Made by a program: the position numbers and the translations under genes. Shown piece by piece: positions 1 through 56,798 of a DNA stretch of 56,798 nt (position 1 is the first letter of the stretch; each line of letters begins with the position of its first letter). The stretch is taken from NCBI GenBank assembly GCA_018302815.1, contig JAGVZE010000014.1:1-56798 (forward strand). The letters run 5' to 3'. The notes beneath the pieces are model-generated. The model was not told where the DNA came from. It ran no database searches and saw only the letters and a program-made list of their open reading frames with translations. This DNA comes from Candidatus Woesearchaeota archaeon (GTDB lineage: Archaea; Nanobdellota; Nanobdellia; Woesearchaeales; ARS49).

Positions 1-586
1 CGTTATGTGGCTCTGTCAGGTGATTTTAGGTAATTTTGAGACAATGAATGGTAAAGGGATGCCTCTTGGGAATTTAACATCTCAGTTTTTCGCGAATGTT
101 TATCTGGATGAATTGGACCAATTTGTGAAGCACGTTTTGAAAGAGAGATTTTATGTGAGATATGTTGATGATTTTGTTGTTGTGGGAAGTGATGTGGCTC
201 ATTTACAGGATGTAAAGCGTCAAATTGACATGTTTCTGAAAGAGTGGCTTGCGTTGGAATTGCATCCTTTGAAATCGCGGATTGTCAAGTTTGAGCGAGG
301 TGTTGATTTTTTGGGTTTTCGGGTATTCCCCGGGTTTCGATTGTTGAGGAAGAAGAATTGTTGGAGAATGAAGGAAAAGTGGCGTAATTTGAAGGACGAC
401 TATGTGTTGAAACGCGTTTCTGTTGATGCCATGTATATCTGTGTACAGGGTTGGACAGCTTATGCATCGAATGCAACAACATTCAAAATGCGTCGTCGGC
501 TTATTGAAGAATTTGATACGCTGCGGGGTGCGGATTTATCGACAATCGAACTGAATCGTCTTTTAGGGTTAACCGTTGCTAAGTGA
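1..586 (+). CDS. Reverse transcriptase, diversity-generating retroelement type (3' part)
   Basis: The gene enters from the left edge and its N-terminal part is missing. About 194 residues remain. The palm motif YVRYVDDF carries the catalytic Asp pair. Before it lies GMPLGNLTSQ, the [IVL]GxxxSQ form of RT domain 4 that marks DGR reverse transcriptases (group II intron and retroviral RTs usually have QGxxxSP). The C-terminal part holds a maturase-like thumb remnant with a Trp-rich segment (GWTAYASNA). In known DGRs this enzyme copies a template-repeat RNA with errors at adenines, and the cDNA replaces the variable repeat of a target gene. No template repeat is visible inside the window; in known systems it usually lies just upstream of the RT, which here is outside. 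A retron or group II RT is the alternative but fits domain 4 less well. Confidence 0.8.
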   Translation, partial: VMWLCQVILGNFETMNGKGMPLGNLTSQFFANVYLDELDQFVKHVLKERFYVRYVDDFVVVGSDVAHLQDVKRQIDMFLKEWLALELHPLKSRIVKFERGVDFLGFRVFPGFRLLRKKNCWRMKEKWRNLKDDYVLKRVSVDAMYICVQGWTAYASNATTFKMRRRLIEEFDTLRGADLSTIELNRLLGLTVAK

Positions 587-622
587 GGTATACTGACTCA
601 CACTTCCTTGCCGTCATCCGTC

Positions 623-1057
623 CTACTTCTTTATCTTTATCAAATCGCCGATAGTTAGCGGTCCGCTCTTATTTTTCTCGTAGGATTCCTGTTCTTCTTT
701 TTCTATTTCTACGAGTTTGATTTTGAGGATTTTTTCGAGTTTTCGCGCGAGTTCAAGGCTTGGCTTAAGCGAACCATTCTCGATTTTTTGTATGAGGCTT
801 TCTTTTTCTGTTAGTTTTAGCGCGAAGTCTTTTTGGGTCATTCCGTTTTTTTCGCGTGCTTCTCTTATTAGTTTGGCAGAGTCTTCAACCACTGTTTCTA
901 CTATCTCTATTGTTTGTTTTTTGACTGGGGCGCGTGAAATTGGTGTTTTTAGTACTTGTCCAAATCCTGCGCAGTTTTTGCACACTTGCATTTGCGTTCC
1001 TTCGACTAGTGCGTTGAGTAGTGGTACTGTTTTTCCGCATAGTTCACAGGCGCTCAT
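623..1057 (-). CDS. Multiprotein bridging factor aMBF1
   Basis: 144 residues. An N-terminal zinc ribbon has two Cys pairs (CELC about residue 4, CKNC about residue 26). A Xre/Cro-type helix-turn-helix spans about residues 60-120 (MTQKDFALKLTEKESLIQKIE). This is the domain order of archaeal MBF1, which associates with ribosomes and basal transcription factors. A box reading TTTTAAA on the minus strand lies about 25 nt before the ATG, so the transcript is probably leaderless. The stretch upstream holds a structured repeat copy. Family assignment is firm; the cellular role of aMBF1 is known only loosely. Confidence 0.9.
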   Translation of the reverse strand: MSACELCGKTVPLLNALVEGTQMQVCKNCAGFGQVLKTPISRAPVKKQTIEIVETVVEDSAKLIREAREKNGMTQKDFALKLTEKESLIQKIENGSLKPSLELARKLEKILKIKLVEIEKEEQESYEKNKSGPLTIGDLIKIKK

Positions 1058-1091
1058 AAGAGGAGTGTGAAAGAAGGTTGTTTAAAAGATT

Positions 1092-1275
1092 ATTTCTTTT
1101 TGGGCTTGATTGTTTAGGGATGGACCCAAAATGAAACATCGAAATTCCATATAGCTAATGAAAATTGCATGGAATTTCGAGTGTGCTCAAAAATCGCTAC
1201 TATTGGCATATTTTTAGCGATTTTTGACAGACAGAAATTGCCGTGTATTTCTATTGATGTGGGCAATTTCTTTAT
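1092..1275 (+). repeat. Structured repeat family, copy 1 (composite)
   Basis: First of five related elements. An outer left stem pairs TTTC-TTTTGGG (from 1093) with CCCAAAA-GAAA (to about 1136), with one mismatch. It is followed by CGAAATTCC/GGAATTTCG, then a perfect 13-bp stem TCAAAAATCGCTA/TAGCGATTTTTGA. The family signature GACAGAAATTGCC...GGCAATTTCTTTAT closes the element at the right end. The doubled hairpins suggest two units in tandem. The right end overlaps the TAA stop of the lipoprotein gene on the minus strand. Confidence 0.75.
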
Positions 1276-1790
1276 CTCACATTTAGCGCTTGTTGTATGA
1301 CTTTGGTCTTTCCGTTATATACAACATAAACTACTAGTCTTTGTGTCGCGATAGCGCCTTGGGCGAGTCCTCTGTTGCTTATCCAAGTTTCAGTAGTTGG
1401 GTCATACATTATTACATTGCTTGGTATTATGTTTGGCACGTTTTGCGTTCCAAAGAGCGTGTACGTTCCATCGTTGTAAATTTCCATGAGAATGATGGTG
1501 GGGTCAAATGCATTAGTGAGTGGCGGGTTGCCTGATGCTTGTTGGGCTACTTTGATTCTGTATTCAAGTGGTGTTCCGGGTTTAGGAGAAACTGTTTCTT
1601 GCGCGCCGTATGCGTATGTTTTGAGCTGTACTGGTCCTAGTTCGACAGGGGTGCCAGCGGCAACAACTGCCGGAGAAACATTCGGTGTGTATTGTTGAGG
1701 GGAAGGCGGTGCTTGTTGTTCATAAACTCGTGGTTCGTATGTTGAACAGGCCGCGAGTAATATCAACATTATGATTGCTGTTTTTCTCAT
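1272..1790 (-). CDS. Predicted lipoprotein, function unknown
   Basis: 172 residues. The N-terminus is a short basic start, a hydrophobic stretch and a lipobox (LLAAC, Cys at about residue 15), so it is probably an exported, lipid-anchored protein. A Pro/Gln-rich linker follows and then a beta-rich domain. I do not recognise the domain. On the minus strand a TATA-like box (AATATAAAC) lies about 25 nt before the ATG. The last codon and stop run into the right end of repeat copy 1, which supplies the TAA. Confidence 0.75.
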   Translation of the reverse strand: MRKTAIIMLILLAACSTYEPRVYEQQAPPSPQQYTPNVSPAVVAAGTPVELGPVQLKTYAYGAQETVSPKPGTPLEYRIKVAQQASGNPPLTNAFDPTIILMEIYNDGTYTLFGTQNVPNIIPSNVIMYDPTTETWISNRGLAQGAIATQRLVVYVVYNGKTKVIQQALNVR

Positions 1791-1883
1791 AATCGTGGTT
1801 ATGTTGAACTTGTTTATATTCTTATCAATACCACTCTTGAATAGTTGCGTTTGTTTTTAAAAGCGTTCGTGTTCAGTTGGAGT

Positions 1884-2963
1884 ATGGATGAATCGCTAAT
1901 TGAGCACCTGAAAGCTACTGTGAAGAGTGGTGTTTCCCGTGAGGATGTTAAGAACAGGTTGTTAGCTGCCGGCTGGCCTTCTGATCAGGTGACTGCGTAT
2001 GTGCAGAAGGCTTTTCAGAAGCTTGAGAAGGGCGTTTTGGTTCAGGTAAGGGGAATTGCTAAATCATTTGGTGATAAAAACGTGTTTTCGCAGGTTGATT
2101 TTGATGTCATGCGTGGCGAGATTTTCGGTTTGATTGGGGTTAGCGGCGCAGGCAAGACTACTCTTATGAACGTGTTGGTTGGTTTTTTACGGCCTGATCA
2201 GGGGGATGTTCTTTTGTCTGCGGCTGATGGTTCAGTTAAGAGCGCAGTGGCTGATCCTCAGGTGATGAAGGCGAATGTTGGTTTTTCAACTCAGATTCCG
2301 AGCTTTTACCCAAGGCTCACGGTAAGGGAGAATATCGAGCATTTCGCGAGGCTCTATCATCTTTCCGATATTGATGCTTCAAGAAGGGCCAAGGCGCTTC
2401 TTGATCTTGTTGGGCTTTCTGATTCATCGGATGCGATTGCAGCTCACTTATCTGGCGGCATGCAGAAGCGTTTGGATATCGCGTGTGCATTGATTCACGA
2501 TCCGCAGCTTTTGGTTCTTGACGAGCCGACTGCTGATTTGGACCCTATTTTGCGTAAGCAATTATGGGATTTGATTAGGAAGATTAACGCTAAGGGTACG
2601 ACTATTTTGCTAGCTTCGCATTTTCTTGCGGAGATTGAGCTTCTTTGTTCTAGGATTGGTATTTTGCAGGCAGGTAAGATTGTGGAGCTTGGTACTGCTC
2701 AGCAATTGCGTGATTTGTATTCGAAGAAATACGAGGTGTTCTTGCAAACTTCTTCGAAGAAGTATGATGGGCTGGTTGATGAGTTGAAGCGGCGTCATTT
2801 GGCGGATGTTTCAATTGAGGATGGAGAATTGGTGATGCAAACGCTTTCGCCTGAGAAAGTCTTGTTGTCTGTTGCGCAGAGCGTTGGCAGGGGCGATCTT
2901 GAGAGTTTTCATATCACTCGTCCTACTCTTGGTAAGGTGTTCGAGTCTGTGGTGAAGAGATGA
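1884..2963 (+). CDS. ABC transporter ATP-binding protein
   Basis: About 359 residues. The ATG at 1884 is chosen over an in-frame TTG at 1845 because a TTTTTAAAA box at 1854-1863 is spaced for a leaderless start there. The first ~45 residues form a small helical UBA-like module (AAGWPSDQV). The ATPase core follows: Walker A GVSGAGKTT, signature LSGGMQKR, and Walker B LLVLDEPTADLDP. The type is that of ABC-2 exporters (drug or polysaccharide export, NatA-like). The stop overlaps the start of the permease gene (ATGA), so the two are co-translated partners. The substrate is unknown. Confidence 0.9.
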   Translation: MDESLIEHLKATVKSGVSREDVKNRLLAAGWPSDQVTAYVQKAFQKLEKGVLVQVRGIAKSFGDKNVFSQVDFDVMRGEIFGLIGVSGAGKTTLMNVLVGFLRPDQGDVLLSAADGSVKSAVADPQVMKANVGFSTQIPSFYPRLTVRENIEHFARLYHLSDIDASRRAKALLDLVGLSDSSDAIAAHLSGGMQKRLDIACALIHDPQLLVLDEPTADLDPILRKQLWDLIRKINAKGTTILLASHFLAEIELLCSRIGILQAGKIVELGTAQQLRDLYSKKYEVFLQTSSKKYDGLVDELKRRHLADVSIEDGELVMQTLSPEKVLLSVAQSVGRGDLESFHITRPTLGKVFESVVKR

Positions 2964-4750
2964 ATGATGTTTTGGAATTGGTGAGGAAGAATTTCAAGAA
3001 TCTTCTTCGTTCTAAAGCGAGTTCTCTTATAGTGATTTTAGGACCTCTGCTGGTGATTTTGCTGGCAGGTCTTGCGTTTGATAACAGCAGCGCGTACTCG
3101 GTTAAGATTGGCGTGTTTCGTCCGGATACTAATGATTTGACTGATAGATTCCTTGATTCGCTTCATTCGCAGTTCAAAGTGTATGAATATAATTCTGAGT
3201 CTGAGTGTGTTGATGCGATAAAGGGAACGGACATCAATACTTGTATGGTGTTTGCGAAGGATTTCAAGATTGGTGTTCCTGCGAGCAATCAGATTGTTTT
3301 CTATGTTGACTATTCTAGGATGAATTTGGTTTACGCGGTGATGCGCGCGATGACTGAAAAGATAGGTGAGGAATCTCTTGAGGCGAGCGAGAATCTAACA
3401 AAGGTTCTTCTTAAAACGCTTGAATACACGCAGGAGCGTATTGCTGACCAGCGTGATATCCTTGTTAAAATCACTACAGAGAATGAGCTTCTCACAAAGA
3501 ACTCGTTGGACTTGATGGCGGAATTAGGTGATATGGATTTGGCTTTTAATTCTGATGCTTTTTCTGTTGATGAAGTTATACACCAGAAGACTCAGGTTAA
3601 GCAGTGGATGGATACATCGCTTGCGCTAGGTGATAAGGGGCTTAGCAAAGCTACCTCTTTTATTGATGCTGCTGACGCTTTGGTGAAGAATTCTGGAGCG
3701 AGTTCAGATACGAAGAATGCTTTGCTGGTGGAGTTCCAAAAGACTGTCGACCAGGCAAAGTCGCTCAAGGCGGATTTTGCGAGCACGAAGAATTTGACGC
3801 AGGTGGCGTTCGCTGAGTTTGACGCGCGTATGAGTGGTCTTGCCGATCAAATAGTTGCAACCAAAGGCAAGCTTGGTGATGCGGATACTTCAAGGCAGCT
3901 TGGTTTGAGGGTGTTGGATAGCATTCGTAATTTGCTGGATCAGAGTTTGATTAGCGTTTTGGGTGTTCAGCAGGTGCTTAACGATATTGATAGGCGTATT
4001 CGTGCGATAGAAATCACTGATGCGCAGGCGATAGCTCAGCCGATTGTGACTTCGATAAAGCCGATTGTTCAGGAGAAGACGTATCTTAACTATTTGTTCC
4101 CTGTTTTGATAGTTCTTGTTGTCATGTTTACTTCGCTTTTGATAACTCCTACGCTCATTTTGCTTGATAGGAATAGTCCTGCAAGTGTGAGGACGTATAT
4201 GACTCCTGTTAAGGATTGGAGTTATGTGCTTGCTAATTTCCTTACATCGTTTGGTCTTTTATTCGTTCAAATCATCATCATTCTTGCTATCGTGAGCATT
4301 TTTTTCGCTGGTGATTTGGTTTCGAATGTGCCTAAGGCGCTTCTTTTGTTGTTGCTAAGTACGTCTGTGTTTATTTTGCTTGGAATGATTGTGGGGTACG
4401 TGTTTAAGAGTGAGGAGACAGCTACGCTTGGTGCTGTGAGCTTGGGCGCGCTTTTCTTGTTCATTAGTGATGTTATTATTCCGCTTGAGAGCATGCCTGA
4501 TATTTTTGCGTACATTGCAGGTTTCAACCCGTATGTTTTGGCGAGTTCTTTGCTTAGGCGTTCGCTTTTGTTCGATTCTCCGTTTATGGACTTGCTTCCT
4601 GACACGCTTATTTTGTTTGGTTACGCGATTGCCGCGGCTTTTGTAGCAGTGGGGGCGTATATGATGACGCGCAAGTACTCTCTTGAGTTCTTGATGAAGG
4701 GCCTCTCGCCGTATATTGCGCGCCTGCGAAAGAAGGGCAAAGCTATTTAA
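2960..4750 (+). CDS. ABC-2 type permease with large extracellular coiled coil
   Basis: 596 residues. One N-terminal membrane helix (about residues 18-40) is followed by about 340 residues of largely helical, coiled-coil-prone extracytoplasmic sequence. A C-terminal block of five to six membrane helices (about residues 376-580) is of the ABC2_membrane_3/YhgE type. It overlaps the upstream ATPase gene by 4 nt, so the two make one exporter. The large external helical region resembles YhgE/Pip-like exporters. Substrate not predictable from sequence. Confidence 0.85.
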   Translation: MNDVLELVRKNFKNLLRSKASSLIVILGPLLVILLAGLAFDNSSAYSVKIGVFRPDTNDLTDRFLDSLHSQFKVYEYNSESECVDAIKGTDINTCMVFAKDFKIGVPASNQIVFYVDYSRMNLVYAVMRAMTEKIGEESLEASENLTKVLLKTLEYTQERIADQRDILVKITTENELLTKNSLDLMAELGDMDLAFNSDAFSVDEVIHQKTQVKQWMDTSLALGDKGLSKATSFIDAADALVKNSGASSDTKNALLVEFQKTVDQAKSLKADFASTKNLTQVAFAEFDARMSGLADQIVATKGKLGDADTSRQLGLRVLDSIRNLLDQSLISVLGVQQVLNDIDRRIRAIEITDAQAIAQPIVTSIKPIVQEKTYLNYLFPVLIVLVVMFTSLLITPTLILLDRNSPASVRTYMTPVKDWSYVLANFLTSFGLLFVQIIIILAIVSIFFAGDLVSNVPKALLLLLLSTSVFILLGMIVGYVFKSEETATLGAVSLGALFLFISDVIIPLESMPDIFAYIAGFNPYVLASSLLRRSLLFDSPFMDLLPDTLILFGYAIAAAFVAVGAYMMTRKYSLEFLMKGLSPYIARLRKKGKAI

Positions 4751-4773
4751 ACTGCCCTTCTGAAATTGTGCGT

Positions 4774-6204
4774 ATGAAGCTGTTCAATTCGCTCTCTTTG
4801 AAGAAGGAGGAATTTGCGCCTCTAAATGAAGGCAGGGTTAGGATGTACACGTGTGGTCCAACTCCTTACAATTTTGTCCATATTGGTAATCTGCGTACTT
4901 TCGTGTTTGAGGATGTTCTGCGAAGGTATCTCAAGTATAAGGGGTTTAAGGTCACGCAGGTGAAGAATTTCACTGATGTGGATGATAAGACTATTCGTGA
5001 CAGTCAAAAGGCGAAGATTTCTCTTAAGGAGTTCACTCAGAAGTATATTGATGAGTTTTTCAAGGATTGTGATTCGTTAAATATTGAGAAGGTTGAGGTT
5101 TATCCTAAGGCGACTGAGCATATTCCTGAAATGGTCGCGTTGATAGATTATCTTTTGAAGAAGGGTGTTGCGTACAAGAGTCAGGATGGTGTTTATTTTT
5201 CTATTGATAAGTTCAAGGATTATGGCAGGCTCGCTCATATTGACCTTGCGGGTCTTAAGGCAGGCGCTTCAGGGCGTATTCTTAAGGATGAGTATGAGAA
5301 AGAGAATGTGGCGGATTTTGCTTTGTGGAAGTTTTGGGACAAGGCGGATGGTGATGTTAAATGGCCTGCTCAGTTTGGCGAGGGCCGTCCTGGTTGGCAT
5401 GTTGAGTGTAGTGCTATGAGCGCGAAGCATTTGACTAAGATGTTCGAGCGCGGTTTCCATCCGGATAAGTTTGAAACAATTGACATTCATACGGGTGGAA
5501 TTGATTTGCTTTTCCCGCATCATCAAGATGAGGTTGCGCAGACAGAAGGTTGTGTAGAAAAGCCGTTTTCCAAGTATTGGCTTCACGCAGAGCACCTTCT
5601 TGTGGACAATAAGAAGATGTCCAAATCTCTTGGTAACTTTTACACATTGCGTGATATTTTGGCGAAAGGTTATGCTCCTCTTGCTGTCCGCTACTTGCTT
5701 CTATCTTCGCATTATCGTCAGAAGATGAATTTCACGTTCGAATCATTGGATGCTGCCACCGTGGCTGTTCAGCGTTTCAATGATTTTGTTCTAAAGCTTA
5801 AAGAAGCGCACGGTTCAGAAGAGAAGAAGGAGGTCGCAAGCGCAATCGAGCGAGCGAAGGCTGCTTTCGAATCCTCGCTTGATGATGATTTGGAGATGAG
5901 TTCGGCGCTCGCATCATTATTTGAGTTTATGAACGAGATTAACAAGCTTGGAATCCATCAGTTGAGTAAGAAGGATGCGAAGTTGGTTGATAAATTCATG
6001 AAAGAGATAGATTCTGTTCTTGGCATTCTTTCAGTTGAGGAGGAGCTTTCTGCTGATGTTGCCAAACTTATAGCTGAGCGTGAGAACGCTCGCAAGATTA
6101 AGAATTTCGCGAGAGCTGATGAGCTTCGCGATGAGTTGAAAAAACACGGAATTGCTGTTGAGGACACTGCGCATGGTCAAAGGTGGAAGAGAATTTTTTC
6201 GTGA
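4774..6204 (+). CDS. cysS: Cysteinyl-tRNA synthetase
   Basis: Charges tRNA-Cys with cysteine. The class I signature PTPYNFVHIGN sits near the start (the HIGH variant is VHIG). The KMSKS loop is present (KKMSKSLGN). Zinc-ligand residues are visible: Cys in YTCGPTPYN, and WHVECSAM followed by HHQDE. About 476 residues, the normal length. The ATG at 4774 is preferred to a GTG at 4768: a TATTTAAA box at 4744-4751 places the leaderless start here. The 3' end overlaps the next gene by 32 nt. Confidence 0.95.
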   Translation: MKLFNSLSLKKEEFAPLNEGRVRMYTCGPTPYNFVHIGNLRTFVFEDVLRRYLKYKGFKVTQVKNFTDVDDKTIRDSQKAKISLKEFTQKYIDEFFKDCDSLNIEKVEVYPKATEHIPEMVALIDYLLKKGVAYKSQDGVYFSIDKFKDYGRLAHIDLAGLKAGASGRILKDEYEKENVADFALWKFWDKADGDVKWPAQFGEGRPGWHVECSAMSAKHLTKMFERGFHPDKFETIDIHTGGIDLLFPHHQDEVAQTEGCVEKPFSKYWLHAEHLLVDNKKMSKSLGNFYTLRDILAKGYAPLAVRYLLLSSHYRQKMNFTFESLDAATVAVQRFNDFVLKLKEAHGSEEKKEVASAIERAKAAFESSLDDDLEMSSALASLFEFMNEINKLGIHQLSKKDAKLVDKFMKEIDSVLGILSVEEELSADVAKLIAERENARKIKNFARADELRDELKKHGIAVEDTAHGQRWKRIFS

Positions 6205-7066
6205 GCGTTACGCTCAGCTAGGCGGGGAGATTGTCGATATCGATATCCCGAAGACTTTGCGAGTGAATACTCTCGTGATTTCTGCTAAAGCTCTTGTCGA
6301 GCGGCTTTCCGCGCTTGGTGTCGTTCTCGAGCGTGTTCCATTCACGCGGGATGGTTATCGTGTTGTTAAGAGCAAGTTTTCTCTTGGCGCTATTACTGAG
6401 TTTTTGCTTGGTCTTTATTATTTGCAGGAGGCGGCAGCTCAGCTTCCGGTTGAAGTGCTTGATCCAAAGCCGGGTGAATTGATTTTGGATTGTGGCGCGG
6501 CTCCTGGCGGCAAGACTACTCAGATGGCTGCTTTGATGGAGAACAAAGGCACAATCATATCGTATGAACTCAAGGAGCATAGGATTCCTAGTTTGCTCAT
6601 GAATCTTGAGCGGTGCAGGGTTGGTAACGCTACTGTGTTCAAGGGCGATTCTGCGCTGGCAAAAGGTCTTAACGTTCAGTTTGACAAGGTTCTTCTTGAC
6701 GCTCCGTGTGCGGGTAATTATTTGAGCGAGAAGGAGTGGTTTGAAAAGCGTGATTATGATGGTGTTCTAAGAAGTTCTGCGATTCAAAAGCGTATGCTAA
6801 AGAACGCGGTGGATTGCCTTAAACAAGAAGGAGTTCTTATTTACAGCACTTGTTCTCTTGAGCCTGAGGAGAATGAGCTTAATATGCAGTGGGCTTTGGA
6901 GAATCTTCCTGTGCGTCTTGAGAAGGTGAATCTTAAAGTTGGAGACTCTGCGCTAACTGATGTTTTTGGGCAAAAACTAGACTCTTCGATTGCTTTGTGC
7001 AAGCGTTTGTGGCCTCATAAGACGGGTACTGAAGGGTTTTTCATTGCGAAGCTGGTGCGGATATGA
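6173..7066 (+). CDS. RNA m5C methyltransferase, NOL1/NOP2/Sun family
   Basis: About 297 residues. A Rossmann SAM-binding fold has motif I DCGAAPGGKTTQ, the motif IV Cys in LLDAPCAG, and the catalytic Cys in motif VI YSTCSLEPEENE. Both cysteines used by m5C RNA methyltransferases are therefore present. The ATG at 6173 is preferred to a TTG at 6152. It starts inside cysS and ends in an ATGA overlap with a PUA-domain gene. That suggests a pair in which the RNA-binding module is encoded separately. Target RNA (tRNA or rRNA) cannot be told from sequence. Confidence 0.88.
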   Translation: MVKGGREFFRERYAQLGGEIVDIDIPKTLRVNTLVISAKALVERLSALGVVLERVPFTRDGYRVVKSKFSLGAITEFLLGLYYLQEAAAQLPVEVLDPKPGELILDCGAAPGGKTTQMAALMENKGTIISYELKEHRIPSLLMNLERCRVGNATVFKGDSALAKGLNVQFDKVLLDAPCAGNYLSEKEWFEKRDYDGVLRSSAIQKRMLKNAVDCLKQEGVLIYSTCSLEPEENELNMQWALENLPVRLEKVNLKVGDSALTDVFGQKLDSSIALCKRLWPHKTGTEGFFIAKLVRI

Positions 7067-7509
7067 ATCTTGAAGAATTTCTCGCGCTATTTGGTATTCA
7101 GAAGAAGGTAGCTGCCGAGCTTGTCGGCCGTTCGTATTTTAGTTTCAAGGATAAGTCTCTTTTGTCGAAGCGTCCGCTTTTTATCGGCGAATGTATTGCG
7201 CATCTTAGAGGTCCTGTTCTTATTCCGTCAATTGGTTTCTTGCAGGAGATTGGAAGGCTTGCAAAGCACAGGGTTGTGGTAAACCCCGAAGGCGAGTGGC
7301 TTTTCATTTGCGGCAGGGACGTTTTCGGCAAGAGTATTGTGAAGCATACTGACCCGAAGATTGGCGATCGTGTTGTCATTTTGAACCGGCACAGTGAGTG
7401 TATTGGTTATGGTGACGTTGTGGGTCCGATGGACGGCAAAGTGGTCGTCAAGCGTTTGTTTGATATTGGTGATTTGCTAAGAAGAGAGCGTAAGAGCCGT
7501 AGTTTCTGA
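7063..7509 (+). CDS. PUA-domain RNA-binding protein
   Basis: 148 residues. The C-terminal half has the PUA pattern: DRVVILNRHSECIGYGDV followed by VVKRLFDIGDLLRRER. The N-terminal half resembles pre-PUA domains of archaeal RNA modification proteins. The start overlaps the methyltransferase stop (ATGA), so the two are translationally coupled. Some m5C methyltransferases carry a fused PUA domain. I infer this small protein works with the neighbour, which is not proved by sequence. Confidence 0.7.
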   Translation: MNLEEFLALFGIQKKVAAELVGRSYFSFKDKSLLSKRPLFIGECIAHLRGPVLIPSIGFLQEIGRLAKHRVVVNPEGEWLFICGRDVFGKSIVKHTDPKIGDRVVILNRHSECIGYGDVVGPMDGKVVVKRLFDIGDLLRRERKSRSF

Positions 7510-7519
7510 CCATGTTTCA

Positions 7520-7558
7520 GTTCATTCTAAGTGTGATACCTCCAAAATAGAAATGAAC
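7520..7558. terminator. Hairpin between convergent genes
   Basis: GTTCATTCTA at 7520-7529 pairs with TAGAAATGAAC at 7548-7558, apart from one bulged A. It lies between the PUA gene (+) and a winged-helix gene (-) and could act as a bidirectional terminator. The arm also resembles the GTTCATT half of the operators at 7935-7970, so it could instead be a binding site. Confidence 0.4.
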
Positions 7559-7622
7559 ACTCTTTTCAGATTGCACAACTTCCTTTGACTTTTGGGACGA
7601 TGTTCACTATTGGTTCAAAGCT

Positions 7623-7892
7623 TTAATGTGTTCTGAGGAATTCAGAAATTTGGCCGAGCGTTCGTGGGTTTAATGATAGGTGGATGTCTGTTCCTTTACC
7701 TGTTCTCTTGGTTGCAGAAATAACCCATGTCTCTTTGACTAATTCATCAAGTGCCTGTTCGAATTCTTTTTTGTCCGGTTTTGAATGCAGCTCAATGCAC
7801 GACTTAACTCGGCCAAGCGGCGTGTGTACGCCGCCAATGCAGTTTTTCTTGAGTAAGAACTCGAGAATAGTTGCCTTGAACGCCTCTTTCAT
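7623..7892 (-). CDS. Small winged-helix-like protein
   Basis: 89 residues with alternating helices and a likely winged-helix core (FEQALDELVKETWVISATKR, followed by a short wing and HLSLNP). Transcribed divergently from the winged-helix gene at 8003. A minus-strand TTTAAATAA box lies about 25 nt upstream, and the shared intergenic region holds two palindromic operators. It may be a transcription factor or a small DNA-binding partner. No family name is certain. Confidence 0.6.
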   Translation of the reverse strand: MKEAFKATILEFLLKKNCIGGVHTPLGRVKSCIELHSKPDKKEFEQALDELVKETWVISATKRTGKGTDIHLSLNPRTLGQISEFLRTH

Positions 7893-7934
7893 ACTTTAAC
7901 AATAATTTTGAGTTATTTAAACATTTGTTTAACT

Positions 7935-7949
7935 GTTCATTTAGAGAAC
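7935..7949. promoter_or_regulatory. Palindromic operator 1 (GTTC-N7-GAAC)
   Basis: GTTCATTTAGAGAAC. Its centre is exactly 21 bp (two helical turns) from the second site, in the region shared by two divergent winged-helix genes. Likely bound by the product of the gene at 8003 (inference). Confidence 0.6.
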
Positions 7950-7955
7950 TGCACT

Positions 7956-7970
7956 GTTCATTAAAGGAAC
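7956..7970. promoter_or_regulatory. Palindromic operator 2 (GTTC-N7-GAAC)
   Basis: GTTCATTAAAGGAAC, directly abutting the ATTTAAATA box at 7971 that should drive the gene at 8003. A protein bound here would cover the TFB/TBP site, the usual arrangement for archaeal repression or autoregulation. Confidence 0.6.
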
Positions 7971-8002
7971 ATTTAAATACTCTGATGTTTTTCAGAATAG
8001 CG

Positions 8003-8347
8003 ATGAACGAGAAAAACGCATTCCTTGATGTATTGGGCTACAACCCCCAAGCAAAGATACTCGATGTACTTATTACTGGCAGACGGTTAGAGTACAGCGC
8101 AACAGGGATTATACGCGCAGCAGAGATTGGGAGAGCAACTTTTTACAAAATTTTTCCACACGTGCTCAAACAAAGTCTTATTTTATCCACAAAAAAGATA
8201 GGCAACATACAACTGTACACTATCAATCAGAAAAATCCAACTGTTCAACAGCTAATAAAACTACACTGCCAAATAATCAAAGGAATTATTGAACAACATA
8301 AATTCACAGAAATTGAAACTCCTGAAGCGGAAATAGTAATTGCGTAG
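8003..8347 (+). CDS. Winged-helix transcriptional regulator
   Basis: About 114 residues. An N-terminal helix-turn-helix (ILDVLITGRRLEYSATGIIR then IGRATFYKIFPHVLKQ) is followed by a wing and a C-terminal helix probably used for dimerisation. The ATG at 8003 fits the TTTAAATA box at 7971-7978 for a leaderless start; an earlier ATG at 7985 would lie inside the promoter. The codons are AT-rich, unlike the flanking core genes, which points to an acquired module. Probably autoregulated through the two GTTC-N7-GAAC sites. Confidence 0.7.
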   Translation: MNEKNAFLDVLGYNPQAKILDVLITGRRLEYSATGIIRAAEIGRATFYKIFPHVLKQSLILSTKKIGNIQLYTINQKNPTVQQLIKLHCQIIKGIIEQHKFTEIETPEAEIVIA

Positions 8348-8499
8348 ATTTCCTAACATTCTCATAGGGTAGTTTTTTTTTAGTCGTATCGTCCAAATTT
8401 TCCAGTTGCCATCTTCCATCCTGCAACTTGCCGTCATTTTGCTTTTGCAGTTTGTTAAATGATTATGTTTATTAATGGGTTCTTACTTGTTTATTTTTT
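8348..8499. promoter_or_regulatory. Leader and promoter of the DGR target gene
   Basis: The 35 nt before the ATG at 8500 align without gaps to the 35 nt before the ATG at 56676 (both begin ATGTTTATTAAT and end in a T-rich run). The TTTATTAAT part is the likely TATA box. The rest of this interval shows no gene. Confidence 0.55.
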
Positions 8500-9267
8500 A
8501 TGGCTGATGTTAAGTTGAGTGATTTGAAGCGTAAGGCTGCGTCTGGGATGTGGGAGGATGTTCTTCGTTATCGTGGTGCTTTGAAGCAGTATGGTCAGAG
8601 TGCTGGTTTGGATTTGTGTTTGCCGCATAGGTGGGAGGTTGTTCGTGCGGACAGTCCTTTTGCCGAGGTTATGGGGATGTTGCGAGCGGTGTGTAATGTG
8701 GATAAGAAAGAGGTTGGTCAGCATCCTTTTGAGCTTGGTGTGGTGCGTCCGTTGACTTTTAAGGAGAATGTTCAGGCGCGTTTGGCGCAGTACGCGGCTA
8801 CTGGTAGAGCTGGGAGTTTGTGGTCTAGTTGGCTTGATTCGTGTAGCTCGATTGTGTATAAGGGTGGTAGTACGAAGTTTAAGATTGTTCGTTTGAGTAG
8901 TCATTTGCTCGAGCTTCCTGCGTCTTTCAGGGATGCGTTTCTTGAGGTACGATACGGTGATTTTGCAGGTCCGCAGCTTGATACGAATGATGATATTTAC
9001 AATCAGTTATTGACTCAAGCGCAGGTGATTGAGCATAAGGGTTGGCTTGCCGTGTTTGAGGGTGATAAGGAGTTGTTGAAGGAGTATGCTGCTTTGGTGT
9101 TTGGTTTGTTGAAGCGAAATACTGCTATGCGATTTTGGGTGGTTCAGAATCCGGCGCAGGACCAGTTGCGGCCGCTTGCTGTCGACAATCTTGTTGATAA
9201 TTCATATTGTGGTGGCAGCAGGGGTCTTGACGGCTATGGCCGTTTCGCCAGGGTTTGTCCGCCATAA
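8500..9267 (+). CDS. Candidate DGR target protein with C-terminal variable region
   Basis: 255 residues, no signal peptide or membrane segment, so probably cytoplasmic. The N-terminal two-thirds is a mixed domain I cannot name. The C-terminus after FWVVQNPAQDQLRPL has the layout of a C-type-lectin-fold variable repeat: Asn/Asp/Gly/Ser/Tyr-rich positions between fixed ones, then GRFARV and the stop. Variable-type codons are mostly NNT/NNC, as expected when AAY codons of a template are mutated. The same N-terminal family restarts at 56676. Together with the DGR-type RT at the left edge this supports a mutable target. The template repeat is not in the window, so it remains a candidate. Confidence 0.7.
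   Translation: MADVKLSDLKRKAASGMWEDVLRYRGALKQYGQSAGLDLCLPHRWEVVRADSPFAEVMGMLRAVCNVDKKEVGQHPFELGVVRPLTFKENVQARLAQYAATGRAGSLWSSWLDSCSSIVYKGGSTKFKIVRLSSHLLELPASFRDAFLEVRYGDFAGPQLDTNDDIYNQLLTQAQVIEHKGWLAVFEGDKELLKEYAALVFGLLKRNTAMRFWVVQNPAQDQLRPLAVDNLVDNSYCGGSRGLDGYGRFARVCPP
9160..9264 (+). other. Putative DGR variable repeat (VR)
   Basis: Approximate extent of the variable-region-like 3' end, ending two codons or so after GRFARV. Boundaries can only be set by aligning the template repeat, which lies outside. No second copy of this stretch is seen in the window. Confidence 0.5.
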
Positions 9268-9304
9268 ATCGCAGAAGTTCCCTTTAAGCCGTCGTCCATC
9301 CCAC

Positions 9305-11683
9305 TTATTGCAGTTTGTGGCACAGTTTTAAGTCTTTTTCGAACAGTTTCAATTTGTCAGGTATTTGCATTTCAGATAACGGTGAATTGAGTGATATTGC
9401 CTTCTCTTTTTTTGTCTTCCATACTAGTGTGTTGAATGCGGCAAGTTCATCAATGAGGCTCAGGTCGTTTGTTATTTTTTTGGCTTGTGGGAACGTGGCA
9501 TTTTCCATGTCTGTGCCTATTGCTTGGCCTATTACGGTGGTTATTTGTGGCACGACTGGGTAGAGTAGTGTGGCCATTCTTTCTAGGAGCCAATAGAGTG
9601 TGTAGCGGCCAGATTCACTCTCTAAAAGATTGAATTCGTTTTCTTTGTTGTACGCTCGTGTTTTGACTAGTTCTATGTAGTTTGATGCGAATGCTTCCCA
9701 TAGGAAGTTGCGTAGTTTGAGCAGCGGCACATGGTATTCATAGTCTGAGTAGTTTTTCGCGGCAGTTGCGGTGATGTCTTCTAGTAGGTCAATATACAAC
9801 TGGTCGAGCGGCATTAGCGCAGGAACTTTTTTCGGCTTTTCAAACTGCAGTACGAATTTTGATATGTTGAGTAGTTTGTTCAATGTTTTGAGTTCTGCTG
9901 CGATTTTTTCTTCTGAGCAGCGCAAGTCTCCTTTCGCCAAGTTGCCTTCTGTTGCGGCCCATAATCGTAAAGCTTCAGCGCCGTGTTTTGCGATTATTTT
10001 TTGCGGGTCGATTACGTTGCCAAGTGATTTGGACATTTTGCGCCCGCTTTCATCTGTTATGTGCTGGTGTATCCATACATCGTTAAAGCAGGCTTTTTTG
10101 GTTTCTAGGTATCCTCGTAGTATTGTGTAATACAGCCACGTTCGGACAATTTCTTTGCCTTGCGGTCTAAGGCTTGCAGGATACGCTTTTTCGAAGAACG
10201 CGTTGTCTTTTTTGTATTTGAGTATTACAAGTTCGCTAATTGAGCTGTCGAACCATGTGTCGAGGATTCTTGTCTCGCCAGTCCATTGTTCGTTAGAAAA
10301 GTCTTTCACAGTGCCTATTTTTTGGCCGTTCTTGAACACTTCTGCGTCAGCAGGCGGCTGTTCTTTCCACGGTATGTAGTATTTGCCTTCTGGCGGAACC
10401 GCAACAAGTCCTTTCGAGTTCCAAAGCGGTATTGGTGTCGCGTAGTATCTTCTGCGTGAGAGCGGCCAATCGATGCTTACTTGTTCTATCCAGTCTTCAA
10501 GTAGTCTGCGAGCATCTTCCGGGAAAAACTTCATGTTCTTTGAGATTGAAAGCAATTCATTCTTGAGGTGTGTTTGTTTGAGATAGAATTCTGGCATTTC
10601 TATGAATTCGATTGGCACTTTGCTTCGTTCGCTTACCGGCGTTCTGTGCGTTATTTTTTCTTCTTTTTCAAGCAGTCCTTTTGTGCGTAGTTCTTCAATC
10701 ATTTTTTCGCGGGCTTCTTTTACTTTGAGTCCTTGTAAAAGTCCTGCGTGTTCGTTCATTTTGCCGTCTTGGTTGATTGCGATTGTCGGCTTGAGTTTCA
10801 TTTCTCGAAAGAATTGTATGTCGTGGATGTCTCCTGCGCTGCACATCATTACAAGGCCGCTTCCTTTTTCAGGGTTGGCGAATGGGTGCGCCATTATGGG
10901 CACTGTTTTGCCATAAACAGGTGTCACTGCGTGCATGCCTTTGAGTTTTTGGTATCGTGCGTCTTCAGGGTGGTAGATTACCATGGCGCAGGTGCAGATG
11001 AGTTCGGGTCTTGTCGTGCCTATTACTATTTCTTCGCCTGTTTCTTTGATTTTCCAGCGCACGTGGTTGAATGAGCTTGGTAGTTCCTGGTATTCGATTT
11101 CGCTGTCCGCGATGGTTGTTTGCAGTTTAGGGTCCCAGTTGTTGATTCGTTTGTCTTCGTAGATGATTCCTTGTTTGTAAAGAGAGATGAATGTTGATTG
11201 TGATACTGTTCTGTACTCTGGGCTATCCGTGTTATACACTGCGCCAAGATGGTCGCCGTGTTGCCAGCTGGTGAATGAGATTCCAAGTTTTGAGAAGGTA
11301 TCTATGCTTTCAGCGCCCATTTCGCTCAAAAGCTGTTCGCAGTATTCTATGAATTTTTCCCTTCCGACTTTGTATGGTGTTATGTTGTATTTCTTTTCCG
11401 CGCCAAGTTCGATTGGAAGGCCGTTTCGGTCAAGTCCTAATGGAAATAGTACTTCGAATCCTTGCATTCGTTTTGTGCGTGCGAAGAAGTCCATATAGCA
11501 GTATGTTACTGCGTGTCCCATGTGTATTGGCGCATTGATGTAGGGAGGAGGAGTATCTATGGAATAGATTGGTTTTTTGTCTAGTTTTAGTCGCCAGCGT
11601 TCAGACTGTTTCCAAGCTTTTGTTATTTCGCTTTCGATTGCGGGCGTCCAATGTTTAAGGTCGGTTAGTTTTGGAAGTGTCAT
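9305..11683 (-). CDS. valS: Valyl-tRNA synthetase
   Basis: 792 residues, class I. The HIGH motif is PIHMGH and the KMSKS loop is RKMSKSLGN. The CP1 editing domain is recognisable from GTTRPELICTCAMV onward. The N-terminal segment IDTPPPY and GLDRNGLPIE are typical of the archaeal ValRS/IleRS group, and ValRS fits best. The C-terminal anticodon-binding domain is short and the bacterial coiled-coil tail is absent. A minus-strand TTTTATAAAC box lies about 27 nt before the ATG. Confidence 0.9.
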   Translation of the reverse strand: MTLPKLTDLKHWTPAIESEITKAWKQSERWRLKLDKKPIYSIDTPPPYINAPIHMGHAVTYCYMDFFARTKRMQGFEVLFPLGLDRNGLPIELGAEKKYNITPYKVGREKFIEYCEQLLSEMGAESIDTFSKLGISFTSWQHGDHLGAVYNTDSPEYRTVSQSTFISLYKQGIIYEDKRINNWDPKLQTTIADSEIEYQELPSSFNHVRWKIKETGEEIVIGTTRPELICTCAMVIYHPEDARYQKLKGMHAVTPVYGKTVPIMAHPFANPEKGSGLVMMCSAGDIHDIQFFREMKLKPTIAINQDGKMNEHAGLLQGLKVKEAREKMIEELRTKGLLEKEEKITHRTPVSERSKVPIEFIEMPEFYLKQTHLKNELLSISKNMKFFPEDARRLLEDWIEQVSIDWPLSRRRYYATPIPLWNSKGLVAVPPEGKYYIPWKEQPPADAEVFKNGQKIGTVKDFSNEQWTGETRILDTWFDSSISELVILKYKKDNAFFEKAYPASLRPQGKEIVRTWLYYTILRGYLETKKACFNDVWIHQHITDESGRKMSKSLGNVIDPQKIIAKHGAEALRLWAATEGNLAKGDLRCSEEKIAAELKTLNKLLNISKFVLQFEKPKKVPALMPLDQLYIDLLEDITATAAKNYSDYEYHVPLLKLRNFLWEAFASNYIELVKTRAYNKENEFNLLESESGRYTLYWLLERMATLLYPVVPQITTVIGQAIGTDMENATFPQAKKITNDLSLIDELAAFNTLVWKTKKEKAISLNSPLSEMQIPDKLKLFEKDLKLCHKLQ

Positions 11684-11733
11684 TATGCTTCGAGCGCGCG
11701 GTCTTGTTTATAAAAGTTGCTCAAGAGCCATAT

Positions 11734-12123
11734 TTAGAACTGTGCTGCAAATCCTTTCACCTTTTTTTCCATATCCCAGTAGCTTAGCTTTGCGAGCTTT
11801 CCTGAGCGTATGCGTTCGTTGACTTGGGATAGGAATCTGGTCATTTTCTCTTCAACGATGTCTGTTTCTTGGGTGAATCTTAAGACGACTGTCGCTGCGA
11901 GCGGGTCGTCATCAAGAGTGGTCACGCTGTGTTGTTGTTTGAGTTTGGTTCTTATTTCTTTGAGGAATTCTTGCACGTGCAGTTCGGGTGTCTTTATCGT
12001 GAGCTGTTTTTCAAGTGCTTTGTCTTTGCCGTCGTTGAATAATATTCTTATCTTGACTTGGTCAAGTTGGCTGTAGTAGTCATTGACTTCTATTTTTTTG
12101 AATGTTATATCGACTGGCTTCAT
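11734..12123 (-). CDS. Conserved hypothetical protein
   Basis: 129 residues, soluble, no recognised motif. The N-terminal half reads as beta strands (VDITFKKIEVNDYY, VKIRILF); the C-terminal half as two helices. A minus-strand TTTAAATAT box sits at the leaderless distance from the ATG. It is transcribed divergently from rfcL. Function unknown. Confidence 0.65.
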   Translation of the reverse strand: MKPVDITFKKIEVNDYYSQLDQVKIRILFNDGKDKALEKQLTIKTPELHVQEFLKEIRTKLKQQHSVTTLDDDPLAATVVLRFTQETDIVEEKMTRFLSQVNERIRSGKLAKLSYWDMEKKVKGFAAQF

Positions 12124-12202
12124 TGTGCGAGTTGTCTTTATTGTGATATTTAAACATTATGCCACCGTAAACCTTAATAGTGCTTGATGTTGGCAAAATA
12201 GT

Positions 12203-13390
12203 ATGCACTGGGTTCAAAAATACGCTCCTAAGTTTGAGGATATTCCTCACGATACTAAAGTCTTGTTGGATTTTGTGTCGAATTATTCTAAGCAGAAGAA
12301 GCGCGCGCTTCTTTTGCACGGTCCTTCAGGCACAGGAAAGACTGCTGCTATTCACGCTCTTGCTAAAAAGCTCAATTTGGAGCTTGTTGAGGTTAACGCG
12401 TCGGATTACAGGAAGGCTGATGAGATTGAGCTTAAGATTGGGGGCGCAGTAAAGCAGATGAGTTTGTTTGGGACTGGAAAGCTCATTTTTATTGACGAGG
12501 TTGATGGTTTTGCGGGAAACGAGGATAGAGGAGGCATTGGCGCGATTGGCGAACTTCTCGCTTCCTCGAAGTATCCGATTATTTTGGTGGCAAATGATGC
12601 ATCTGAGCAAAAGCTCAGTTCCATTAAGAGCAAGTGCGTGCTTGTAGAGTTTCCTGCGTTGAGCGTAGTCTCAATGCTTCCTGCTATCAAGAGTGTTGTC
12701 GAAGCGCAAAAACTTACAGTGTCTGATGATGTTCTCAAGGCGTTGGCAAGGCGCAGCGGCGGAGATTTGCGTGGTGCTCTAATTGATTTGCAGGTTTTGT
12801 CTTCAGTTGGTTTTTCTATGGATTCGCTCAATACTTTGCATGATAGGCAGCGAACCGAGAGCATTATGCAGGCTTTGGTGAAGATTCTAAAATCGACTGA
12901 CCCTGCTCTTGCAGTGTCAGCGCTCGATACTGTGGAAGAGGACCTTGATGAGAGTTTGCTTTGGATTGATGAGAATTTGCCCAAGGAGTACAAGGTGCCA
13001 GCTGACCTTGCGAGGGCGTATGATTCATTGTCGAGAGCTGATATGTTTCGTGGCCGCATTAGGCGTTGGCAGTACTGGCGGTTTTTGGTGTACGTTAATG
13101 TTTTGATGACTGCTGGTGTGGCTGTTGCAAAGGATAAGAAGCAGGCGGTTGTTGTTGAATATACTCGCACTCAGCGTTTGCTCAAATTGTGGATGGCAAA
13201 GCAGAAGTATGCTAAGCGCCAGCAGGTTTCAAAGAAGCTTGCGTTCGCTTCGCATTGTTCGGCAAGAAAGGCTTTGCAGCAGAGCATGCCTCACATTCAG
13301 CGTTTGTTCAAGGGCAAGCATCCTAGCGCTCAAAATATAGGCGAGGAGCTCAAGCTTGAGGATGAAGAGATCGAGTGGCTATTGAAGTGA
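12203..13390 (+). CDS. rfcL: Replication factor C large subunit
   Basis: 395 residues. Clamp-loader AAA+ ATPase: N-terminal WVQKYAPKFEDIP, Walker A GPSGTGKTAA, Walker B LIFIDEVDG, sensor 1 about ILVANDASE, sensor 2 region GGDLRGALIDLQVL. With RfcS it loads PCNA onto primed DNA. Usual archaeal RfcL proteins are 400-500 residues with a charged tail ending in a PIP box. This one is at the short end, and its last residues (LEDEEIEWLLK) show no clear PIP motif. Confidence 0.93.
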   Translation: MHWVQKYAPKFEDIPHDTKVLLDFVSNYSKQKKRALLLHGPSGTGKTAAIHALAKKLNLELVEVNASDYRKADEIELKIGGAVKQMSLFGTGKLIFIDEVDGFAGNEDRGGIGAIGELLASSKYPIILVANDASEQKLSSIKSKCVLVEFPALSVVSMLPAIKSVVEAQKLTVSDDVLKALARRSGGDLRGALIDLQVLSSVGFSMDSLNTLHDRQRTESIMQALVKILKSTDPALAVSALDTVEEDLDESLLWIDENLPKEYKVPADLARAYDSLSRADMFRGRIRRWQYWRFLVYVNVLMTAGVAVAKDKKQAVVVEYTRTQRLLKLWMAKQKYAKRQQVSKKLAFASHCSARKALQQSMPHIQRLFKGKHPSAQNIGEELKLEDEEIEWLLK

Positions 13391-13442
13391 TTTATAAGTC
13401 CAACAGTAACCTTTTTAAACCCCCCATATCCCCTTGCCTTCT

Positions 13443-13844
13443 ATGAGCACGAAAGTAACTGGTGCGGGCAATATTAAGGAGAACAGCTATATCTTGATTG
13501 ATGGTATAGCGTGCAAGGTCGCAAGCGCCGAGACGTCAAAGTCAGGTAAGCACGGCCATGCTAAGGCTCGTATTGTGGCTATTGGCATTATGGACAATAA
13601 GAAGCGGGAGATTGTTTTGCCTGCTCACGATAACGTTGAGGTTCCTATTATTGAGAAGAAGTCAGCTTCTGTTCTTAGCGTCACTGGTGATTCAGCGAAT
13701 GTTATGGATGATGAGACTTTCGAGACTTTCGATTTGAAGATTCCAGAAGAACTCGCAGGTCAGGTTGTAGCGAATTGCAAGGTTATTTATTGGACCATTC
13801 TTGGTGAGAAGTATATGAAGCAGATTAAGGGAGGTACTGAGTAA
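13443..13844 (+). CDS. Translation factor aIF5A
   Basis: About 133 residues. The SH3-like N-domain contains SKSGKHGHAKARIVAIG, whose Lys in GKHGHAK is the hypusine site of archaeal and eukaryotic IF5A. The OB-fold C-domain follows. The ATG at 13443 is chosen over a TTG at 13434 because of the CTTTTTAAAC box at 13411-13420. It promotes elongation through difficult peptide bonds and termination. The next gene (L40e) starts one base after the stop, so they share a transcript. Confidence 0.95.
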   Translation: MSTKVTGAGNIKENSYILIDGIACKVASAETSKSGKHGHAKARIVAIGIMDNKKREIVLPAHDNVEVPIIEKKSASVLSVTGDSANVMDDETFETFDLKIPEELAGQVVANCKVIYWTILGEKYMKQIKGGTE

Positions 13845-13845
13845 T

Positions 13846-14007
13846 ATGGTTAAGTTCCCTGAGGCTGATGTTCGTTTGTTTCGTAACAAGTTTGTTTGCA
13901 GGCGTTGCAAGTCTGTTTTGCGCTCTCCTCCTCGTAAGGTTACGGAAGGACAGGTCAAGTGCCGTTTGTGCGCAGGAAAGAAATTTAAACCGAAGCGTAA
14001 GAAGTAG
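13846..14007 (+). CDS. Ribosomal protein L40e
   Basis: 53 residues. It starts MVKFPEADVRLFRNKFVCRR, has two zinc-binding CxxC pairs (CRRC and CRLC) and a lysine-rich end (KKFKPKRKK). This is the archaeal L40e layout: a short basic protein of the large subunit with one zinc finger. It begins one base after the aIF5A stop. Confidence 0.9.
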   Translation: MVKFPEADVRLFRNKFVCRRCKSVLRSPPRKVTEGQVKCRLCAGKKFKPKRKK

Positions 14008-14012
14008 TTCTT

Positions 14013-15176
14013 ATGACTGTTGACGGCTTATTCGCTGTTGTTTTTATTGTAGCGTTAGCGGTGTTTTTGTGGGCTAGGCGTTCTCGTATTGAGGTTCAAA
14101 AGGCGTTGTTCCCTCTTTTGTATGTGATTATGTATCGTTCATCTTTTGGATTGTCTTGGATGAAGCGTTTCGCGCAAAGGTTTCCTCGTATTCTTCGTGT
14201 GCTAGGTGATATCGGCACAGGAGTTGGTTTTCTAGGAATGGCTCTCATAGCAATCGAGCTTATCCGCAATACGATAATGTTGTTCACAGGTTCAGGCGTT
14301 CCTGGCGTTCAGCCGGTGCTTCCAATAGAGGCCAAGGGAGTGTTTTACATTCCGTTCAGTTATTGGATTATCAGCATTTTCTTGATAGCGCTTGTTCACG
14401 AGTTCGCTCATGGTGTTCTAGCGAACGTGCATAAGATGAGGGTGAAGTCTAGTGGGTTCGCGTTTTTGAGTATTTTTGTTCCAATAATCCCTGCGGCGTT
14501 TGTAGAGCCCGATGAAGTGCAGTTAAGCGCTAAACCCGCAAGGTCGCAGCTTGCAGTGTTCGCGGCAGGTCCGTTCTCGAATATTATTTTCGCCGTTCTG
14601 ATGTTCGGGATTTTGGCTTTGTTTAATCCTCTTTTGAGCATGGCGTTCTTGCCTGGCGGTGTGGAACTAACTGAAGTTTCAGGTCCTGCGCTTGATTCGG
14701 GGCTTAAGGATGGTGACATACTTATCGCTCTTGCTGATCAGCCGATTCATTCTTCAGCGAATGTTTCTACTGTCTTGTCTTCATATGCGCCAGGTGATAT
14801 TATTGAGGTCGGTACAAAGGATGCCGTTTTCAATCTGACTCTTGGCTCAAGTCTTTCGAACGAATCTAGGCCGTATATGGGCATCAAGGCAAGTCCTCAT
14901 CTTGATGTGAACGAGACGTTCGCGCAAATGTATGGTTCAGTAACTCCGATGATACTCAAATGGGTTTCGACTCTTTTTGTCGTCTTGTTTATGCTCAACA
15001 TTGGCATCGGTCTTTTCAATTTGCTTCCGTTGGGCCCGCTTGATGGGGGCAGGATGTTCCAGCTGGTCTGCGTGAAGTTATTCAGGAAAAACGGCATCAG
15101 GGTTTGGTCGTATGTGAGTTTGTTCTTCGTCGTTCTTATTTTTGTGAATTTGGTTGTTGGATTGATTACCGTTTGA
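14013..15176 (+). CDS. Site-2 protease family intramembrane metalloprotease
   Basis: 387 residues. Membrane protein with the zinc motif HEFAHG in LVHEFAHGVLAN (about residue 129) and the third ligand motif LLPLGPLDGGRMF near the C-terminus. A PDZ-like domain lies between the two motifs (SGLKDGDILIALADQPI). This is the S2P/RseP fold, which cleaves membrane-embedded segments in regulated proteolysis. It follows L40e by 5 nt. Its TGA stop lies inside the left arm of repeat copy 2. Confidence 0.9.
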   Translation: MTVDGLFAVVFIVALAVFLWARRSRIEVQKALFPLLYVIMYRSSFGLSWMKRFAQRFPRILRVLGDIGTGVGFLGMALIAIELIRNTIMLFTGSGVPGVQPVLPIEAKGVFYIPFSYWIISIFLIALVHEFAHGVLANVHKMRVKSSGFAFLSIFVPIIPAAFVEPDEVQLSAKPARSQLAVFAAGPFSNIIFAVLMFGILALFNPLLSMAFLPGGVELTEVSGPALDSGLKDGDILIALADQPIHSSANVSTVLSSYAPGDIIEVGTKDAVFNLTLGSSLSNESRPYMGIKASPHLDVNETFAQMYGSVTPMILKWVSTLFVVLFMLNIGIGLFNLLPLGPLDGGRMFQLVCVKLFRKNGIRVWSYVSLFFVVLIFVNLVVGLITV

Positions 15177-15369
15177 ATTTGATACTTTGCAGCTTGCTGC
15201 AGTTGAAAGATTCAAACGGTAAGACAGAAATTGCCTGTCTTGTAGGAGAAAACTCGCGAAATACCGTGGAGCTCTGCTCCGGTGGGATAGCGAGTCCAAG
15301 AAAACGCTTTGCGTTTTCTGGGCCCATAAAACGCATGGCATTTTATTGGTTTCAGGCAATTTCTTTATT
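15164..15369 (+). repeat. Structured repeat family, copy 2 (long form)
   Basis: The left stem ACCGTTTGAA (15168-15177) pairs with TTCAAACGGT (15211-15220) around a nested GCAGC/GCTGC hairpin. The signature AAGACAGAAATTGCC starts at 15221. An internal core of about 115 nt has its own hairpins (ACTCGC/GCGAGT, AGAAAACGC/GCGTTTTCT). The element closes with CAGGCAATTTCTTTATT. The core is about 87% identical by eye to copy 4. The left stem differs in sequence from the other copies but keeps its pairing. Confidence 0.8.
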
Positions 15370-15375
15370 CGCTGA

Positions 15376-16443
15376 TCAGTCTTTCCACATATTTTCTCGT
15401 GAATAATATTTGGCGAAGCCTTCAGTGCGTAGAAGATGGTCCACAAGGCCGCTGAACTGTTCTCGTTTTGTAGACCAAAGAGTTTTGCATGCATCTTTTA
15501 TTTGTTCAAAATCTATTGCTGGTATTGCTTGTTGTAGAACTGGAAGCAGAAGGTATAGTTTTTTCATTGTGAGTGAGATTGAGTATGGTCCGCTTTGATA
15601 GTTGTGGTGGAATGTTCCTTCTTCAAAGAAGTGTGTTGTGTATAGCGCGCATATAAGGCTAATTGGTATCATTCTTGGGTCTTTGGAGGCGAGCGAGGGC
15701 AGTTGTTCGAAGTTGAGGTCGTTGCAGACCATTGTCGGTCCAAGGTGTAGTATTGGCACGTTATGAGGGCTGTCTGAATGCACTATTCGCAAATCGTTTG
15801 GGAGGAGTGGTTGGAGTTTTGCTTGCAATGCTTGTATCGCGCTTGTGATTTCTGATTCTATTTGGCCTTGCCGTTTGTAAGTGCCGTCAACCAGTGTTGA
15901 GCTGTCTGGAGGTGAAATCTTGTTTTTTCGTATGAAGTATTCAGTGTAGTTTTCAGTTATCAGTTCTTTTAGGGTGCAAAGGCGTGTTATTATCGCGAGT
16001 ACTTCGCGTTTTGCTCCTGTTGTTGTCCAGATTGTCTGGAATTGTTTGAGTTTGCTTTCTTCTATTGCTGGTTTTATAGCTGATGCAGCGTCCGCAAGAG
16101 TGGTTTTTAGTCTATGGAGTGCAGATAAAAGCGGGTCTCGTGTTCTGTTTTGTGTTAGGTTTCGCTCGCAGTCAAAGAGTATTGGCTCTAGTTTTTGTTC
16201 TATGTCTTGCGTGGCTTCAAATGCTTGTGCGAGCGAAGTTCTGGTGGTCTCATTTTTTTCAGAGGCTAGCGCGGTTCTGATTTTTGCCTGAAGAACAATA
16301 TTCTCGCTTTTTGCTTCAGCGAGTGTTTTTTCTACGTGCGTTTTGAGCTGCTGGTCGAATTTGTAGTATTTGCTCTTCAGTTCTATGCAGGATTGTATTT
16401 TACCGAAGATGATGTCTGCTAGTATGGTTAGTTCGTTGGCCAT
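15376..16443 (-). CDS. Helical hypothetical protein
   Basis: 355 residues, soluble. About residues 20-200 are predicted helical and coiled-coil-prone (many Glu/Lys/Ala heptads). A C-terminal mixed domain has Leu-rich helices and a His-rich patch (FFEEGTFHHNY). No signal peptide, membrane segment or known motif. Its stop is 7 nt from the right end of repeat copy 2. I do not recognise the family. Confidence 0.7.
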   Translation of the reverse strand: MANELTILADIIFGKIQSCIELKSKYYKFDQQLKTHVEKTLAEAKSENIVLQAKIRTALASEKNETTRTSLAQAFEATQDIEQKLEPILFDCERNLTQNRTRDPLLSALHRLKTTLADAASAIKPAIEESKLKQFQTIWTTTGAKREVLAIITRLCTLKELITENYTEYFIRKNKISPPDSSTLVDGTYKRQGQIESEITSAIQALQAKLQPLLPNDLRIVHSDSPHNVPILHLGPTMVCNDLNFEQLPSLASKDPRMIPISLICALYTTHFFEEGTFHHNYQSGPYSISLTMKKLYLLLPVLQQAIPAIDFEQIKDACKTLWSTKREQFSGLVDHLLRTEGFAKYYSRENMWKD

Positions 16444-16544
16444 ATTTTGGTTGAATGGACGGAGGTTTAAATACTTATTTCAATAAGACCCACTGGACAA
16501 ATTCGCTCACGAGGTTTTTAAGCTATTGTGCGTGCGACTGACTT

Positions 16545-17633
16545 GTGGAACAAACGATTGTCGTTGCAGCCAAAGAATTCTATGAACAAGGTCATTCATT
16601 GAGAGAAACGTCAGATTTCTTGGAGAAGACGCACAAGTTACATATCCATCCTAACACGCTAGGTTATCATTTAAAAAGAGCTGGCTTGTTTATTAGGGGT
16701 GTTAGAGAATCTGCAAAACTCGCAAAGCGCAAGCATATCAATGCGGCAAAGCTTGTTGAACGCTATGTGGAGAATCCATCTGTTCGAGCTATATCGTTAG
16801 AGTTTCGTATAAATAGGGCAACAGCAACAAAGATCCTTAAGGAGAATGACATCCGCATTCTTAGCAATGATGAATCGGTGAGAAACGCAAACATGAAATA
16901 CTTGCGACATCAGTTTTCAGGCTCCAATCAGGATAAAGCATATCTTTATGGATTCGTTCTTGGCGATGTTCACGTGTTTCAAAAATCAAAATTCACACTA
17001 AGAGCCGTAACGTATACGACAAGAAAATGTTTTGTCGATCTTTTTACTTGTGAGTTCGACAAGTATGGTATGGTCAACTGCAGAAAGAGTGAAGATGGAA
17101 AGTATGCATTGTGGGTGGACCTGGACTATTGCAGTTTTTCTTTTCTCGAAGAACGTTCGAAAGACAGGATTCCAGATTGGGTGACTGAAAGTAACTTCAT
17201 CTCATTTCTATCAGGGCTTATAGATGCGGACGGCAGTGTTCTAGTGAGAAAAGCAGGCAAGTATTTTCAATATGTTGTCAGAATATTCGGTGAAGATAAA
17301 CAACTTCTTAGTGAGATAAACGAACGACTGACCAATCTAAGATTCAGGCCGAGTTTTAGCCGTACTTTTGAAGCAGGACGAATTAGATATTGGAATGGAA
17401 AATTGATGAGGTACAATAAAGATTATTTCGCTCTTGAAGTTTATAGAAAAGAAGATACGCTGGCATTATTGGCCCTTTTGAGGCTAAAGCACAAAGAAAA
17501 GATTCTTCGCAGAAAACAAGTAATTGCGCTTAGCAAGAAGGGGCTCATCCGCTGGAGAGATATCAAAACAGAAGTTGTAGAATTAAGAAAGCAAATAGGA
17601 GCAGAGGCAGAAGAATCATTTGGTTCAGCATAG
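16545..17633 (+). CDS. LAGLIDADG homing endonuclease with N-terminal HTH
   Basis: 362 residues from a GTG start. Two LAGLIDADG motifs: YLYGFVLGDVHVF (about 134-146, catalytic Asp141) and FLSGLIDADGSVLV (about 221-234, Asp227 and Asp229). Each is followed by the alpha-beta saddle sequence of the family. The first ~110 residues hold two helix-turn-helix units. It is freestanding, not inside an intein or visible intron. The gene is AT-rich compared with rtcB, and its 3' end overlaps the rtcB 3' end by 71 nt on the opposite strand. It looks like a recent insertion at the end of rtcB. Confidence 0.85.
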   Translation: MEQTIVVAAKEFYEQGHSLRETSDFLEKTHKLHIHPNTLGYHLKRAGLFIRGVRESAKLAKRKHINAAKLVERYVENPSVRAISLEFRINRATATKILKENDIRILSNDESVRNANMKYLRHQFSGSNQDKAYLYGFVLGDVHVFQKSKFTLRAVTYTTRKCFVDLFTCEFDKYGMVNCRKSEDGKYALWVDLDYCSFSFLEERSKDRIPDWVTESNFISFLSGLIDADGSVLVRKAGKYFQYVVRIFGEDKQLLSEINERLTNLRFRPSFSRTFEAGRIRYWNGKLMRYNKDYFALEVYRKEDTLALLALLRLKHKEKILRRKQVIALSKKGLIRWRDIKTEVVELRKQIGAEAEESFGSA

Positions 17634-19092
17634 CGGTGCCTTTCACATTCCCGATAGGTTTGAATGCCACGACTTTCTTGCTGATTCCTGCGTTGTGCAT
17701 GACATCGATTACTTCTGAGATTGGTTTGTATGCGAATCCTGCTTCTTCAGCTAGGCCTGAGTAGCTTGCGGTTCTAACATATATTCCTCTTTTTTCCATT
17801 TCTTTTTGGAGTTCTTGTCCTTTGACTTCGCGTCGCGCTTGTGTTCTGCTCATGGTTCTTCCGCTGCCGTGGGCGGTGCTTCCCCAGGTTTCTTCGAGCG
17901 CTTTGTCTGTTCCGACTAGTAGGTAGCTTCCGGTTTCCATGCTTCCGCCGATTATTACTGGCTGTCCTGTTTTTCTGAATCTTGGAGCGAGTTCTTCGCG
18001 TGATGGGCCAAAGCATCGTGTGGCTCCTTTTCTGTGCACTACAAGTTTTCGTTTTTTGCCGTCTACTTTGTGTTCTTCTACTTTGGCTATGTTGTGCGCT
18101 ACGTCGTAGACTAGGTGCATGTCGAGGTCTTCGGCTGTTCGTTCGAATGTTTGGCTAAAGCACTCGCGTATTCTGTGCAGTATGACTTGCCTGTTGGCGA
18201 AAGCCATGTTGGCGGCGCATGCCATCGCTTCGTAATATTTTTGTCCTTCTGTGCTGTTGAATGGAGCGCAGGAGAGTTCAGGGTCAGGTACGTGTAGCTC
18301 GTATTTTTTCATCGCGTCTGCGAATATTTTTAGATAGTCTGTTCCTATTTGGTGTCCGAATCCGCGGCTTCCGCAGTGGACCATTACGCAGATTTGGTCT
18401 TTGCTGTGTATGCCAAATTGTTTTGCGGTTTTTTCATCGAATATTTCTCCTGCGTATTGTATTTCAAGGTAGTGGTTTCCTGAGCCGAGTGTTCCTATTT
18501 GATTGATTCCGCGGCTGACCGCTTTGTCGCTCACTTGGTCTGGGTTTGCTTGTTTTATTCTGCCATAGTCTTCTATGCGTTCAAGGTCTTCTTCCCAGCC
18601 GTATCCTTGGTCGACGCACCATTTGGCGCCAAGGCTCATGACTTCTCTGAATTTTGGCTTGTCGACTTTTACGAATCCTGTTCCGCCTACTCCTGATGGG
18701 ACTTTGGTGTATAGTAAATCGACGAGTTTTTTGAGGTGTGGTTTCATGTCGTTGTATGTGAGGTTTGTCGTGACAAGGCGCATTCCGCAGTTGATGTCAA
18801 ATCCAATGCCTCCGGGCGATATGACTCCTGTGTTGGGATCGAAAGCTGCTACTCCTCCTATTGGAAAGCCGTATCCGCTGTGGCCGTCGGGCATGCATAG
18901 TGCGTGTTTGACTATGCCCGGAAGGCATGCTACGTTTGTTAGTTGGTTGTAGACTGAATTGTCCATTCCTTCAAGTAGTTTTTTGCTTGCGTATATCCTT
19001 GCGGGCACGTTCATTCCTTTTTTGTATGTTTGAGGGATGTCCCAAGTATATTCAGAGCTTTGTTTCATTTCCGGTTTTTGGAATTCGTTCAT
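17563..19092 (-). CDS. rtcB: RNA-splicing ligase RtcB
   Basis: 509 residues. Joins RNA ends with 2',3'-cyclic phosphate, including tRNA exons after intron removal. Conserved blocks: PDGHSGYGFPIGG, DINCGMR (metal-binding Cys about 102), HRKGATR, and the GMP-attachment His in STAHGSGRTMSR. RtcB normally ends at the GNVKG-type C-terminus. Here about 24 extra, mostly hydrophobic residues follow, read from the antisense of the homing endonuclease gene, so the native stop codon has been lost. It overlaps the archease gene by 4 nt. The intron-bearing tRNA-Thr at 42.8 kb is a possible substrate. Confidence 0.95.
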   Translation of the reverse strand: MNEFQKPEMKQSSEYTWDIPQTYKKGMNVPARIYASKKLLEGMDNSVYNQLTNVACLPGIVKHALCMPDGHSGYGFPIGGVAAFDPNTGVISPGGIGFDINCGMRLVTTNLTYNDMKPHLKKLVDLLYTKVPSGVGGTGFVKVDKPKFREVMSLGAKWCVDQGYGWEEDLERIEDYGRIKQANPDQVSDKAVSRGINQIGTLGSGNHYLEIQYAGEIFDEKTAKQFGIHSKDQICVMVHCGSRGFGHQIGTDYLKIFADAMKKYELHVPDPELSCAPFNSTEGQKYYEAMACAANMAFANRQVILHRIRECFSQTFERTAEDLDMHLVYDVAHNIAKVEEHKVDGKKRKLVVHRKGATRCFGPSREELAPRFRKTGQPVIIGGSMETGSYLLVGTDKALEETWGSTAHGSGRTMSRTQARREVKGQELQKEMEKRGIYVRTASYSGLAEEAGFAYKPISEVIDVMHNAGISKKVVAFKPIGNVKGTAMLNQMILLPLLLFAFLILQLLF

Positions 19093-19508
19093 ATGTCAAG
19101 TACGATTGTTGTTTTCCATTCTTTGTTGTGTTCGACTTTATAATTGTGCATGGTGATGGCTTTGACGTCTTGGTGTAGTTCCTGCTTTTTGGGATTCACA
19201 GTGTCTCCTTTAAGGATTGCTTTTGCTTCTAGTGTTTTCTCATTTACTTTGACTGTTATGCTGCAAAAGACTGCAGCTTCTTTGTCTTTGAGGTAGATTA
19301 TCTCTTCTAGGAATTCAAATAATAGGCGTTCCACTGTTTGTTCTTTTTTGGTGAATTCGAATGTGAGTTTTGGCTTTACTGTTTTTGGGTTTGCCATTGT
19401 TTCTATGACTGCATGAGCTGCTGATTTGAATAGCGTGTTTAGAGTTTTGCCTGTGGCTTTGAATGCTACATCTGCTTGGGTGATATCTTCTAGGAATCTA
19501 TATGGCAT
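19089..19508 (-). CDS. Archease
   Basis: About 139 residues from the ATG at 19508 (MPYRFLED). A TTG at 19520 is less likely because a minus-strand TTTAAA box lies about 26 nt before the ATG. Archease speeds guanylylation and multiple turnover of RtcB. Conserved features are DITQADVAFKA near the N-terminus, FLEEIIYLKD in the middle, and the C-terminal ITMHNYKV with the metal-binding region at the end. It overlaps rtcB by 4 nt, the classic partner arrangement. Confidence 0.93.
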   Translation of the reverse strand: MPYRFLEDITQADVAFKATGKTLNTLFKSAAHAVIETMANPKTVKPKLTFEFTKKEQTVERLLFEFLEEIIYLKDKEAAVFCSITVKVNEKTLEAKAILKGDTVNPKKQELHQDVKAITMHNYKVEHNKEWKTTIVLDI

Positions 19509-19546
19509 ATTGTGCTTCAAGAAGGGGCGTTTTAAATGCTTTGCTC

Positions 19547-20023
19547 TTAGTATCTCTTAAGTAGGTCTCCTGCGGCGGCGCCTACGCCTGCTGGAAAGCT
19601 TATCGCTATTACGAGTTTGAGGATGAGTTTAGGGTCTGGGATGAATGTTGTGATGCCATAAACGCTTAGCAGTAGGAAGCTTGTGAATATTGCTATGCCG
19701 TAATATGCGCTTATTCTTTTTATCCAGAATTGGAAGAATCTGCGTTTTTGCTTGTCAGGCACGCGCGCGTATCCGACAAAGTATATTTCTGCCGAGATTA
19801 TGGTTAGAGTTGCGACAACAAGAAGAACAAGATGTATTGTGTCGAGTCGAAGTCCTATTTCTAAGAGGAGTCCTTTTAGTACGAATGTGAATCCGAAGAA
19901 TAGGCTGCCAAGCCATGCGCTTATGACGTGTCGCATATCAAAATGGCCTGGCACTTTCTCCACGAGTTGTTCTCGCAAAAGCCGTGTGTCATTTGCGATT
20001 TGGTGGATTGGGTTTTGCGCCAT
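19547..20023 (-). CDS. Four-helix membrane protein, DUF2391-like
   Basis: 158 residues with four membrane helices, in two pairs separated by a basic cytoplasmic loop (RVPDKQKRRFF). The N-terminal 30 residues are soluble. The pattern resembles the small integral membrane DUF2391 family (a weak recognition). It starts 1 nt after the stop of the 86-residue gene upstream, so they form a two-gene unit. Function unknown. Confidence 0.6.
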   Translation of the reverse strand: MAQNPIHQIANDTRLLREQLVEKVPGHFDMRHVISAWLGSLFFGFTFVLKGLLLEIGLRLDTIHLVLLVVATLTIISAEIYFVGYARVPDKQKRRFFQFWIKRISAYYGIAIFTSFLLLSVYGITTFIPDPKLILKLVIAISFPAGVGAAAGDLLKRY

Positions 20024-20024
20024 G

Positions 20025-20285
20025 TTAGTAGAATTCTATTCGGGGTATGTCTTTTTCTTCGTTTTCCTGCACGTGTGGCGCGGGCGTGATTGGTTGAGGT
20101 GCTTGCGGTTCTATTGGCGCGGGAGTATTGTCGAATATGCTCATTAGCCCTGCCATGTCCTGCGTTGGTTCAAGCGCTGCAGGTGAGTTGGTATGAGCGT
20201 TCTCTCCAACTATATGCTTTAGCAGTTCAATAGCCCTGAGTATGTGTTCTTTCGAGTCCGACAAAGTGTCTATGCTTATTTTCAT
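20025..20285 (-). CDS. Small acidic protein with Pro-rich linker
   Basis: 86 residues. An N-terminal amphipathic helix (SKEHILRAIELLKHIVG) is joined by a Pro/Ala-rich linker to an acidic C-terminus. No known motif. A minus-strand ATATATAAATC box lies about 35 nt upstream. Co-transcribed with the membrane protein that follows. Confidence 0.6.
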   Translation of the reverse strand: MKISIDTLSDSKEHILRAIELLKHIVGENAHTNSPAALEPTQDMAGLMSIFDNTPAPIEPQAPQPITPAPHVQENEEKDIPRIEFY

Positions 20286-20396
20286 CTCTTTTCAACGCTC
20301 TTTATGGCTTTACGATTTATATATGTTTTGGGGGTGTGTTCAGAAGGACGTTCGAATCACCGCGCTTCGCATGACCTGCAGACTTGAAGCGACACC

Positions 20397-20519
20397 ATGG
20401 AAAATGCAGTCCATCCGAAAAACCAGGGAGGAGGTTTTCCAAATCTGAGCGTAGAAACTTATTTAAAGGGGAATGCATCAAGGAAGCTATTGAATGAGGT
20501 AACAAAAAATGGCCAGTAA
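20397..20519 (+). CDS. Possible 40-residue protein
   Basis: An ATG-started frame encodes 40 residues with plausible composition (FPNLSVETYLKGNASRKLLN). Its TAA overlaps the start of the next gene in a different frame, an operon-like junction. A TTTATATA box at about 20320-20328 is 70 nt upstream. The stretch could equally be a leader or small RNA: TGGAAAA at 20397-20404 can pair with TTTTCCA at 20436-20442. Confidence 0.35.
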   Translation: MENAVHPKNQGGGFPNLSVETYLKGNASRKLLNEVTKNGQ

Positions 20520-20763
20520 ACCAATCATCAAAGAACTTGATAACACAATCCAAGAACTTTCAGGAATTATTACTCGGCTGGTTAGTGCCGGTATATCAGT
20601 AAGGTCTTCAGAATCAGTGCGTGAGGAAAATAAACTCGCATATTTTAAAAAGGTTTTTTCAGACCTTAAACAATTGACAAATTATGCCAATGAATTGGGC
20701 GAATCAAGGAACAGATTGAGTGGTATAAAGGACAGATTGGCTGAGATGAAATCAGAACTTTGA
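20509..20763 (+). CDS. Small coiled-coil protein
   Basis: 84 residues, nearly all helical with heptad repeats (LDNTIQELSGIITRLVSAG, and again near the C-terminus). No enzyme motif or membrane segment. Codons are A-rich compared with flanking core genes, so it belongs to the accessory patch beside tRNA-Pro. Function unknown. Confidence 0.55.
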   Translation: MASKPIIKELDNTIQELSGIITRLVSAGISVRSSESVREENKLAYFKKVFSDLKQLTNYANELGESRNRLSGIKDRLAEMKSEL

Positions 20764-20769
20764 TTCTTT

Positions 20770-21159
20770 TTAGTTCCAATTTTTTATCAGTTCTTTCCAA
20801 TAGAAAAATCCGATGATTGGAAACAATAACGCTGAGATGCTTCCAGGATAGTAGGCCCGCAATATCACTGCTTCGATCAGGTGGTGTATTTCAAAAATAA
20901 AGACTACTCCTAATATGGCCATTAAACCAATCAACCACTTCTTTCTAAGAATGAGATAAGAAAATATAAAAAGTGCCCATAACATTATTTGAAATAAAAG
21001 AAATAACGCTTGGAAAAGATTCATGGTTCCAAAAGAATTGAATACAATTTTGAAAATAGGATCGACGTTATAAAATCCCGTCCAGTATTCTTCCAAACCA
21101 TGAACTACAAATAGTGGTATTGAAATGAGAAATAGCTGTTGAAGTTTTTTCGACACCAC
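20770..21159 (-). CDS. HXXEE-family membrane protein
   Basis: 129 residues with four membrane helices. HGLEE in the first helix (LFVVHGLEEYW) matches the HxxEE motif of the HXXEE domain family. A second His pair, IHHLIEA, lies in helix 3. The family is of unknown function. A-rich codon use; it lies between the coiled-coil gene and the duplicated tRNA-Pro fragment. Confidence 0.65.
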   Translation of the reverse strand: MVSKKLQQLFLISIPLFVVHGLEEYWTGFYNVDPIFKIVFNSFGTMNLFQALFLLFQIMLWALFIFSYLILRKKWLIGLMAILGVVFIFEIHHLIEAVILRAYYPGSISALLFPIIGFFYWKELIKNWN

Positions 21160-21304
21160 GCATCAAAATGAAACAATCTTCCTTATATACTTGTTGATGG
21201 GCGAATTTTATTCAGTTTTTCGCACGGTTTCCACTTTTTTCCCGAAATTACATCAACAGGACTATTGTTTTCCTTTTGAATTCTCGAAGTCGGCCTCCAA
21301 TAAT

Positions 21305-21414
21305 GGGGCTACTGTGATTTCATTTTGGGGTTTTGCCATGTACACACCCAAAATGAAAGACAGAACTTGCCAATGGCAATTTCTTTATTCGAACACGGGC
21401 CACAAGGTCCCGAA
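21305..21414 (-). pseudogene. tRNA-Pro 3'-half remnant, interrupted
   Basis: Bases 21305-21319 plus 21390-21414 together reproduce the last 40 nt of the intact tRNA-Pro next door, with one substitution. A 70-nt structured repeat (21320-21389) splits it in the T-loop. The 5' half of the tRNA is absent, so it cannot be a working tRNA. Confidence 0.85.
21320..21389 (+). repeat. Structured repeat family, copy 3 (short form)
   Basis: 70 nt. The left stem CATTTTGGG/CCCAAAATG is followed by AAAGACAGAACTTGCC, a two-base loop, and GGCAATTTCTTTATT. The exact insertion can be read because the uninterrupted sequence is present at 21481. The target reads GTGATT|CGAAC, with no target duplication or at most ATT. 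Confidence 0.85.
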
Positions 21415-21480
21415 AACGCAAAAACCGTGAACAAAATAAAATTCGCGCGGTTTTCGAATTCTCGAAATCCTCCTCAATAT

Positions 21481-21550
21481 GGGGCTACCGTGATTCGAAC
21501 ACGGGCCACAAGGTCCCGAACCTTGCATCCTACCACTAGACTATAGCCCC
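21481..21550 (-). tRNA. tRNA-Pro (anticodon CGG)
   Basis: 70 nt. Acceptor stem GGGGCTA/TAGCCCC; anticodon stem CAAGG/CCTTG with loop TTCGGGA giving CGG; T-arm CCGTG TTCGAAT CACGG. CCA is not encoded. No intron. Its 3' half is duplicated just downstream. Confidence 0.95.
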
Positions 21551-21667
21551 GTTGGTGGATTCTTGCCGTTGGGTGGTTTATAAGTCTTGTGTCATCTTTG
21601 CCATGCAACACTCTGCCCTATTTTTTCATAGATGCGTTTTTATTCACTGCAACTCTTGCTATTGTGT

Positions 21668-22183
21668 ATGAAGTACGTCATCACTGGAGGTCCGTGTGTT
21701 GGTAAGAGCACAACGTTGGGTGTTCTTGAATCGCGTGGGTTTTCTGTTGTTCCTGAGGCTGCTCGTGATGTTATCGCAAGGGAATCAAAGCGTGAGGGTG
21801 GTATTTTGCCGTGGACTGATTTTTGCGGGTTTCAGCAGTTGGTTCTTGTTCTTCAGCTTGAGCGTGAGAAAGACGCCCCTGCTGGCGCGTTTTGTGATAG
21901 GGGCGTGCTTGATGGGCGGGCGTATTGCAGGGTGAATGGAATCGAAGTACCTCGCGAGCTTGCAGAGGTTGAGCATGGTTATGCGCGCGTGTTTTTGTTA
22001 AGTCCGTTAGAGCGGTTTGTAAGTGATGCAGAGCGTTACGAGAAGGATCCTGCTCTTGCAAGGCGTTTGCATGATGAGCTTGCGAGTGTGTATTACGAAG
22101 CAGGGTATGATTTGGTTCAAGTTCCTCTGTTATCGCCTGATGAGCGGGCTAGTTTTATTTTGGCTCAGTTAAGGATTGGGTAA
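21668..22183 (+). CDS. P-loop nucleoside/nicotinamide kinase-like ATPase (AAA_28)
   Basis: About 171 residues from the ATG at 21668 (MKYVITGGPCVGKST). Walker A GGPCVGKST is at the very start. VVPEAARDVI and FCDRGVLDGRAY are the pattern of the NadR/Ttd14-like AAA_28 family, which includes small-molecule kinases and phosphoinositide-binding proteins. The 3' end overlaps the convergent gene by 19 nt. Substrate unknown. Confidence 0.75.
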   Translation: MKYVITGGPCVGKSTTLGVLESRGFSVVPEAARDVIARESKREGGILPWTDFCGFQQLVLVLQLEREKDAPAGAFCDRGVLDGRAYCRVNGIEVPRELAEVEHGYARVFLLSPLERFVSDAERYEKDPALARRLHDELASVYYEAGYDLVQVPLLSPDERASFILAQLRIG

Positions 22184-22833
22184 GGTGGTTGTATTCTGTC
22201 TGAGTGTAAGTTCCTGATGACTTGTCCGTATTTTTTGTATGGTGTTTGGCGGTATTCTTGTAAGTCTCTGTTTATTTTTGATATATTGCTGGCAAGAGGT
22301 TCTGCATCGCCTCTGCTTGAGTAGGCGTATGTTCCTTTGAGGATGTGGATTTGTTGGGCGGCTAGTTGTGATTTGGAGTTGTGCAGGTAGCTGGTGGCTT
22401 CTTGTACCATGCTTGCGTTTGTTGCCGTGATTAAAATTACTGGATGGCTGTTTATTGTGTGAGTGCTGATGACTGCTTCTTGTTGCTTGAATATTTCGCA
22501 GGTCGTACTGGGAATTAGCAGGTCTGCCCATTTGTTTGCGCAGGTGGTTCCGATGATGAGAGTTGGTGTTGTTATGTGCTCTATTGTTGATGATTTGTGG
22601 ATGGATTCAAGCAGTTGTTTAGGAGTTGCCCGTATTGTGTCATCTCTGTATTTTGATTTTGTTGGGATTGCGTATGTTGGTAGCGAGTTGAGTATGGTGT
22701 TGACCGCGATTGCTTCTGCTGGTTCTTTGATGTCGCTTACTATTATCATTCCTGCGTATGTTGAATTGTCAAATAGAAATGAGGGGTAGTCTGCGATTGT
22801 GAGCGCGGGCAGCAATATCAGTAATGCAATCAT
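22165..22833 (-). CDS. Exported protein, function unknown
   Basis: 222 residues with an N-terminal signal peptide (MIALLILLPALTIADYPS). The rest is alternating alpha/beta with IIVSD, LIIGTTCAN and VILITATN strands. That resembles the cell-wall/S-layer-associated domains of archaea in which a GG/GT turn follows a hydrophobic strand. A cell-surface role is plausible but not proven. Confidence 0.6.
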   Translation of the reverse strand: MIALLILLPALTIADYPSFLFDNSTYAGMIIVSDIKEPAEAIAVNTILNSLPTYAIPTKSKYRDDTIRATPKQLLESIHKSSTIEHITTPTLIIGTTCANKWADLLIPSTTCEIFKQQEAVISTHTINSHPVILITATNASMVQEATSYLHNSKSQLAAQQIHILKGTYAYSSRGDAEPLASNISKINRDLQEYRQTPYKKYGQVIRNLHSDRIQPPYPILN

Positions 22834-22897
22834 TTATTGTTTTGCCGTGTATTTATTTTAAAGGATTCGTGTTCTGAAGGAAGTGGTAACGTTAAAT

Positions 22898-22968
22898 GAG
22901 CCCGGCCGGGTTCGAACCGGCGACCACGACAGTGTGAATGTCGTATCATACCGCTAGACCACGGGCTC
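22898..22968 (-). tRNA. tRNA-Val (anticodon CAC)
   Basis: 71 nt. Acceptor GAGCCCG/CGGGCTC; anticodon stem CGACA/TGTCG with loop TTCACAC giving CAC; T-arm GCCGG TTCGAAC CCGGC. No intron, no encoded CCA. Transcribed away from the oxygenase gene at 23025. Confidence 0.95.
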
Positions 22969-23024
22969 TTATGTTTGTCGTCCTGTCGAATTGTTTATAA
23001 ACGTTGCGTTGCTTTAGCGTCGGT

Positions 23025-23612
23025 ATGCATGACTGGGTGAATCAGAAGTATTTGAAGTCGAAAGAGGTTCTTCGTTTGAAATTTTCAAAGGCAAAGCCTT
23101 TTGCTCATCTTGTGCTTGCTGATTTTTTCTCAAAGCGATTGGTTCAGGTTCAGAACGCGCTTTTGCGTGAGGAGTTTTCAGAGCAGAATAGCGATTTGTT
23201 CCAATTCCGTCAGACAAAGGATATCAAATTGTGTGAGGATGCTCTTCTGCGCGAGTTCCATTCTTTTTTTAGTTCGCCAAGTTTCATAAAGTTCATAGCG
23301 GATATAACTGGTGAAACTCTTCATTCAATAGACATGTCTGGTTTCATTTATGGCGATACTGATTATCTGCTTCCACATGACGATCGTTTGGAGGGAAGGA
23401 AGGTCGCGTATGTCGTTCAGATGTCAAGTGGTTTTACAAAGCGTGATGGTGGAGCGTTGCAGTTTTTCGATAAAAATAAAGTTGTTAAGTCGTTTATTCC
23501 AAGTTTTGGCGCGCTTTGCTTGTTCAAAGTATCAGCGAAGTCTGTTCATCAGGTGCAGGAGATTCTTTCTGATAAGAAGAGGGTGACTTTCGCGGGGTGG
23601 TTCCATGGCTAA
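23025..23612 (+). CDS. 2-oxoglutarate/Fe(II) oxygenase, Tpa1/OGFOD1 N-domain type
   Basis: About 195 residues. The double-stranded beta-helix has the HxD motif in LLPHDDRLEGR, the distal His in SAKSVHQVQEI and the 2-oxoglutarate Arg in KRVTFAGWFHG. This spacing is that of the Tpa1/OGFOD1 prolyl hydroxylases that modify ribosomal protein S12 (uS12) in eukaryotes. The ATG at 23025 follows a GTTTATAAAC box at 22994-23001. The stop overlaps the next gene, which resembles the second Tpa1 domain. Confidence 0.8.
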   Translation: MHDWVNQKYLKSKEVLRLKFSKAKPFAHLVLADFFSKRLVQVQNALLREEFSEQNSDLFQFRQTKDIKLCEDALLREFHSFFSSPSFIKFIADITGETLHSIDMSGFIYGDTDYLLPHDDRLEGRKVAYVVQMSSGFTKRDGGALQFFDKNKVVKSFIPSFGALCLFKVSAKSVHQVQEILSDKKRVTFAGWFHG

Positions 23613-24147
23613 GTGGTTGAACCCGAGGTATTCTGATGATGTGCTGGCGCAAGCAGGTGTGCATTTCAAGAATAATGGGGCTCTTCGTTTGATTGATTTT
23701 CTATCTCCTGCATGGTTGAAAGTTTTATCCGCTAAATCTTGGCAAAAAGCGCATAATCCGTTGAAGTACTCGTACAGTGTTTCAAAAGCTCCTGATGTCG
23801 CGAAGTCATCTGAGTTCAAGAATCTCATATCGACTATTGTGGGTCATAAAATTAGGTTATCTGCGCTCACGATTGCTAAGTTCTCGAAGGGCGATTATTC
23901 TTTGCTTTATGATTCGTTGAAGTCTGGCAAGGGAGTGTTGTTTTTTTTAGATTTGAATTCTTTGAGTGAGACTGAGGGGAGTTATGCTGTTTTTGTGAAG
24001 GGTGATACTGAAGTTCTTCGTGTAATTCCCGAGCGCAATTCATTGGTGCTGGTCCGCTATGATGGCTTGAGGTTTTTCACAAAATATCTCAATCATCGCG
24101 CAAAATCTGAGAGGATTTTTCTTATTGGTGTTGCGCTGCCGAAATGA
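23605..24147 (+). CDS. Tpa1/OGFOD1 C-terminal-domain-like protein
   Basis: 180 residues. A second, non-catalytic beta-helix-like domain: LIDFLSPAWLKVL at the start, ALTIAKFSKGDYSLLYD in the middle, and VIPERNSLVLVRYDG near the end. It resembles the Ofd1/Tpa1 C-terminal domain. It lacks the HxD iron motif. It overlaps the oxygenase gene by 8 nt, so together the two reproduce the eukaryotic two-domain protein as separate chains. The assignment rests on order and fold pattern. Confidence 0.65.
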   Translation: MAKWLNPRYSDDVLAQAGVHFKNNGALRLIDFLSPAWLKVLSAKSWQKAHNPLKYSYSVSKAPDVAKSSEFKNLISTIVGHKIRLSALTIAKFSKGDYSLLYDSLKSGKGVLFFLDLNSLSETEGSYAVFVKGDTEVLRVIPERNSLVLVRYDGLRFFTKYLNHRAKSERIFLIGVALPK

Positions 24148-24176
24148 TTAAATAAAGTTCTAAAAGTCTTTATGTT

Positions 24177-24746
24177 ATGCATTTGAGTCGTGATGTTTTG
24201 AAGGAGAAGATTCTGTCGAATAAACTCGTTACTGATTATGCTGATATTGATGCTCAGCTGACAGCTAACGGTTTTGATATGCGCTTGGCGGCTATTGTGG
24301 AGATTGATGATGGTGGCAAGCTTGCAGTTCAAAAATCAGACAATCGGCAGCCTAAGCTTGGCAAAGCGTTTGTTCTCAAAGGTTATGAGGATCGTTTGCA
24401 GGGGTACGACATCAAGGAGAAGGTTGTCGTGGATAAATTGAGCGTGAAGTTGGAGCGTTTGAAGCCGTATTTCGTCATCACATGCGAGAGGGTGAACACT
24501 CCTCGTTCTTTGATGTTTCATATCGCTGCGAGAACAAGTTTGTTCAGGTTCACTCAGTCTGCGCTTTTGAGTACATTTGGTGAAGCGGGTTATGAGGGTT
24601 TTTTAGCATTCATGCTGTTGCCGTTCCTCGATAGCGAACTCGAGCTTGGCGCGCGTTTTGCGCAGTTGTGCTTTACTGAGCTTCGTGGAGAGGCGCATTA
24701 TGGTGAGCAGAAGCAGACTAATCATCAGGGCGGGAAATTGTTTTAG
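24177..24746 (+). CDS. dCTP deaminase/dUTPase family protein
   Basis: 189 residues. The trimeric dUTPase-like fold is visible from AARTSLFRFTQSAL, GEAGYEGFLAF (the catalytic-Glu region of Dcd-type enzymes) and FAQLCFTELRGEA. The C-terminus (HYGEQKQTNHQGGKLF) resembles the flexible lid that closes over the nucleotide. It is likely to make dUMP or dUTP from dCTP in pyrimidine deoxynucleotide supply. Deaminase or bifunctional enzyme cannot be separated here. The first ~90 residues are more diverged than usual. Confidence 0.75.
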   Translation: MHLSRDVLKEKILSNKLVTDYADIDAQLTANGFDMRLAAIVEIDDGGKLAVQKSDNRQPKLGKAFVLKGYEDRLQGYDIKEKVVVDKLSVKLERLKPYFVITCERVNTPRSLMFHIAARTSLFRFTQSALLSTFGEAGYEGFLAFMLLPFLDSELELGARFAQLCFTELRGEAHYGEQKQTNHQGGKLF

Positions 24747-25537
24747 CAGAATATTCTTTGGTAATTGAGCCAGATGTTGTTGGCGGTTTCTTCTTCGGTG
24801 AATCCTTTGATTTTGGCTATGTTGCGTACAGTGTAGATTACGTTGGCTGGTTCATTGGGCTGTCCAGGCACGGGGGATAGCCAGGGCCCGTCTGTCTCAG
24901 AGAGTAATTGGTTGATGTTTGCCATTTCAGCTACCATTTTGAAGTGTTGCAGTTTTTCGATTACCGCAGGAATGGAAAAGTTATATCCGAGATCTATTGC
25001 CTTTTTTACGATGTGCTTTCGTCCTGTGAAGCAGTGCAAGACTACGTTTTTTACAGAGCTGCTTTGAAGCATATCTATGCAGTCGGCTTCAGCATCGCGC
25101 GTATGCACTATTAGCGGTTTTTTGATATCTTCTGCGGTTTTGATTACTTTGGCGAAGTTTTCTTTTTCTTTTTTCTTGAGCGCTTCGTCTTTGACCCAGT
25201 GGTAGTCTAGGCCCGCTTCTCCGATGCCTGCGATGTGTTCTTTGTTGGCGCGTATGAATTCGAGTTCTTTGTCGACGTCGAAATGTTCTATTTGGCGTGA
25301 AAGTCCTGTTTCATCCGGAGCTATGTCTAGCGCGTCGATTGGGTAGATTCCTAGCGAGCATCTAACGAGAGGTGCGTATTTCTTGGCGAGTTCTAATACT
25401 TCGCGGTTTGTAGGAACATTGACGCCTGAGCATATGATTGCTTTGACTCCTGCTTTTCGCGCTCTCTCTAAAACGGCGTCTAGCTGGTTCTTTAGAAGCT
25501 CATGCGTTAAATGGCAATGATCATCTACGAGTATCAT
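24743..25537 (-). CDS. TatD-family metal-dependent hydrolase
   Basis: About 264 residues from the ATG at 25537 (MILVDDHCHLTH); a start at 25591 would run back into the upstream gene. TIM-barrel metal ligands: HCH near the N-terminus, GEAGLDYH, VHTRDAEAD, LHCFTGRK and ETDGPWLSP. The family contains 3'-5' DNases and tRNA/DNA quality-control nucleases. It follows the exchanger gene by 38 nt on the same strand. Confidence 0.88.
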   Translation of the reverse strand: MILVDDHCHLTHELLKNQLDAVLERARKAGVKAIICSGVNVPTNREVLELAKKYAPLVRCSLGIYPIDALDIAPDETGLSRQIEHFDVDKELEFIRANKEHIAGIGEAGLDYHWVKDEALKKKEKENFAKVIKTAEDIKKPLIVHTRDAEADCIDMLQSSSVKNVVLHCFTGRKHIVKKAIDLGYNFSIPAVIEKLQHFKMVAEMANINQLLSETDGPWLSPVPGQPNEPANVIYTVRNIAKIKGFTEEETANNIWLNYQRIFC

Positions 25538-25575
25538 AAGTCTGATTTGTTTGTCCTTTGTTTTATGTCTTTCGT

Positions 25576-26535
25576 TTAAAATGAGAGCCAAATCTCTGTT
25601 GCGAGGAATAAGAAATACATTGACATGAAGGCAATTCCGTGTTTCCAGGTGAGTTCTTTGCGTTTCATCCAGAACATGACGAGTGTTATGCTTGCTGCTA
25701 AAAATATGAGTGCATTGGCTGTTTGCGTTAGAGGCACTGTTATTGGTGAGATGACTGCCATTATTCCAAAGAAGAGCAATAGTTCGATTATGAGGCTTCC
25801 AAGCAGGTCTCCAAGTCCGATGCTTGCGTGTTTTTTTGTTATGCTGCGAAGTTCTACCGCGATGTCAGGTATTGTGGTTCCGATTCCGATTACTGTGAGC
25901 GCGACAAAGTATGCAGGAATAGAGTAATAGTTCGCTATTTGCACTGAGCTGAAGACGAGGTATTTTCCTGCTAGCAAAAGCGCGGCTAGGCATCCTAAGA
26001 AGACGAAGGCGTCTTTCCATATGCTTTTTAGTGGTACGTTTTTCTTTAATTTTCCAAACGTGCCTTCGAGGCGCCATAAATTCAGCAGATAGATTACGAA
26101 TGCTATGATGAGTATCGCTCCATCAGGCCTGCTTAGTTGTCCATCTAGCGCGAGTATGAATGGCAGCATTAGCGCTGCCCAGATGGTCGCGCGTTCTTTT
26201 GTGAAAAGGCTTGGTTCGAGTTCTATTCTGCGTCCAAGGACTGCTACAAGTCCGAGTGCGAATCCTACGTGGACCATGTTAGCTCCAAGTATTGCTCCGT
26301 ATCCTACGCTTTCTGATCCGGAGATGAATCCTGATACTGAGCTTATTATTTCTGGCGCGGACGCTGCCATAGCGACGACTACTGTTCCTATTATGGCATC
26401 TGATAGTCCGAGTTTTTTCGCGTAGTTGGATATTCCATCGACAAGATAGTCCGCGCTAAGGTACAGGAGAACTAGGCTTGCGAGTATGACCAGTGGGTTG
26501 AATATGAGCGGGTGCGCTAGGAATTCAGGAATCAT
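25576..26535 (-). CDS. Calcium/sodium antiporter family protein
   Basis: 319 residues, about ten membrane helices. Two inverted alpha-repeats are visible: GTVVVAMAASAPEIISS in the N-half and IGIGTTIPDIAVEL in the C-half. These correspond to the GTSxPE ion-binding motif of the CaCA superfamily (K+-dependent or prokaryotic Na+/Ca2+ exchangers). The C-half has Asp where Glu is usual. Ion specificity is inferred only. Confidence 0.85.
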   Translation of the reverse strand: MIPEFLAHPLIFNPLVILASLVLLYLSADYLVDGISNYAKKLGLSDAIIGTVVVAMAASAPEIISSVSGFISGSESVGYGAILGANMVHVGFALGLVAVLGRRIELEPSLFTKERATIWAALMLPFILALDGQLSRPDGAILIIAFVIYLLNLWRLEGTFGKLKKNVPLKSIWKDAFVFLGCLAALLLAGKYLVFSSVQIANYYSIPAYFVALTVIGIGTTIPDIAVELRSITKKHASIGLGDLLGSLIIELLLFFGIMAVISPITVPLTQTANALIFLAASITLVMFWMKRKELTWKHGIAFMSMYFLFLATEIWLSF

Positions 26536-26559
26536 ATTGACGTTATCTGTTCCTGATTC

Positions 26560-27378
26560 TTAAATACTTTTGGTACAGTGTATGTATGCTCCAAGGGCCA
26601 GTGCGTATGCGGCGTGGTTTGGGAAATGTAGTTCTTTTTGGATGAATGGCTGGTAGAGCTCCAGTTTTTTTTGAAGAGAGGGCATAAGTTCCATGGTGCT
26701 TCCTATGTAGACGACGTGTTTTGGTTTTTGGTGTGGGAATGAGTCTAGCATCATGATGTCTCGGGTGATTAGGGTCGCGACTGTGTTGATGACGCTTGCG
26801 CATACATCTGTGCTTGGCGTGTCTTCAGTGATGTTTGCGAAGTGTGAAATGACAAGTTCTCCTTCTGGCGTTCCTTTGGTTTGCGGCAGTGCGTGTTTGA
26901 ATAATAGGTCCGCTGGTTTTCCGCGTTCTGCTCTTCGTGCTAGGTGTGTTGGTGATAAGTCGAGTATTCGCGCGCAGCCTCGTATGAATCCTCCGCCCAT
27001 TGGGTTTCCAAAAGGGTAGTGTGTGGCTCCATCCGGTCGAACGAACGTGTATGATGTTCCTGTTCCTATTGAAACAAGTAGGAATTCGTCTATTGTTCTT
27101 CCATCGAGTTCGAGGAGTTTTCTTGCGCCGTTTGCCTGCAGTTCGATTTCGGATTTGATTGGGTCGCCGTCTGGCGTTTTGACTTCAAGCCCATCAAAAA
27201 GCGCGTTGAATGATTCTTTGTATCCTTGTCCTGCGCGTGTAATTTTTTGGGTTCCTGCTTCTTTTAGTTCTTTGAGGATTTGTTCAAGCGGTTTTTCTGA
27301 AGTGGATAAGAATTGAAAGCCGTCTTTTTCATATACTGCTTTTGTCAGGGTTGAACCAAAGTCGATTCCTGCATGCAT
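26560..27378 (-). CDS. Type II pantothenate kinase-like protein
   Basis: 272 residues. ASKHA ATPase fold: phosphate-1 motif GIDFGSTLTKAV at the start, LVSIGTGTSYTFV in the middle, MGGGFIRGCARIL, and the adenosine motif around VVYIGSTM. The order is that of type II PanK (Staphylococcus CoaW and eukaryotic PANK), which phosphorylates pantothenate for coenzyme A. Most archaea use pantoate kinase and phosphopantothenate synthetase instead, so a type II enzyme is notable. Alternatively a BcrAD/BadFG-like relative. Confidence 0.75.
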   Translation of the reverse strand: MHAGIDFGSTLTKAVYEKDGFQFLSTSEKPLEQILKELKEAGTQKITRAGQGYKESFNALFDGLEVKTPDGDPIKSEIELQANGARKLLELDGRTIDEFLLVSIGTGTSYTFVRPDGATHYPFGNPMGGGFIRGCARILDLSPTHLARRAERGKPADLLFKHALPQTKGTPEGELVISHFANITEDTPSTDVCASVINTVATLITRDIMMLDSFPHQKPKHVVYIGSTMELMPSLQKKLELYQPFIQKELHFPNHAAYALALGAYIHCTKSI

Positions 27379-27474
27379 GTGTGATGCATTTCACAGCGGG
27401 TATAAATCTGTTGCGTGGAAATATATTCTCGTCTATGCATAATGTTTATATAGTGCTTGTCTTCCCCTGAGGGT

Positions 27475-27882
27475 ATGCCAGTTGTTGGATTAGCGTTTGA
27501 AAAAATCGTGATTGAAAAGCACGGCCCGGTTAAGGGTAAAGTTCAGGTCAACAATAATGTCGCTATTAAGGACGTTGTGAAGACTGAATTAGCGGTAGGT
27601 CCTACAAAGCAGACAGCGATTAAGTTCCAGTTTGAATTCACGGCCAAATACGAGCCGAAGCTTGGCGATATGGTTATGAATGGGTTTTTGACGTTCTTTG
27701 ATAAGCCTGAGAAGGTAACCGAGATTCTTGACAGTTGGAAGAAGGATAAGAAGATTCCAAAGGACATCATGTCGAGCGTTCTTAACACTGTTCTTTCAAG
27801 GTGCAATGTTGAGGCGCTTATCTTCGCAAGGGAAGTTAACTTGCCTCCTCCGATTCCGTTGCCTAAAGTTCAGATAAAGTAG
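27475..27882 (+). CDS. Conserved hypothetical protein
   Basis: About 135 residues from the ATG at 27475, preceded by a GTTTATATAG box at 27444-27453. A four-strand antiparallel sheet is likely (VIEKHGPVKGKVQVNNNV, then TAIKFQFEFTAKYEP), followed by two helices (KVTEILDSWKKDKKI and MSSVLNTVLSRCNVEA). The pattern is SecB-like in layout, but no chaperone motif can be claimed. Soluble; function unknown. Confidence 0.65.
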   Translation: MPVVGLAFEKIVIEKHGPVKGKVQVNNNVAIKDVVKTELAVGPTKQTAIKFQFEFTAKYEPKLGDMVMNGFLTFFDKPEKVTEILDSWKKDKKIPKDIMSSVLNTVLSRCNVEALIFAREVNLPPPIPLPKVQIK

Positions 27883-27955
27883 TTTTTTTCACTCCGCAGG
27901 GGCGTCATAAAAGAAAGTTTTTTAAAGTCATAACTGATAAACTAGTATATTGTCA

Positions 27956-28052
27956 AGAAAATGCGTGACGATATAATAATCGAGTGCACGCATTTTCTGG
28001 ACGCAGAAAAGCCAGAAACTAAATGGCATATGACTTGATTCCTGGCTTTTCT
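27956..28052 (+). promoter_or_regulatory. Tandem inverted repeats in the cdc48 leader
   Basis: Two perfect stems lie just upstream of cdc48. AGAAAATGCGTG (27956-27967) pairs with CACGCATTTTCT (27987-27998). AGAAAAGCCAG (28005-28015) pairs with CTGGCTTTTCT (28042-28052). A TTTTTTAAAG box at about 27918-27927 would place them in a 5' leader of about 130 nt, long for this genome. They may be regulatory or terminate the upstream transcript. Confidence 0.6.
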
Positions 28053-28075
28053 TCGTAAAGCGGGTGGTACGTCAG

Positions 28076-30964
28076 ATGATGACAGACCTGAAATTAAAAG
28101 TTGCGGAAGCTGTACAGGACGATGTTCATAAGGGTATAGTTCGTGTAGATAGCAGTTTCATGCGTGAGATTGACGTGCGTCCTGGTGATATTGTCGAGAT
28201 TGAGGGCACTAGAAAGACTGTTGCTATTGTCGATCGAGCGTACCCTGGTGATATAGGCCTTAACATTATTCGTATGGATGGTTTGGCGCGTAAGAACGCG
28301 AGGACTTCTATTGGCGAGATGATTTCTGTGCGCAAGGCTAAAATCGAGCCCGCGCGCAAAGTTGTGATTGCTCCTGCAAGAGAAGGTATTGTCGTAAGGG
28401 CGTCTGCTCAGATTTTCAAGCAGGGTCTTTTGGGAAGGGCTGTCACAAAGGGCGATGTCATTTCGCTTGGCGGTACAAGGCGCAGGCGTTCTGCGATGTC
28501 AGGCTCTCCGTTTTTTGATGAAGTTTTCAATATGATGGAAGAGTCTATGATGGCGTATGGTTTTGGAGATCTCAAATTCGTCGTGGCAGATACGAATCCT
28601 AAGATTGCGTGCATTATCACTGAGCAAACTGAGGTTGTGCTGAGTCCTGAGGCGGTTGAGGTTAAGGATGAGGTTGTGCCTGAGGTTACTTACGAGGACA
28701 TAGGCGGCCTTGAGGATGAGATTACTAAGGTTCGAGAGATGATTGAGCTTCCGCTTAAGCATCCTGAGATTTTCGAGCGTTTGGGTATCGAGCCTCCGAA
28801 GGGTGTTTTGCTTCAGGGCCCTCCGGGAACAGGCAAGACTTTGCTTGCGAAGGCTGTCGCTAACGAGACTAATGCTCATTTCATTTCTATTAATGGTCCT
28901 GAGATTATGTCTAAGTATTACGGTCAGTCTGAGGAAAACTTAAGGAAGAAGTTTGAGGAGGCCGAGAAGAACGCTCCAAGCATTATTTTCATTGATGAGA
29001 TAGATGCTATCGCTACAAAGCGTGAGGAGACTAAGGGCGAGGTTGAGCGTCGTGTCGTGGCTCAGCTTTTGACTTTGATGGATGGTCTTAAGTCGCGGGG
29101 CAAGGTTGTGGTTATCGCCGCGACGAACGTTCCGAATATTTTGGATCCGGCTTTAAGAAGACCGGGTAGATTTGACAGAGAATTTGAAATTGGTGTTCCT
29201 AACAAAAATGGCAGATTGAATATTCTGAAAATTCACACTCGTTATATGCCCTTGGACAATTGGGATAGTTTTGCTGCTTCAACTGTCCTGATTAAACGAT
29301 TGGACTCGTATAAATCGAAAAGCAAGGAGCTTATTTCAAAACAAGATACAGAACTTGCAGAGCTTAAAAAAGAAATACAGCAATTAACTGAAAAGTTGGA
29401 TTTTGATTATAAAGAACTAAAAGAATTGGAAAAACAAAAAAAGAGCAATACTGGTGGTTCAACAGTTCTTGACAGAATTTTAAGTAAAATGGGAGTCAGA
29501 CAAGATGAAATTGCAAACTCACAGTCAAAAATCAAAAATAACGAGGTTACATCCATCCGATTGCAGGATCAAATCATGCTATTGGAAACCAATCTTGCTA
29601 AAATCAAAGCCAAAGACCCATTTATTCAGAAGAAATCTAATTTGAATAAGATTGTTAAAGAACTTGAAAGTTTGCGTCACATAAAAGAATTAAGAGGTGA
29701 AGAAGATCCACGCACGCATTTCGCTGAAAAAGACTCTGCAGAAAAGGATTCCGAAGTTCTTGAAATTATCAAATATTTTGCCGATAAAAATGTTGGAATT
29801 ATCAATGCAGATTATTTTGACGAAGTGAGAAAGGAATCATCAGTGGTGCTATTACAAGAGATTTCTTCTGTCACTCACGGTTTCGTTGGAGCAGATCTTG
29901 CGGCTTTAGCTAAAGAATCTGCAATGATCGTTCTTAGGAAAGTTCTTTCTGAACTAGGATATGACAAAGAAAAGTCTATTTCTGAAGTAGGATATGATAG
30001 GGAGAAGCCTATTCCTGAAGAAGCATTACAAAAACTTAAAATAACTAAAGAGGACTTCAAAGAAGCATTAAAGGTTGTGCGTCCAAGTGTGTTGAGGGAA
30101 GTTCTAGTTGAGGTTCCTAATGTTAAATGGGGTGATATTGGCGGTCTTGAGCACGTGAAGCAGGAGCTTAAGGAGGCGGTTGAGTGGCCGCTTAAGACTC
30201 CTGAGGTGTTCAAACAGATGGGAGTTCGCCCTCCAAGGGGTATTTTGTTGTATGGCGCGCCGGGTACTGGTAAGACTTTGCTCGCGAAGGCTGTTGCGAA
30301 TGAGAGTGAGGCGAATTTTATCAGCATTAAGGGTCCTGAGCTGCTTAGCAAGTGGGTTGGCGAGAGTGAGAAGGCTGTGCGTGAGGTTTTCAACAAGGCG
30401 CGTCAGACTTCTCCTACGATTATTTTCTTTGATGAGATTGATGCGTTAGCTCCAAGGCGTGGCGTTAGCAGTGATAGTAACGTGACTGAGCGTGTAGTTA
30501 ACCAGCTTTTGACAGAAATTGACGGTTTGGAGGCCATGTCTGATGTTATAGTTATCGGCGCGACTAATCGTCCTGATATGCTTGATACGGCTTTGTTAAG
30601 GCCGGGCCGTTTTGACCGTATTATTTTGACTCCTGTTCCTGATAAGGTTTCGCGTCTTGAGACTCTTAAGGTTCACACGAAGAATATGCCGTTAAAGGAT
30701 ATTTCTCTTGATGACTTGGCTGATAGGATGGAAGGTTATGTTGGAGCGGATATCGAGGCTGTTTGCCGTGAGGCCGCAATTATTGCGTTACGTGAGAACA
30801 TTAAGTCAAAGAACGTTCATAATGAGCATTTCGAGAAGGCCTTGCAGGTTGTTTCTCCTTCGGTGACAAAAGATGTCGAAAAGACCTACGAGGACCTAAG
30901 GGAGCGCTTCAGGGGCGCTAGAGCCAAAGAGATGAAGAAGGAGTTGCCGATTTATTTCGGTTGA
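28076..30964 (+). CDS. Cdc48/VAT AAA+ ATPase with large insertion
   Basis: About 962 residues from the ATG at 28076; usual archaeal Cdc48 is 730-810. Order: N-domain (double-psi barrel, about 1-180); D1 with Walker [18 protein letters not shown] (about 248) and Walker [10 protein letters not shown]; inserted coiled coil; D1 lid remnant [19 protein letters not shown]2 with Walker [18 protein letters not shown] and Walker [10 protein letters not shown]. It unfolds ubiquitin-like or degron-tagged substrates for the proteasome. Both ATPase sites look intact. About 200 extra residues separate the D1 core from its helical lid. Confidence 0.93.
29150..30100 (+). other. AT-rich coiled-coil insertion tract inside cdc48
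   Basis: Codon use shifts sharply here to A-rich (AGA, AAA, TTA) from the CGT/AAG style on either side. The encoded segment (about residues 395-597) is a long coiled coil, followed by the D1 lid and a short tandem repeat [20 protein letters not shown]. This suggests an imported or recombined segment. Confidence 0.75.
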
Positions 30965-31171
30965 TTTCATTTTGGGTTCCATGCCCCGAAGCTCTGCTTC
31001 GGAAGTTCAGACCCCGAGATGAAAGACAGAAATTGCCGGTCCCGCAGGAGAAAACTCGCGGAATACCCCTGAGCTCTGTTCCGGCTGGATGGCGAGTCCA
31101 AGAAAACGCCCTGCGTTTTCTGGGCCCATAAAATACACGGCATTTTATTGGTTTCAGGTAATTTCTTTATT
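30963..31171 (+). repeat. Structured repeat family, copy 4 (long form)
   Basis: CATTTTGGG (30968-30976) pairs with CCCGAGATG (31013-31021) using G-T wobbles, around a nested CCGAAGC/GCTTCGG hairpin. The signature GAAAGACAGAAATTGCC follows. The internal core is about 87% identical to copy 2, and the element ends CAGGTAATTTCTTTATT. The right stem keeps a wobble where copy 2 has G-C. It starts within the TGA stop of cdc48. Confidence 0.8.
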
Positions 31172-31210
31172 TTCAAAAGTAATTAATAGTCCTCTTTATT
31201 TGGTAACTGT

Positions 31211-32596
31211 GTGGCGACTTCGCTTGAGACAAAGCTCACAGAACTTATTGATAGTTTGAATACGTTGAAATCTTTGCTTGAGACATACAATGACCAATTT
31301 CTTGCAGAGCCATCGTTAACTGCTTTTTACAAGTATAGCGTCTATGAAATTAGTCAGTGTGTTTTTCAACTATCGGATTTAGTTGACACTGCGAAAAACG
31401 TTCCTCTGGGTATTGCGATGGCGGCTGCTCAAGGCGATTTTAGCTATATAGGTTACACTGAGTCTGGGCTTATCAGCTCAAGATTAAAAGAGCTGTATGC
31501 TCGTTTGCCTTCGTCTAAGAAGAAGAAATTTGATTTTCTTGTTAAGCTTTCACAAGACTCGCGTAAGGTTGGAGCGGATATATTGTATGAGTATAATTCT
31601 CTTAAGAATGAGAGCAAAGAAAAGGCAGTTCTTCAGTTTTCTGAGCAGATTATCGTAGCTCGTGGCAAGAAGATTAATCTTACGATTACGTATGGTGGGA
31701 AGAATGGGCCTGGAAATCCCCTTTGGTATATTACTGCCGGGCGATCTTACGATGAGATTAAGCAAGAGATTAAAACGCTTAATTCAAAGTTAAGGGATGC
31801 AGTTCAATTTGTTTTTGAATCTGAGTTCTTTGAAAGAGTGTTTGGTCCTTCGTTCACTAAGACCGTTCAAGTCTACGTTTATAAAGATTCTAAAGGAACC
31901 GCAGCTGCTTGCCTTAGGGAAGTAGCTTATTGGTTTAAAAGCACAATCAGGCATGCTGAGTATACGATTCAGCACTTCGTGCCAACAATTGAAGATATGA
32001 GATTTTCTTTAGATACAAGTCATCTTATGAATGCAACGGTACAAGGTTTGGAAGCAACTATTGTGCACGAAATTACGCACGCTTTTGATGAAAAACTAGC
32101 TTATCGAAAAGGCGATAGGCGAATATATGAAAAAATCAGAGAGGAGGGTCTTGCACGGTTCCAGGAGGTCTCCTACGATCCTACGTTGCTTTCAAAATTT
32201 AAGAATAAGTACAGAGTGCTATGGGAAACAGCCGTGCGAATGCCCTTCAATAACCTGGCTGCTCTTCAGCAAGACGATGAGAAAGATGTTGAATTTAGCT
32301 ATGGATTGGGATTGCTTATGATGTTGCAGCTTTTTATAAAATTAGTTGGCGTTAGTAATGTAAAAGTTACAGGATTAAGTGATTTATGGGAGCCTAGTAT
32401 GATTAATTATCGAACGCAGGCGTTGAACTTGCTTAACACTGTGAGGTTTATGAATGGCAAAACATTTTTTGATTATTACAAGAAAAAAGTCGATAAACCT
32501 GTTTTTACAGAGTCATTGTTCAGTGAAATCCAAATCTTTGAAACCGGCATGGCCGCTAATAGAAGACCAAATGAAAAGATGAATTTGCCAAAATAG
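31211..32596 (+). CDS. Predicted zinc metallopeptidase (HExxH)
   Basis: 461 residues from a GTG start. HEITH at about residue 286 is followed about 20 residues later by EEGLARFQE, whose Glu could be the third ligand, a gluzincin-like pattern. The N-terminal 250 residues are helical, then a small beta region (QVYVYKDSKGTAAACL). No signal peptide, so cytoplasmic. AT-rich codon use. It lies between repeat copies 4 and 5 with the M3 peptidase. No close family recognised. Confidence 0.65.
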   Translation: MATSLETKLTELIDSLNTLKSLLETYNDQFLAEPSLTAFYKYSVYEISQCVFQLSDLVDTAKNVPLGIAMAAAQGDFSYIGYTESGLISSRLKELYARLPSSKKKKFDFLVKLSQDSRKVGADILYEYNSLKNESKEKAVLQFSEQIIVARGKKINLTITYGGKNGPGNPLWYITAGRSYDEIKQEIKTLNSKLRDAVQFVFESEFFERVFGPSFTKTVQVYVYKDSKGTAAACLREVAYWFKSTIRHAEYTIQHFVPTIEDMRFSLDTSHLMNATVQGLEATIVHEITHAFDEKLAYRKGDRRIYEKIREEGLARFQEVSYDPTLLSKFKNKYRVLWETAVRMPFNNLAALQQDDEKDVEFSYGLGLLMMLQLFIKLVGVSNVKVTGLSDLWEPSMINYRTQALNLLNTVRFMNGKTFFDYYKKKVDKPVFTESLFSEIQIFETGMAANRRPNEKMNLPK

Positions 32597-32631
32597 AACG
32601 TTTTTTATACAGTCATCATTCGCACTAGGGC

Positions 32632-34155
32632 ATGGTCTCCCATTTGCTTCCCTATCTTGAAAAGTTTGAAGAGGAACTTTCAAGGGAGAGTTATCTTCAT
32701 AGTTCTGGTCAAAAGGATGAGTCTGAAAGCGCTAAGATTTATGCGGAGTATCCTCATTTGTTCTCAAGGGAGCATATTACGGAAGCGTTTAAGAAAATCA
32801 ATACTAGGGAAGGTAAGCTTCTATATGATGCGTTTGTTGGTAATTTTATGGGTAACGAGCTCAAGGAAGTTTCTGATGAGATGAGTTCGTATGAGTCTTC
32901 AGCGGAGATAGATTTTGAAGGAAGGAAACTGGCGTTTCGTCAGGCGTCAAATGTTTTGGTGAATGAGCCTTTGCGTGAGAAGCGAAAAGAGTTGTACGAG
33001 TCATTAAAGCCGGTGAAGCACAAGCTCACCGCGTATGAGAAAGACTTGTGGGAAAAATGCTACGCTCTGATAAACCAACTTTCAGGCAAGTCGTATCTTG
33101 ATTATGTTTCTTTTGTGAAGGAAGTTGATTATGATGCTTTTGCAGAAGAGCTTAAGGAATTTTTGGTGAAGACTGATGCTTTGCACAAGTCTCAGTTGGA
33201 AAAGAATATGGCGTCAGTTGGTGTTAAGCTTGAGGATGCGATGCCGTATGATTATGCGTTTTTCGCAAGGGCAAAGCCCTTTGATGAGTTTTTCAAGAAG
33301 GAGAATCTTGTTCCGTTCGCTAAGGCTTTTTGGAAAGGTCTTGGATTTGATATTGACGCTCAAAAGAACGTGGTGCTTGACGTCACCGAACGCGAGAAGA
33401 AGGTTCCAAGGGCGTTTTGTATGCCAATTAAGGTTCCAGAGGAGGTTATACTTGTTATCAAGCCTCATGGCGGCCAGGATGATTATCAATCGTTCCTGCA
33501 CGAATCAGGTCACACTGAGCATTTTGCCAACACAAACCCGAAGCTCTCATACGAGTTGAAGCATATGGGCGCTCATAGTGTGTCGGAAACGTACGCGTTT
33601 TTGATTGAGTATTTGATGGCTGACCCGTTGTTTTTGCAGAATTGTCTCAAGCTTCCAAAAAAAGCGGCAAAGGATTTTGCCGAGTTCATTATGGAGACTA
33701 AGCTTCAGGCGTTCAGAAGGTACGCTGCGAAGATTATTTACGAGCTTAAACTGCACAGGACTGATTTGACAAGGCTTGATGAGCGTTTTGAGAAAACTAG
33801 CGGGAAATACAATGATGCAAGCGAGATGTATGTTGACATTTTGACCAAGGCAACCAAGATTAAGTATCAGCCTGAAGGGTATTTGCTTGATGTTGATGGC
33901 GGCATGTATTCAGCCGATTATGTTCGCGCGTGGATTTTTGAAGCTATGCTAAGGAAAAAACTTCTAGAAAAGTTCGGCAAAGATTGGTTCCAAAAGAAAG
34001 AGGCTGGCGATTTTCTAAAGGGTATGTGGAGCTGGGGAAGTTCTGGAAAGTCTTGTGAGGAGCTTGCGCAGATGATTGGTTATGGCAAGCTTGATATTTC
34101 TGTTTTGACCAAGGATTTCGTCGATTTCTTTTTGGGCTCCATGCCCCACAGTTAG
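32632..34155 (+). CDS. M3-family metallopeptidase (oligopeptidase type)
   Basis: 507 residues, helical. The zinc motif FLHESGHTEHF (His290, Glu291, His294) is followed by ETYAFLIEYL, the third Glu ligand of the thimet-oligopeptidase/oligoendopeptidase F group. It would cut short peptides in the cytoplasm. Shorter than typical PepF (about 600). The last nine codons and stop lie inside repeat copy 5, so the C-terminal tail FFLGSMPHS comes from the repeat. Confidence 0.85.
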   Translation: MVSHLLPYLEKFEEELSRESYLHSSGQKDESESAKIYAEYPHLFSREHITEAFKKINTREGKLLYDAFVGNFMGNELKEVSDEMSSYESSAEIDFEGRKLAFRQASNVLVNEPLREKRKELYESLKPVKHKLTAYEKDLWEKCYALINQLSGKSYLDYVSFVKEVDYDAFAEELKEFLVKTDALHKSQLEKNMASVGVKLEDAMPYDYAFFARAKPFDEFFKKENLVPFAKAFWKGLGFDIDAQKNVVLDVTEREKKVPRAFCMPIKVPEEVILVIKPHGGQDDYQSFLHESGHTEHFANTNPKLSYELKHMGAHSVSETYAFLIEYLMADPLFLQNCLKLPKKAAKDFAEFIMETKLQAFRRYAAKIIYELKLHRTDLTRLDERFEKTSGKYNDASEMYVDILTKATKIKYQPEGYLLDVDGGMYSADYVRAWIFEAMLRKKLLEKFGKDWFQKKEAGDFLKGMWSWGSSGKSCEELAQMIGYGKLDISVLTKDFVDFFLGSMPHS

Positions 34156-34213
34156 CGGCGGTTGTACGTTCCCAAAAAGAAAGACAGAAATTGCAGTCAG
34201 CAATTTCTTTAAT
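34123..34213 (+). repeat. Structured repeat family, copy 5 (short form)
   Basis: CTTTTTGGG (34128-34136) pairs with CCCAAAAAG (34171-34179). The A-to-T change in the left arm relative to copy 3 is matched by T-to-A in the right arm. Then AAAGACAGAAATTGC, a short loop and GCAATTTCTTTAATT. It encodes the end of the M3 peptidase and its TAG stop (34153-34155). Confidence 0.85.
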
Positions 34214-34255
34214 TCTTCCAATAGGTTTATAAAGGGTATTTGGGCGTTTTTGAGT

Positions 34256-34927
34256 ATGGAATTAAGGCAGATAGTGGGTGGAATCGGCATTCTTTCGTTG
34301 CTAGTTCTTATTCCGTTAGCTTTGGTTAGCGGCACTGCCGGTTTCATTCCTGAGCTGCTTATTTTCGCAGCTATTACAGGTATTCTGTACTTATGCTTTG
34401 ACACGCTCAGGCTTAATGTTCCTGTTTACACGCTTGTCATTTTGAGTATGTTGTTGCACGGTTTTGGCGTTCTTGGTTTTTACGGACAATCTCCTCTTCC
34501 GGTAGCGTGGGATCACGTAACTCATTTCGCGCTTTTTTCGTGGGGCTTGATGTTTTTCCGCTTTTTCGAGCAGTGGATGGATGTTAGGTTTTTCAGCAAG
34601 CGTACTATTCTTCTTTTGTGCGCTGTTTTCCTTGCAGCGTCAGGTGTTGGCGCGGTTATTGAGCTTTCAGAATTTCTTGGCTATTTGCAGCAGGGTTTTG
34701 GCGAGGGCGCTTTTGCTTTCGGCCCTGGTGATGGAGTAGGAACCGATGGCGATGTTATCGCGAATCTTGGCGGCGGCTGGATTAATACTGGCTGGGACTT
34801 GATTTTTAACACGGCAGGAATCCTGCTCGCAATGTTTATCTGCGTAGTCATCCGCCTTGCAACGCATAAGCCAATTCCCGCGTATTATTTCGAGGACGTT
34901 GGAGATTGGTCTAGAAAGATTAACTGA
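34256..34927 (+). CDS. Membrane protein, YjdF/DUF2238-like
   Basis: About 223 residues, six membrane helices. The pattern WDHVTHFALF, a Glu in a later helix (AVIELSEFLGY) and GDVIANLGGGWINTGWDL resembles the YjdF/DUF2238 family, with conserved His/Glu/Asp in the membrane. The ATG at 34256 follows a GTTTATAAAG box at 34226-34233. The 3' end overlaps the convergent phosphoesterase gene by 8 nt. Function unknown. Confidence 0.6.
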   Translation: MELRQIVGGIGILSLLVLIPLALVSGTAGFIPELLIFAAITGILYLCFDTLRLNVPVYTLVILSMLLHGFGVLGFYGQSPLPVAWDHVTHFALFSWGLMFFRFFEQWMDVRFFSKRTILLLCAVFLAASGVGAVIELSEFLGYLQQGFGEGAFAFGPGDGVGTDGDVIANLGGGWINTGWDLIFNTAGILLAMFICVVIRLATHKPIPAYYFEDVGDWSRKIN

Positions 34928-35825
34928 TTTTATACTCTTCAAGCGTTCGTACTTGTCCTATTCCTCTTGTTGATAGGGGTTGCAGCGTGTATTGAACGAC
35001 TTGTTTAGGAGTGCCATCCGCTTCTACTTTAACTTGTATGAACGTTCCGTAATCGAATGCTCGGAATGGTTCAAGTGTTTCAGGATTCAATATGAGTTCA
35101 AATCTTCCTAGGTTGCCCGGGTTGAGAACAGTTGTTGTCTTTCCACCATTGTGTCTGATGGTTTGTATTCCGCGTACACCATTAGGATTGTTTCCGTTTG
35201 GTCCTGCTTCGTGGATGTGTCCGGAAATTATGAGTTTTGGCTGATGTTCAAATATGTATGCTTTGGTGGCGGGTGTTCCTACGTGTTTTCCATCGAATAA
35301 GTCGTCGCAATAGTCTTTTGGTGGGTTGTGGATTAAACCTATTGTCGGTCTCTCAGTTAAAAGGCGATAGAGTAGTTCTCGATGGTCAAATGAAACTACT
35401 TCGTTCATTTGTGCAAGAAGTTCTATGTGCGCAGGTGATGCGTCAGCTCCTCCATATCCTAGTGTTTTGGCTTCGCCCAGGATTGTTGTTTTACTGTGAA
35501 GGTCGTGTTCTCCGAATAATCGTTCAAGGGCAGGGTCATAATTGCCGGGAATTACATGATATTGAATGCCGCTTCCATCAAGCGTTCGTTTCATCTCAAG
35601 AAGGACTGCATCGTTATGTGTTCGTTTGGCTTGTATAAACTCGGCTATCGCCTGTCTGTTCGGGTCTTGCACAAGTTTTTCAAAATCTGAAGGTTTATAC
35701 GGCCGTAAGCTAAGGTCGCCAAGAAGTATTAATCTGTTCGCTTGTTGCGCTTGCGCATAGTCTGCAAATGCTTTGAGCGCTTCAGTGTCATCGTGGATGT
35801 CTGAGCATACGAACCAGGTTTCCAT
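34920..35825 (-). CDS. Calcineurin-like metallophosphoesterase
   Basis: 301 residues. Two-metal phosphoesterase motifs in order: SDIHDD near the N-terminus (DxH), LGDLSLRPY (GD), IPGNYDPAL (GNxD form of GNH), LIHNPP, and SGHIHEAGPNG (GHxH). The substrate is not predictable. A minus-strand TTTAAATA box lies about 26 nt upstream of the ATG. Confidence 0.85.
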   Translation of the reverse strand: METWFVCSDIHDDTEALKAFADYAQAQQANRLILLGDLSLRPYKPSDFEKLVQDPNRQAIAEFIQAKRTHNDAVLLEMKRTLDGSGIQYHVIPGNYDPALERLFGEHDLHSKTTILGEAKTLGYGGADASPAHIELLAQMNEVVSFDHRELLYRLLTERPTIGLIHNPPKDYCDDLFDGKHVGTPATKAYIFEHQPKLIISGHIHEAGPNGNNPNGVRGIQTIRHNGGKTTTVLNPGNLGRFELILNPETLEPFRAFDYGTFIQVKVEADGTPKQVVQYTLQPLSTRGIGQVRTLEEYKIS

Positions 35826-35867
35826 TAACTTGATTTTCGAGGAGAGGTATTTAAAGTTTATCTGTTT

Positions 35868-37682
35868 TTAAGAAGTGAGCCTCTTGAGCATTTCCGCTAT
35901 CTTTTGCCCTGATGCCTTCCCGCGTAGTTTTTTCATCGCTTCGCCGATCAGTGCATTATACGGTTTGCCTTTGTTTTCATCGATTATTTTTTTGAGTTCG
36001 ATTTGCAGTTGGCTGTCTGATAGGACGTGGTACTTATGTATCACGGTATTGATTGGCTTATTTTCTTTGAGTATGTCTAGCACGCTTTCTTTGCTTATTT
36101 TGTCGTGTTCTACTGATAGAAGTAGTTCGCAGTAGTCTTCATTGCTTGGGTTTATTTCTATGTTGAATTGTCTTTTGATGTTTCTTTCTGATGTCAATAT
36201 CACTTCTGCGATGTAGGCTGGCTTTAGTTGTTTGAAGCTTTTTACGAATTCATCGAATAGTTCTGTTTTGTCTGATTTGGCGCACAGTTCCGCCAAATCC
36301 TTCGCAAGCCCCATTTTTTCATAGCGTCCTATTTTGTGTTCGATGAGTTCAGGAACGTCGACCGAATCTATGAGTTCTTTTGTGAGCGATATTGGTAGGC
36401 AGTCTGTTTCTGGGTACATTCGAGCGGCTCCCGGCATTCGTCTAAGGAATGTGGTTGTTCCATCTTCGTTCGCTCGCCTAACTTCTTTTGGAACTCCAAG
36501 TAGTGCGTCTTGCGCTCGTGCTATGACTGCGTATAGTGCTTTTTCGGCTTTTTCTTTTTTGTCAGCAACAAGGATGAATGCATCGTTCGTGCCGATGTCA
36601 AGGTGTTTGATTACAAGTTCGACTTCTTGTTGTGTGATTCCATAGTTGGGCAGTTCGTCGCTGTGGAATAATCCGCCGATTCCTGCGGCGGTTTTTCCGT
36701 GTTCGGATAGTTCAGTTCCGAGTCTTTTTCCGGGTGCGACTTCCAATCCAAGCAGGCCTTTGAATGATGATAATTTGATTCCAAGGATTGCTCCTCCTGT
36801 TGTGAGCGCGTTTAACAGTATTTTTGATTGCGTATTTTTAAGCGCAATTGTAAGGTCGTGTATTTGGCATAGGACGTCTTTCACGCCTTTTTTCTTCAGC
36901 GTGCTTGCGATTTCAAGTAGTTTTGCTTGGCGCGAGGCTTCAACTTCGATTAGTTTAGGGAGCATCTTGAGGTCTTGGGCTCCTTTTATTTCAACTCGCG
37001 TTCCGCCGGGTATTGATACGTTCACGTCTTGTCTGATTGTTCCAAGTCCTCGTTTTGCGTATGGTGAGCTTCGTAGCAGAAGGCCTAGTTGTTCTGCTAC
37101 TTCTTGGGCTTGTTCTGGTGTGTGGATGTCAGGTCCTGTTGATATTTCAAGAAGTGGTATGCCTAATCTGTCGAGTCTGAACGTGGTGCTTTCAGAATCT
37201 TCTTTTATGAGTCTTGCGCTGTCTTCTTCGACGATTATTGTTGGGATGTTTACCGTTCCGTGTTTTGTGAGTAGTTTTCCGTTATGCGCTATGAGCGTTG
37301 TTCGTTGGAATCCTGATGTGTTGCTTCCATCGACAACTGTTTTTCGCATTGTTTGGGCTTCATCGACAAAGCGCGCGTCTAGCAGTTTTCCTGCTTGTAT
37401 TGCTGCGTTGACTGCTTCCAATCGGATGTTTCGTGGAGGTTCTTCGTCGAGTTCGATTAGGCAGCAGTTTTGGTCGTAGCATTCGTACGTGTACGTTTTG
37501 CCTTTCATGGCTTGCTGCGCGGCAGATACGTCTATTTCTCCGCTTTCTCCTACTACTGCGCGTAGTTTGCGTTTGATTGTGAAGTCTGGTTCTTTTTCCT
37601 GTACGAGGCTTTCGCATTCGCAGAAGAGTTTTTTGGTATTTAGCTGTTGGTGGATTTCAAGTCCGCAGGTTATCGGTTCCAT
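35868..37682 (-). CDS. gatE: Glu-tRNA(Gln) amidotransferase subunit E
   Basis: 604 residues. It begins MEPITCGLEIHQQLNTKKLF, the GatB/GatE cradle signature (GLEIHQQL). The archaeal-specific AspRS-like insert and C-terminal YqeY-like domain follow (SGQKIAEMLKRLTS at the end). With GatD it converts Glu-tRNA-Gln to Gln-tRNA-Gln. The start overlaps the UPF0248 gene by 13 nt, so gatD, UPF0248 and gatE form one operon. Confidence 0.95.
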   Translation of the reverse strand: MEPITCGLEIHQQLNTKKLFCECESLVQEKEPDFTIKRKLRAVVGESGEIDVSAAQQAMKGKTYTYECYDQNCCLIELDEEPPRNIRLEAVNAAIQAGKLLDARFVDEAQTMRKTVVDGSNTSGFQRTTLIAHNGKLLTKHGTVNIPTIIVEEDSARLIKEDSESTTFRLDRLGIPLLEISTGPDIHTPEQAQEVAEQLGLLLRSSPYAKRGLGTIRQDVNVSIPGGTRVEIKGAQDLKMLPKLIEVEASRQAKLLEIASTLKKKGVKDVLCQIHDLTIALKNTQSKILLNALTTGGAILGIKLSSFKGLLGLEVAPGKRLGTELSEHGKTAAGIGGLFHSDELPNYGITQQEVELVIKHLDIGTNDAFILVADKKEKAEKALYAVIARAQDALLGVPKEVRRANEDGTTTFLRRMPGAARMYPETDCLPISLTKELIDSVDVPELIEHKIGRYEKMGLAKDLAELCAKSDKTELFDEFVKSFKQLKPAYIAEVILTSERNIKRQFNIEINPSNEDYCELLLSVEHDKISKESVLDILKENKPINTVIHKYHVLSDSQLQIELKKIIDENKGKPYNALIGEAMKKLRGKASGQKIAEMLKRLTS

Positions 37683-37900
37683 ATTGGTTCTCCTTGTTTT
37701 TTTATTGCGCGTATTCTGTGCAGCGGGATGAGTGTTTCATCGCCGTTGATATCAAGCGCCATGAATCCTTCATCGACGCGTTTGATGTCGGTGTACTTGA
37801 TGCTTTTGAGTTTTCCAAGGTCGATGAATTCAACTGTATATTCCTCTGGTTTGCATCGTTTGTCCCATTTGATTTTGTCAAGCGCATCTTTTTCTCTCAT
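37670..37900 (-). CDS. UPF0248 (DUF504) protein
   Basis: 76 residues. The family pattern ends ETLIPLHRIRAIKKQG then IWNR, with IKWDKRCKPEEYTVEFID at the start. DUF504 proteins are small RNA-repair-associated proteins of unknown mechanism in archaea. Placed between gatD (ATGA overlap) and gatE (13-nt overlap), it is co-translated with the amidotransferase. Confidence 0.8.
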   Translation of the reverse strand: MREKDALDKIKWDKRCKPEEYTVEFIDLGKLKSIKYTDIKRVDEGFMALDINGDETLIPLHRIRAIKKQGEPIWNR

Positions 37901-39168
37901 CGTAAAAATGAGTCATCAAGCTCCCTTGTTGTGTATTCTCCGGCTATGTTTTCTTTCATGAAGTCGGCCGGATTTTTTTCATTTATCGCGATGCAAAGTT
38001 TTGCGTATGCTGTTTCCGGCAGCATGTCGAAGAGGTAGTGCGCGCCTATTTCGATGCTTAGTTTTCGAAGGCCCGCGTAGACATATGGGTTTACTCGTCC
38101 GTATAGTGTCTGGCTGCATATGAAAATGGGTATTCCTGCTTTGACTGCCTTGCGAAGAGCGTTCTCTAGGCTGCGTGGATTGTTAAGTGGTACGTGTCCA
38201 AGGGCTGTTGCCGCGAGTACTATTCCTTTGATTTTTTGTTTGATGTGGTATTCGATTATTCCTGGGTCCATGTTTGGATGGATGAGTATGAGCGCGGCGT
38301 CTTTTCCGGCTTTTCTTAGTGTTGTAGAACCGCCGTTTCTTTTTCGATACGAGCTCATTGGTTCTATTTTGCCGTCTGGTGTCACTCGTGCGAGCGGTTC
38401 GTCGTTGATTGGTCTGAACGCGTCTCTTCTGGATGTGTGCATTTTGCGCACTTTGGTTCCGCGTAGGAGCCAGCAGGCGTCATCGGACATTGTTGAGTGC
38501 ATGCATATGCATACTTCTGCTCCGTCCCAGTTTGCAGCTGCGTTCACAGCGCAGGCTAGGTTCATGAATGCGTCTGAGCTTCCTCTATCGATGCTTCTTT
38601 GCGCGCCTGTTATTATTACTGGCTTTGTCAGGTTTTTTAGAAGGAAGCTTAGCGCTGAACTTGTGTAGTGCATTGTGTCTGTTCCGTGTGTGACGACTAT
38701 TCCGTCTACTTCGGGAAGTGTTTTTGCGATGGTTTGTGCCATTGTGTTCCAATCATCGGATGTCGCATCTTCGCTCATCATGCTCATGACTTTGACTGCT
38801 TTGATGTTGGCGATTCCTGTCAGTTCAGGGCACATCGAGATGAAGTCTTCTGCTGTGTAGTCTGCGTAGACTCCGCCTGTGCGGTAGTCTATTCTGCTGG
38901 CAATAGTGCCGCCGGTGGATAGGATTGCGACTGTTGGCAGGTTTTTGTTGAATGGTATTTTGCCTTTTTTTGGTATTGGTGTTTTGTATGTTTCGAGGAT
39001 TTCTACTTTTTTGGCTTTTTTGGCGCTAATGCCAATATTGTATCCTGTTTTTAGTTTGAGGACAATCACGTCTTTGTTTAGTAGTTCAGGCCTTGGAAGT
39101 AGCGTTCCTTCGAATGTTCCGTCGGGAGTGGTTATTCTTACGCTGTCCCCTGCTTTTGCGTCTTTCAT
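37897..39168 (-). CDS. gatD: Glu-tRNA(Gln) amidotransferase subunit D
   Basis: About 423 residues. An N-terminal GatD-specific domain is followed by an asparaginase-type domain with ILSTGGTIASR and VVTHGTDTM. It releases ammonia from Asn or Gln for GatE. The ATG at 39168 is chosen because a minus-strand TTTATAAA box (39191-39198) lies about 25 nt upstream. The region is shared with the divergent glycosyltransferase promoter. Confidence 0.95.
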   Translation of the reverse strand: MKDAKAGDSVRITTPDGTFEGTLLPRPELLNKDVIVLKLKTGYNIGISAKKAKKVEILETYKTPIPKKGKIPFNKNLPTVAILSTGGTIASRIDYRTGGVYADYTAEDFISMCPELTGIANIKAVKVMSMMSEDATSDDWNTMAQTIAKTLPEVDGIVVTHGTDTMHYTSSALSFLLKNLTKPVIITGAQRSIDRGSSDAFMNLACAVNAAANWDGAEVCICMHSTMSDDACWLLRGTKVRKMHTSRRDAFRPINDEPLARVTPDGKIEPMSSYRKRNGGSTTLRKAGKDAALILIHPNMDPGIIEYHIKQKIKGIVLAATALGHVPLNNPRSLENALRKAVKAGIPIFICSQTLYGRVNPYVYAGLRKLSIEIGAHYLFDMLPETAYAKLCIAINEKNPADFMKENIAGEYTTRELDDSFLR

Positions 39169-39190
39169 GCGTGTCTTTTGGGGGTGGTTG

Positions 39191-39241
39191 TTTATAAATC
39201 TTACAATCAGGTATCGTCTGAAAAAATACAAAGGTTTATAA
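39191..39241. promoter_or_regulatory. Divergent promoters of gatD and the glycosyltransferase
   Basis: TTTATAAA at 39191-39198 serves gatD on the minus strand. GTTTATAAG at 39234-39241 serves the plus-strand glycosyltransferase with start at 39266. Both are spaced for leaderless transcripts. Confidence 0.6.
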
Positions 39242-39265
39242 GTGGTAAAATGGATTATCGTCGAT

Positions 39266-40501
39266 ATGTTCCAGTACGTGGTGTGGGCTATAACGTTTCT
39301 TACGTTGTGGCTTGTGATAGTGTGGCTTAACTTCTTGATAGATGTTCGTCCAAGGCCTAGGCTGGCAAGCCTTCCGAAGATAAGCTTCGTTAGCGCTGCG
39401 TGGAATGAGCAGAAGACTATTTTGCGTACTATTCGTTCAGTTTTAGAGTCTGATTATCCTGCGAACCTAAAGGAGATTATAGTGGTGAATGACGGCAGCA
39501 CTGATAATACTGCCAAAGTTGTCGAGAATTTCAGGAAGCTTCATCCAGAGGTCGTTTTGATTAATAAGGTGAATGGGGGCAAGGCGTCGGCTATTAATGA
39601 GGGCATAGACAAAGCGACTGGCGATATAATCGCGGTTCTTGATGCTGATAGCAGGTTTTCGCCTGATGCTCCAAAGCTTATGGTCGCTCATTTCGCGAAT
39701 AAGACTGTGGGCGCGGTTATTAGCCGTATTCGTGTTGATGAGCCGAAGAACTTTTTGCAGAAAATTCAAAGGTATGAGTATGTGATGTCTTCTATGACTC
39801 GTTTCATTATGAATAATTTTGGTACTTTGGCAATAACTCATGGCGCTTTGAGCATGTTCAAGACTAAGACTCTTCGAAAATTAGGCGGTTTTGTTCGTGA
39901 TAAGGAGAACATAACTGAGGATTTTGAGATTGCGCTTCGGCTCAAGAAAAACAATTTCAGGGTCGTGATGGAGCCTCACGCGGTTTCATATACGCATGTT
40001 CCTGCAACTCCCTATACTATTTGGCGCCAGCGCCTGCGGTGGAGCAGAGGTTACATCTACAATATGTGGCAGTATCGGAGTATGATTTTTGATTCGAGCA
40101 AGGGGCTTTTCGGCACGTTCCAGCTTCCGATTAATGTCATCGCGGTGGCATTGCTTATTTTGAATGTGAGCTTGATTAGTTATGATACTTTTGGCAGGGC
40201 ATTTGATTTCGTGTCTCGAAGTTTGACGATTCCTGATTATTTCTGGAATTCTGTTTTAAGTTTTCCGTCTTTGACTCAGTTTTTGCTTGCAAGGAACATT
40301 CAGATCCAGCTTCCGTTGTTTATCAGTTTGGTTCTGGGGCTTTATCTTGTTTATACTGCGCATCAGGTGTTCAAGGAGAGTTTGAGGCAGAACATTTTGC
40401 CTTTCTTTGTGTATCTTGCGATTATGCCGTATTTTTCAGCGGTTAACTGGATAGCTTCGATTTCAAGGGAAGTTCGTAGGAGCAAGCGTTCCTGGCGGTA
40501 A
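39266..40501 (+). CDS. Family 2 glycosyltransferase, membrane-bound
   Basis: About 411 residues. One N-terminal membrane helix, then the GT-A catalytic domain: VVNDGSTDNT, VLDADSRF (DxD-type), ITEDFEIALRLK (ED), and QRLRWSRGYI (QxxRW). Three or so C-terminal membrane helices follow. This is the processive NodC/chitin/hyaluronan-synthase layout, so it probably extrudes or builds a surface polysaccharide. The start is placed by the TATA box at 39234. Confidence 0.85.
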   Translation: MFQYVVWAITFLTLWLVIVWLNFLIDVRPRPRLASLPKISFVSAAWNEQKTILRTIRSVLESDYPANLKEIIVVNDGSTDNTAKVVENFRKLHPEVVLINKVNGGKASAINEGIDKATGDIIAVLDADSRFSPDAPKLMVAHFANKTVGAVISRIRVDEPKNFLQKIQRYEYVMSSMTRFIMNNFGTLAITHGALSMFKTKTLRKLGGFVRDKENITEDFEIALRLKKNNFRVVMEPHAVSYTHVPATPYTIWRQRLRWSRGYIYNMWQYRSMIFDSSKGLFGTFQLPINVIAVALLILNVSLISYDTFGRAFDFVSRSLTIPDYFWNSVLSFPSLTQFLLARNIQIQLPLFISLVLGLYLVYTAHQVFKESLRQNILPFFVYLAIMPYFSAVNWIASISREVRRSKRSWR

Positions 40502-40536
40502 TCTTTTAAGGGGGGAGGTGTGCCGTTTTGATTATT

Positions 40537-40610
40537 GCGCCGGTGGCTCAGCTTGGATAGAGCGAAAGGTTCCTAACCTTTAGGTCGTGGGTTCGAATCC
40601 CATCCGGCGC
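40537..40610 (+). tRNA. tRNA-Arg (anticodon CCT)
   Basis: 74 nt. Acceptor GCGCCGG/CCGGCGC; anticodon stem AAAGG/CCTTT with loop TTCCTAA giving CCT; T-arm GTGGG TTCGAAT CCCAT with one G-T pair. No intron, no CCA. The truD ATG begins 3 nt after the last base. Confidence 0.95.
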
Positions 40611-40612
40611 GT

Positions 40613-41506
40613 ATGGTTCTTATCAAGTGTCGCCCGCAGGATTTCATCGTGGATGAGGTTTCTTTAGTGGTTGCAGGGCAGGATGGCAGATTTTTACTTT
40701 TCGAGCTGGAAAAGGAAGGGCTGTCGACTTTTGAGGCAATCTCACTGCTTTCAAAGGCGCTTCATGTTTCAATTTCTGCGTTCTCTTTTGCAGGGCTTAA
40801 GGATAAGCAGGCGGTGACAAGGCAGGTTTGCAGTGTTTTTGGAGTGTCTAAGGAGCGGCTTGAATCTGTCGCGCTCAGAAACATTCGTATTAGGGTTCTT
40901 GGCCTAAGAAACGAGCCTGTTCATAGAGGAGAGCTTGAGGGCAACAAGTTCAGGTTGATTTTGCGTGGTCTTGATTCCATGCCTTCGTTTGATTCAAAAT
41001 TTCGAAATCTTTTCGGTGTTCAGCGTTTTGGCAGGAATAATGTTGAGGTCGGGCGCGCTTTAATGAAGCGTGATTTCAAGCTTGCGTGTTCGCTTCTTGG
41101 TTTGGAAGCATCGGGTGATTTTGTTGGCGTTCTTCGTAAGGTTCCGATAAAAGAGCTTATTTTGTACATTCATGCGTATCAGAGTTTTTTGTGGAATGAG
41201 GCTGCGGTGAAGACAAGCGCTAAGGAGCTTGCGATTGTTGGGTTCGGTTCAGATATCTCTGACCCTGCCTTAACGGAGATTCTTGCAAAGGAGGGTGTCA
41301 AGCCGTCTGCTTTTGTTATCCGCGAGTTTCCAGAGTTGAGTGCAGAAGGTGGAGTGCGTGATGTGTGGGTGGATGTGAGAAACCTCAAAGTTGGCATTCT
41401 TGAGGAGGATGAGCTTCACGCTGGTAAAAAGAAATTATCGCTGGAGTTTTTCCTGCCTGCAGGTTGTTACGCGACCGAATTTATAAGGCAGAATGTTTCT
41501 CGATGA
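40613..41506 (+). CDS. truD: tRNA pseudouridine synthase TruD
   Basis: 297 residues, short for TruD (usually 340-450). It keeps the N-terminal DFIVDEV, the catalytic Asp in AGLKDKQAVTRQ, the NKFRLILRG strand, and HAYQSFLWNEA. It makes pseudouridine in tRNA (position 13 in bacteria and yeast Pus7). It starts 3 nt after tRNA-Arg, so tRNA and modifying enzyme probably share a transcript. The 3' end overlaps adk (convergent) by 26 nt. Confidence 0.88.
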   Translation: MVLIKCRPQDFIVDEVSLVVAGQDGRFLLFELEKEGLSTFEAISLLSKALHVSISAFSFAGLKDKQAVTRQVCSVFGVSKERLESVALRNIRIRVLGLRNEPVHRGELEGNKFRLILRGLDSMPSFDSKFRNLFGVQRFGRNNVEVGRALMKRDFKLACSLLGLEASGDFVGVLRKVPIKELILYIHAYQSFLWNEAAVKTSAKELAIVGFGSDISDPALTEILAKEGVKPSAFVIREFPELSAEGGVRDVWVDVRNLKVGILEEDELHAGKKKLSLEFFLPAGCYATEFIRQNVSR

Positions 41507-42104
41507 GAATTTTAAGGTCTGTGAACACGTCAAAGACATTTTTGGCCGCGTTGATTTTGTGCACTATTTTGCGCGGTCGGTAATATTCAAGTAGCGGTTC
41601 TGTTTCTTCGTGGTATCGTTCTATTCGTTTTTTTATGGCCTCTGGTTTGTCGTCGGCTCGCTGTTCTATTTTGCTTCCGCATACATCGCAGGTGCCTTTT
41701 TGTTTGGGTTGTTTTTCCGCTCCGAAGATGGCTCCGCAGTTGTGGCATTCTAGCCTGTGCGATATTCGGCGTACAGCTTCGGTGTCTGATAGCGAGAGTT
41801 CGATTACAAAGTCGATGTTGATTAATTCATCGAGTGCTTCTGCTTGTTCTAGCGTTCTTGGGAATCCATCGAAGATGTTGGCGTCGCTGATGTGGTTTTT
41901 GATTAGTTGTATTATTAGCTTGTCGGGTGCGAGTTCGCCTTTGTCAGCGTAGGTTTTGATTTTGAGCGCTGCTTGTTCTTTTTTGGCAAGCGCTTGCCTG
42001 TATAGGTGTCCTGTCGATAGGTGTTTTAGGCCGAAGTGTTTCGCTAGTAGGTCTGCTTGGGTTCCTTTTCCTGAGCCTTGTGGTCCAAGCAGGATTATGT
42101 TCAT
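41481..42104 (-). CDS. adk: Adenylate kinase
   Basis: About 207 residues from the ATG at 42104 (MNIILLGPQGSGKGTQ). The P-loop is GPQGSGKGT. The LID domain carries four cysteines of a zinc site (CHNCG and CDVCG), and FDGFPRTLEQAEAL is the NMP motif. This is the bacterial-type long adenylate kinase with zinc lid. Its start overlaps the upstream gene by 4 nt. Confidence 0.93.
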   Translation of the reverse strand: MNIILLGPQGSGKGTQADLLAKHFGLKHLSTGHLYRQALAKKEQAALKIKTYADKGELAPDKLIIQLIKNHISDANIFDGFPRTLEQAEALDELINIDFVIELSLSDTEAVRRISHRLECHNCGAIFGAEKQPKQKGTCDVCGSKIEQRADDKPEAIKKRIERYHEETEPLLEYYRPRKIVHKINAAKNVFDVFTDLKILIEKHSAL

Positions 42105-42562
42105 CCTAGGTACTCCAGGTCTTCTTTTGGTTCTACTTGTTTTTCCCAGCTTTCTTTGATTTTCTTGATGAACGGCGCTATTTGCTTTCGTTCTTTGTGC
42201 CACATGTCGAACACTGCTTTTATTGTTTCAACATCTTTCTTTGGTTCAAGAGCAAGTTCAGTTTCAAGCAGGAGCCTGTAGTGTTTCATGAGTGTTCTGA
42301 AGCAATCGATTAATTGTTTTTTCTCTCCCGAGGTGAAGCTTCTGCATTCGTGCAGATCTGTGAAGCTGTTCGGGTCAGGGCTGATTAGAGGTTCGAGTGT
42401 TTGTATGATTTGTTCGAGCCTCTCGGCCATCGCGCGCAGTATTTCGCGCAAAAGGAATTCTTCATCTTCGATTGTTGAGATTTCGAATTCGTTGTTGATT
42501 TTGTCGTAATCAGGCAGCAATGGGTGCTCTTTTTGGAGCTGTTGATATGTGTCTTTTATCAT
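42101..42562 (-). CDS. Helical hypothetical protein upstream of adk
   Basis: 153 residues, almost all helix. FLLREILRAMAERLEQIIQT is a GINS-like helical pattern, though not enough to name it. Acidic N-terminus, Lys-rich C-terminus. It overlaps adk by 4 nt and is probably translated with it. A minus-strand TATTAAAC box lies about 25 nt upstream. Function unknown. Confidence 0.6.
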   Translation of the reverse strand: MIKDTYQQLQKEHPLLPDYDKINNEFEISTIEDEEFLLREILRAMAERLEQIIQTLEPLISPDPNSFTDLHECRSFTSGEKKQLIDCFRTLMKHYRLLLETELALEPKKDVETIKAVFDMWHKERKQIAPFIKKIKESWEKQVEPKEDLEYLG

Positions 42563-42656
42563 GGTTCAGCTGTTTTTGGGCGTGTTTAATAAGCTTTTGG
42601 GGGTAAGGTTTTTAAAGCAGTAAGAAGCGACAATCCTAAGACCACAAACGCAATTT

Positions 42657-42736
42657 GCCTCCGTAGCATCATCGCGCAGCCCTTTTTAAAAGTGCTGCGA
42701 CCCCAAAAACATAAGTGGGGCTTCACGGAGGTTTCA
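42657..42736 (+). ncRNA. tRNA-like element, possible decayed tRNA-Thr duplicate
   Basis: Starts GCCTCCGTAGCAT, identical to the first 13 nt of the tRNA-Thr at 42792. It ends CGGAGGT-TTCA, so acceptor ends can pair as in that tRNA, which ends CGGAGGC-TTCA. At 76-80 nt it is tRNA-sized. Inside are GCAGC/GCTGC and CCCC/GGGG stems but no proper anticodon or T-loop. It could be a pseudo-tRNA or a tRNA-derived small RNA. Confidence 0.5.
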
Positions 42737-42791
42737 GCCCCACGATGACAGCCTGTGCCAAGCACTGGTTGTTTACACACACAATCAATAT

Positions 42792-42909
42792 GCCTCCGTA
42801 GCATAGTAGCTATTGCACCTGCCTTGTATTGAGTGGGGCCCGGCTGAAGCGGACCCATATATACTCAAAAGCGAGCAGGAGGTCGGGGGTGCAACTCCCC
42901 CCGGAGGCT
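42792..42909 (+). tRNA. tRNA-Thr (anticodon TGT) with 45-nt intron
   Basis: Acceptor GCCTCCG/CGGAGGC and discriminator T. Anticodon stem CCTGC/GCAGG; loop CTTGTA|A gives TGT. The canonical intron lies after position 37, 42829-42873. The intron begins TTGAGT and pairs with ACTCAA (42863-42868), a bulge-helix-bulge-type substrate for the archaeal splicing endonuclease. T-stem GGGGG/CCCCC. Oddities: the T-loop is TGCAACT, with G at 55 where T is normal, and the D-loop lacks the usual GG pair. Confidence 0.85.
42829..42873 (+). other. tRNA-Thr intron
   Basis: 45 nt between positions 37 and 38. Stem TTGAGT/ACTCAA flanks the splice sites and GTGGG/CCCAT gives the inner helix. Removal needs the splicing endonuclease; exon joining would use RtcB (rtcB at 17.6-19.1 kb). 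Confidence 0.8.
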
Positions 42910-42953
42910 TCAGAAGTATAGTTGGAAGCCCACGGTTTTGAGCGCAGAATGCG

Positions 42954-43382
42954 CTACAAATCCTGATTTGCGAGAATTATTTTTGTGATTTCTGTTGTTG
43001 TGTAGGCAGTGATGAGTTTTTGCATTTTGAAATGTGCGTCATCGCTCCAGATGATTGGGTCTTCACAGGCGAGTGCTGCGGCTATGAACGGTGCGTCCTT
43101 GATGTCGATGTCTTTCATGATTTCTTTTGCTTCTGGCAAATGTTCTTTAAGTTGTTCGGTCGGAATAAGAGTAATGTAACCGAGAAGTTTCGCAAGAAGT
43201 TTGTCGTACGACTCTTCATCTATGCCGCTCTTTTGGAGAATGACTTCTTTGTACTTTCTGATTTCGTGGAGCATAATTTCAGGATAAAGAAGTGGAATGT
43301 TTGAAAGAATGATGAGTCGTCGAATATGCGAATCTCGAATAAGTGCGCCTATCAGAATATTCGCATCGAGAATGATGTTCAT
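42954..43382 (-). CDS. PIN-domain toxin (VapC-like)
   Basis: 142 residues. Starts MNIILDANILIGALIR with the first Asp of the PIN site, a mid-chain Glu (LHEIRKYKE), and IDIKDAPFIAAAL with the later Asp, then IWSDDAHF. This is the acidic triad/quartet of a VapC ribonuclease. It overlaps the antitoxin gene at one base. It sits beside tRNA-Thr; many VapC enzymes cut tRNAs, but a link here is only positional. Confidence 0.85.
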   Translation of the reverse strand: MNIILDANILIGALIRDSHIRRLIILSNIPLLYPEIMLHEIRKYKEVILQKSGIDEESYDKLLAKLLGYITLIPTEQLKEHLPEAKEIMKDIDIKDAPFIAAALACEDPIIWSDDAHFKMQKLITAYTTTEITKIILANQDL

Positions 43383-43603
43383 CAGAGTCCAAGTTTCTTG
43401 GCGGCTGACGCCTTGATCTGCTCGCTTATCTCATGAACTTCTTTCTGTGTAAGTTTGCTTTTGCTCGCTAGGCGTTCAATCAGTTCTAAATCATGGAGCT
43501 TTCTCTCGATCGCTTGCCGGGCTACTGCGGTCCATCTGATTTCGTGGTGCTTCTTCATCTTTTCGCTCAGTTCGTCAGGAATTGCTAAGGTCATATTTGT
43601 CAT
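43382..43603 (-). CDS. Antitoxin (VapB-like, ribbon-helix-helix)
   Basis: About 73 residues. The N-terminal ribbon MTLAIPDELSEKMKKHHEIR is a ribbon-helix-helix DNA-binding pattern. The helical C-terminus would bind the toxin. The ATG at 43603 has an AGGTGATC ribosome binding site 4 nt before it, which decides the start over a GTG at 43612. A minus-strand CTTAAATA box lies further upstream. Confidence 0.8.
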   Translation of the reverse strand: MTNMTLAIPDELSEKMKKHHEIRWTAVARQAIERKLHDLELIERLASKSKLTQKEVHEISEQIKASAAKKLGL

Positions 43604-43692
43604 TTCGATCACCTTCTACGTAAATAAGTGGTTTCACGTATTTAAGGGTTTCGAAAGAAACATCTACAAATAGTCTAAAAATTGAAGGTTAT

Positions 43693-43992
43693 TCAATTGA
43701 ATCTTTTTCTTAACAGAAGAATTGTAATGCCTGCGAAAAGAACAGGTAATATTGCAAGAGTTCTTTGAGCAAAATTACTTTTTAATGATTGGGGAAAATC
43801 ATCTGCTTGAACAGGCATCATTGAACAGAAACAGCCGAAAAAATAGTTAAGAGGCACTCTTTTTACGACCGGATCGCTTCCTGGCCCAGCACAGCCACAA
43901 TTGGACTTAATGAGCGGCATAAAGTGAAATACATAAAGTGATACGATAAATACGAGGAGGGATATTGGAATTATCTTGAGCCACTTGTTCAT
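43693..43992 (-). CDS. Small Cys-rich membrane protein
   Basis: 99 residues with membrane helices at both ends and a loop between them. The loop holds NCGCAGPGSDP and FFGCFCSMMP, four to five cysteines that could bind metal or form disulfides. Function unknown. A-rich codon use suggests accessory origin. Confidence 0.55.
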   Translation of the reverse strand: MNKWLKIIPISLLVFIVSLYVFHFMPLIKSNCGCAGPGSDPVVKRVPLNYFFGCFCSMMPVQADDFPQSLKSNFAQRTLAILPVLFAGITILLLRKRFN

Positions 43993-44279
43993 ATCTTAAT
44001 TTGGAACGAACTCATTTAAGTCATTTTCTATTTACATTTTGATATGATGTAACGCATCGCATTCTTAGAAGATTCCCGCTAATCGTGGTTTGAAGCATCA
44101 AAATCATAATGAACTTTGAAGATCAGCTATTAACAGAGAAGGAGCCTGAGCTTATGGTGCTCCAAACCATACTTCTGTGGCCCTCCAGAGGCTCTAAAAA
44201 TCCAGTTCAATTTTATGAACTTAGACTGCTATGAACTATCAGTCTTTTAAATAGAAGGGTCTTATTTCACTTGTCGCAT
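43993..44279. other. Intergenic region, no gene seen
   Basis: 287 nt between the small membrane protein and the hemerythrin gene. A GGAGC/GCTCC hairpin is the only structure seen. No coding frame, tRNA or repeat-family copy is recognised. Confidence 0.5.
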
Positions 44280-44663
44280 TTACCCTTGATACAAGTGCTT
44301 CATGTAATTGTCTTGCAGCTTGTTTGATAGGTTTTTCAGCAGGATTGTTAGTTTTTGCGAGGTGAGTCCTGGTTTGTTGTAGGCTGCTTTGAATTCTTGC
44401 AGGAACTCATCAAAGAATGTTTTGAATTCTTTGTGGTATTTTTCGTGTTTTTCTTTTTCAGCGGGGCTGAGTATTTTTTCTTCGTAGTCGAAATGTTCTT
44501 TTTGGTATCTTGTGAGCGTGTCGATTGTTTCGCGTATCACATTCATGTCCGCTCCTGTTTTGATTTGTTCTGAGAGTTTGGTCATGTAACTGATGAACTT
44601 TTTGTGTTGTTCATCGATTTCTTTTTTGCCGGTTAAGAGTTTGTCAGACCATTCGAGCGCCAT
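44280..44663 (-). CDS. Hemerythrin-like protein
   Basis: 127 residues, four-helix bundle: W-S-D near the start, IDEQHKKF, a second His with YQKEHFDYEEK, then HEKYHKEF. These are the His and Glu ligands of the di-iron O2 site. The last helix ends NYMKHLYQG, so the final Asp after HI-x3-D is absent. It may sense O2 or iron, or have altered binding. A minus-strand TTTAAAT box lies about 27 nt before the ATG. Confidence 0.85.
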   Translation of the reverse strand: MALEWSDKLLTGKKEIDEQHKKFISYMTKLSEQIKTGADMNVIRETIDTLTRYQKEHFDYEEKILSPAEKEKHEKYHKEFKTFFDEFLQEFKAAYNKPGLTSQKLTILLKNLSNKLQDNYMKHLYQG

Positions 44664-44726
44664 ACTCCTTTTTATCTGTCAGAGTAGTATTTAAACTTTC
44701 TTGAACGAGAAATCACGTTGTTTATT

Positions 44727-45326
44727 TTATCTGTTCGCAAGAATTCGTCTTCTGATGCTGTCTGTTTTTGCTGGTAGTCCTGCCCAGTTGGTGCGTGTGT
44801 GGTTGTGGTCTCCAGTGGGGTCTGCTTGGGTTGCCCAGAGTTGTTGGTGCAAGACGAAGTGGTACGTGCCTGGCGCGGTTAGGTCGTTTGACAGCGCTAC
44901 TCGTACTTCTGCGTTATGCCAGTAGCCGTTGGAGCCTGAGCTTTCAGCGTATTTGTGATGGAGCACTTCACCTCTGTAAGCGCGCACTCTGATTGGGGAT
45001 TGTGGTGTTACGACTCCTGTTGATGGGGTCCACGTGCTTGGCATTTGTACGATTGGGCCCCAGTCGTTTTCATATTCTGACAGGTGGGTTTGCAGTGCTG
45101 CGAGAATCCATGCGTGTTCTCGTGAGTTTGAGGGTATGCTTGCGGGGACGTATAATTCTGCTCTGCCAACGCCGTTGTAATGCCCGCTTGGTATTGAAGG
45201 CTGGTCGCTGTGAGGATTATGGGTTGAGCCGCATCCTGCAAGAGACGGTAGTGAAAGACCTAGAAGTCCTGTTAGTCCTATTTTTATTAGTTCTCTTCTT
45301 GGAACTTCTTCTTTGAATTCAGGCAC
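44727..45326 (-). CDS. Tat-exported lipoprotein, function unknown
   Basis: 199 residues. The N-terminus has a twin-arginine motif (PRRELIKIG), a hydrophobic stretch and a lipobox (LAGC), so it is a Tat-type lipoprotein. The mature part is rich in beta strands with His/Trp residues (HHKYAESSGSNGYW, YHFVLHQQLW). It may bind metal or sugar; not identifiable. It starts a run of exported proteins. Confidence 0.75.
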   Translation of the reverse strand: MPEFKEEVPRRELIKIGLTGLLGLSLPSLAGCGSTHNPHSDQPSIPSGHYNGVGRAELYVPASIPSNSREHAWILAALQTHLSEYENDWGPIVQMPSTWTPSTGVVTPQSPIRVRAYRGEVLHHKYAESSGSNGYWHNAEVRVALSNDLTAPGTYHFVLHQQLWATQADPTGDHNHTRTNWAGLPAKTDSIRRRILANR

Positions 45327-45427
45327 AATCAGGTGAATTTCGTTTTGTAATAATAATGTTTTGACTTTTTCTGCTTATTCGTGTTCAAAACAACCAAAAT
45401 TTGTCAGTTTAATATCTTGGGCTGTGT

Positions 45428-46237
45428 CTAATTTATTTTGCACGCGCCGTTTTCGCATCCTCTTGGGCAGGCGTGTTCATCGATATGGCCGGGAAGGTAT
45501 GTGTCGGTTGTGCACATTCCTTCAAGAAGCCCGTCTGGCGCGGTTATTCCTTTTCGTGAAGAGTATTGCTTGTTTTGGTATGGTGGGAAATCGCGCAGGC
45601 ATATGTCTGTCCAAGCTATTAAGCTGGTTCCTATTTGCACGCGCGTGACTTCTCCTTTTAGGTAGTGGTCGCTTCCGTCTGTGTCGATGCATTTTGGCGT
45701 TATCAGGTCAGATGGGTATTTTGTTAAGTATGCGTTTATGATTTCAAGGGCTGCGAAGTCAGGTATTGCTGTGTCTATGTACACTAGCGTTGTCCCGCTG
45801 GACCAGACCGCTATTCGGTGGTTGTTTGTTGCAAGATATAGCATTATGATGTTGCCTTGGTGGTTTCTAGATCCTCTTTGTATTACTTGATAGAATTCTG
45901 ATGAGAGGACAAAGTCGAGTTCTATGCGTGTGCTGAACCTGAACACGTGCGTTGTCACAGAGATAGTGTTATGTTCATATTTCGCATCGTATCTTTCTGC
46001 TGGAACTATGCTGAACGAGTCATGTTCTGCGTTTATAGACGTGATTTTGTACGGGTTGATGTCTTTTGTGATTATGTATTCTTGCGCGTTTTGAAGGGGA
46101 AGTTTCACAAACGTGGCAGGAGGTATCTGCGACGGTATTGGCATTTGCTGTTCAGGAATTTGTTGGATTGGGATTTTTTCTATTGTTTGCGTGCAGGAAA
46201 GTAAGAGTGCGAGTATGATGAGAAACCCCTTTTTCAT
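45428..46237 (-). CDS. Lipoprotein with Pro/Gln-rich linker
   Basis: 269 residues. Signal peptide with lipobox (LLLSC). A Pro/Ile/Gln repeat linker (PIQQIPEQQMPIPSQIP) is followed by a beta-rich domain and a C-terminal Cys pattern (CPRGCENGACKIN). Lipid-anchored at the cell surface. Function unknown. Confidence 0.7.
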   Translation of the reverse strand: MKKGFLIILALLLSCTQTIEKIPIQQIPEQQMPIPSQIPPATFVKLPLQNAQEYIITKDINPYKITSINAEHDSFSIVPAERYDAKYEHNTISVTTHVFRFSTRIELDFVLSSEFYQVIQRGSRNHQGNIIMLYLATNNHRIAVWSSGTTLVYIDTAIPDFAALEIINAYLTKYPSDLITPKCIDTDGSDHYLKGEVTRVQIGTSLIAWTDICLRDFPPYQNKQYSSRKGITAPDGLLEGMCTTDTYLPGHIDEHACPRGCENGACKIN

Positions 46238-46329
46238 GAGGTCTTATTACTCGGGCGTGTTTATCTGGCTTTCGTATTCTTTGCTTTTTCATAAAAAGAA
46301 TTTTATATGTCTAAGTCATAATCTTAGCT

Positions 46330-46337
46330 GAGGTGAT
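46330..46337 (+). promoter_or_regulatory. Strong ribosome binding site (GAGGTGAT)
   Basis: Perfect complement to the archaeal 16S 3' end, 5 nt before the ATG at 46343. This gene is therefore not leaderless, in contrast to most of the window; TTTTATATG at 46301 is its TATA box. Confidence 0.8.
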
Positions 46338-46342
46338 ATTAT

Positions 46343-46552
46343 ATGGCAGAAAAAATGGGTTCGTTGGATTTGGCGTCTTGGGTGTTGACTACAATTGGTG
46401 CATTGAATTGGGGTTTAGTGGGAGCGCTCAATTGGAATTTGGTTGACGCTTTGTTGGGAGCGGGAAGCATGCTCTCGCGTGTCGTTTACGTTCTTGTGGG
46501 GCTTGGCGGTCTTTGGAGCCTTGTCCATATGCTTAAGTGGGCGATGAAGTAA
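46343..46552 (+). CDS. DUF378 small membrane protein
   Basis: 69 residues with two membrane helices. The family motif ALNWGLVGALNWNLVDALLG is intact, followed by a second helix VVYVLVGLGGLW. DUF378 is widespread and of unknown function. Strong ribosome binding site. Confidence 0.85.
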   Translation: MAEKMGSLDLASWVLTTIGALNWGLVGALNWNLVDALLGAGSMLSRVVYVLVGLGGLWSLVHMLKWAMK

Positions 46553-46564
46553 GTGTTTTGTTTT

Positions 46565-47443
46565 TTATTTTGTTTTTATGACTCCTTTTATCATATCCAT
46601 GCTGCATCTGAATGGGATTTCGTCTGCGTCAGGTATTATGGTGACGCTTTTGCTGCCGCCTAAAGGTACGATGACTGAGATATTTTTGCTTGGCACAACA
46701 AATTCTCGTGCGCAGCCTGCTGTTTTTTCTGCGTGCAGGTTGATGGTGAGTGGTATTCCTTTTTGCGCTAAGATAACGTTCGGCTTGTACGCGCTGCTTG
46801 TTATGGTGATGTCGATCGATTGTTTTCCATCAGCCACTGTTGTTTTTGCTTCGATTGGAGCGTTTAGCTGCTGAAGGTAGGGTGGTAATTTCGTTTCAGC
46901 TGGTTCTTGTGTTCTTTTCTCTTCTAGACTGAACGGGAGTGCGATGCTTGCAAGAAGCAAAAGAACGCTTACAATCATCCAACCATATACCATTTTATTC
47001 GAGGGTGGTTTTGGTTTTCCATCGCAGCAGCCTCTGTGCATGACGTAGCTCGTGGCTATGAGGCTAAGAAGTATGATGAAGGTGAAGAACGGCATGAATA
47101 TGTCAATATTATATGGGCGTATCATTTGTCCGAGCATCGCGCCCATCATTCCGCCCATGGGTCCTGCCATTATGCCTTCCATTACGCCAAGGTGTCCACC
47201 TAGTGTTCCGGATGGTATTCCTATCAAAAGTCCAAGCATACTTCCTAATATGACTCCCCACAAGAAGTTGCCTGTTGGAATCACGAAAATGGTCGCGAGC
47301 AAAAGCCCTGAAATCATTCCAAGGGTCATTCCTGCCATCATTCCGTGCATTTCATCGACGTGTTTTCGTTTTGAAATAGAATGTGCTAGCGTTCCGAGTG
47401 TGGCAAAGCCTAATAGTGCTCCTTGTATTAAGTAGGGGTTCAT
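46565..47443 (-). CDS. Membrane protein with C-terminal cupredoxin-like domain
   Basis: 292 residues. N-terminal half: Gly/Met-rich membrane helices (MHGMMAGMTLGM, then GPMGGMMGAMLG). After one more membrane helix there is an extracellular cupredoxin-like domain, about residues 200-292, with CAREFVVPSKN and IPFRCSMDM. These supply Cys and Met (and possibly His elsewhere) for a copper site. Possible role in copper handling or electron transfer. Neighbours are exported proteins. Confidence 0.75.
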   Translation of the reverse strand: MNPYLIQGALLGFATLGTLAHSISKRKHVDEMHGMMAGMTLGMISGLLLATIFVIPTGNFLWGVILGSMLGLLIGIPSGTLGGHLGVMEGIMAGPMGGMMGAMLGQMIRPYNIDIFMPFFTFIILLSLIATSYVMHRGCCDGKPKPPSNKMVYGWMIVSVLLLLASIALPFSLEEKRTQEPAETKLPPYLQQLNAPIEAKTTVADGKQSIDITITSSAYKPNVILAQKGIPLTINLHAEKTAGCAREFVVPSKNISVIVPLGGSKSVTIIPDADEIPFRCSMDMIKGVIKTK

Positions 47444-47519
47444 GCGATGTTCGCGATATTCAAAGCTCTTAAAGTTTGTGGACGTTAATTTTATATACGG
47501 AATTCTCTATGCGTAATTC

Positions 47520-50183
47520 ATGAAAAAATGGTTGCTGTTGTTGATACTTTGTTCTGTCTTTGTCGCGGCTGCGCCGTCTGGTTGCGAGCCTACAAACATT
47601 CCTTCTTACAAGCAATATGTGGATGTTAATGTTAAGCGTGCGTGGGATTCGTATTCTGCTCAGTCTGCAGGTGCGTGCGCGTTCGCTACAGGAGTTTTGC
47701 CCAAGGGTGGTGATTGCAAGTTTTCAGTTCAATTGACAGAAGGTGGGTTCACTAAATATCTTTGCTGGTATGGTGATTCAACAGCGCCTGCTTCCGCTCG
47801 TCCGTCTACTTGCGAGCCCACTCATCTTCCTAGTTACAAGCAGTATGTTGATCCTAAAGTTAAGTCTTCATGGGACTCATATTCCGCTCAAACTGAAGGT
47901 GTCTGCGCGTATCATCCTCCTGCCCGTCCAGAAGGCGGCAAGTGTACGTTCACCGTCGAGCTTTTTGAGGGCAATCAGCCTATGTGGTTGTGCTGGTATG
48001 GGAAGAAAGTTCAATCTATTGCTCCTAGCCAAACAGGTGCATCTCCTATGAAGCCAGGTTTGTTCGGAAGGCTTCGTAATTGGTTTGGGAATTTGTTCAA
48101 GGGTTCGTTCCCTTCAGAAGGTGAGGCAAGGCAGAAGTGGCGTGAGTTGGTGGGCGATGTTCCAAGTGATTCTGTTGCGTTCATTTATCCTGATGTTGTT
48201 CCTGCTGGAACAGAGATCAAGGATGGTATTTTCAATTCTATGATTTTAGAGGAGTCTGCGCGTGTCGCCTGGATAGATCCGCTTCCTTCGCTTAAGTATG
48301 GTCATCCTACGATTTATCTTTTGCAGTTCAATGATGGCGCGGTCGATATTTATGAAGGTAATGGTTGGGCGGTTGTAGGTGGCAAGGATATCCGTTCATC
48401 AGGTGTTAGTTGGTCTGTTAGAGGTTCAAGTCCTTCGGGCGGATTCTCAATTGATGCAGTTACAGGTATGTTGGGTGCAGATTCCAAGGATGATCCGCTT
48501 AGTATTCGAGTGAGGATGAGGTTCAATTCCGCATTGGATTATGGGATAGGTTATGCATATGATGAGAAAAAGCCTGTTGCAGAGGAAGAATGCCCTCCAG
48601 GATATATCAAAAAAGAGCTTCCTCCTTCTGAAGAGAGGGGTGTCGCCTTTGCGGTAGTTGATGATAAGGATCCTAACATAAAGTTCGTTCCTGACGCTCA
48701 GAGTTTTCTTTCAGCGACGACTGTTGCCGGGTTTGAGAATCAGGGGTTGGTTACTAGTCCTGCGGCGTTCAATCAGAAATTGAGCGAGCTTGCAGCTTCA
48801 TTGGAGAAACCTTCATCATTTGCTATGTTTATTTCAACCCATGGGATGATTATGTGGGATTTCACTGTTGTCAATCGTGATGGTCGTGAAGAGAAGTTTG
48901 AGAAGTTCATGGCGATGGATCCTAGGATTGGCTTGATAGGTATTGGTCGAAGGCAAGGAAGGATTACTGAGAAGAAGATTACAGGGTTTTGTTTTGGTCT
49001 TGGCGGGCAGTGCGTGGCATTTTCCGCTGATTCACTAGCATCTATCAAATCGTGCCGTAAGTTCTTGGCGTCAAGCGCGTGTTTTAGCGGCGCTTTGACT
49101 GAGAATAGCGTTCCGGGTTTATCTGTTTACGCAGGTAGTCAGAAGGATAAGCCTGGTTTGGTCCTTCGTGGTGAGTCTTTATTCGGCAAGGCTTTTACAA
49201 CCGCGTTGGTTGGCGATGTGCCGGCTGACCCAAGGCATCCTGATACTGATGAGCCAAAGCCTGAGTTTGATGCTGCTTTTGCTGCCGCAGCTTCTTCTAT
49301 TTCAGCTAATCCTTTGCAGGGTACGCGACTTGCTTCGTTGACTGTCGGACGCTCTCCTGACGGGCAGGCGATAAACATTAACTGGGTTTACGATCAAAAA
49401 GCGGTCATGAGTTCGAATGAAGGTTCGAAAAATTGTGCGAAGAGATTTGAGTGCGTGCCTGCAGGGGTTCAGCCTCCAAAAGAAGGGTCAGGTGTTCATT
49501 TGCCTCAAGAGGAAGGGCCGATTGGAGTGATTCCTGGACAGACAGGAACTTCTACTGGAACGAGGGCAAGGGTTACGTGTGATTCTTTAAGCGACTTTGG
49601 TTATTCTGATGAGGTTGTGTGCAAGCGAAGCTGCACGTTTGGTGAATGTCGAAGGGTTCCTGCCACGTATTTGAATCCGCAGATGGCTAGAGAAGCGAAT
49701 ATGGGTAGTACTCGTTGTTGGATGTGCCAGCCTAAGGAGGCTAGTGCAGGTGCTGATTCTGGTGTTGGTGTTATCGGAAGTTCAGGAGTTCCGCAGGTTT
49801 CTCAGCCGCAGACATCGATACAAATTCCTTCTGCTTCTCAGCCTGTTGATTGCGAGTCATTCTGCGCATCAAAGGGCATGTCGCCGCAAAAGCCGAGTTC
49901 GTCGAGCATTTTGCAGCAGCTTCAGCAGTATAGGTGTGTTTCAGGCGCGAGCATCAAGATGTCTTCTGCGAGCGGTCAGGGTTGTGTGTGTTATAGTCAG
50001 CCGCAGATTCAGATTAACTCTCAGCCTCCGGTTTGCCCGTCTCAGTGTGGACCTGTTCCGTGTGATGGCTCGTTGTCTTGTTCGTGCGGTGAGCGTTGCA
50101 CGTTGACCGTCCGATGCATATGGGGCGGTTGGAAGGAGATTAAGGAGTTCACGTATCAGCCTATTGTTTCTTCAGCTTCTTAG
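47520..50183 (+). CDS. Large secreted protein with caspase-like (clan CD) motif pair
   Basis: 887 residues. The signal peptide ends near AAAPSGC. Two tandem ~70-residue Cys repeats follow (CEPTNIPSYKQYV..., CEPTHLPSYKQYV...), then a basic linker. A central region has a His-Gly motif in FISTHG (His441) and SSACFSGA (Cys521). The spacing of about 80 residues and the HG...AC pattern are those of clan CD peptidases (caspase, legumain, clostripain). The C-terminus has several Cys-rich domains (CDSLSDFGYSDE, CESFCASKG, VCPSQCGP). Probably a surface or secreted protease-like protein. Confidence 0.75.
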   Translation: MKKWLLLLILCSVFVAAAPSGCEPTNIPSYKQYVDVNVKRAWDSYSAQSAGACAFATGVLPKGGDCKFSVQLTEGGFTKYLCWYGDSTAPASARPSTCEPTHLPSYKQYVDPKVKSSWDSYSAQTEGVCAYHPPARPEGGKCTFTVELFEGNQPMWLCWYGKKVQSIAPSQTGASPMKPGLFGRLRNWFGNLFKGSFPSEGEARQKWRELVGDVPSDSVAFIYPDVVPAGTEIKDGIFNSMILEESARVAWIDPLPSLKYGHPTIYLLQFNDGAVDIYEGNGWAVVGGKDIRSSGVSWSVRGSSPSGGFSIDAVTGMLGADSKDDPLSIRVRMRFNSALDYGIGYAYDEKKPVAEEECPPGYIKKELPPSEERGVAFAVVDDKDPNIKFVPDAQSFLSATTVAGFENQGLVTSPAAFNQKLSELAASLEKPSSFAMFISTHGMIMWDFTVVNRDGREEKFEKFMAMDPRIGLIGIGRRQGRITEKKITGFCFGLGGQCVAFSADSLASIKSCRKFLASSACFSGALTENSVPGLSVYAGSQKDKPGLVLRGESLFGKAFTTALVGDVPADPRHPDTDEPKPEFDAAFAAAASSISANPLQGTRLASLTVGRSPDGQAININWVYDQKAVMSSNEGSKNCAKRFECVPAGVQPPKEGSGVHLPQEEGPIGVIPGQTGTSTGTRARVTCDSLSDFGYSDEVVCKRSCTFGECRRVPATYLNPQMAREANMGSTRCWMCQPKEASAGADSGVGVIGSSGVPQVSQPQTSIQIPSASQPVDCESFCASKGMSPQKPSSSSILQQLQQYRCVSGASIKMSSASGQGCVCYSQPQIQINSQPPVCPSQCGPVPCDGSLSCSCGERCTLTVRCIWGGWKEIKEFTYQPIVSSAS

Positions 50184-50218
50184 AAACAATTTTATAGAAT
50201 TGCTTTTTTTGGCAAAGT

Positions 50219-50722
50219 ATGAATATTTACCGCCATGCTGGTTGCGTTTATCTGGATGATGGCGTGACTTGTTTGATGAAAGAACGTAGCGAAGTTATCC
50301 TGCTGGGGTTTAATCCTGTTCGGGGCATTGTTTTGTACGATGGCGGCAACTATTGGCGCGAAACTGCAAAAGAGTTCGTGAAGAAGTCTACTGGTGAGCG
50401 CAGTTCATGGCTTGATAAGCTGATTTTTGAGTTTGAGCTTGCGGATTTTGATGAAGGCCTAATGCCTGATGAAGAGGAGTGGATGAATGAATTGGAGTGG
50501 AATGCAAAGGATGCGGGTTTCGACCCATGTGACGTTCAGCAGTTGATGGGTTATCAGGCGGCTATAGAAGAGAAAACAAAGCTTTCCTTTGGTGATTCTG
50601 ACGTGCGCGGATGGTTTGAGATAGTTGGGCGTTACGATCAGCGTTCAGCTGAACTGTTGGTTCTAGCAGCTGATTTGAGAAAAGAGATTCCTTCGTGGTT
50701 CGTTCGTAACTTTCTGATATAA
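50219..50722 (+). CDS. Hypothetical protein, acidic
   Basis: 167 residues, soluble, no motif recognised. N-terminal beta strands (YRHAGCVYLDDGVTCLMKE) are followed by helices and an acidic middle (DEGLMPDEEEWMNELEW). An ATTTTATAGA box at about 50190 fits a leaderless ATG at 50219. Function unknown. Confidence 0.6.
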   Translation: MNIYRHAGCVYLDDGVTCLMKERSEVILLGFNPVRGIVLYDGGNYWRETAKEFVKKSTGERSSWLDKLIFEFELADFDEGLMPDEEEWMNELEWNAKDAGFDPCDVQQLMGYQAAIEEKTKLSFGDSDVRGWFEIVGRYDQRSAELLVLAADLRKEIPSWFVRNFLI

Positions 50723-50796
50723 GTACATACAGCCGTACTATACGCACCAAATGATTATAGGCTTGGTCGTTTTGAGTATTATTTACGTGGAAAGAA

Positions 50797-50911
50797 CAGT
50801 GAAGGGATGAGCAAGAGCGAACGCAGAGCGCAACTCCTCTTTGCAACACGGGCCTTGCGCTGAGCGCAACTCAACTAAGCTAAAAGCCTGGGCCCCTCCT
50901 TATCTTCACTG
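50797..50911 (+). ncRNA. Candidate structured RNA
   Basis: The two ends form a long-range stem: CAGTGAAG at 50797-50804 pairs with CTTCACTG at 50904-50911 and GGA extends it. Inside are TTGCGC/GCGCAA and a twice-used AGCGCAACTC. There is no coding frame. Too different from RNase P, SRP or snoRNA models that I can check by eye, so the class is unknown. Confidence 0.4.
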
Positions 50912-51049
50912 AATCGCTGGTATGTCCGCCGTTTCGGCAGAAGTGTCGTTGGATGGACGAAAAAGTGGTATTTCCAATGTGTCCAGTCTAGTTTCTATAT
51001 TATTTTGAATATTAAAAAGAGTGAATAAAAAATTAGCAATAAAAAAGAA

Positions 51050-51277
51050 TTACTTTGCTTTCTTTAGGAACTCTGCATATCCGCACGCACCACAGACAAG
51101 TCTGTCTTTGTGGTTGGCAAGGAAGAATCCTGTGCCGCACTTTGGGCAGCTCTTGTTTTTTCGAACAAGTGTGTCGCCTTTCTTTTCGAAAAGTTTCCAA
51201 GCTCCTGTTTTTGGAGGGCCTTTTTTTGCCGGTGCTGCTTTTCCTGCTGCTGGTTTTTTAACGTCTGCCATGGTCAA
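51050..51277 (-). CDS. Ribosomal protein S27ae
   Basis: 75 residues. The zinc ribbon [27 protein letters not shown] and the S27ae start ([20 protein letters not shown]) are clear. An Ala/Pro/Lys-rich N-terminal extension of about 25 residues is unusual for the archaeal protein. Last gene of the rpo7 operon. Confidence 0.93.
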
Positions 51278-51568
51278 TCACTTCGCCGCAGGCGCGTTTG
51301 CGTCTGCTTTTACTTTCTTCTTTGGCTCTACTTTGTCGAGCTGTTCTTTTGAGTCGTATACGTACGCTTTGAATTCTGCTTTGGTTCCGCCGAATGCGCC
51401 AAGGATTTGTTTCATGACAATGGTTTCAGCTGTGACCGACAGTTTCTTAGCGAGTTGTTCGGTGAGTTCTTTGTTGCTTGGTGTCGCTCCTTCAAACGCG
51501 AGGGTTCCTGTGAGCTCTTTGCGCTTTAGCAGCGGGTTGTGTTTTTGTTCTTTTACTGCGAGTTCCAT
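51278..51568 (-). CDS. Ribosomal protein S24e
   Basis: 96 residues. The eS24 pattern begins MELAVKEQKHNPLLKRKEL, with ATPSNKELTEQLAKKL and FKAYVYDSKEQLDKVEPKKK. An Ala/Lys-rich tail. Preceded by a GGTGA ribosome binding site and directly adjacent to the S27ae gene. Confidence 0.93.
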   Translation of the reverse strand: MELAVKEQKHNPLLKRKELTGTLAFEGATPSNKELTEQLAKKLSVTAETIVMKQILGAFGGTKAEFKAYVYDSKEQLDKVEPKKKVKADANAPAAK

Positions 51569-51757
51569 TTAGGTCACCTTGATTGCGTATTCGCCGTCGC
51601 TTTCAGCGCCTGTTTTCTTGGCGATTCCGCTGTTTTTGACGTCTACAATGTTGATTCTTCCTTTCCAGTTTTGCACTGTTTGGGTTCCTTTGCAGGATGG
51701 GCATTCTGATCCTTCAAAGAGGAACTTGCATTTTTTGCACGCGTTTTTCTTGCTCAT
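51569..51757 (-). CDS. spt4: Transcription elongation factor Spt4 (RpoE'')
   Basis: 62 residues. The zinc site CKKCKFLF and CPSCKGTQ is followed by WKGRINIVDVKNSGIAKK, as in archaeal Spt4, the partner of Spt5 that closes RNA polymerase over DNA. Overlaps rpo7 by 4 nt. Confidence 0.93.
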   Translation of the reverse strand: MSKKNACKKCKFLFEGSECPSCKGTQTVQNWKGRINIVDVKNSGIAKKTGAESDGEYAIKVT

Positions 51758-52332
51758 TCTTTCTTCCCCTTCTCTGTTTTCTCAGCTGCTGGAGCTGGTT
51801 GTTCTTCCGCCGCGATCCATTCTATTTTTCCAAGGCCGGGTTGCCTCATTGTGAGGCCGATCTTGGGGTTCGTGACGTCTTTGAATGATACTGCGATGAC
51901 TCGTGCTCTGCACGTGTCTCCGACTTTGAGGCTTCTTTTGCTGTCTCTTCCGCTCAATGTTTTGTCTTTTGAGAATGTGACAAAGTCGTCCATTGTTTGG
52001 CTGATGTGTATCATGCCGTCAATCGGTCCTAGCGTTATGAATGCGCCGAAGTCTGCGATGTCTTTTATCCTGCCGGCGAGCACTTCTTGCAGTTCTGGCT
52101 GGAAGACTAAGAGTTCAAAGGTTGTTTCGAAGTAGCTTGCGCCATCTCCTGGAATGACTACTCCTTCTCCGATTTGTTTGACAGTCGCAACGTCGATGAC
52201 GACTCCTAGTGCTGGGTCTATCATGCCGTCGTATTTTTGCTTGACTGCTTTGAGTACTGCTTCTTCAACGTTGAATGTGAAGAATCTCGGGCTGACTCTG
52301 ATGTGGTCCTGTACTTCTACTTTGTAAAACAT
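51754..52332 (-). CDS. rpo7: RNA polymerase subunit Rpo7 (E')
   Basis: 192 residues. N-terminal tip domain (MFYKVEVQDHIRVSP), then an S1 RNA-binding domain (IKDIADFGAFITLGPIDGMI). With Rpo4 it forms the polymerase stalk. C-terminal Ala/Glu/Lys tail. It heads an operon with spt4, S24e and S27ae. Its leader carries a hairpin and ribosome binding site. Confidence 0.95.
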   Translation of the reverse strand: MFYKVEVQDHIRVSPRFFTFNVEEAVLKAVKQKYDGMIDPALGVVIDVATVKQIGEGVVIPGDGASYFETTFELLVFQPELQEVLAGRIKDIADFGAFITLGPIDGMIHISQTMDDFVTFSKDKTLSGRDSKRSLKVGDTCRARVIAVSFKDVTNPKIGLTMRQPGLGKIEWIAAEEQPAPAAEKTEKGKKE

Positions 52333-52342
52333 GGTTTTTGTT

Positions 52343-52432
52343 CCTCCGTTAGGGTTTGCATCAATACTATTGGCCTGGAGAGAACCAACGGTATCTCATA
52401 CTGTTGTGGCAGAAGGGTTCGTTTATAAAGTT
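52343..52432 (-). promoter_or_regulatory. rpo7 operon leader: TATA box, hairpin and RBS
   Basis: Minus strand: a CTTTATAAAC box (52423-52432), then about 70 nt of 5' leader. AACCAACGG (52383-52391) pairs with CCGTT-AG-GGTT (52346-52356). The latter overlaps two bases of the GGAGG ribosome binding site (52343-52347). The structure could limit translation; this genome usually has no leader. Confidence 0.55.
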
Positions 52433-52540
52433 AATTATTATCTATATTGGTAATAATGTGAAGCGGTCTGACTTAAAAATAGTCACTTGAAAGTAGCAAA
52501 AATAGAAAGATTTAAATAAAAGAGTGCGAATCTCATCATC

Positions 52541-52915
52541 ATGAACACCTTCCTCAGGCTCGCGAAAGGCAAAAAGACGATACAGACAATAGTGGGTGAA
52601 CTGCCAGCCGATGCCTCCTATGCCAAAAGGTTTGACGGCTTCGTGGAACAATCTGATGATTTTCCTCGATTTCTCCATCTTTGGAATGAGGGTGGTGAAA
52701 CGTTGGATTTAGTGTGCAAAAAGAACTTTCTCACGAAAAATGGCTTGTCAGCGGTAGGTCAACCATGTGTTCTTCACTTTTATGAGGCTCCCGACAGTTG
52801 GTACGTTCAGGCAGAAGCTGTTTGCACGCCAGAGGAACTGGTGAGGCTCCCGCTTCTTGATTTGGATGTGTCTGCTTTCAAGGGGAGAGAAGATACAACA
52901 GATAATTTATCGTGA
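52541..52915 (+). CDS. Hypothetical protein
   Basis: 124 residues, soluble, mixed alpha/beta. No recognised motif. A GATTTAAATA box lies about 25 nt before the ATG. The next gene starts 9 nt after the stop, so the two form a unit. Function unknown. Confidence 0.55.
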   Translation: MNTFLRLAKGKKTIQTIVGELPADASYAKRFDGFVEQSDDFPRFLHLWNEGGETLDLVCKKNFLTKNGLSAVGQPCVLHFYEAPDSWYVQAEAVCTPEELVRLPLLDLDVSAFKGREDTTDNLS

Positions 52916-52924
52916 GGCGACACA

Positions 52925-53359
52925 ATGACAAACAACCAATCAAGTGACGAACCAACTCCAGAACAGCTCGCAACTGAGCTTAGGCTTGCATTGCTTGGTC
53001 TTGGTGAAACAAAGCCGATACGCAAAGGTCTTGGTGAGTTGATGCCTGAGCATATAGAAGTTGATGAGCATTATCTTTTCAGATTTATTCCGGCGCCTGG
53101 TTCTGATGATTACGCTCATCAGGTTGAAGCGTTGGCTACTAAGAAAGGCGTCTATCTTCCTGGATGGTGCCAGCACGGTATATTTTCAATGCCTGATATG
53201 CCTCATGTCGGTTATTACGATAGAAATCAAAGAACTGGCAAGATAACAATGATCCACGTTCCTTCTGACGTCGTTGATTTGATATACGGTGCGAACATAG
53301 AAGAAATGAAGCGAAACTATGGTGATGGCGAGTGGGAAGTTCTCGAGCGCAGTGTTTAA
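52925..53359 (+). CDS. Hypothetical protein
   Basis: 144 residues, acidic N-terminus, then a region with VEALATKKGVYLPGWCQHGI and VGYYDRNQRTGKITMIHV that may bind nucleic acid or metal. No named family. Its 3' end overlaps the convergent 66-residue gene by 4 nt. Function unknown. Confidence 0.5.
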   Translation: MTNNQSSDEPTPEQLATELRLALLGLGETKPIRKGLGELMPEHIEVDEHYLFRFIPAPGSDDYAHQVEALATKKGVYLPGWCQHGIFSMPDMPHVGYYDRNQRTGKITMIHVPSDVVDLIYGANIEEMKRNYGDGEWEVLERSV

Positions 53360-53556
53360 GCATTGAACGTAGAGAACTCTTCTGAATATGCTTTTTCCTG
53401 TTGTTCGAGCCATGTGCGAAGAACGGTGAGTACAACTTCTTTGGGAAGTATTTTGCTCTCTGCGTAGACTCGATATCCTAGAACTGCCTCTCGGGGTCCG
53501 GCGAAGTGCGGCATTATTCCAAGCACAAACGCGGCTGCGGGGCTTTCAGGATTCAT
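53356..53556 (-). CDS. Small hypothetical protein
   Basis: 66 residues. PESPAAAFVLGIMPHFAGP at the start is hydrophobic with a Pro turn, then helical. Overlaps the 44-residue gene upstream (ATGA) and the convergent gene downstream. Unknown. Confidence 0.55.
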   Translation of the reverse strand: MNPESPAAAFVLGIMPHFAGPREAVLGYRVYAESKILPKEVVLTVLRTWLEQQEKAYSEEFSTFNA

Positions 53557-53687
53557 ACATCAACTCCGAGCATTTTCCAAAGCTCTTTCCATAGTTTTTC
53601 CTGCGCGGGAGTAGGCTTTTTTTCTTTTCTGCAAAATGGCCTGATGTCGATTGGCGGGTTGCACTTGATGTAGTATTTTTGTATCAT
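53553..53687 (-). CDS. 44-residue protein
   Basis: ATG at 53687, TGA overlapping the start of the next gene (ATGA). The sequence MIQKYYIKCNPPIDIRPFCR, then KPTPAQEKLWKELWK, looks coding: two Cys and an amphipathic helix. The tight coupling to the 66-residue gene supports it. Confidence 0.6.
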   Translation of the reverse strand: MIQKYYIKCNPPIDIRPFCRKEKKPTPAQEKLWKELWKMLGVDV

Positions 53688-53766
53688 GTATCTTTAACTG
53701 GTTTACCCCTTAATATGCCTTTTCAGAAAATTCTTGGAAGCTTTCCAATCCAGTTCAGGACTTTCT

Positions 53767-54150
53767 TTACGCTCCAATATATTCCAGCTTCCTCTCTCCG
53801 CGTATGATGATGACTGGCTGTCCTTTCTTTTTCAATTTCTGTTTCAGCTCTCTGTCCATTGTTGCCACGATGTGATTCTCATCCGCCCTGTCAATGAGCA
53901 ATTTGTCTGTGTGCCCGCCTGAGGTCATCGCAATGCTGACGTGCTTAGTCAATAGTATCGTTCGCGCGAGTTTGGCGAGTGCTCCTTCTTTTTTGCCTCG
54001 CGCGGCTACAGTGTCAAGTTCTTCAAGAGTTCTATCCAAAACTGCAACTTCAAAAGTGGTATCTAGTATGCGCGTGAGTTCAGAATGGATGTCGATTCTA
54101 TGCTTTGCGCACTCGATTAGGAAGTTGGTGTCTATTAAGATGGTTTTCAT
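53767..54150 (-). CDS. PIN-domain RNase, Fcf1/Utp24-like (COG1412 type)
   Basis: 127 residues. LIDTNFLIECAK at the start, EELDTVAARGKKEGALAKLA in the middle (catalytic Glu), and HIVATMDRELKQKL near the end. This is the archaeal PIN of the Fcf1 type, implicated in rRNA processing. The start lies 53 nt inside the 3' end of the antiporter gene. Confidence 0.75.
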   Translation of the reverse strand: MKTILIDTNFLIECAKHRIDIHSELTRILDTTFEVAVLDRTLEELDTVAARGKKEGALAKLARTILLTKHVSIAMTSGGHTDKLLIDRADENHIVATMDRELKQKLKKKGQPVIIIRGERKLEYIGA

Positions 54151-55291
54151 ATGCCCAGGTCGTTATTGTGCTTAATATGATGGTATATAGTATGAATGCG
54201 AAGGTCATATCTAATATTATTGTTAGTCCTTCGATGTCGAAAAAAAGAAGGCTGAATACTACTGTGGCGGTTGCGATTCCTTTTGGAGCGTTCAAGGCAA
54301 TGTATGTTATTTCTCCGAGGGTGTATCCTTCAGAGTGTACGCTTAAGTATGATGCGATGAATCTGATTCCAAGATAAGTGATGAATAGGATTCCTGATGT
54401 GATAAAAAATTCTGTGGTGAGTGGGATGTTGATTGCAACTCCGGTGAGCATAAAGACGAAGATATAGAGTGCTTTGGTGAGTACGCTTTCTATTCCAAGA
54501 AGGGTTACTTTTTCTTTTACATATACGTTTCCAAAGAAGAATCCAAGGGCTGTGACTGCAAGTACTCCTGAGCCTCCGAGGTTTTCTGCAAGTACATAGC
54601 TTAGGAGCGCGGCGACGATGACTGCGAGCGGAGAATATACTTCAGTGTATACGTGCTGCACGAGTTTGAAGAGTATTAGTCCTACAAATACTCCTGTTCC
54701 TATGCCCACTATTATGTTCATTACGAGCGGCGTCGTCTGTTCTATTATTTCTGAGAGTATGCTTGTCTTGATTTTCATGAAATCTATTACCAGAAAAGGC
54801 AGGATTACTGTGATTGGCGTGTTGAATATGCTTTCTAGTTTTAGAAGTACGACTTCGCGCGCTTTGCTTGCCAGAGGCAAAAGTGCTTCAGGTGATGTTC
54901 CAACCATTAGTGTGGCGAATAGTATGCTGCTCCAAAGCGGCAGCCCGAGTATGAAGTGCGCGGCCACGCTAAATAGCGCAAGGATTAGCACGGTGAATAT
55001 GAACATTAGTCGTATCGCTTTTAGGCTGAAATTATCGAGCTCCCGTAGTCTGATTCGCGCGGTGCTATCGAACACTATCATTGCAAGTGCGAGTATGCTA
55101 ACGCTTGAGAGGAATACTTCTGGGAATTGTACGAGTGATTCTCCTTTGAATTGCATTTTTCCAAAAAGCATTCCTGCGAGTATTAGTAGAAGCATATCTG
55201 GAAGTTTTAGTTTGCTTGCGACAAAACTGCAGATGACGCCGACGAATAGGAGGACGGCGATTGTTGTGGTTACGAGAAGCGCTTCTTGCAT
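54098..55291 (-). CDS. Cation/proton antiporter (CPA family)
   Basis: 397 residues, about twelve membrane helices. Segments such as LLLILAGMLFGK and LFATLMVGTSPEALLPL mark the NhaP/CPA1-type fold. The usual TDP/ND motif in the ion-binding helix reads TSPE here, so the carboxylate may be shifted. C-terminal RCK domains are absent. Substrate Na+ or K+ is inferred. Confidence 0.75.
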   Translation of the reverse strand: MQEALLVTTTIAVLLFVGVICSFVASKLKLPDMLLLILAGMLFGKMQFKGESLVQFPEVFLSSVSILALAMIVFDSTARIRLRELDNFSLKAIRLMFIFTVLILALFSVAAHFILGLPLWSSILFATLMVGTSPEALLPLASKAREVVLLKLESIFNTPITVILPFLVIDFMKIKTSILSEIIEQTTPLVMNIIVGIGTGVFVGLILFKLVQHVYTEVYSPLAVIVAALLSYVLAENLGGSGVLAVTALGFFFGNVYVKEKVTLLGIESVLTKALYIFVFMLTGVAINIPLTTEFFITSGILFITYLGIRFIASYLSVHSEGYTLGEITYIALNAPKGIATATVVFSLLFFDIEGLTIILDMTFAFILYTIILSTITTWAYENHLNRHQLPNRVRKA

Positions 55292-55400
55292 TGTTCACCT
55301 GCTTTTGTGTTTTGTCAAGGCAAGTTGCTTTAAAAGGTTTGTGTGCGGTCGCAGGCGTTGGCATCAGCACATTTTTAAATTGTCGAACGCTTGTGCGGGT

Positions 55401-56651
55401 ATGCGTCCATCTTCCATGTTTTCATCGGTTATAAGAGAGATATCTCCCTTAGTTGGTGAGCGTGAGCGCGCGTTAGCTCACGTTAACGTTTTTCTTGGAT
55501 CACTTAACGCTGAGCTTAAGCGTATGAATGTGAAGGCAAAGGCGGTTCTTGGTGGCAGCTACGCGAAGGATACTTGGCTTTCAGGTGATTATGATGTTGA
55601 TGTGTTTGTGAAGTTCGATCTTTCGCATAAAGAGGAGAATTTGAGCGATATGCTAGAACGGGCTCTGCGAAAGTTCAGCCATGAGCGTATTCATGGCAGC
55701 CGTGATTATTTTTGGGTTAGAAACGATATCAAGTACGAGCTTGTTCCGGTGCTTGACATCAAGAAGCCGTCGGACGCAGAGAACGTGACTGATTTCTCTC
55801 CTTGGCATGTTAAATGGGTTAATTCTTTCGGAAAAAAATACAAGGATGACATTCGTCTGGTGAAGAAGTTCTGTAAATCGTCCAAGTGTTATGGTGCTGA
55901 GAGTTATATCCGTGGTTTTTCAGGTCACGTTGTTGACATTTTGACTATTCATTATAAGGGTTTTACCAATCTTTTGAAGGCTGCGATTAAGTGGAAGCCA
56001 AAGGTTGTTATCGACCCTAAGAACGTGTTCAAGGGTAAGGCGTTGATGATGCTTAACAAGAGTAAGACCGAAGGTCCGATGGTTTTGGTCGATCCTGTTC
56101 AGCCTGACCGTAACGCTGCTGCTGCTTTGACGCAGGAGAATCTTGAAAAATTTATTGCAGCGGCAAAGGCGTTCCTTAAAAAGCCGAGCATGGATTTCTT
56201 TGTTGTGCAGCCAATTGATTTTGTGAAGCTAGCGAAAAAAGGGCAGTTAGTCACGCTTGAAGTTGATACCTTGGATGATAAGGAGGATGTCGCCGGAACG
56301 AAGTTTGTTCGCGCGTTTGAGCATTGTAGGGATGAACTTAGCGAGTTCAAGGTTCTTGATTCAGGTTGGATTTGGGACAGGAAAAAGAATGGCAAGTGGT
56401 GGTTTGTTTTGAAGGAGAAATCGCTTTCAAAGACGAAAGATTGGCCCGGCCCTCCTCTTAAGATGCAAAGCGCGGTCAAACAGTTCAAACAAGCGCACAA
56501 AGACACGTTTTCTAAATCAGGACGGATTTGGGCAAAAGTCAAGCGTGATGTGACAGACCCTCAATCATTGCTTAAATCTGTTTGCGTGAATATTTATGTG
56601 AAATCTCGCGTAGTTCGCGCGGTTGTTTCGCAGAATAAGAATGTTTATTAA
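55401..56651 (+). CDS. cca: CCA-adding enzyme, archaeal class I
   Basis: 416 residues from the ATG at 55401, with a TTTTTAAAT box at 55371-55379. Nucleotidyltransferase motif GGSYAKDTWLSGDYDVDVFV has the GS...DxD carboxylates. RGFSGHVVDILTIHYKG and the C-terminal FVLKEKSLSKTKDWPGPP fit the archaeal class I enzyme. It adds CCA to tRNAs; none of the four tRNAs here encode it. The frame stays open for another 780 nt upstream, antisense to the antiporter, which is not coding. Confidence 0.93.
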   Translation: MRPSSMFSSVIREISPLVGERERALAHVNVFLGSLNAELKRMNVKAKAVLGGSYAKDTWLSGDYDVDVFVKFDLSHKEENLSDMLERALRKFSHERIHGSRDYFWVRNDIKYELVPVLDIKKPSDAENVTDFSPWHVKWVNSFGKKYKDDIRLVKKFCKSSKCYGAESYIRGFSGHVVDILTIHYKGFTNLLKAAIKWKPKVVIDPKNVFKGKALMMLNKSKTEGPMVLVDPVQPDRNAAAALTQENLEKFIAAAKAFLKKPSMDFFVVQPIDFVKLAKKGQLVTLEVDTLDDKEDVAGTKFVRAFEHCRDELSEFKVLDSGWIWDRKKNGKWWFVLKEKSLSKTKDWPGPPLKMQSAVKQFKQAHKDTFSKSGRIWAKVKRDVTDPQSLLKSVCVNIYVKSRVVRAVVSQNKNVY

Positions 56652-56675
56652 TTGGTTTTTATTGTCTTGTTCTTT

Positions 56676-56798
56676 ATGTCTGATGAAAAGTTGCGTGATT
56701 TGGAGCGAAAAGCGCATCGTAGTGGTGCGGCGCAGGATATTTTTGCGGTTCGTGTTGAGCGTAAGCGTATTGGTTTGAGTGCTGGTTTGGATTTGTGT
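56676..56798 (+). CDS. DGR target paralogue (5' part, cut by window edge)
   Basis: First 41 codons (MSDEKLRDLERKAHRSG...). They match the N-terminus of the gene at 8500 (MADVKLSDLKRKAASG...). The last 21 nt here are identical to 8599-8619. The 35-nt leader also aligns without gaps and overlaps the end of cca. The C-terminal variable region, if any, lies outside. Confidence 0.7.
   Translation, partial: MSDEKLRDLERKAHRSGAAQDIFAVRVERKRIGLSAGLDLC

Follow-up and report, generated by a model that had tools for sequence, protein, structure and literature searches.

An interrupted tRNA-Pro half beside an intact gene

The window analysed here, the whole stretch of 56,798 nucleotides, is contig C15 of the 1.55-Mb, 26-contig genome (G000) of a Candidatus Woesearchaeota archaeon. 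Its reverse strand contains an intact tRNA-Pro(CGG) gene (21480-21550), identified with ARAGORN and Rfam, and 65 nt downstream in the tRNA sense the relic of a tRNA-Pro 3' half. Comparison with the gene revealed that the relic lies on the same strand in two pieces, one running from tRNA nucleotide 31 to the T arm (21389-21414) and the other from the acceptor side (21305-21318), which together make up 40 nt. The half, starting at tRNA nucleotide 31, scored 28 against the gene, compared with a best of 11.6 in 200 shuffles. A single base separates the half copy from the gene (GGGGCTACTGTGATT vs GGGGCTACCGTGATT), and the 28-mer ATTCGAACACGGGCCACAAGGTCCCGAA is present as an exact repeat, 106 nt apart. 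The duplication extends approximately 29 nt past the tRNA 3' end, where 21273-21302 and the trailer of the intact gene (21451-21478, both on the reverse strand) align with a score of 16.7 (best of 1000 shuffles, 11.9).

Between the two pieces of the relic sits an insert of 70 nt (21319-21388), joined as GTGAT/TTCATTTTGGG...TTTCTTTAT/TCGAAC, where slashes mark the junctions; the gene holds the empty-site version, GTGATTCGAAC. A sequence-only reading of this DNA had claimed that the 40-nt half is present twice, once continuous and once split by exactly 70 nt, with one base of difference between the tRNA parts. We find both statements to be true of the sequence, and the junctions proposed for the insert to be correct. 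An Rfam scan of the window returned tRNAs only, and an H/ACA-like or other known RNA was rejected on this ground as the identity of the repeat. Elsewhere in the window, a 362-aa ORF with a LIDADG motif (16545-17633, forward strand) resembles a free-standing homing endonuclease gene; it is convergent with, and overlaps the end of, an RtcB-like gene (17563-19092, reverse strand).

A related genome, G013, contains the corresponding tRNA-Pro half in an uninterrupted state (L032), 70 nt behind an intact gene and with nearly the same tRNA start nucleotide. Because the half must once have been continuous, and is so in G013, the insert is the derived state and the interrupted copy is not ancestral. 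In G013 (L032:1480-1730) we also observed a complete tRNA-Pro(CGG) nested inside a second tRNA-Pro, which is split exactly between nucleotides 29 and 30. The 5' half of the outer tRNA (nucleotides 1-29) is exact and its 3' half (30-71) carries one difference; the spacers on both sides of the inner tRNA are complementary over ~14 bp, as an inverted repeat, and there is another hairpin ahead of the 3' half. A 5' fragment of the outer tRNA-Pro is possibly retained in G017. Judged from these sequences, the half in the window (21305-21414) is most likely the 3' remnant of the nested arrangement that is intact in G013. The tRNA-half relic of 'Candidatus Woesearchaeota archaeon SURF_65' (G039 = G041) was considered as a further empty site and rejected as too decayed.

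Archaeal integrases often use the 3' halves of tRNA genes as attachment sites, and the half could be such a site of an integrated element, with the 70-mer as its remnant. We give this a next to negligible probability. The 70-mer lies inside the half rather than next to it and is also present at other sites with identical junctions, half and gene are just 65 nt apart, and the nested tRNA-Pro locus of G013 already explains the half. The halves in G013, moreover, do not border an integrase or any other integrated DNA.

The insert belongs to a family of two-hairpin repeats

The 70 nt had been assigned to a repeat family, and both a genome search (local identities of 80-96%) and a covariance model (E 4e-8) bear this out. 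The element, on the forward strand, is a shortened member of a two-hairpin family. The target or left cleavage tetranucleotide TGAT (21315-21318) stays in the left flank, and the 64 scored copies have a T-N-A-T at the same position. Hairpins H1 (21318-21358; arms TTTCATTTTGGG and CCCAAAATGAAA) and H2 (21362-21384; arms AGAACTTGCC and GGCAATTTCT) are supported by covariation and by DNA folding, which gave z = -4.4 for the 70-nt element. The right cleavage site TTAT (21385-21388), the conserved end of the family, belongs to the element. Family members share the layout H1 (TTTCATTTTGGG...CCCAAAATGAAA), linker GAC, H2 (AGAAATTGCC...GGCAATTTCT) and tail TTATT; TTCATTTTGGG... and ...TTTCTTTAT do not match when one of them is inverted, so that there are no terminal inverted repeats. 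Both hairpins of full copies enclose a smaller hairpin, CCCCGnAGCTTGCTnCGG or a variant, with a guide tetranucleotide N'ATA just 5' of it. The 70-mer has neither the inner hairpins nor the two guides.

Our searches gave approximately 16 copies in the host genome, a count that may be incomplete. Copies range from 70 to 207 nt, too short for a transposase gene: full copies have ~150 nt, longer ones, in which H2 contains additional palindromes, ~205 nt, and some few of 70-90 nt are without inner hairpins. Four further copies were located on the forward strand of the window with the covariance model. The first (1093-1276) is degenerate or composite, with model matches at 1093-1184 and 1185-1276. 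In the second (15166-15369) sequence comparison revealed H1 arms, TTACCGTTTGAATC and GATTCAAACGGTAA, that are fully changed yet still pair. The third (30965-31171), called with target TGAT and guide CATG, lies immediately behind the TGA stop codon of the upstream gene, and H1 of the fourth, a short copy (34125-34213), forms the 3' end of the upstream ORF. Several copies, including that at 30965-31171, begin 0-10 nt from an upstream stop codon and run in the same direction; they may serve as terminators or may just be tolerated at these places. In one copy (L014:1449-1586) the inner H2 segment is inverted relative to the others, as if a loop between inverted repeats had flipped.

The covariance model, built from 12 copies in five genomes, matched 51 of the 288 genomes of the order and 43 of its 193 genera; ten candidates were scored per genome, making per-genome family counts lower bounds. 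An exact-pattern survey of relatives had recovered the host only, the pattern being too strict, and the model was required. Among the matches on genome contigs the only true family members were two in SURF_65, and the viral contigs searched gave unrelated chance matches only. Stem sequences vary among copies while pairing is kept. In 33 model-aligned matches, 93.4% of cells were paired, two-sided changes occurred in 39 of 42 pairs, and 302 cells were compensatory vs 88 in shuffles, with slid controls falling to 36-53%; the structure-fitted alignment favours these statistics, though the margin is large.

Two further filled and empty sites

In two of the host's protein genes the repeat has created in-frame inserts of 49 residues, with the element read from opposite strands. 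The first is a radical-SAM methylthiotransferase (MTAB-type) gene, in which 147 nt (G000:C24:83213-83361) are inserted in frame between KERI and MSGRNYAYK. Nine aligned orthologues do not have the insert, and the empty site was taken from G013 DNA. The second, an ORF of 226 aa, contains 147 inserted nt in frame (G000:C24:46262-46410) and reads DSVI(49 aa)IDEILTALM; its orthologues in G013, G008 and G012 are without the insert, and all adjoin the same nucleotidyltransferase-like gene.

All three filled sites have the form T-N-A-T/TTC...CTTTAT/ without target duplication. The uninterrupted half of G013 and these two additional pairs with the same junctions support the claim that the element inserted into the tRNA half. 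The target duplication had been given as none, or ATT, of which the first stands. On the left, ATT belongs to the target T-N-A-T, and on the right it is made up of the element's TTAT and a flanking T; a duplication of ATT was rejected since left and right variants mismatch within copies.

Strong covariation of the paired bases, and the presence of several copies 0-10 nt away from a stop codon and oriented like the gene, would also fit a functional structured RNA, a terminator or 3'-UTR element at gene ends whose mobility is old and incidental. Against this, copies sit in coding frames and in a tRNA relic.

Guide and target bases covary

In IS608, the fourth guide base pairs with position -1 of the cleavage site. 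Under the IS608 rule, N' A x A is the guide expected for T(-4) N(-3) A(-2) T(-1) as the site; the repeats show N' A T A. The IS608 guide is a tetranucleotide 5' of the end hairpin, at +16, where A+16:T-3 and A+17:T-4 pair with the cleavage site (PMC5934647). In the repeats +15 is the first guide position for 33 of 64 copies, most of the others starting between +14 and +17. Sites and guides were called mechanically by a script blind to complementarity. At the left end, site position -3 and guide base 1 formed a Watson-Crick pair in 56 of 64 copies compared with 25.0 expected, in a set where the covariance model was partly built from the scored copies and some genomes give several related ones; the highest count in shuffles was 40, and 0 of 100,000 reached the observed value. 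The pairs were T/A (35), C/G (7), A/T (7), G/C (7) and others (8). When one entry was kept per genome, site and guide, 33 of 40 were Watson-Crick vs 14.9 expected. Guide base 2 and the site are a near-fixed A:T.

The right end gave 53 of 66 Watson-Crick pairs vs 41.9 expected (p 2e-5). As controls, left site and right guide showed no association (p 0.65), and right site and left guide were weakly non-random (p 0.016). This control speaks against the IS608-type rule, as do the 8 of 64 left-end pairs that are not Watson-Crick, two of them G-T and three among the ten scored in the host genome. The guide/target covariation reaches into flanking host DNA, which RNA function leaves unexplained, and we find a structured RNA at gene ends barely credible as the primary nature of the repeat. 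A secondary terminator role may exist beside mobility.

Transposons of relatives carry the same ends

In G042 we identified an intact 547-nt IS200-type transposon that encodes a Y1 TnpA of 142 aa and whose ends are TTTAT/TCCTATTTGGGTAAATACCCCGGGGCTCTGCCCCG and GATACCCCGGGGCTCTGCCCCGATTGGGCCATTCAT/. Both of its ends fit the guide rule (TTAT with AATA, TCAT with GATA), as do both ends of the intact IS200-type transposons of G183 and G279. The intact transposon of G003, from the host's own family, pairs TTAT with AATA on the left and has a T-G wobble on the right; G044 likewise has an intact TnpA, and the one transposon end that its contig includes, the right, agrees with the rule. A ATACCCCG hairpin is found near both ends of the repeats and of the TnpA transposons; the 70-nt copy has lost it. 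Since the autonomous left ends inspected show no obvious outer stem, the repeats seem to have acquired theirs as an addition. We suggest that the outer stems may help the ends to fold out as single strands.

An intact cognate TnpA was not found in the host genome. Its Y1 TnpA content consists of a cognate-type N-terminal fragment, HACHCTYRIRYRLVFLGKYRKKLLF, which resembles the G279 protein, and one unrelated intact Y1 TnpA. We rejected the latter (C26:244315) as the mobiliser, since no ATACCCCG hairpin flanks it and its product represents a different type of TnpA; it probably belongs to another IS. This gene (G000:C26:244315-244659, L049), the host's only intact Y1 TnpA, is seemingly inserted into a LAGLIDADG-type gene, two parts of which flank it in matching orientation.

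Rickettsia palindromic elements are palindromes of ~100-150 nt that occur in frame in protein genes and also in RNA genes. The repeats resemble them in being palindromic and in inserting in frame, and with inserts in two protein genes and in the relic of an RNA gene they could be analogous palindromic repeats that spread by another route, such as template switching. To our knowledge no guide rule has been described for the Rickettsia elements. We regard this reading as very unlikely, given that the fixed T-N-A-T junction, the complementarity of guide and target and the transposons with the same ends are all unpredicted by it.

A probable non-autonomous single-strand element

We conclude, with a probability of about 0.92, that the insert in the tRNA half is a shortened IS200/IS605 element of the PATE type, non-autonomous, furnished with additional outer stems and moved by a TnpA in trans. 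The evidence comprises three filled and empty sites with their junctions, conserved and covarying hairpins, covarying guides and targets, and the TnpA transposons of relatives. Points on the other side are that the host has no intact cognate TnpA, that the tRNA copy itself is without a guide, and that the linkers between right hairpin and right end are longer than those of IS608.

In a full copy of ~150 nt, the left end consists of the T-N-A-T cleavage site, ~14 nt, the guide N'ATA and the hairpin CCCCGnAGCTTGCTnCGG, and the right end of the guide AATA, a hairpin, a linker and the cleavage site TTAT, with a further outer stem (H1, H2) enclosing each end. In the proposed mechanism the inner hairpins, exposed as single-stranded DNA, would be bound by a Y1/HUH TnpA supplied in trans, the guides would pair with the cleavage sites, and the element would be excised and joined 3' of a T-N-A-T picked by the left guide, leaving the target unduplicated. 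The tRNA copy may have lost its inner hairpins after insertion; alternatively, it was already short when it inserted. Very short derivatives that retain only the termini have been described for Haloquadratum elements (PMC3119063). The tRNA copy is probably now immobile, a fossil-like remnant without guides, as far as its sequence tells.

It is moderately probable that these repeats constitute one order-wide family of transposase-less single-strand elements in tiny archaea, in which drift of one guide base re-addresses the element to another tetranucleotide, all four bases being realised and several of them within one genome, and in which a new outer stem at each end was selected for mobility. 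Retargeting of IS608 through an altered guide has been shown by engineering. Here natural variation across dozens of archaeal genomes reveals the IS608-type pairing rule, and the filled and empty sites are direct evidence of insertion. The family accounts for a conspicuous class of hairpin repeats of Woesearchaeota-like genomes, which would otherwise be mistaken for RNA motifs or overlooked, and its members can lengthen proteins by ~49 in-frame residues. It also offers a set of very small, guide-programmed transposon ends that lend themselves to testing.

Comparison with known systems

A close likeness is to the palindrome-associated transposable elements (PATEs) of Haloquadratum walsbyi, which similarly have no terminal inverted repeats, near-terminal IS605-type palindromes, no target duplication and a length too short for a transposase (PMC3119063). 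Unlike in PATEs, the ends of the present repeats are closed by extra outer stems that are conserved by compensatory change, and relatives provide their partner in the form of a tnpA-only IS200-type transposon. The host also belongs to a different archaeal phylum, and protein genes carry in-frame inserts. The repeats share with IS608 and ISDra2 a guide just 5' of the end hairpin that starts at ~+15/+16, the pairing of guide bases 1 and 2 with -3 and -4, and insertion 3' of a short sequence retained in the left flank, here T-N-A-T (PMC5934647). In contrast to IS608 and ISDra2, the repeats have no transposase gene, and guide and target vary naturally at one base, through all four letters, within a single family.
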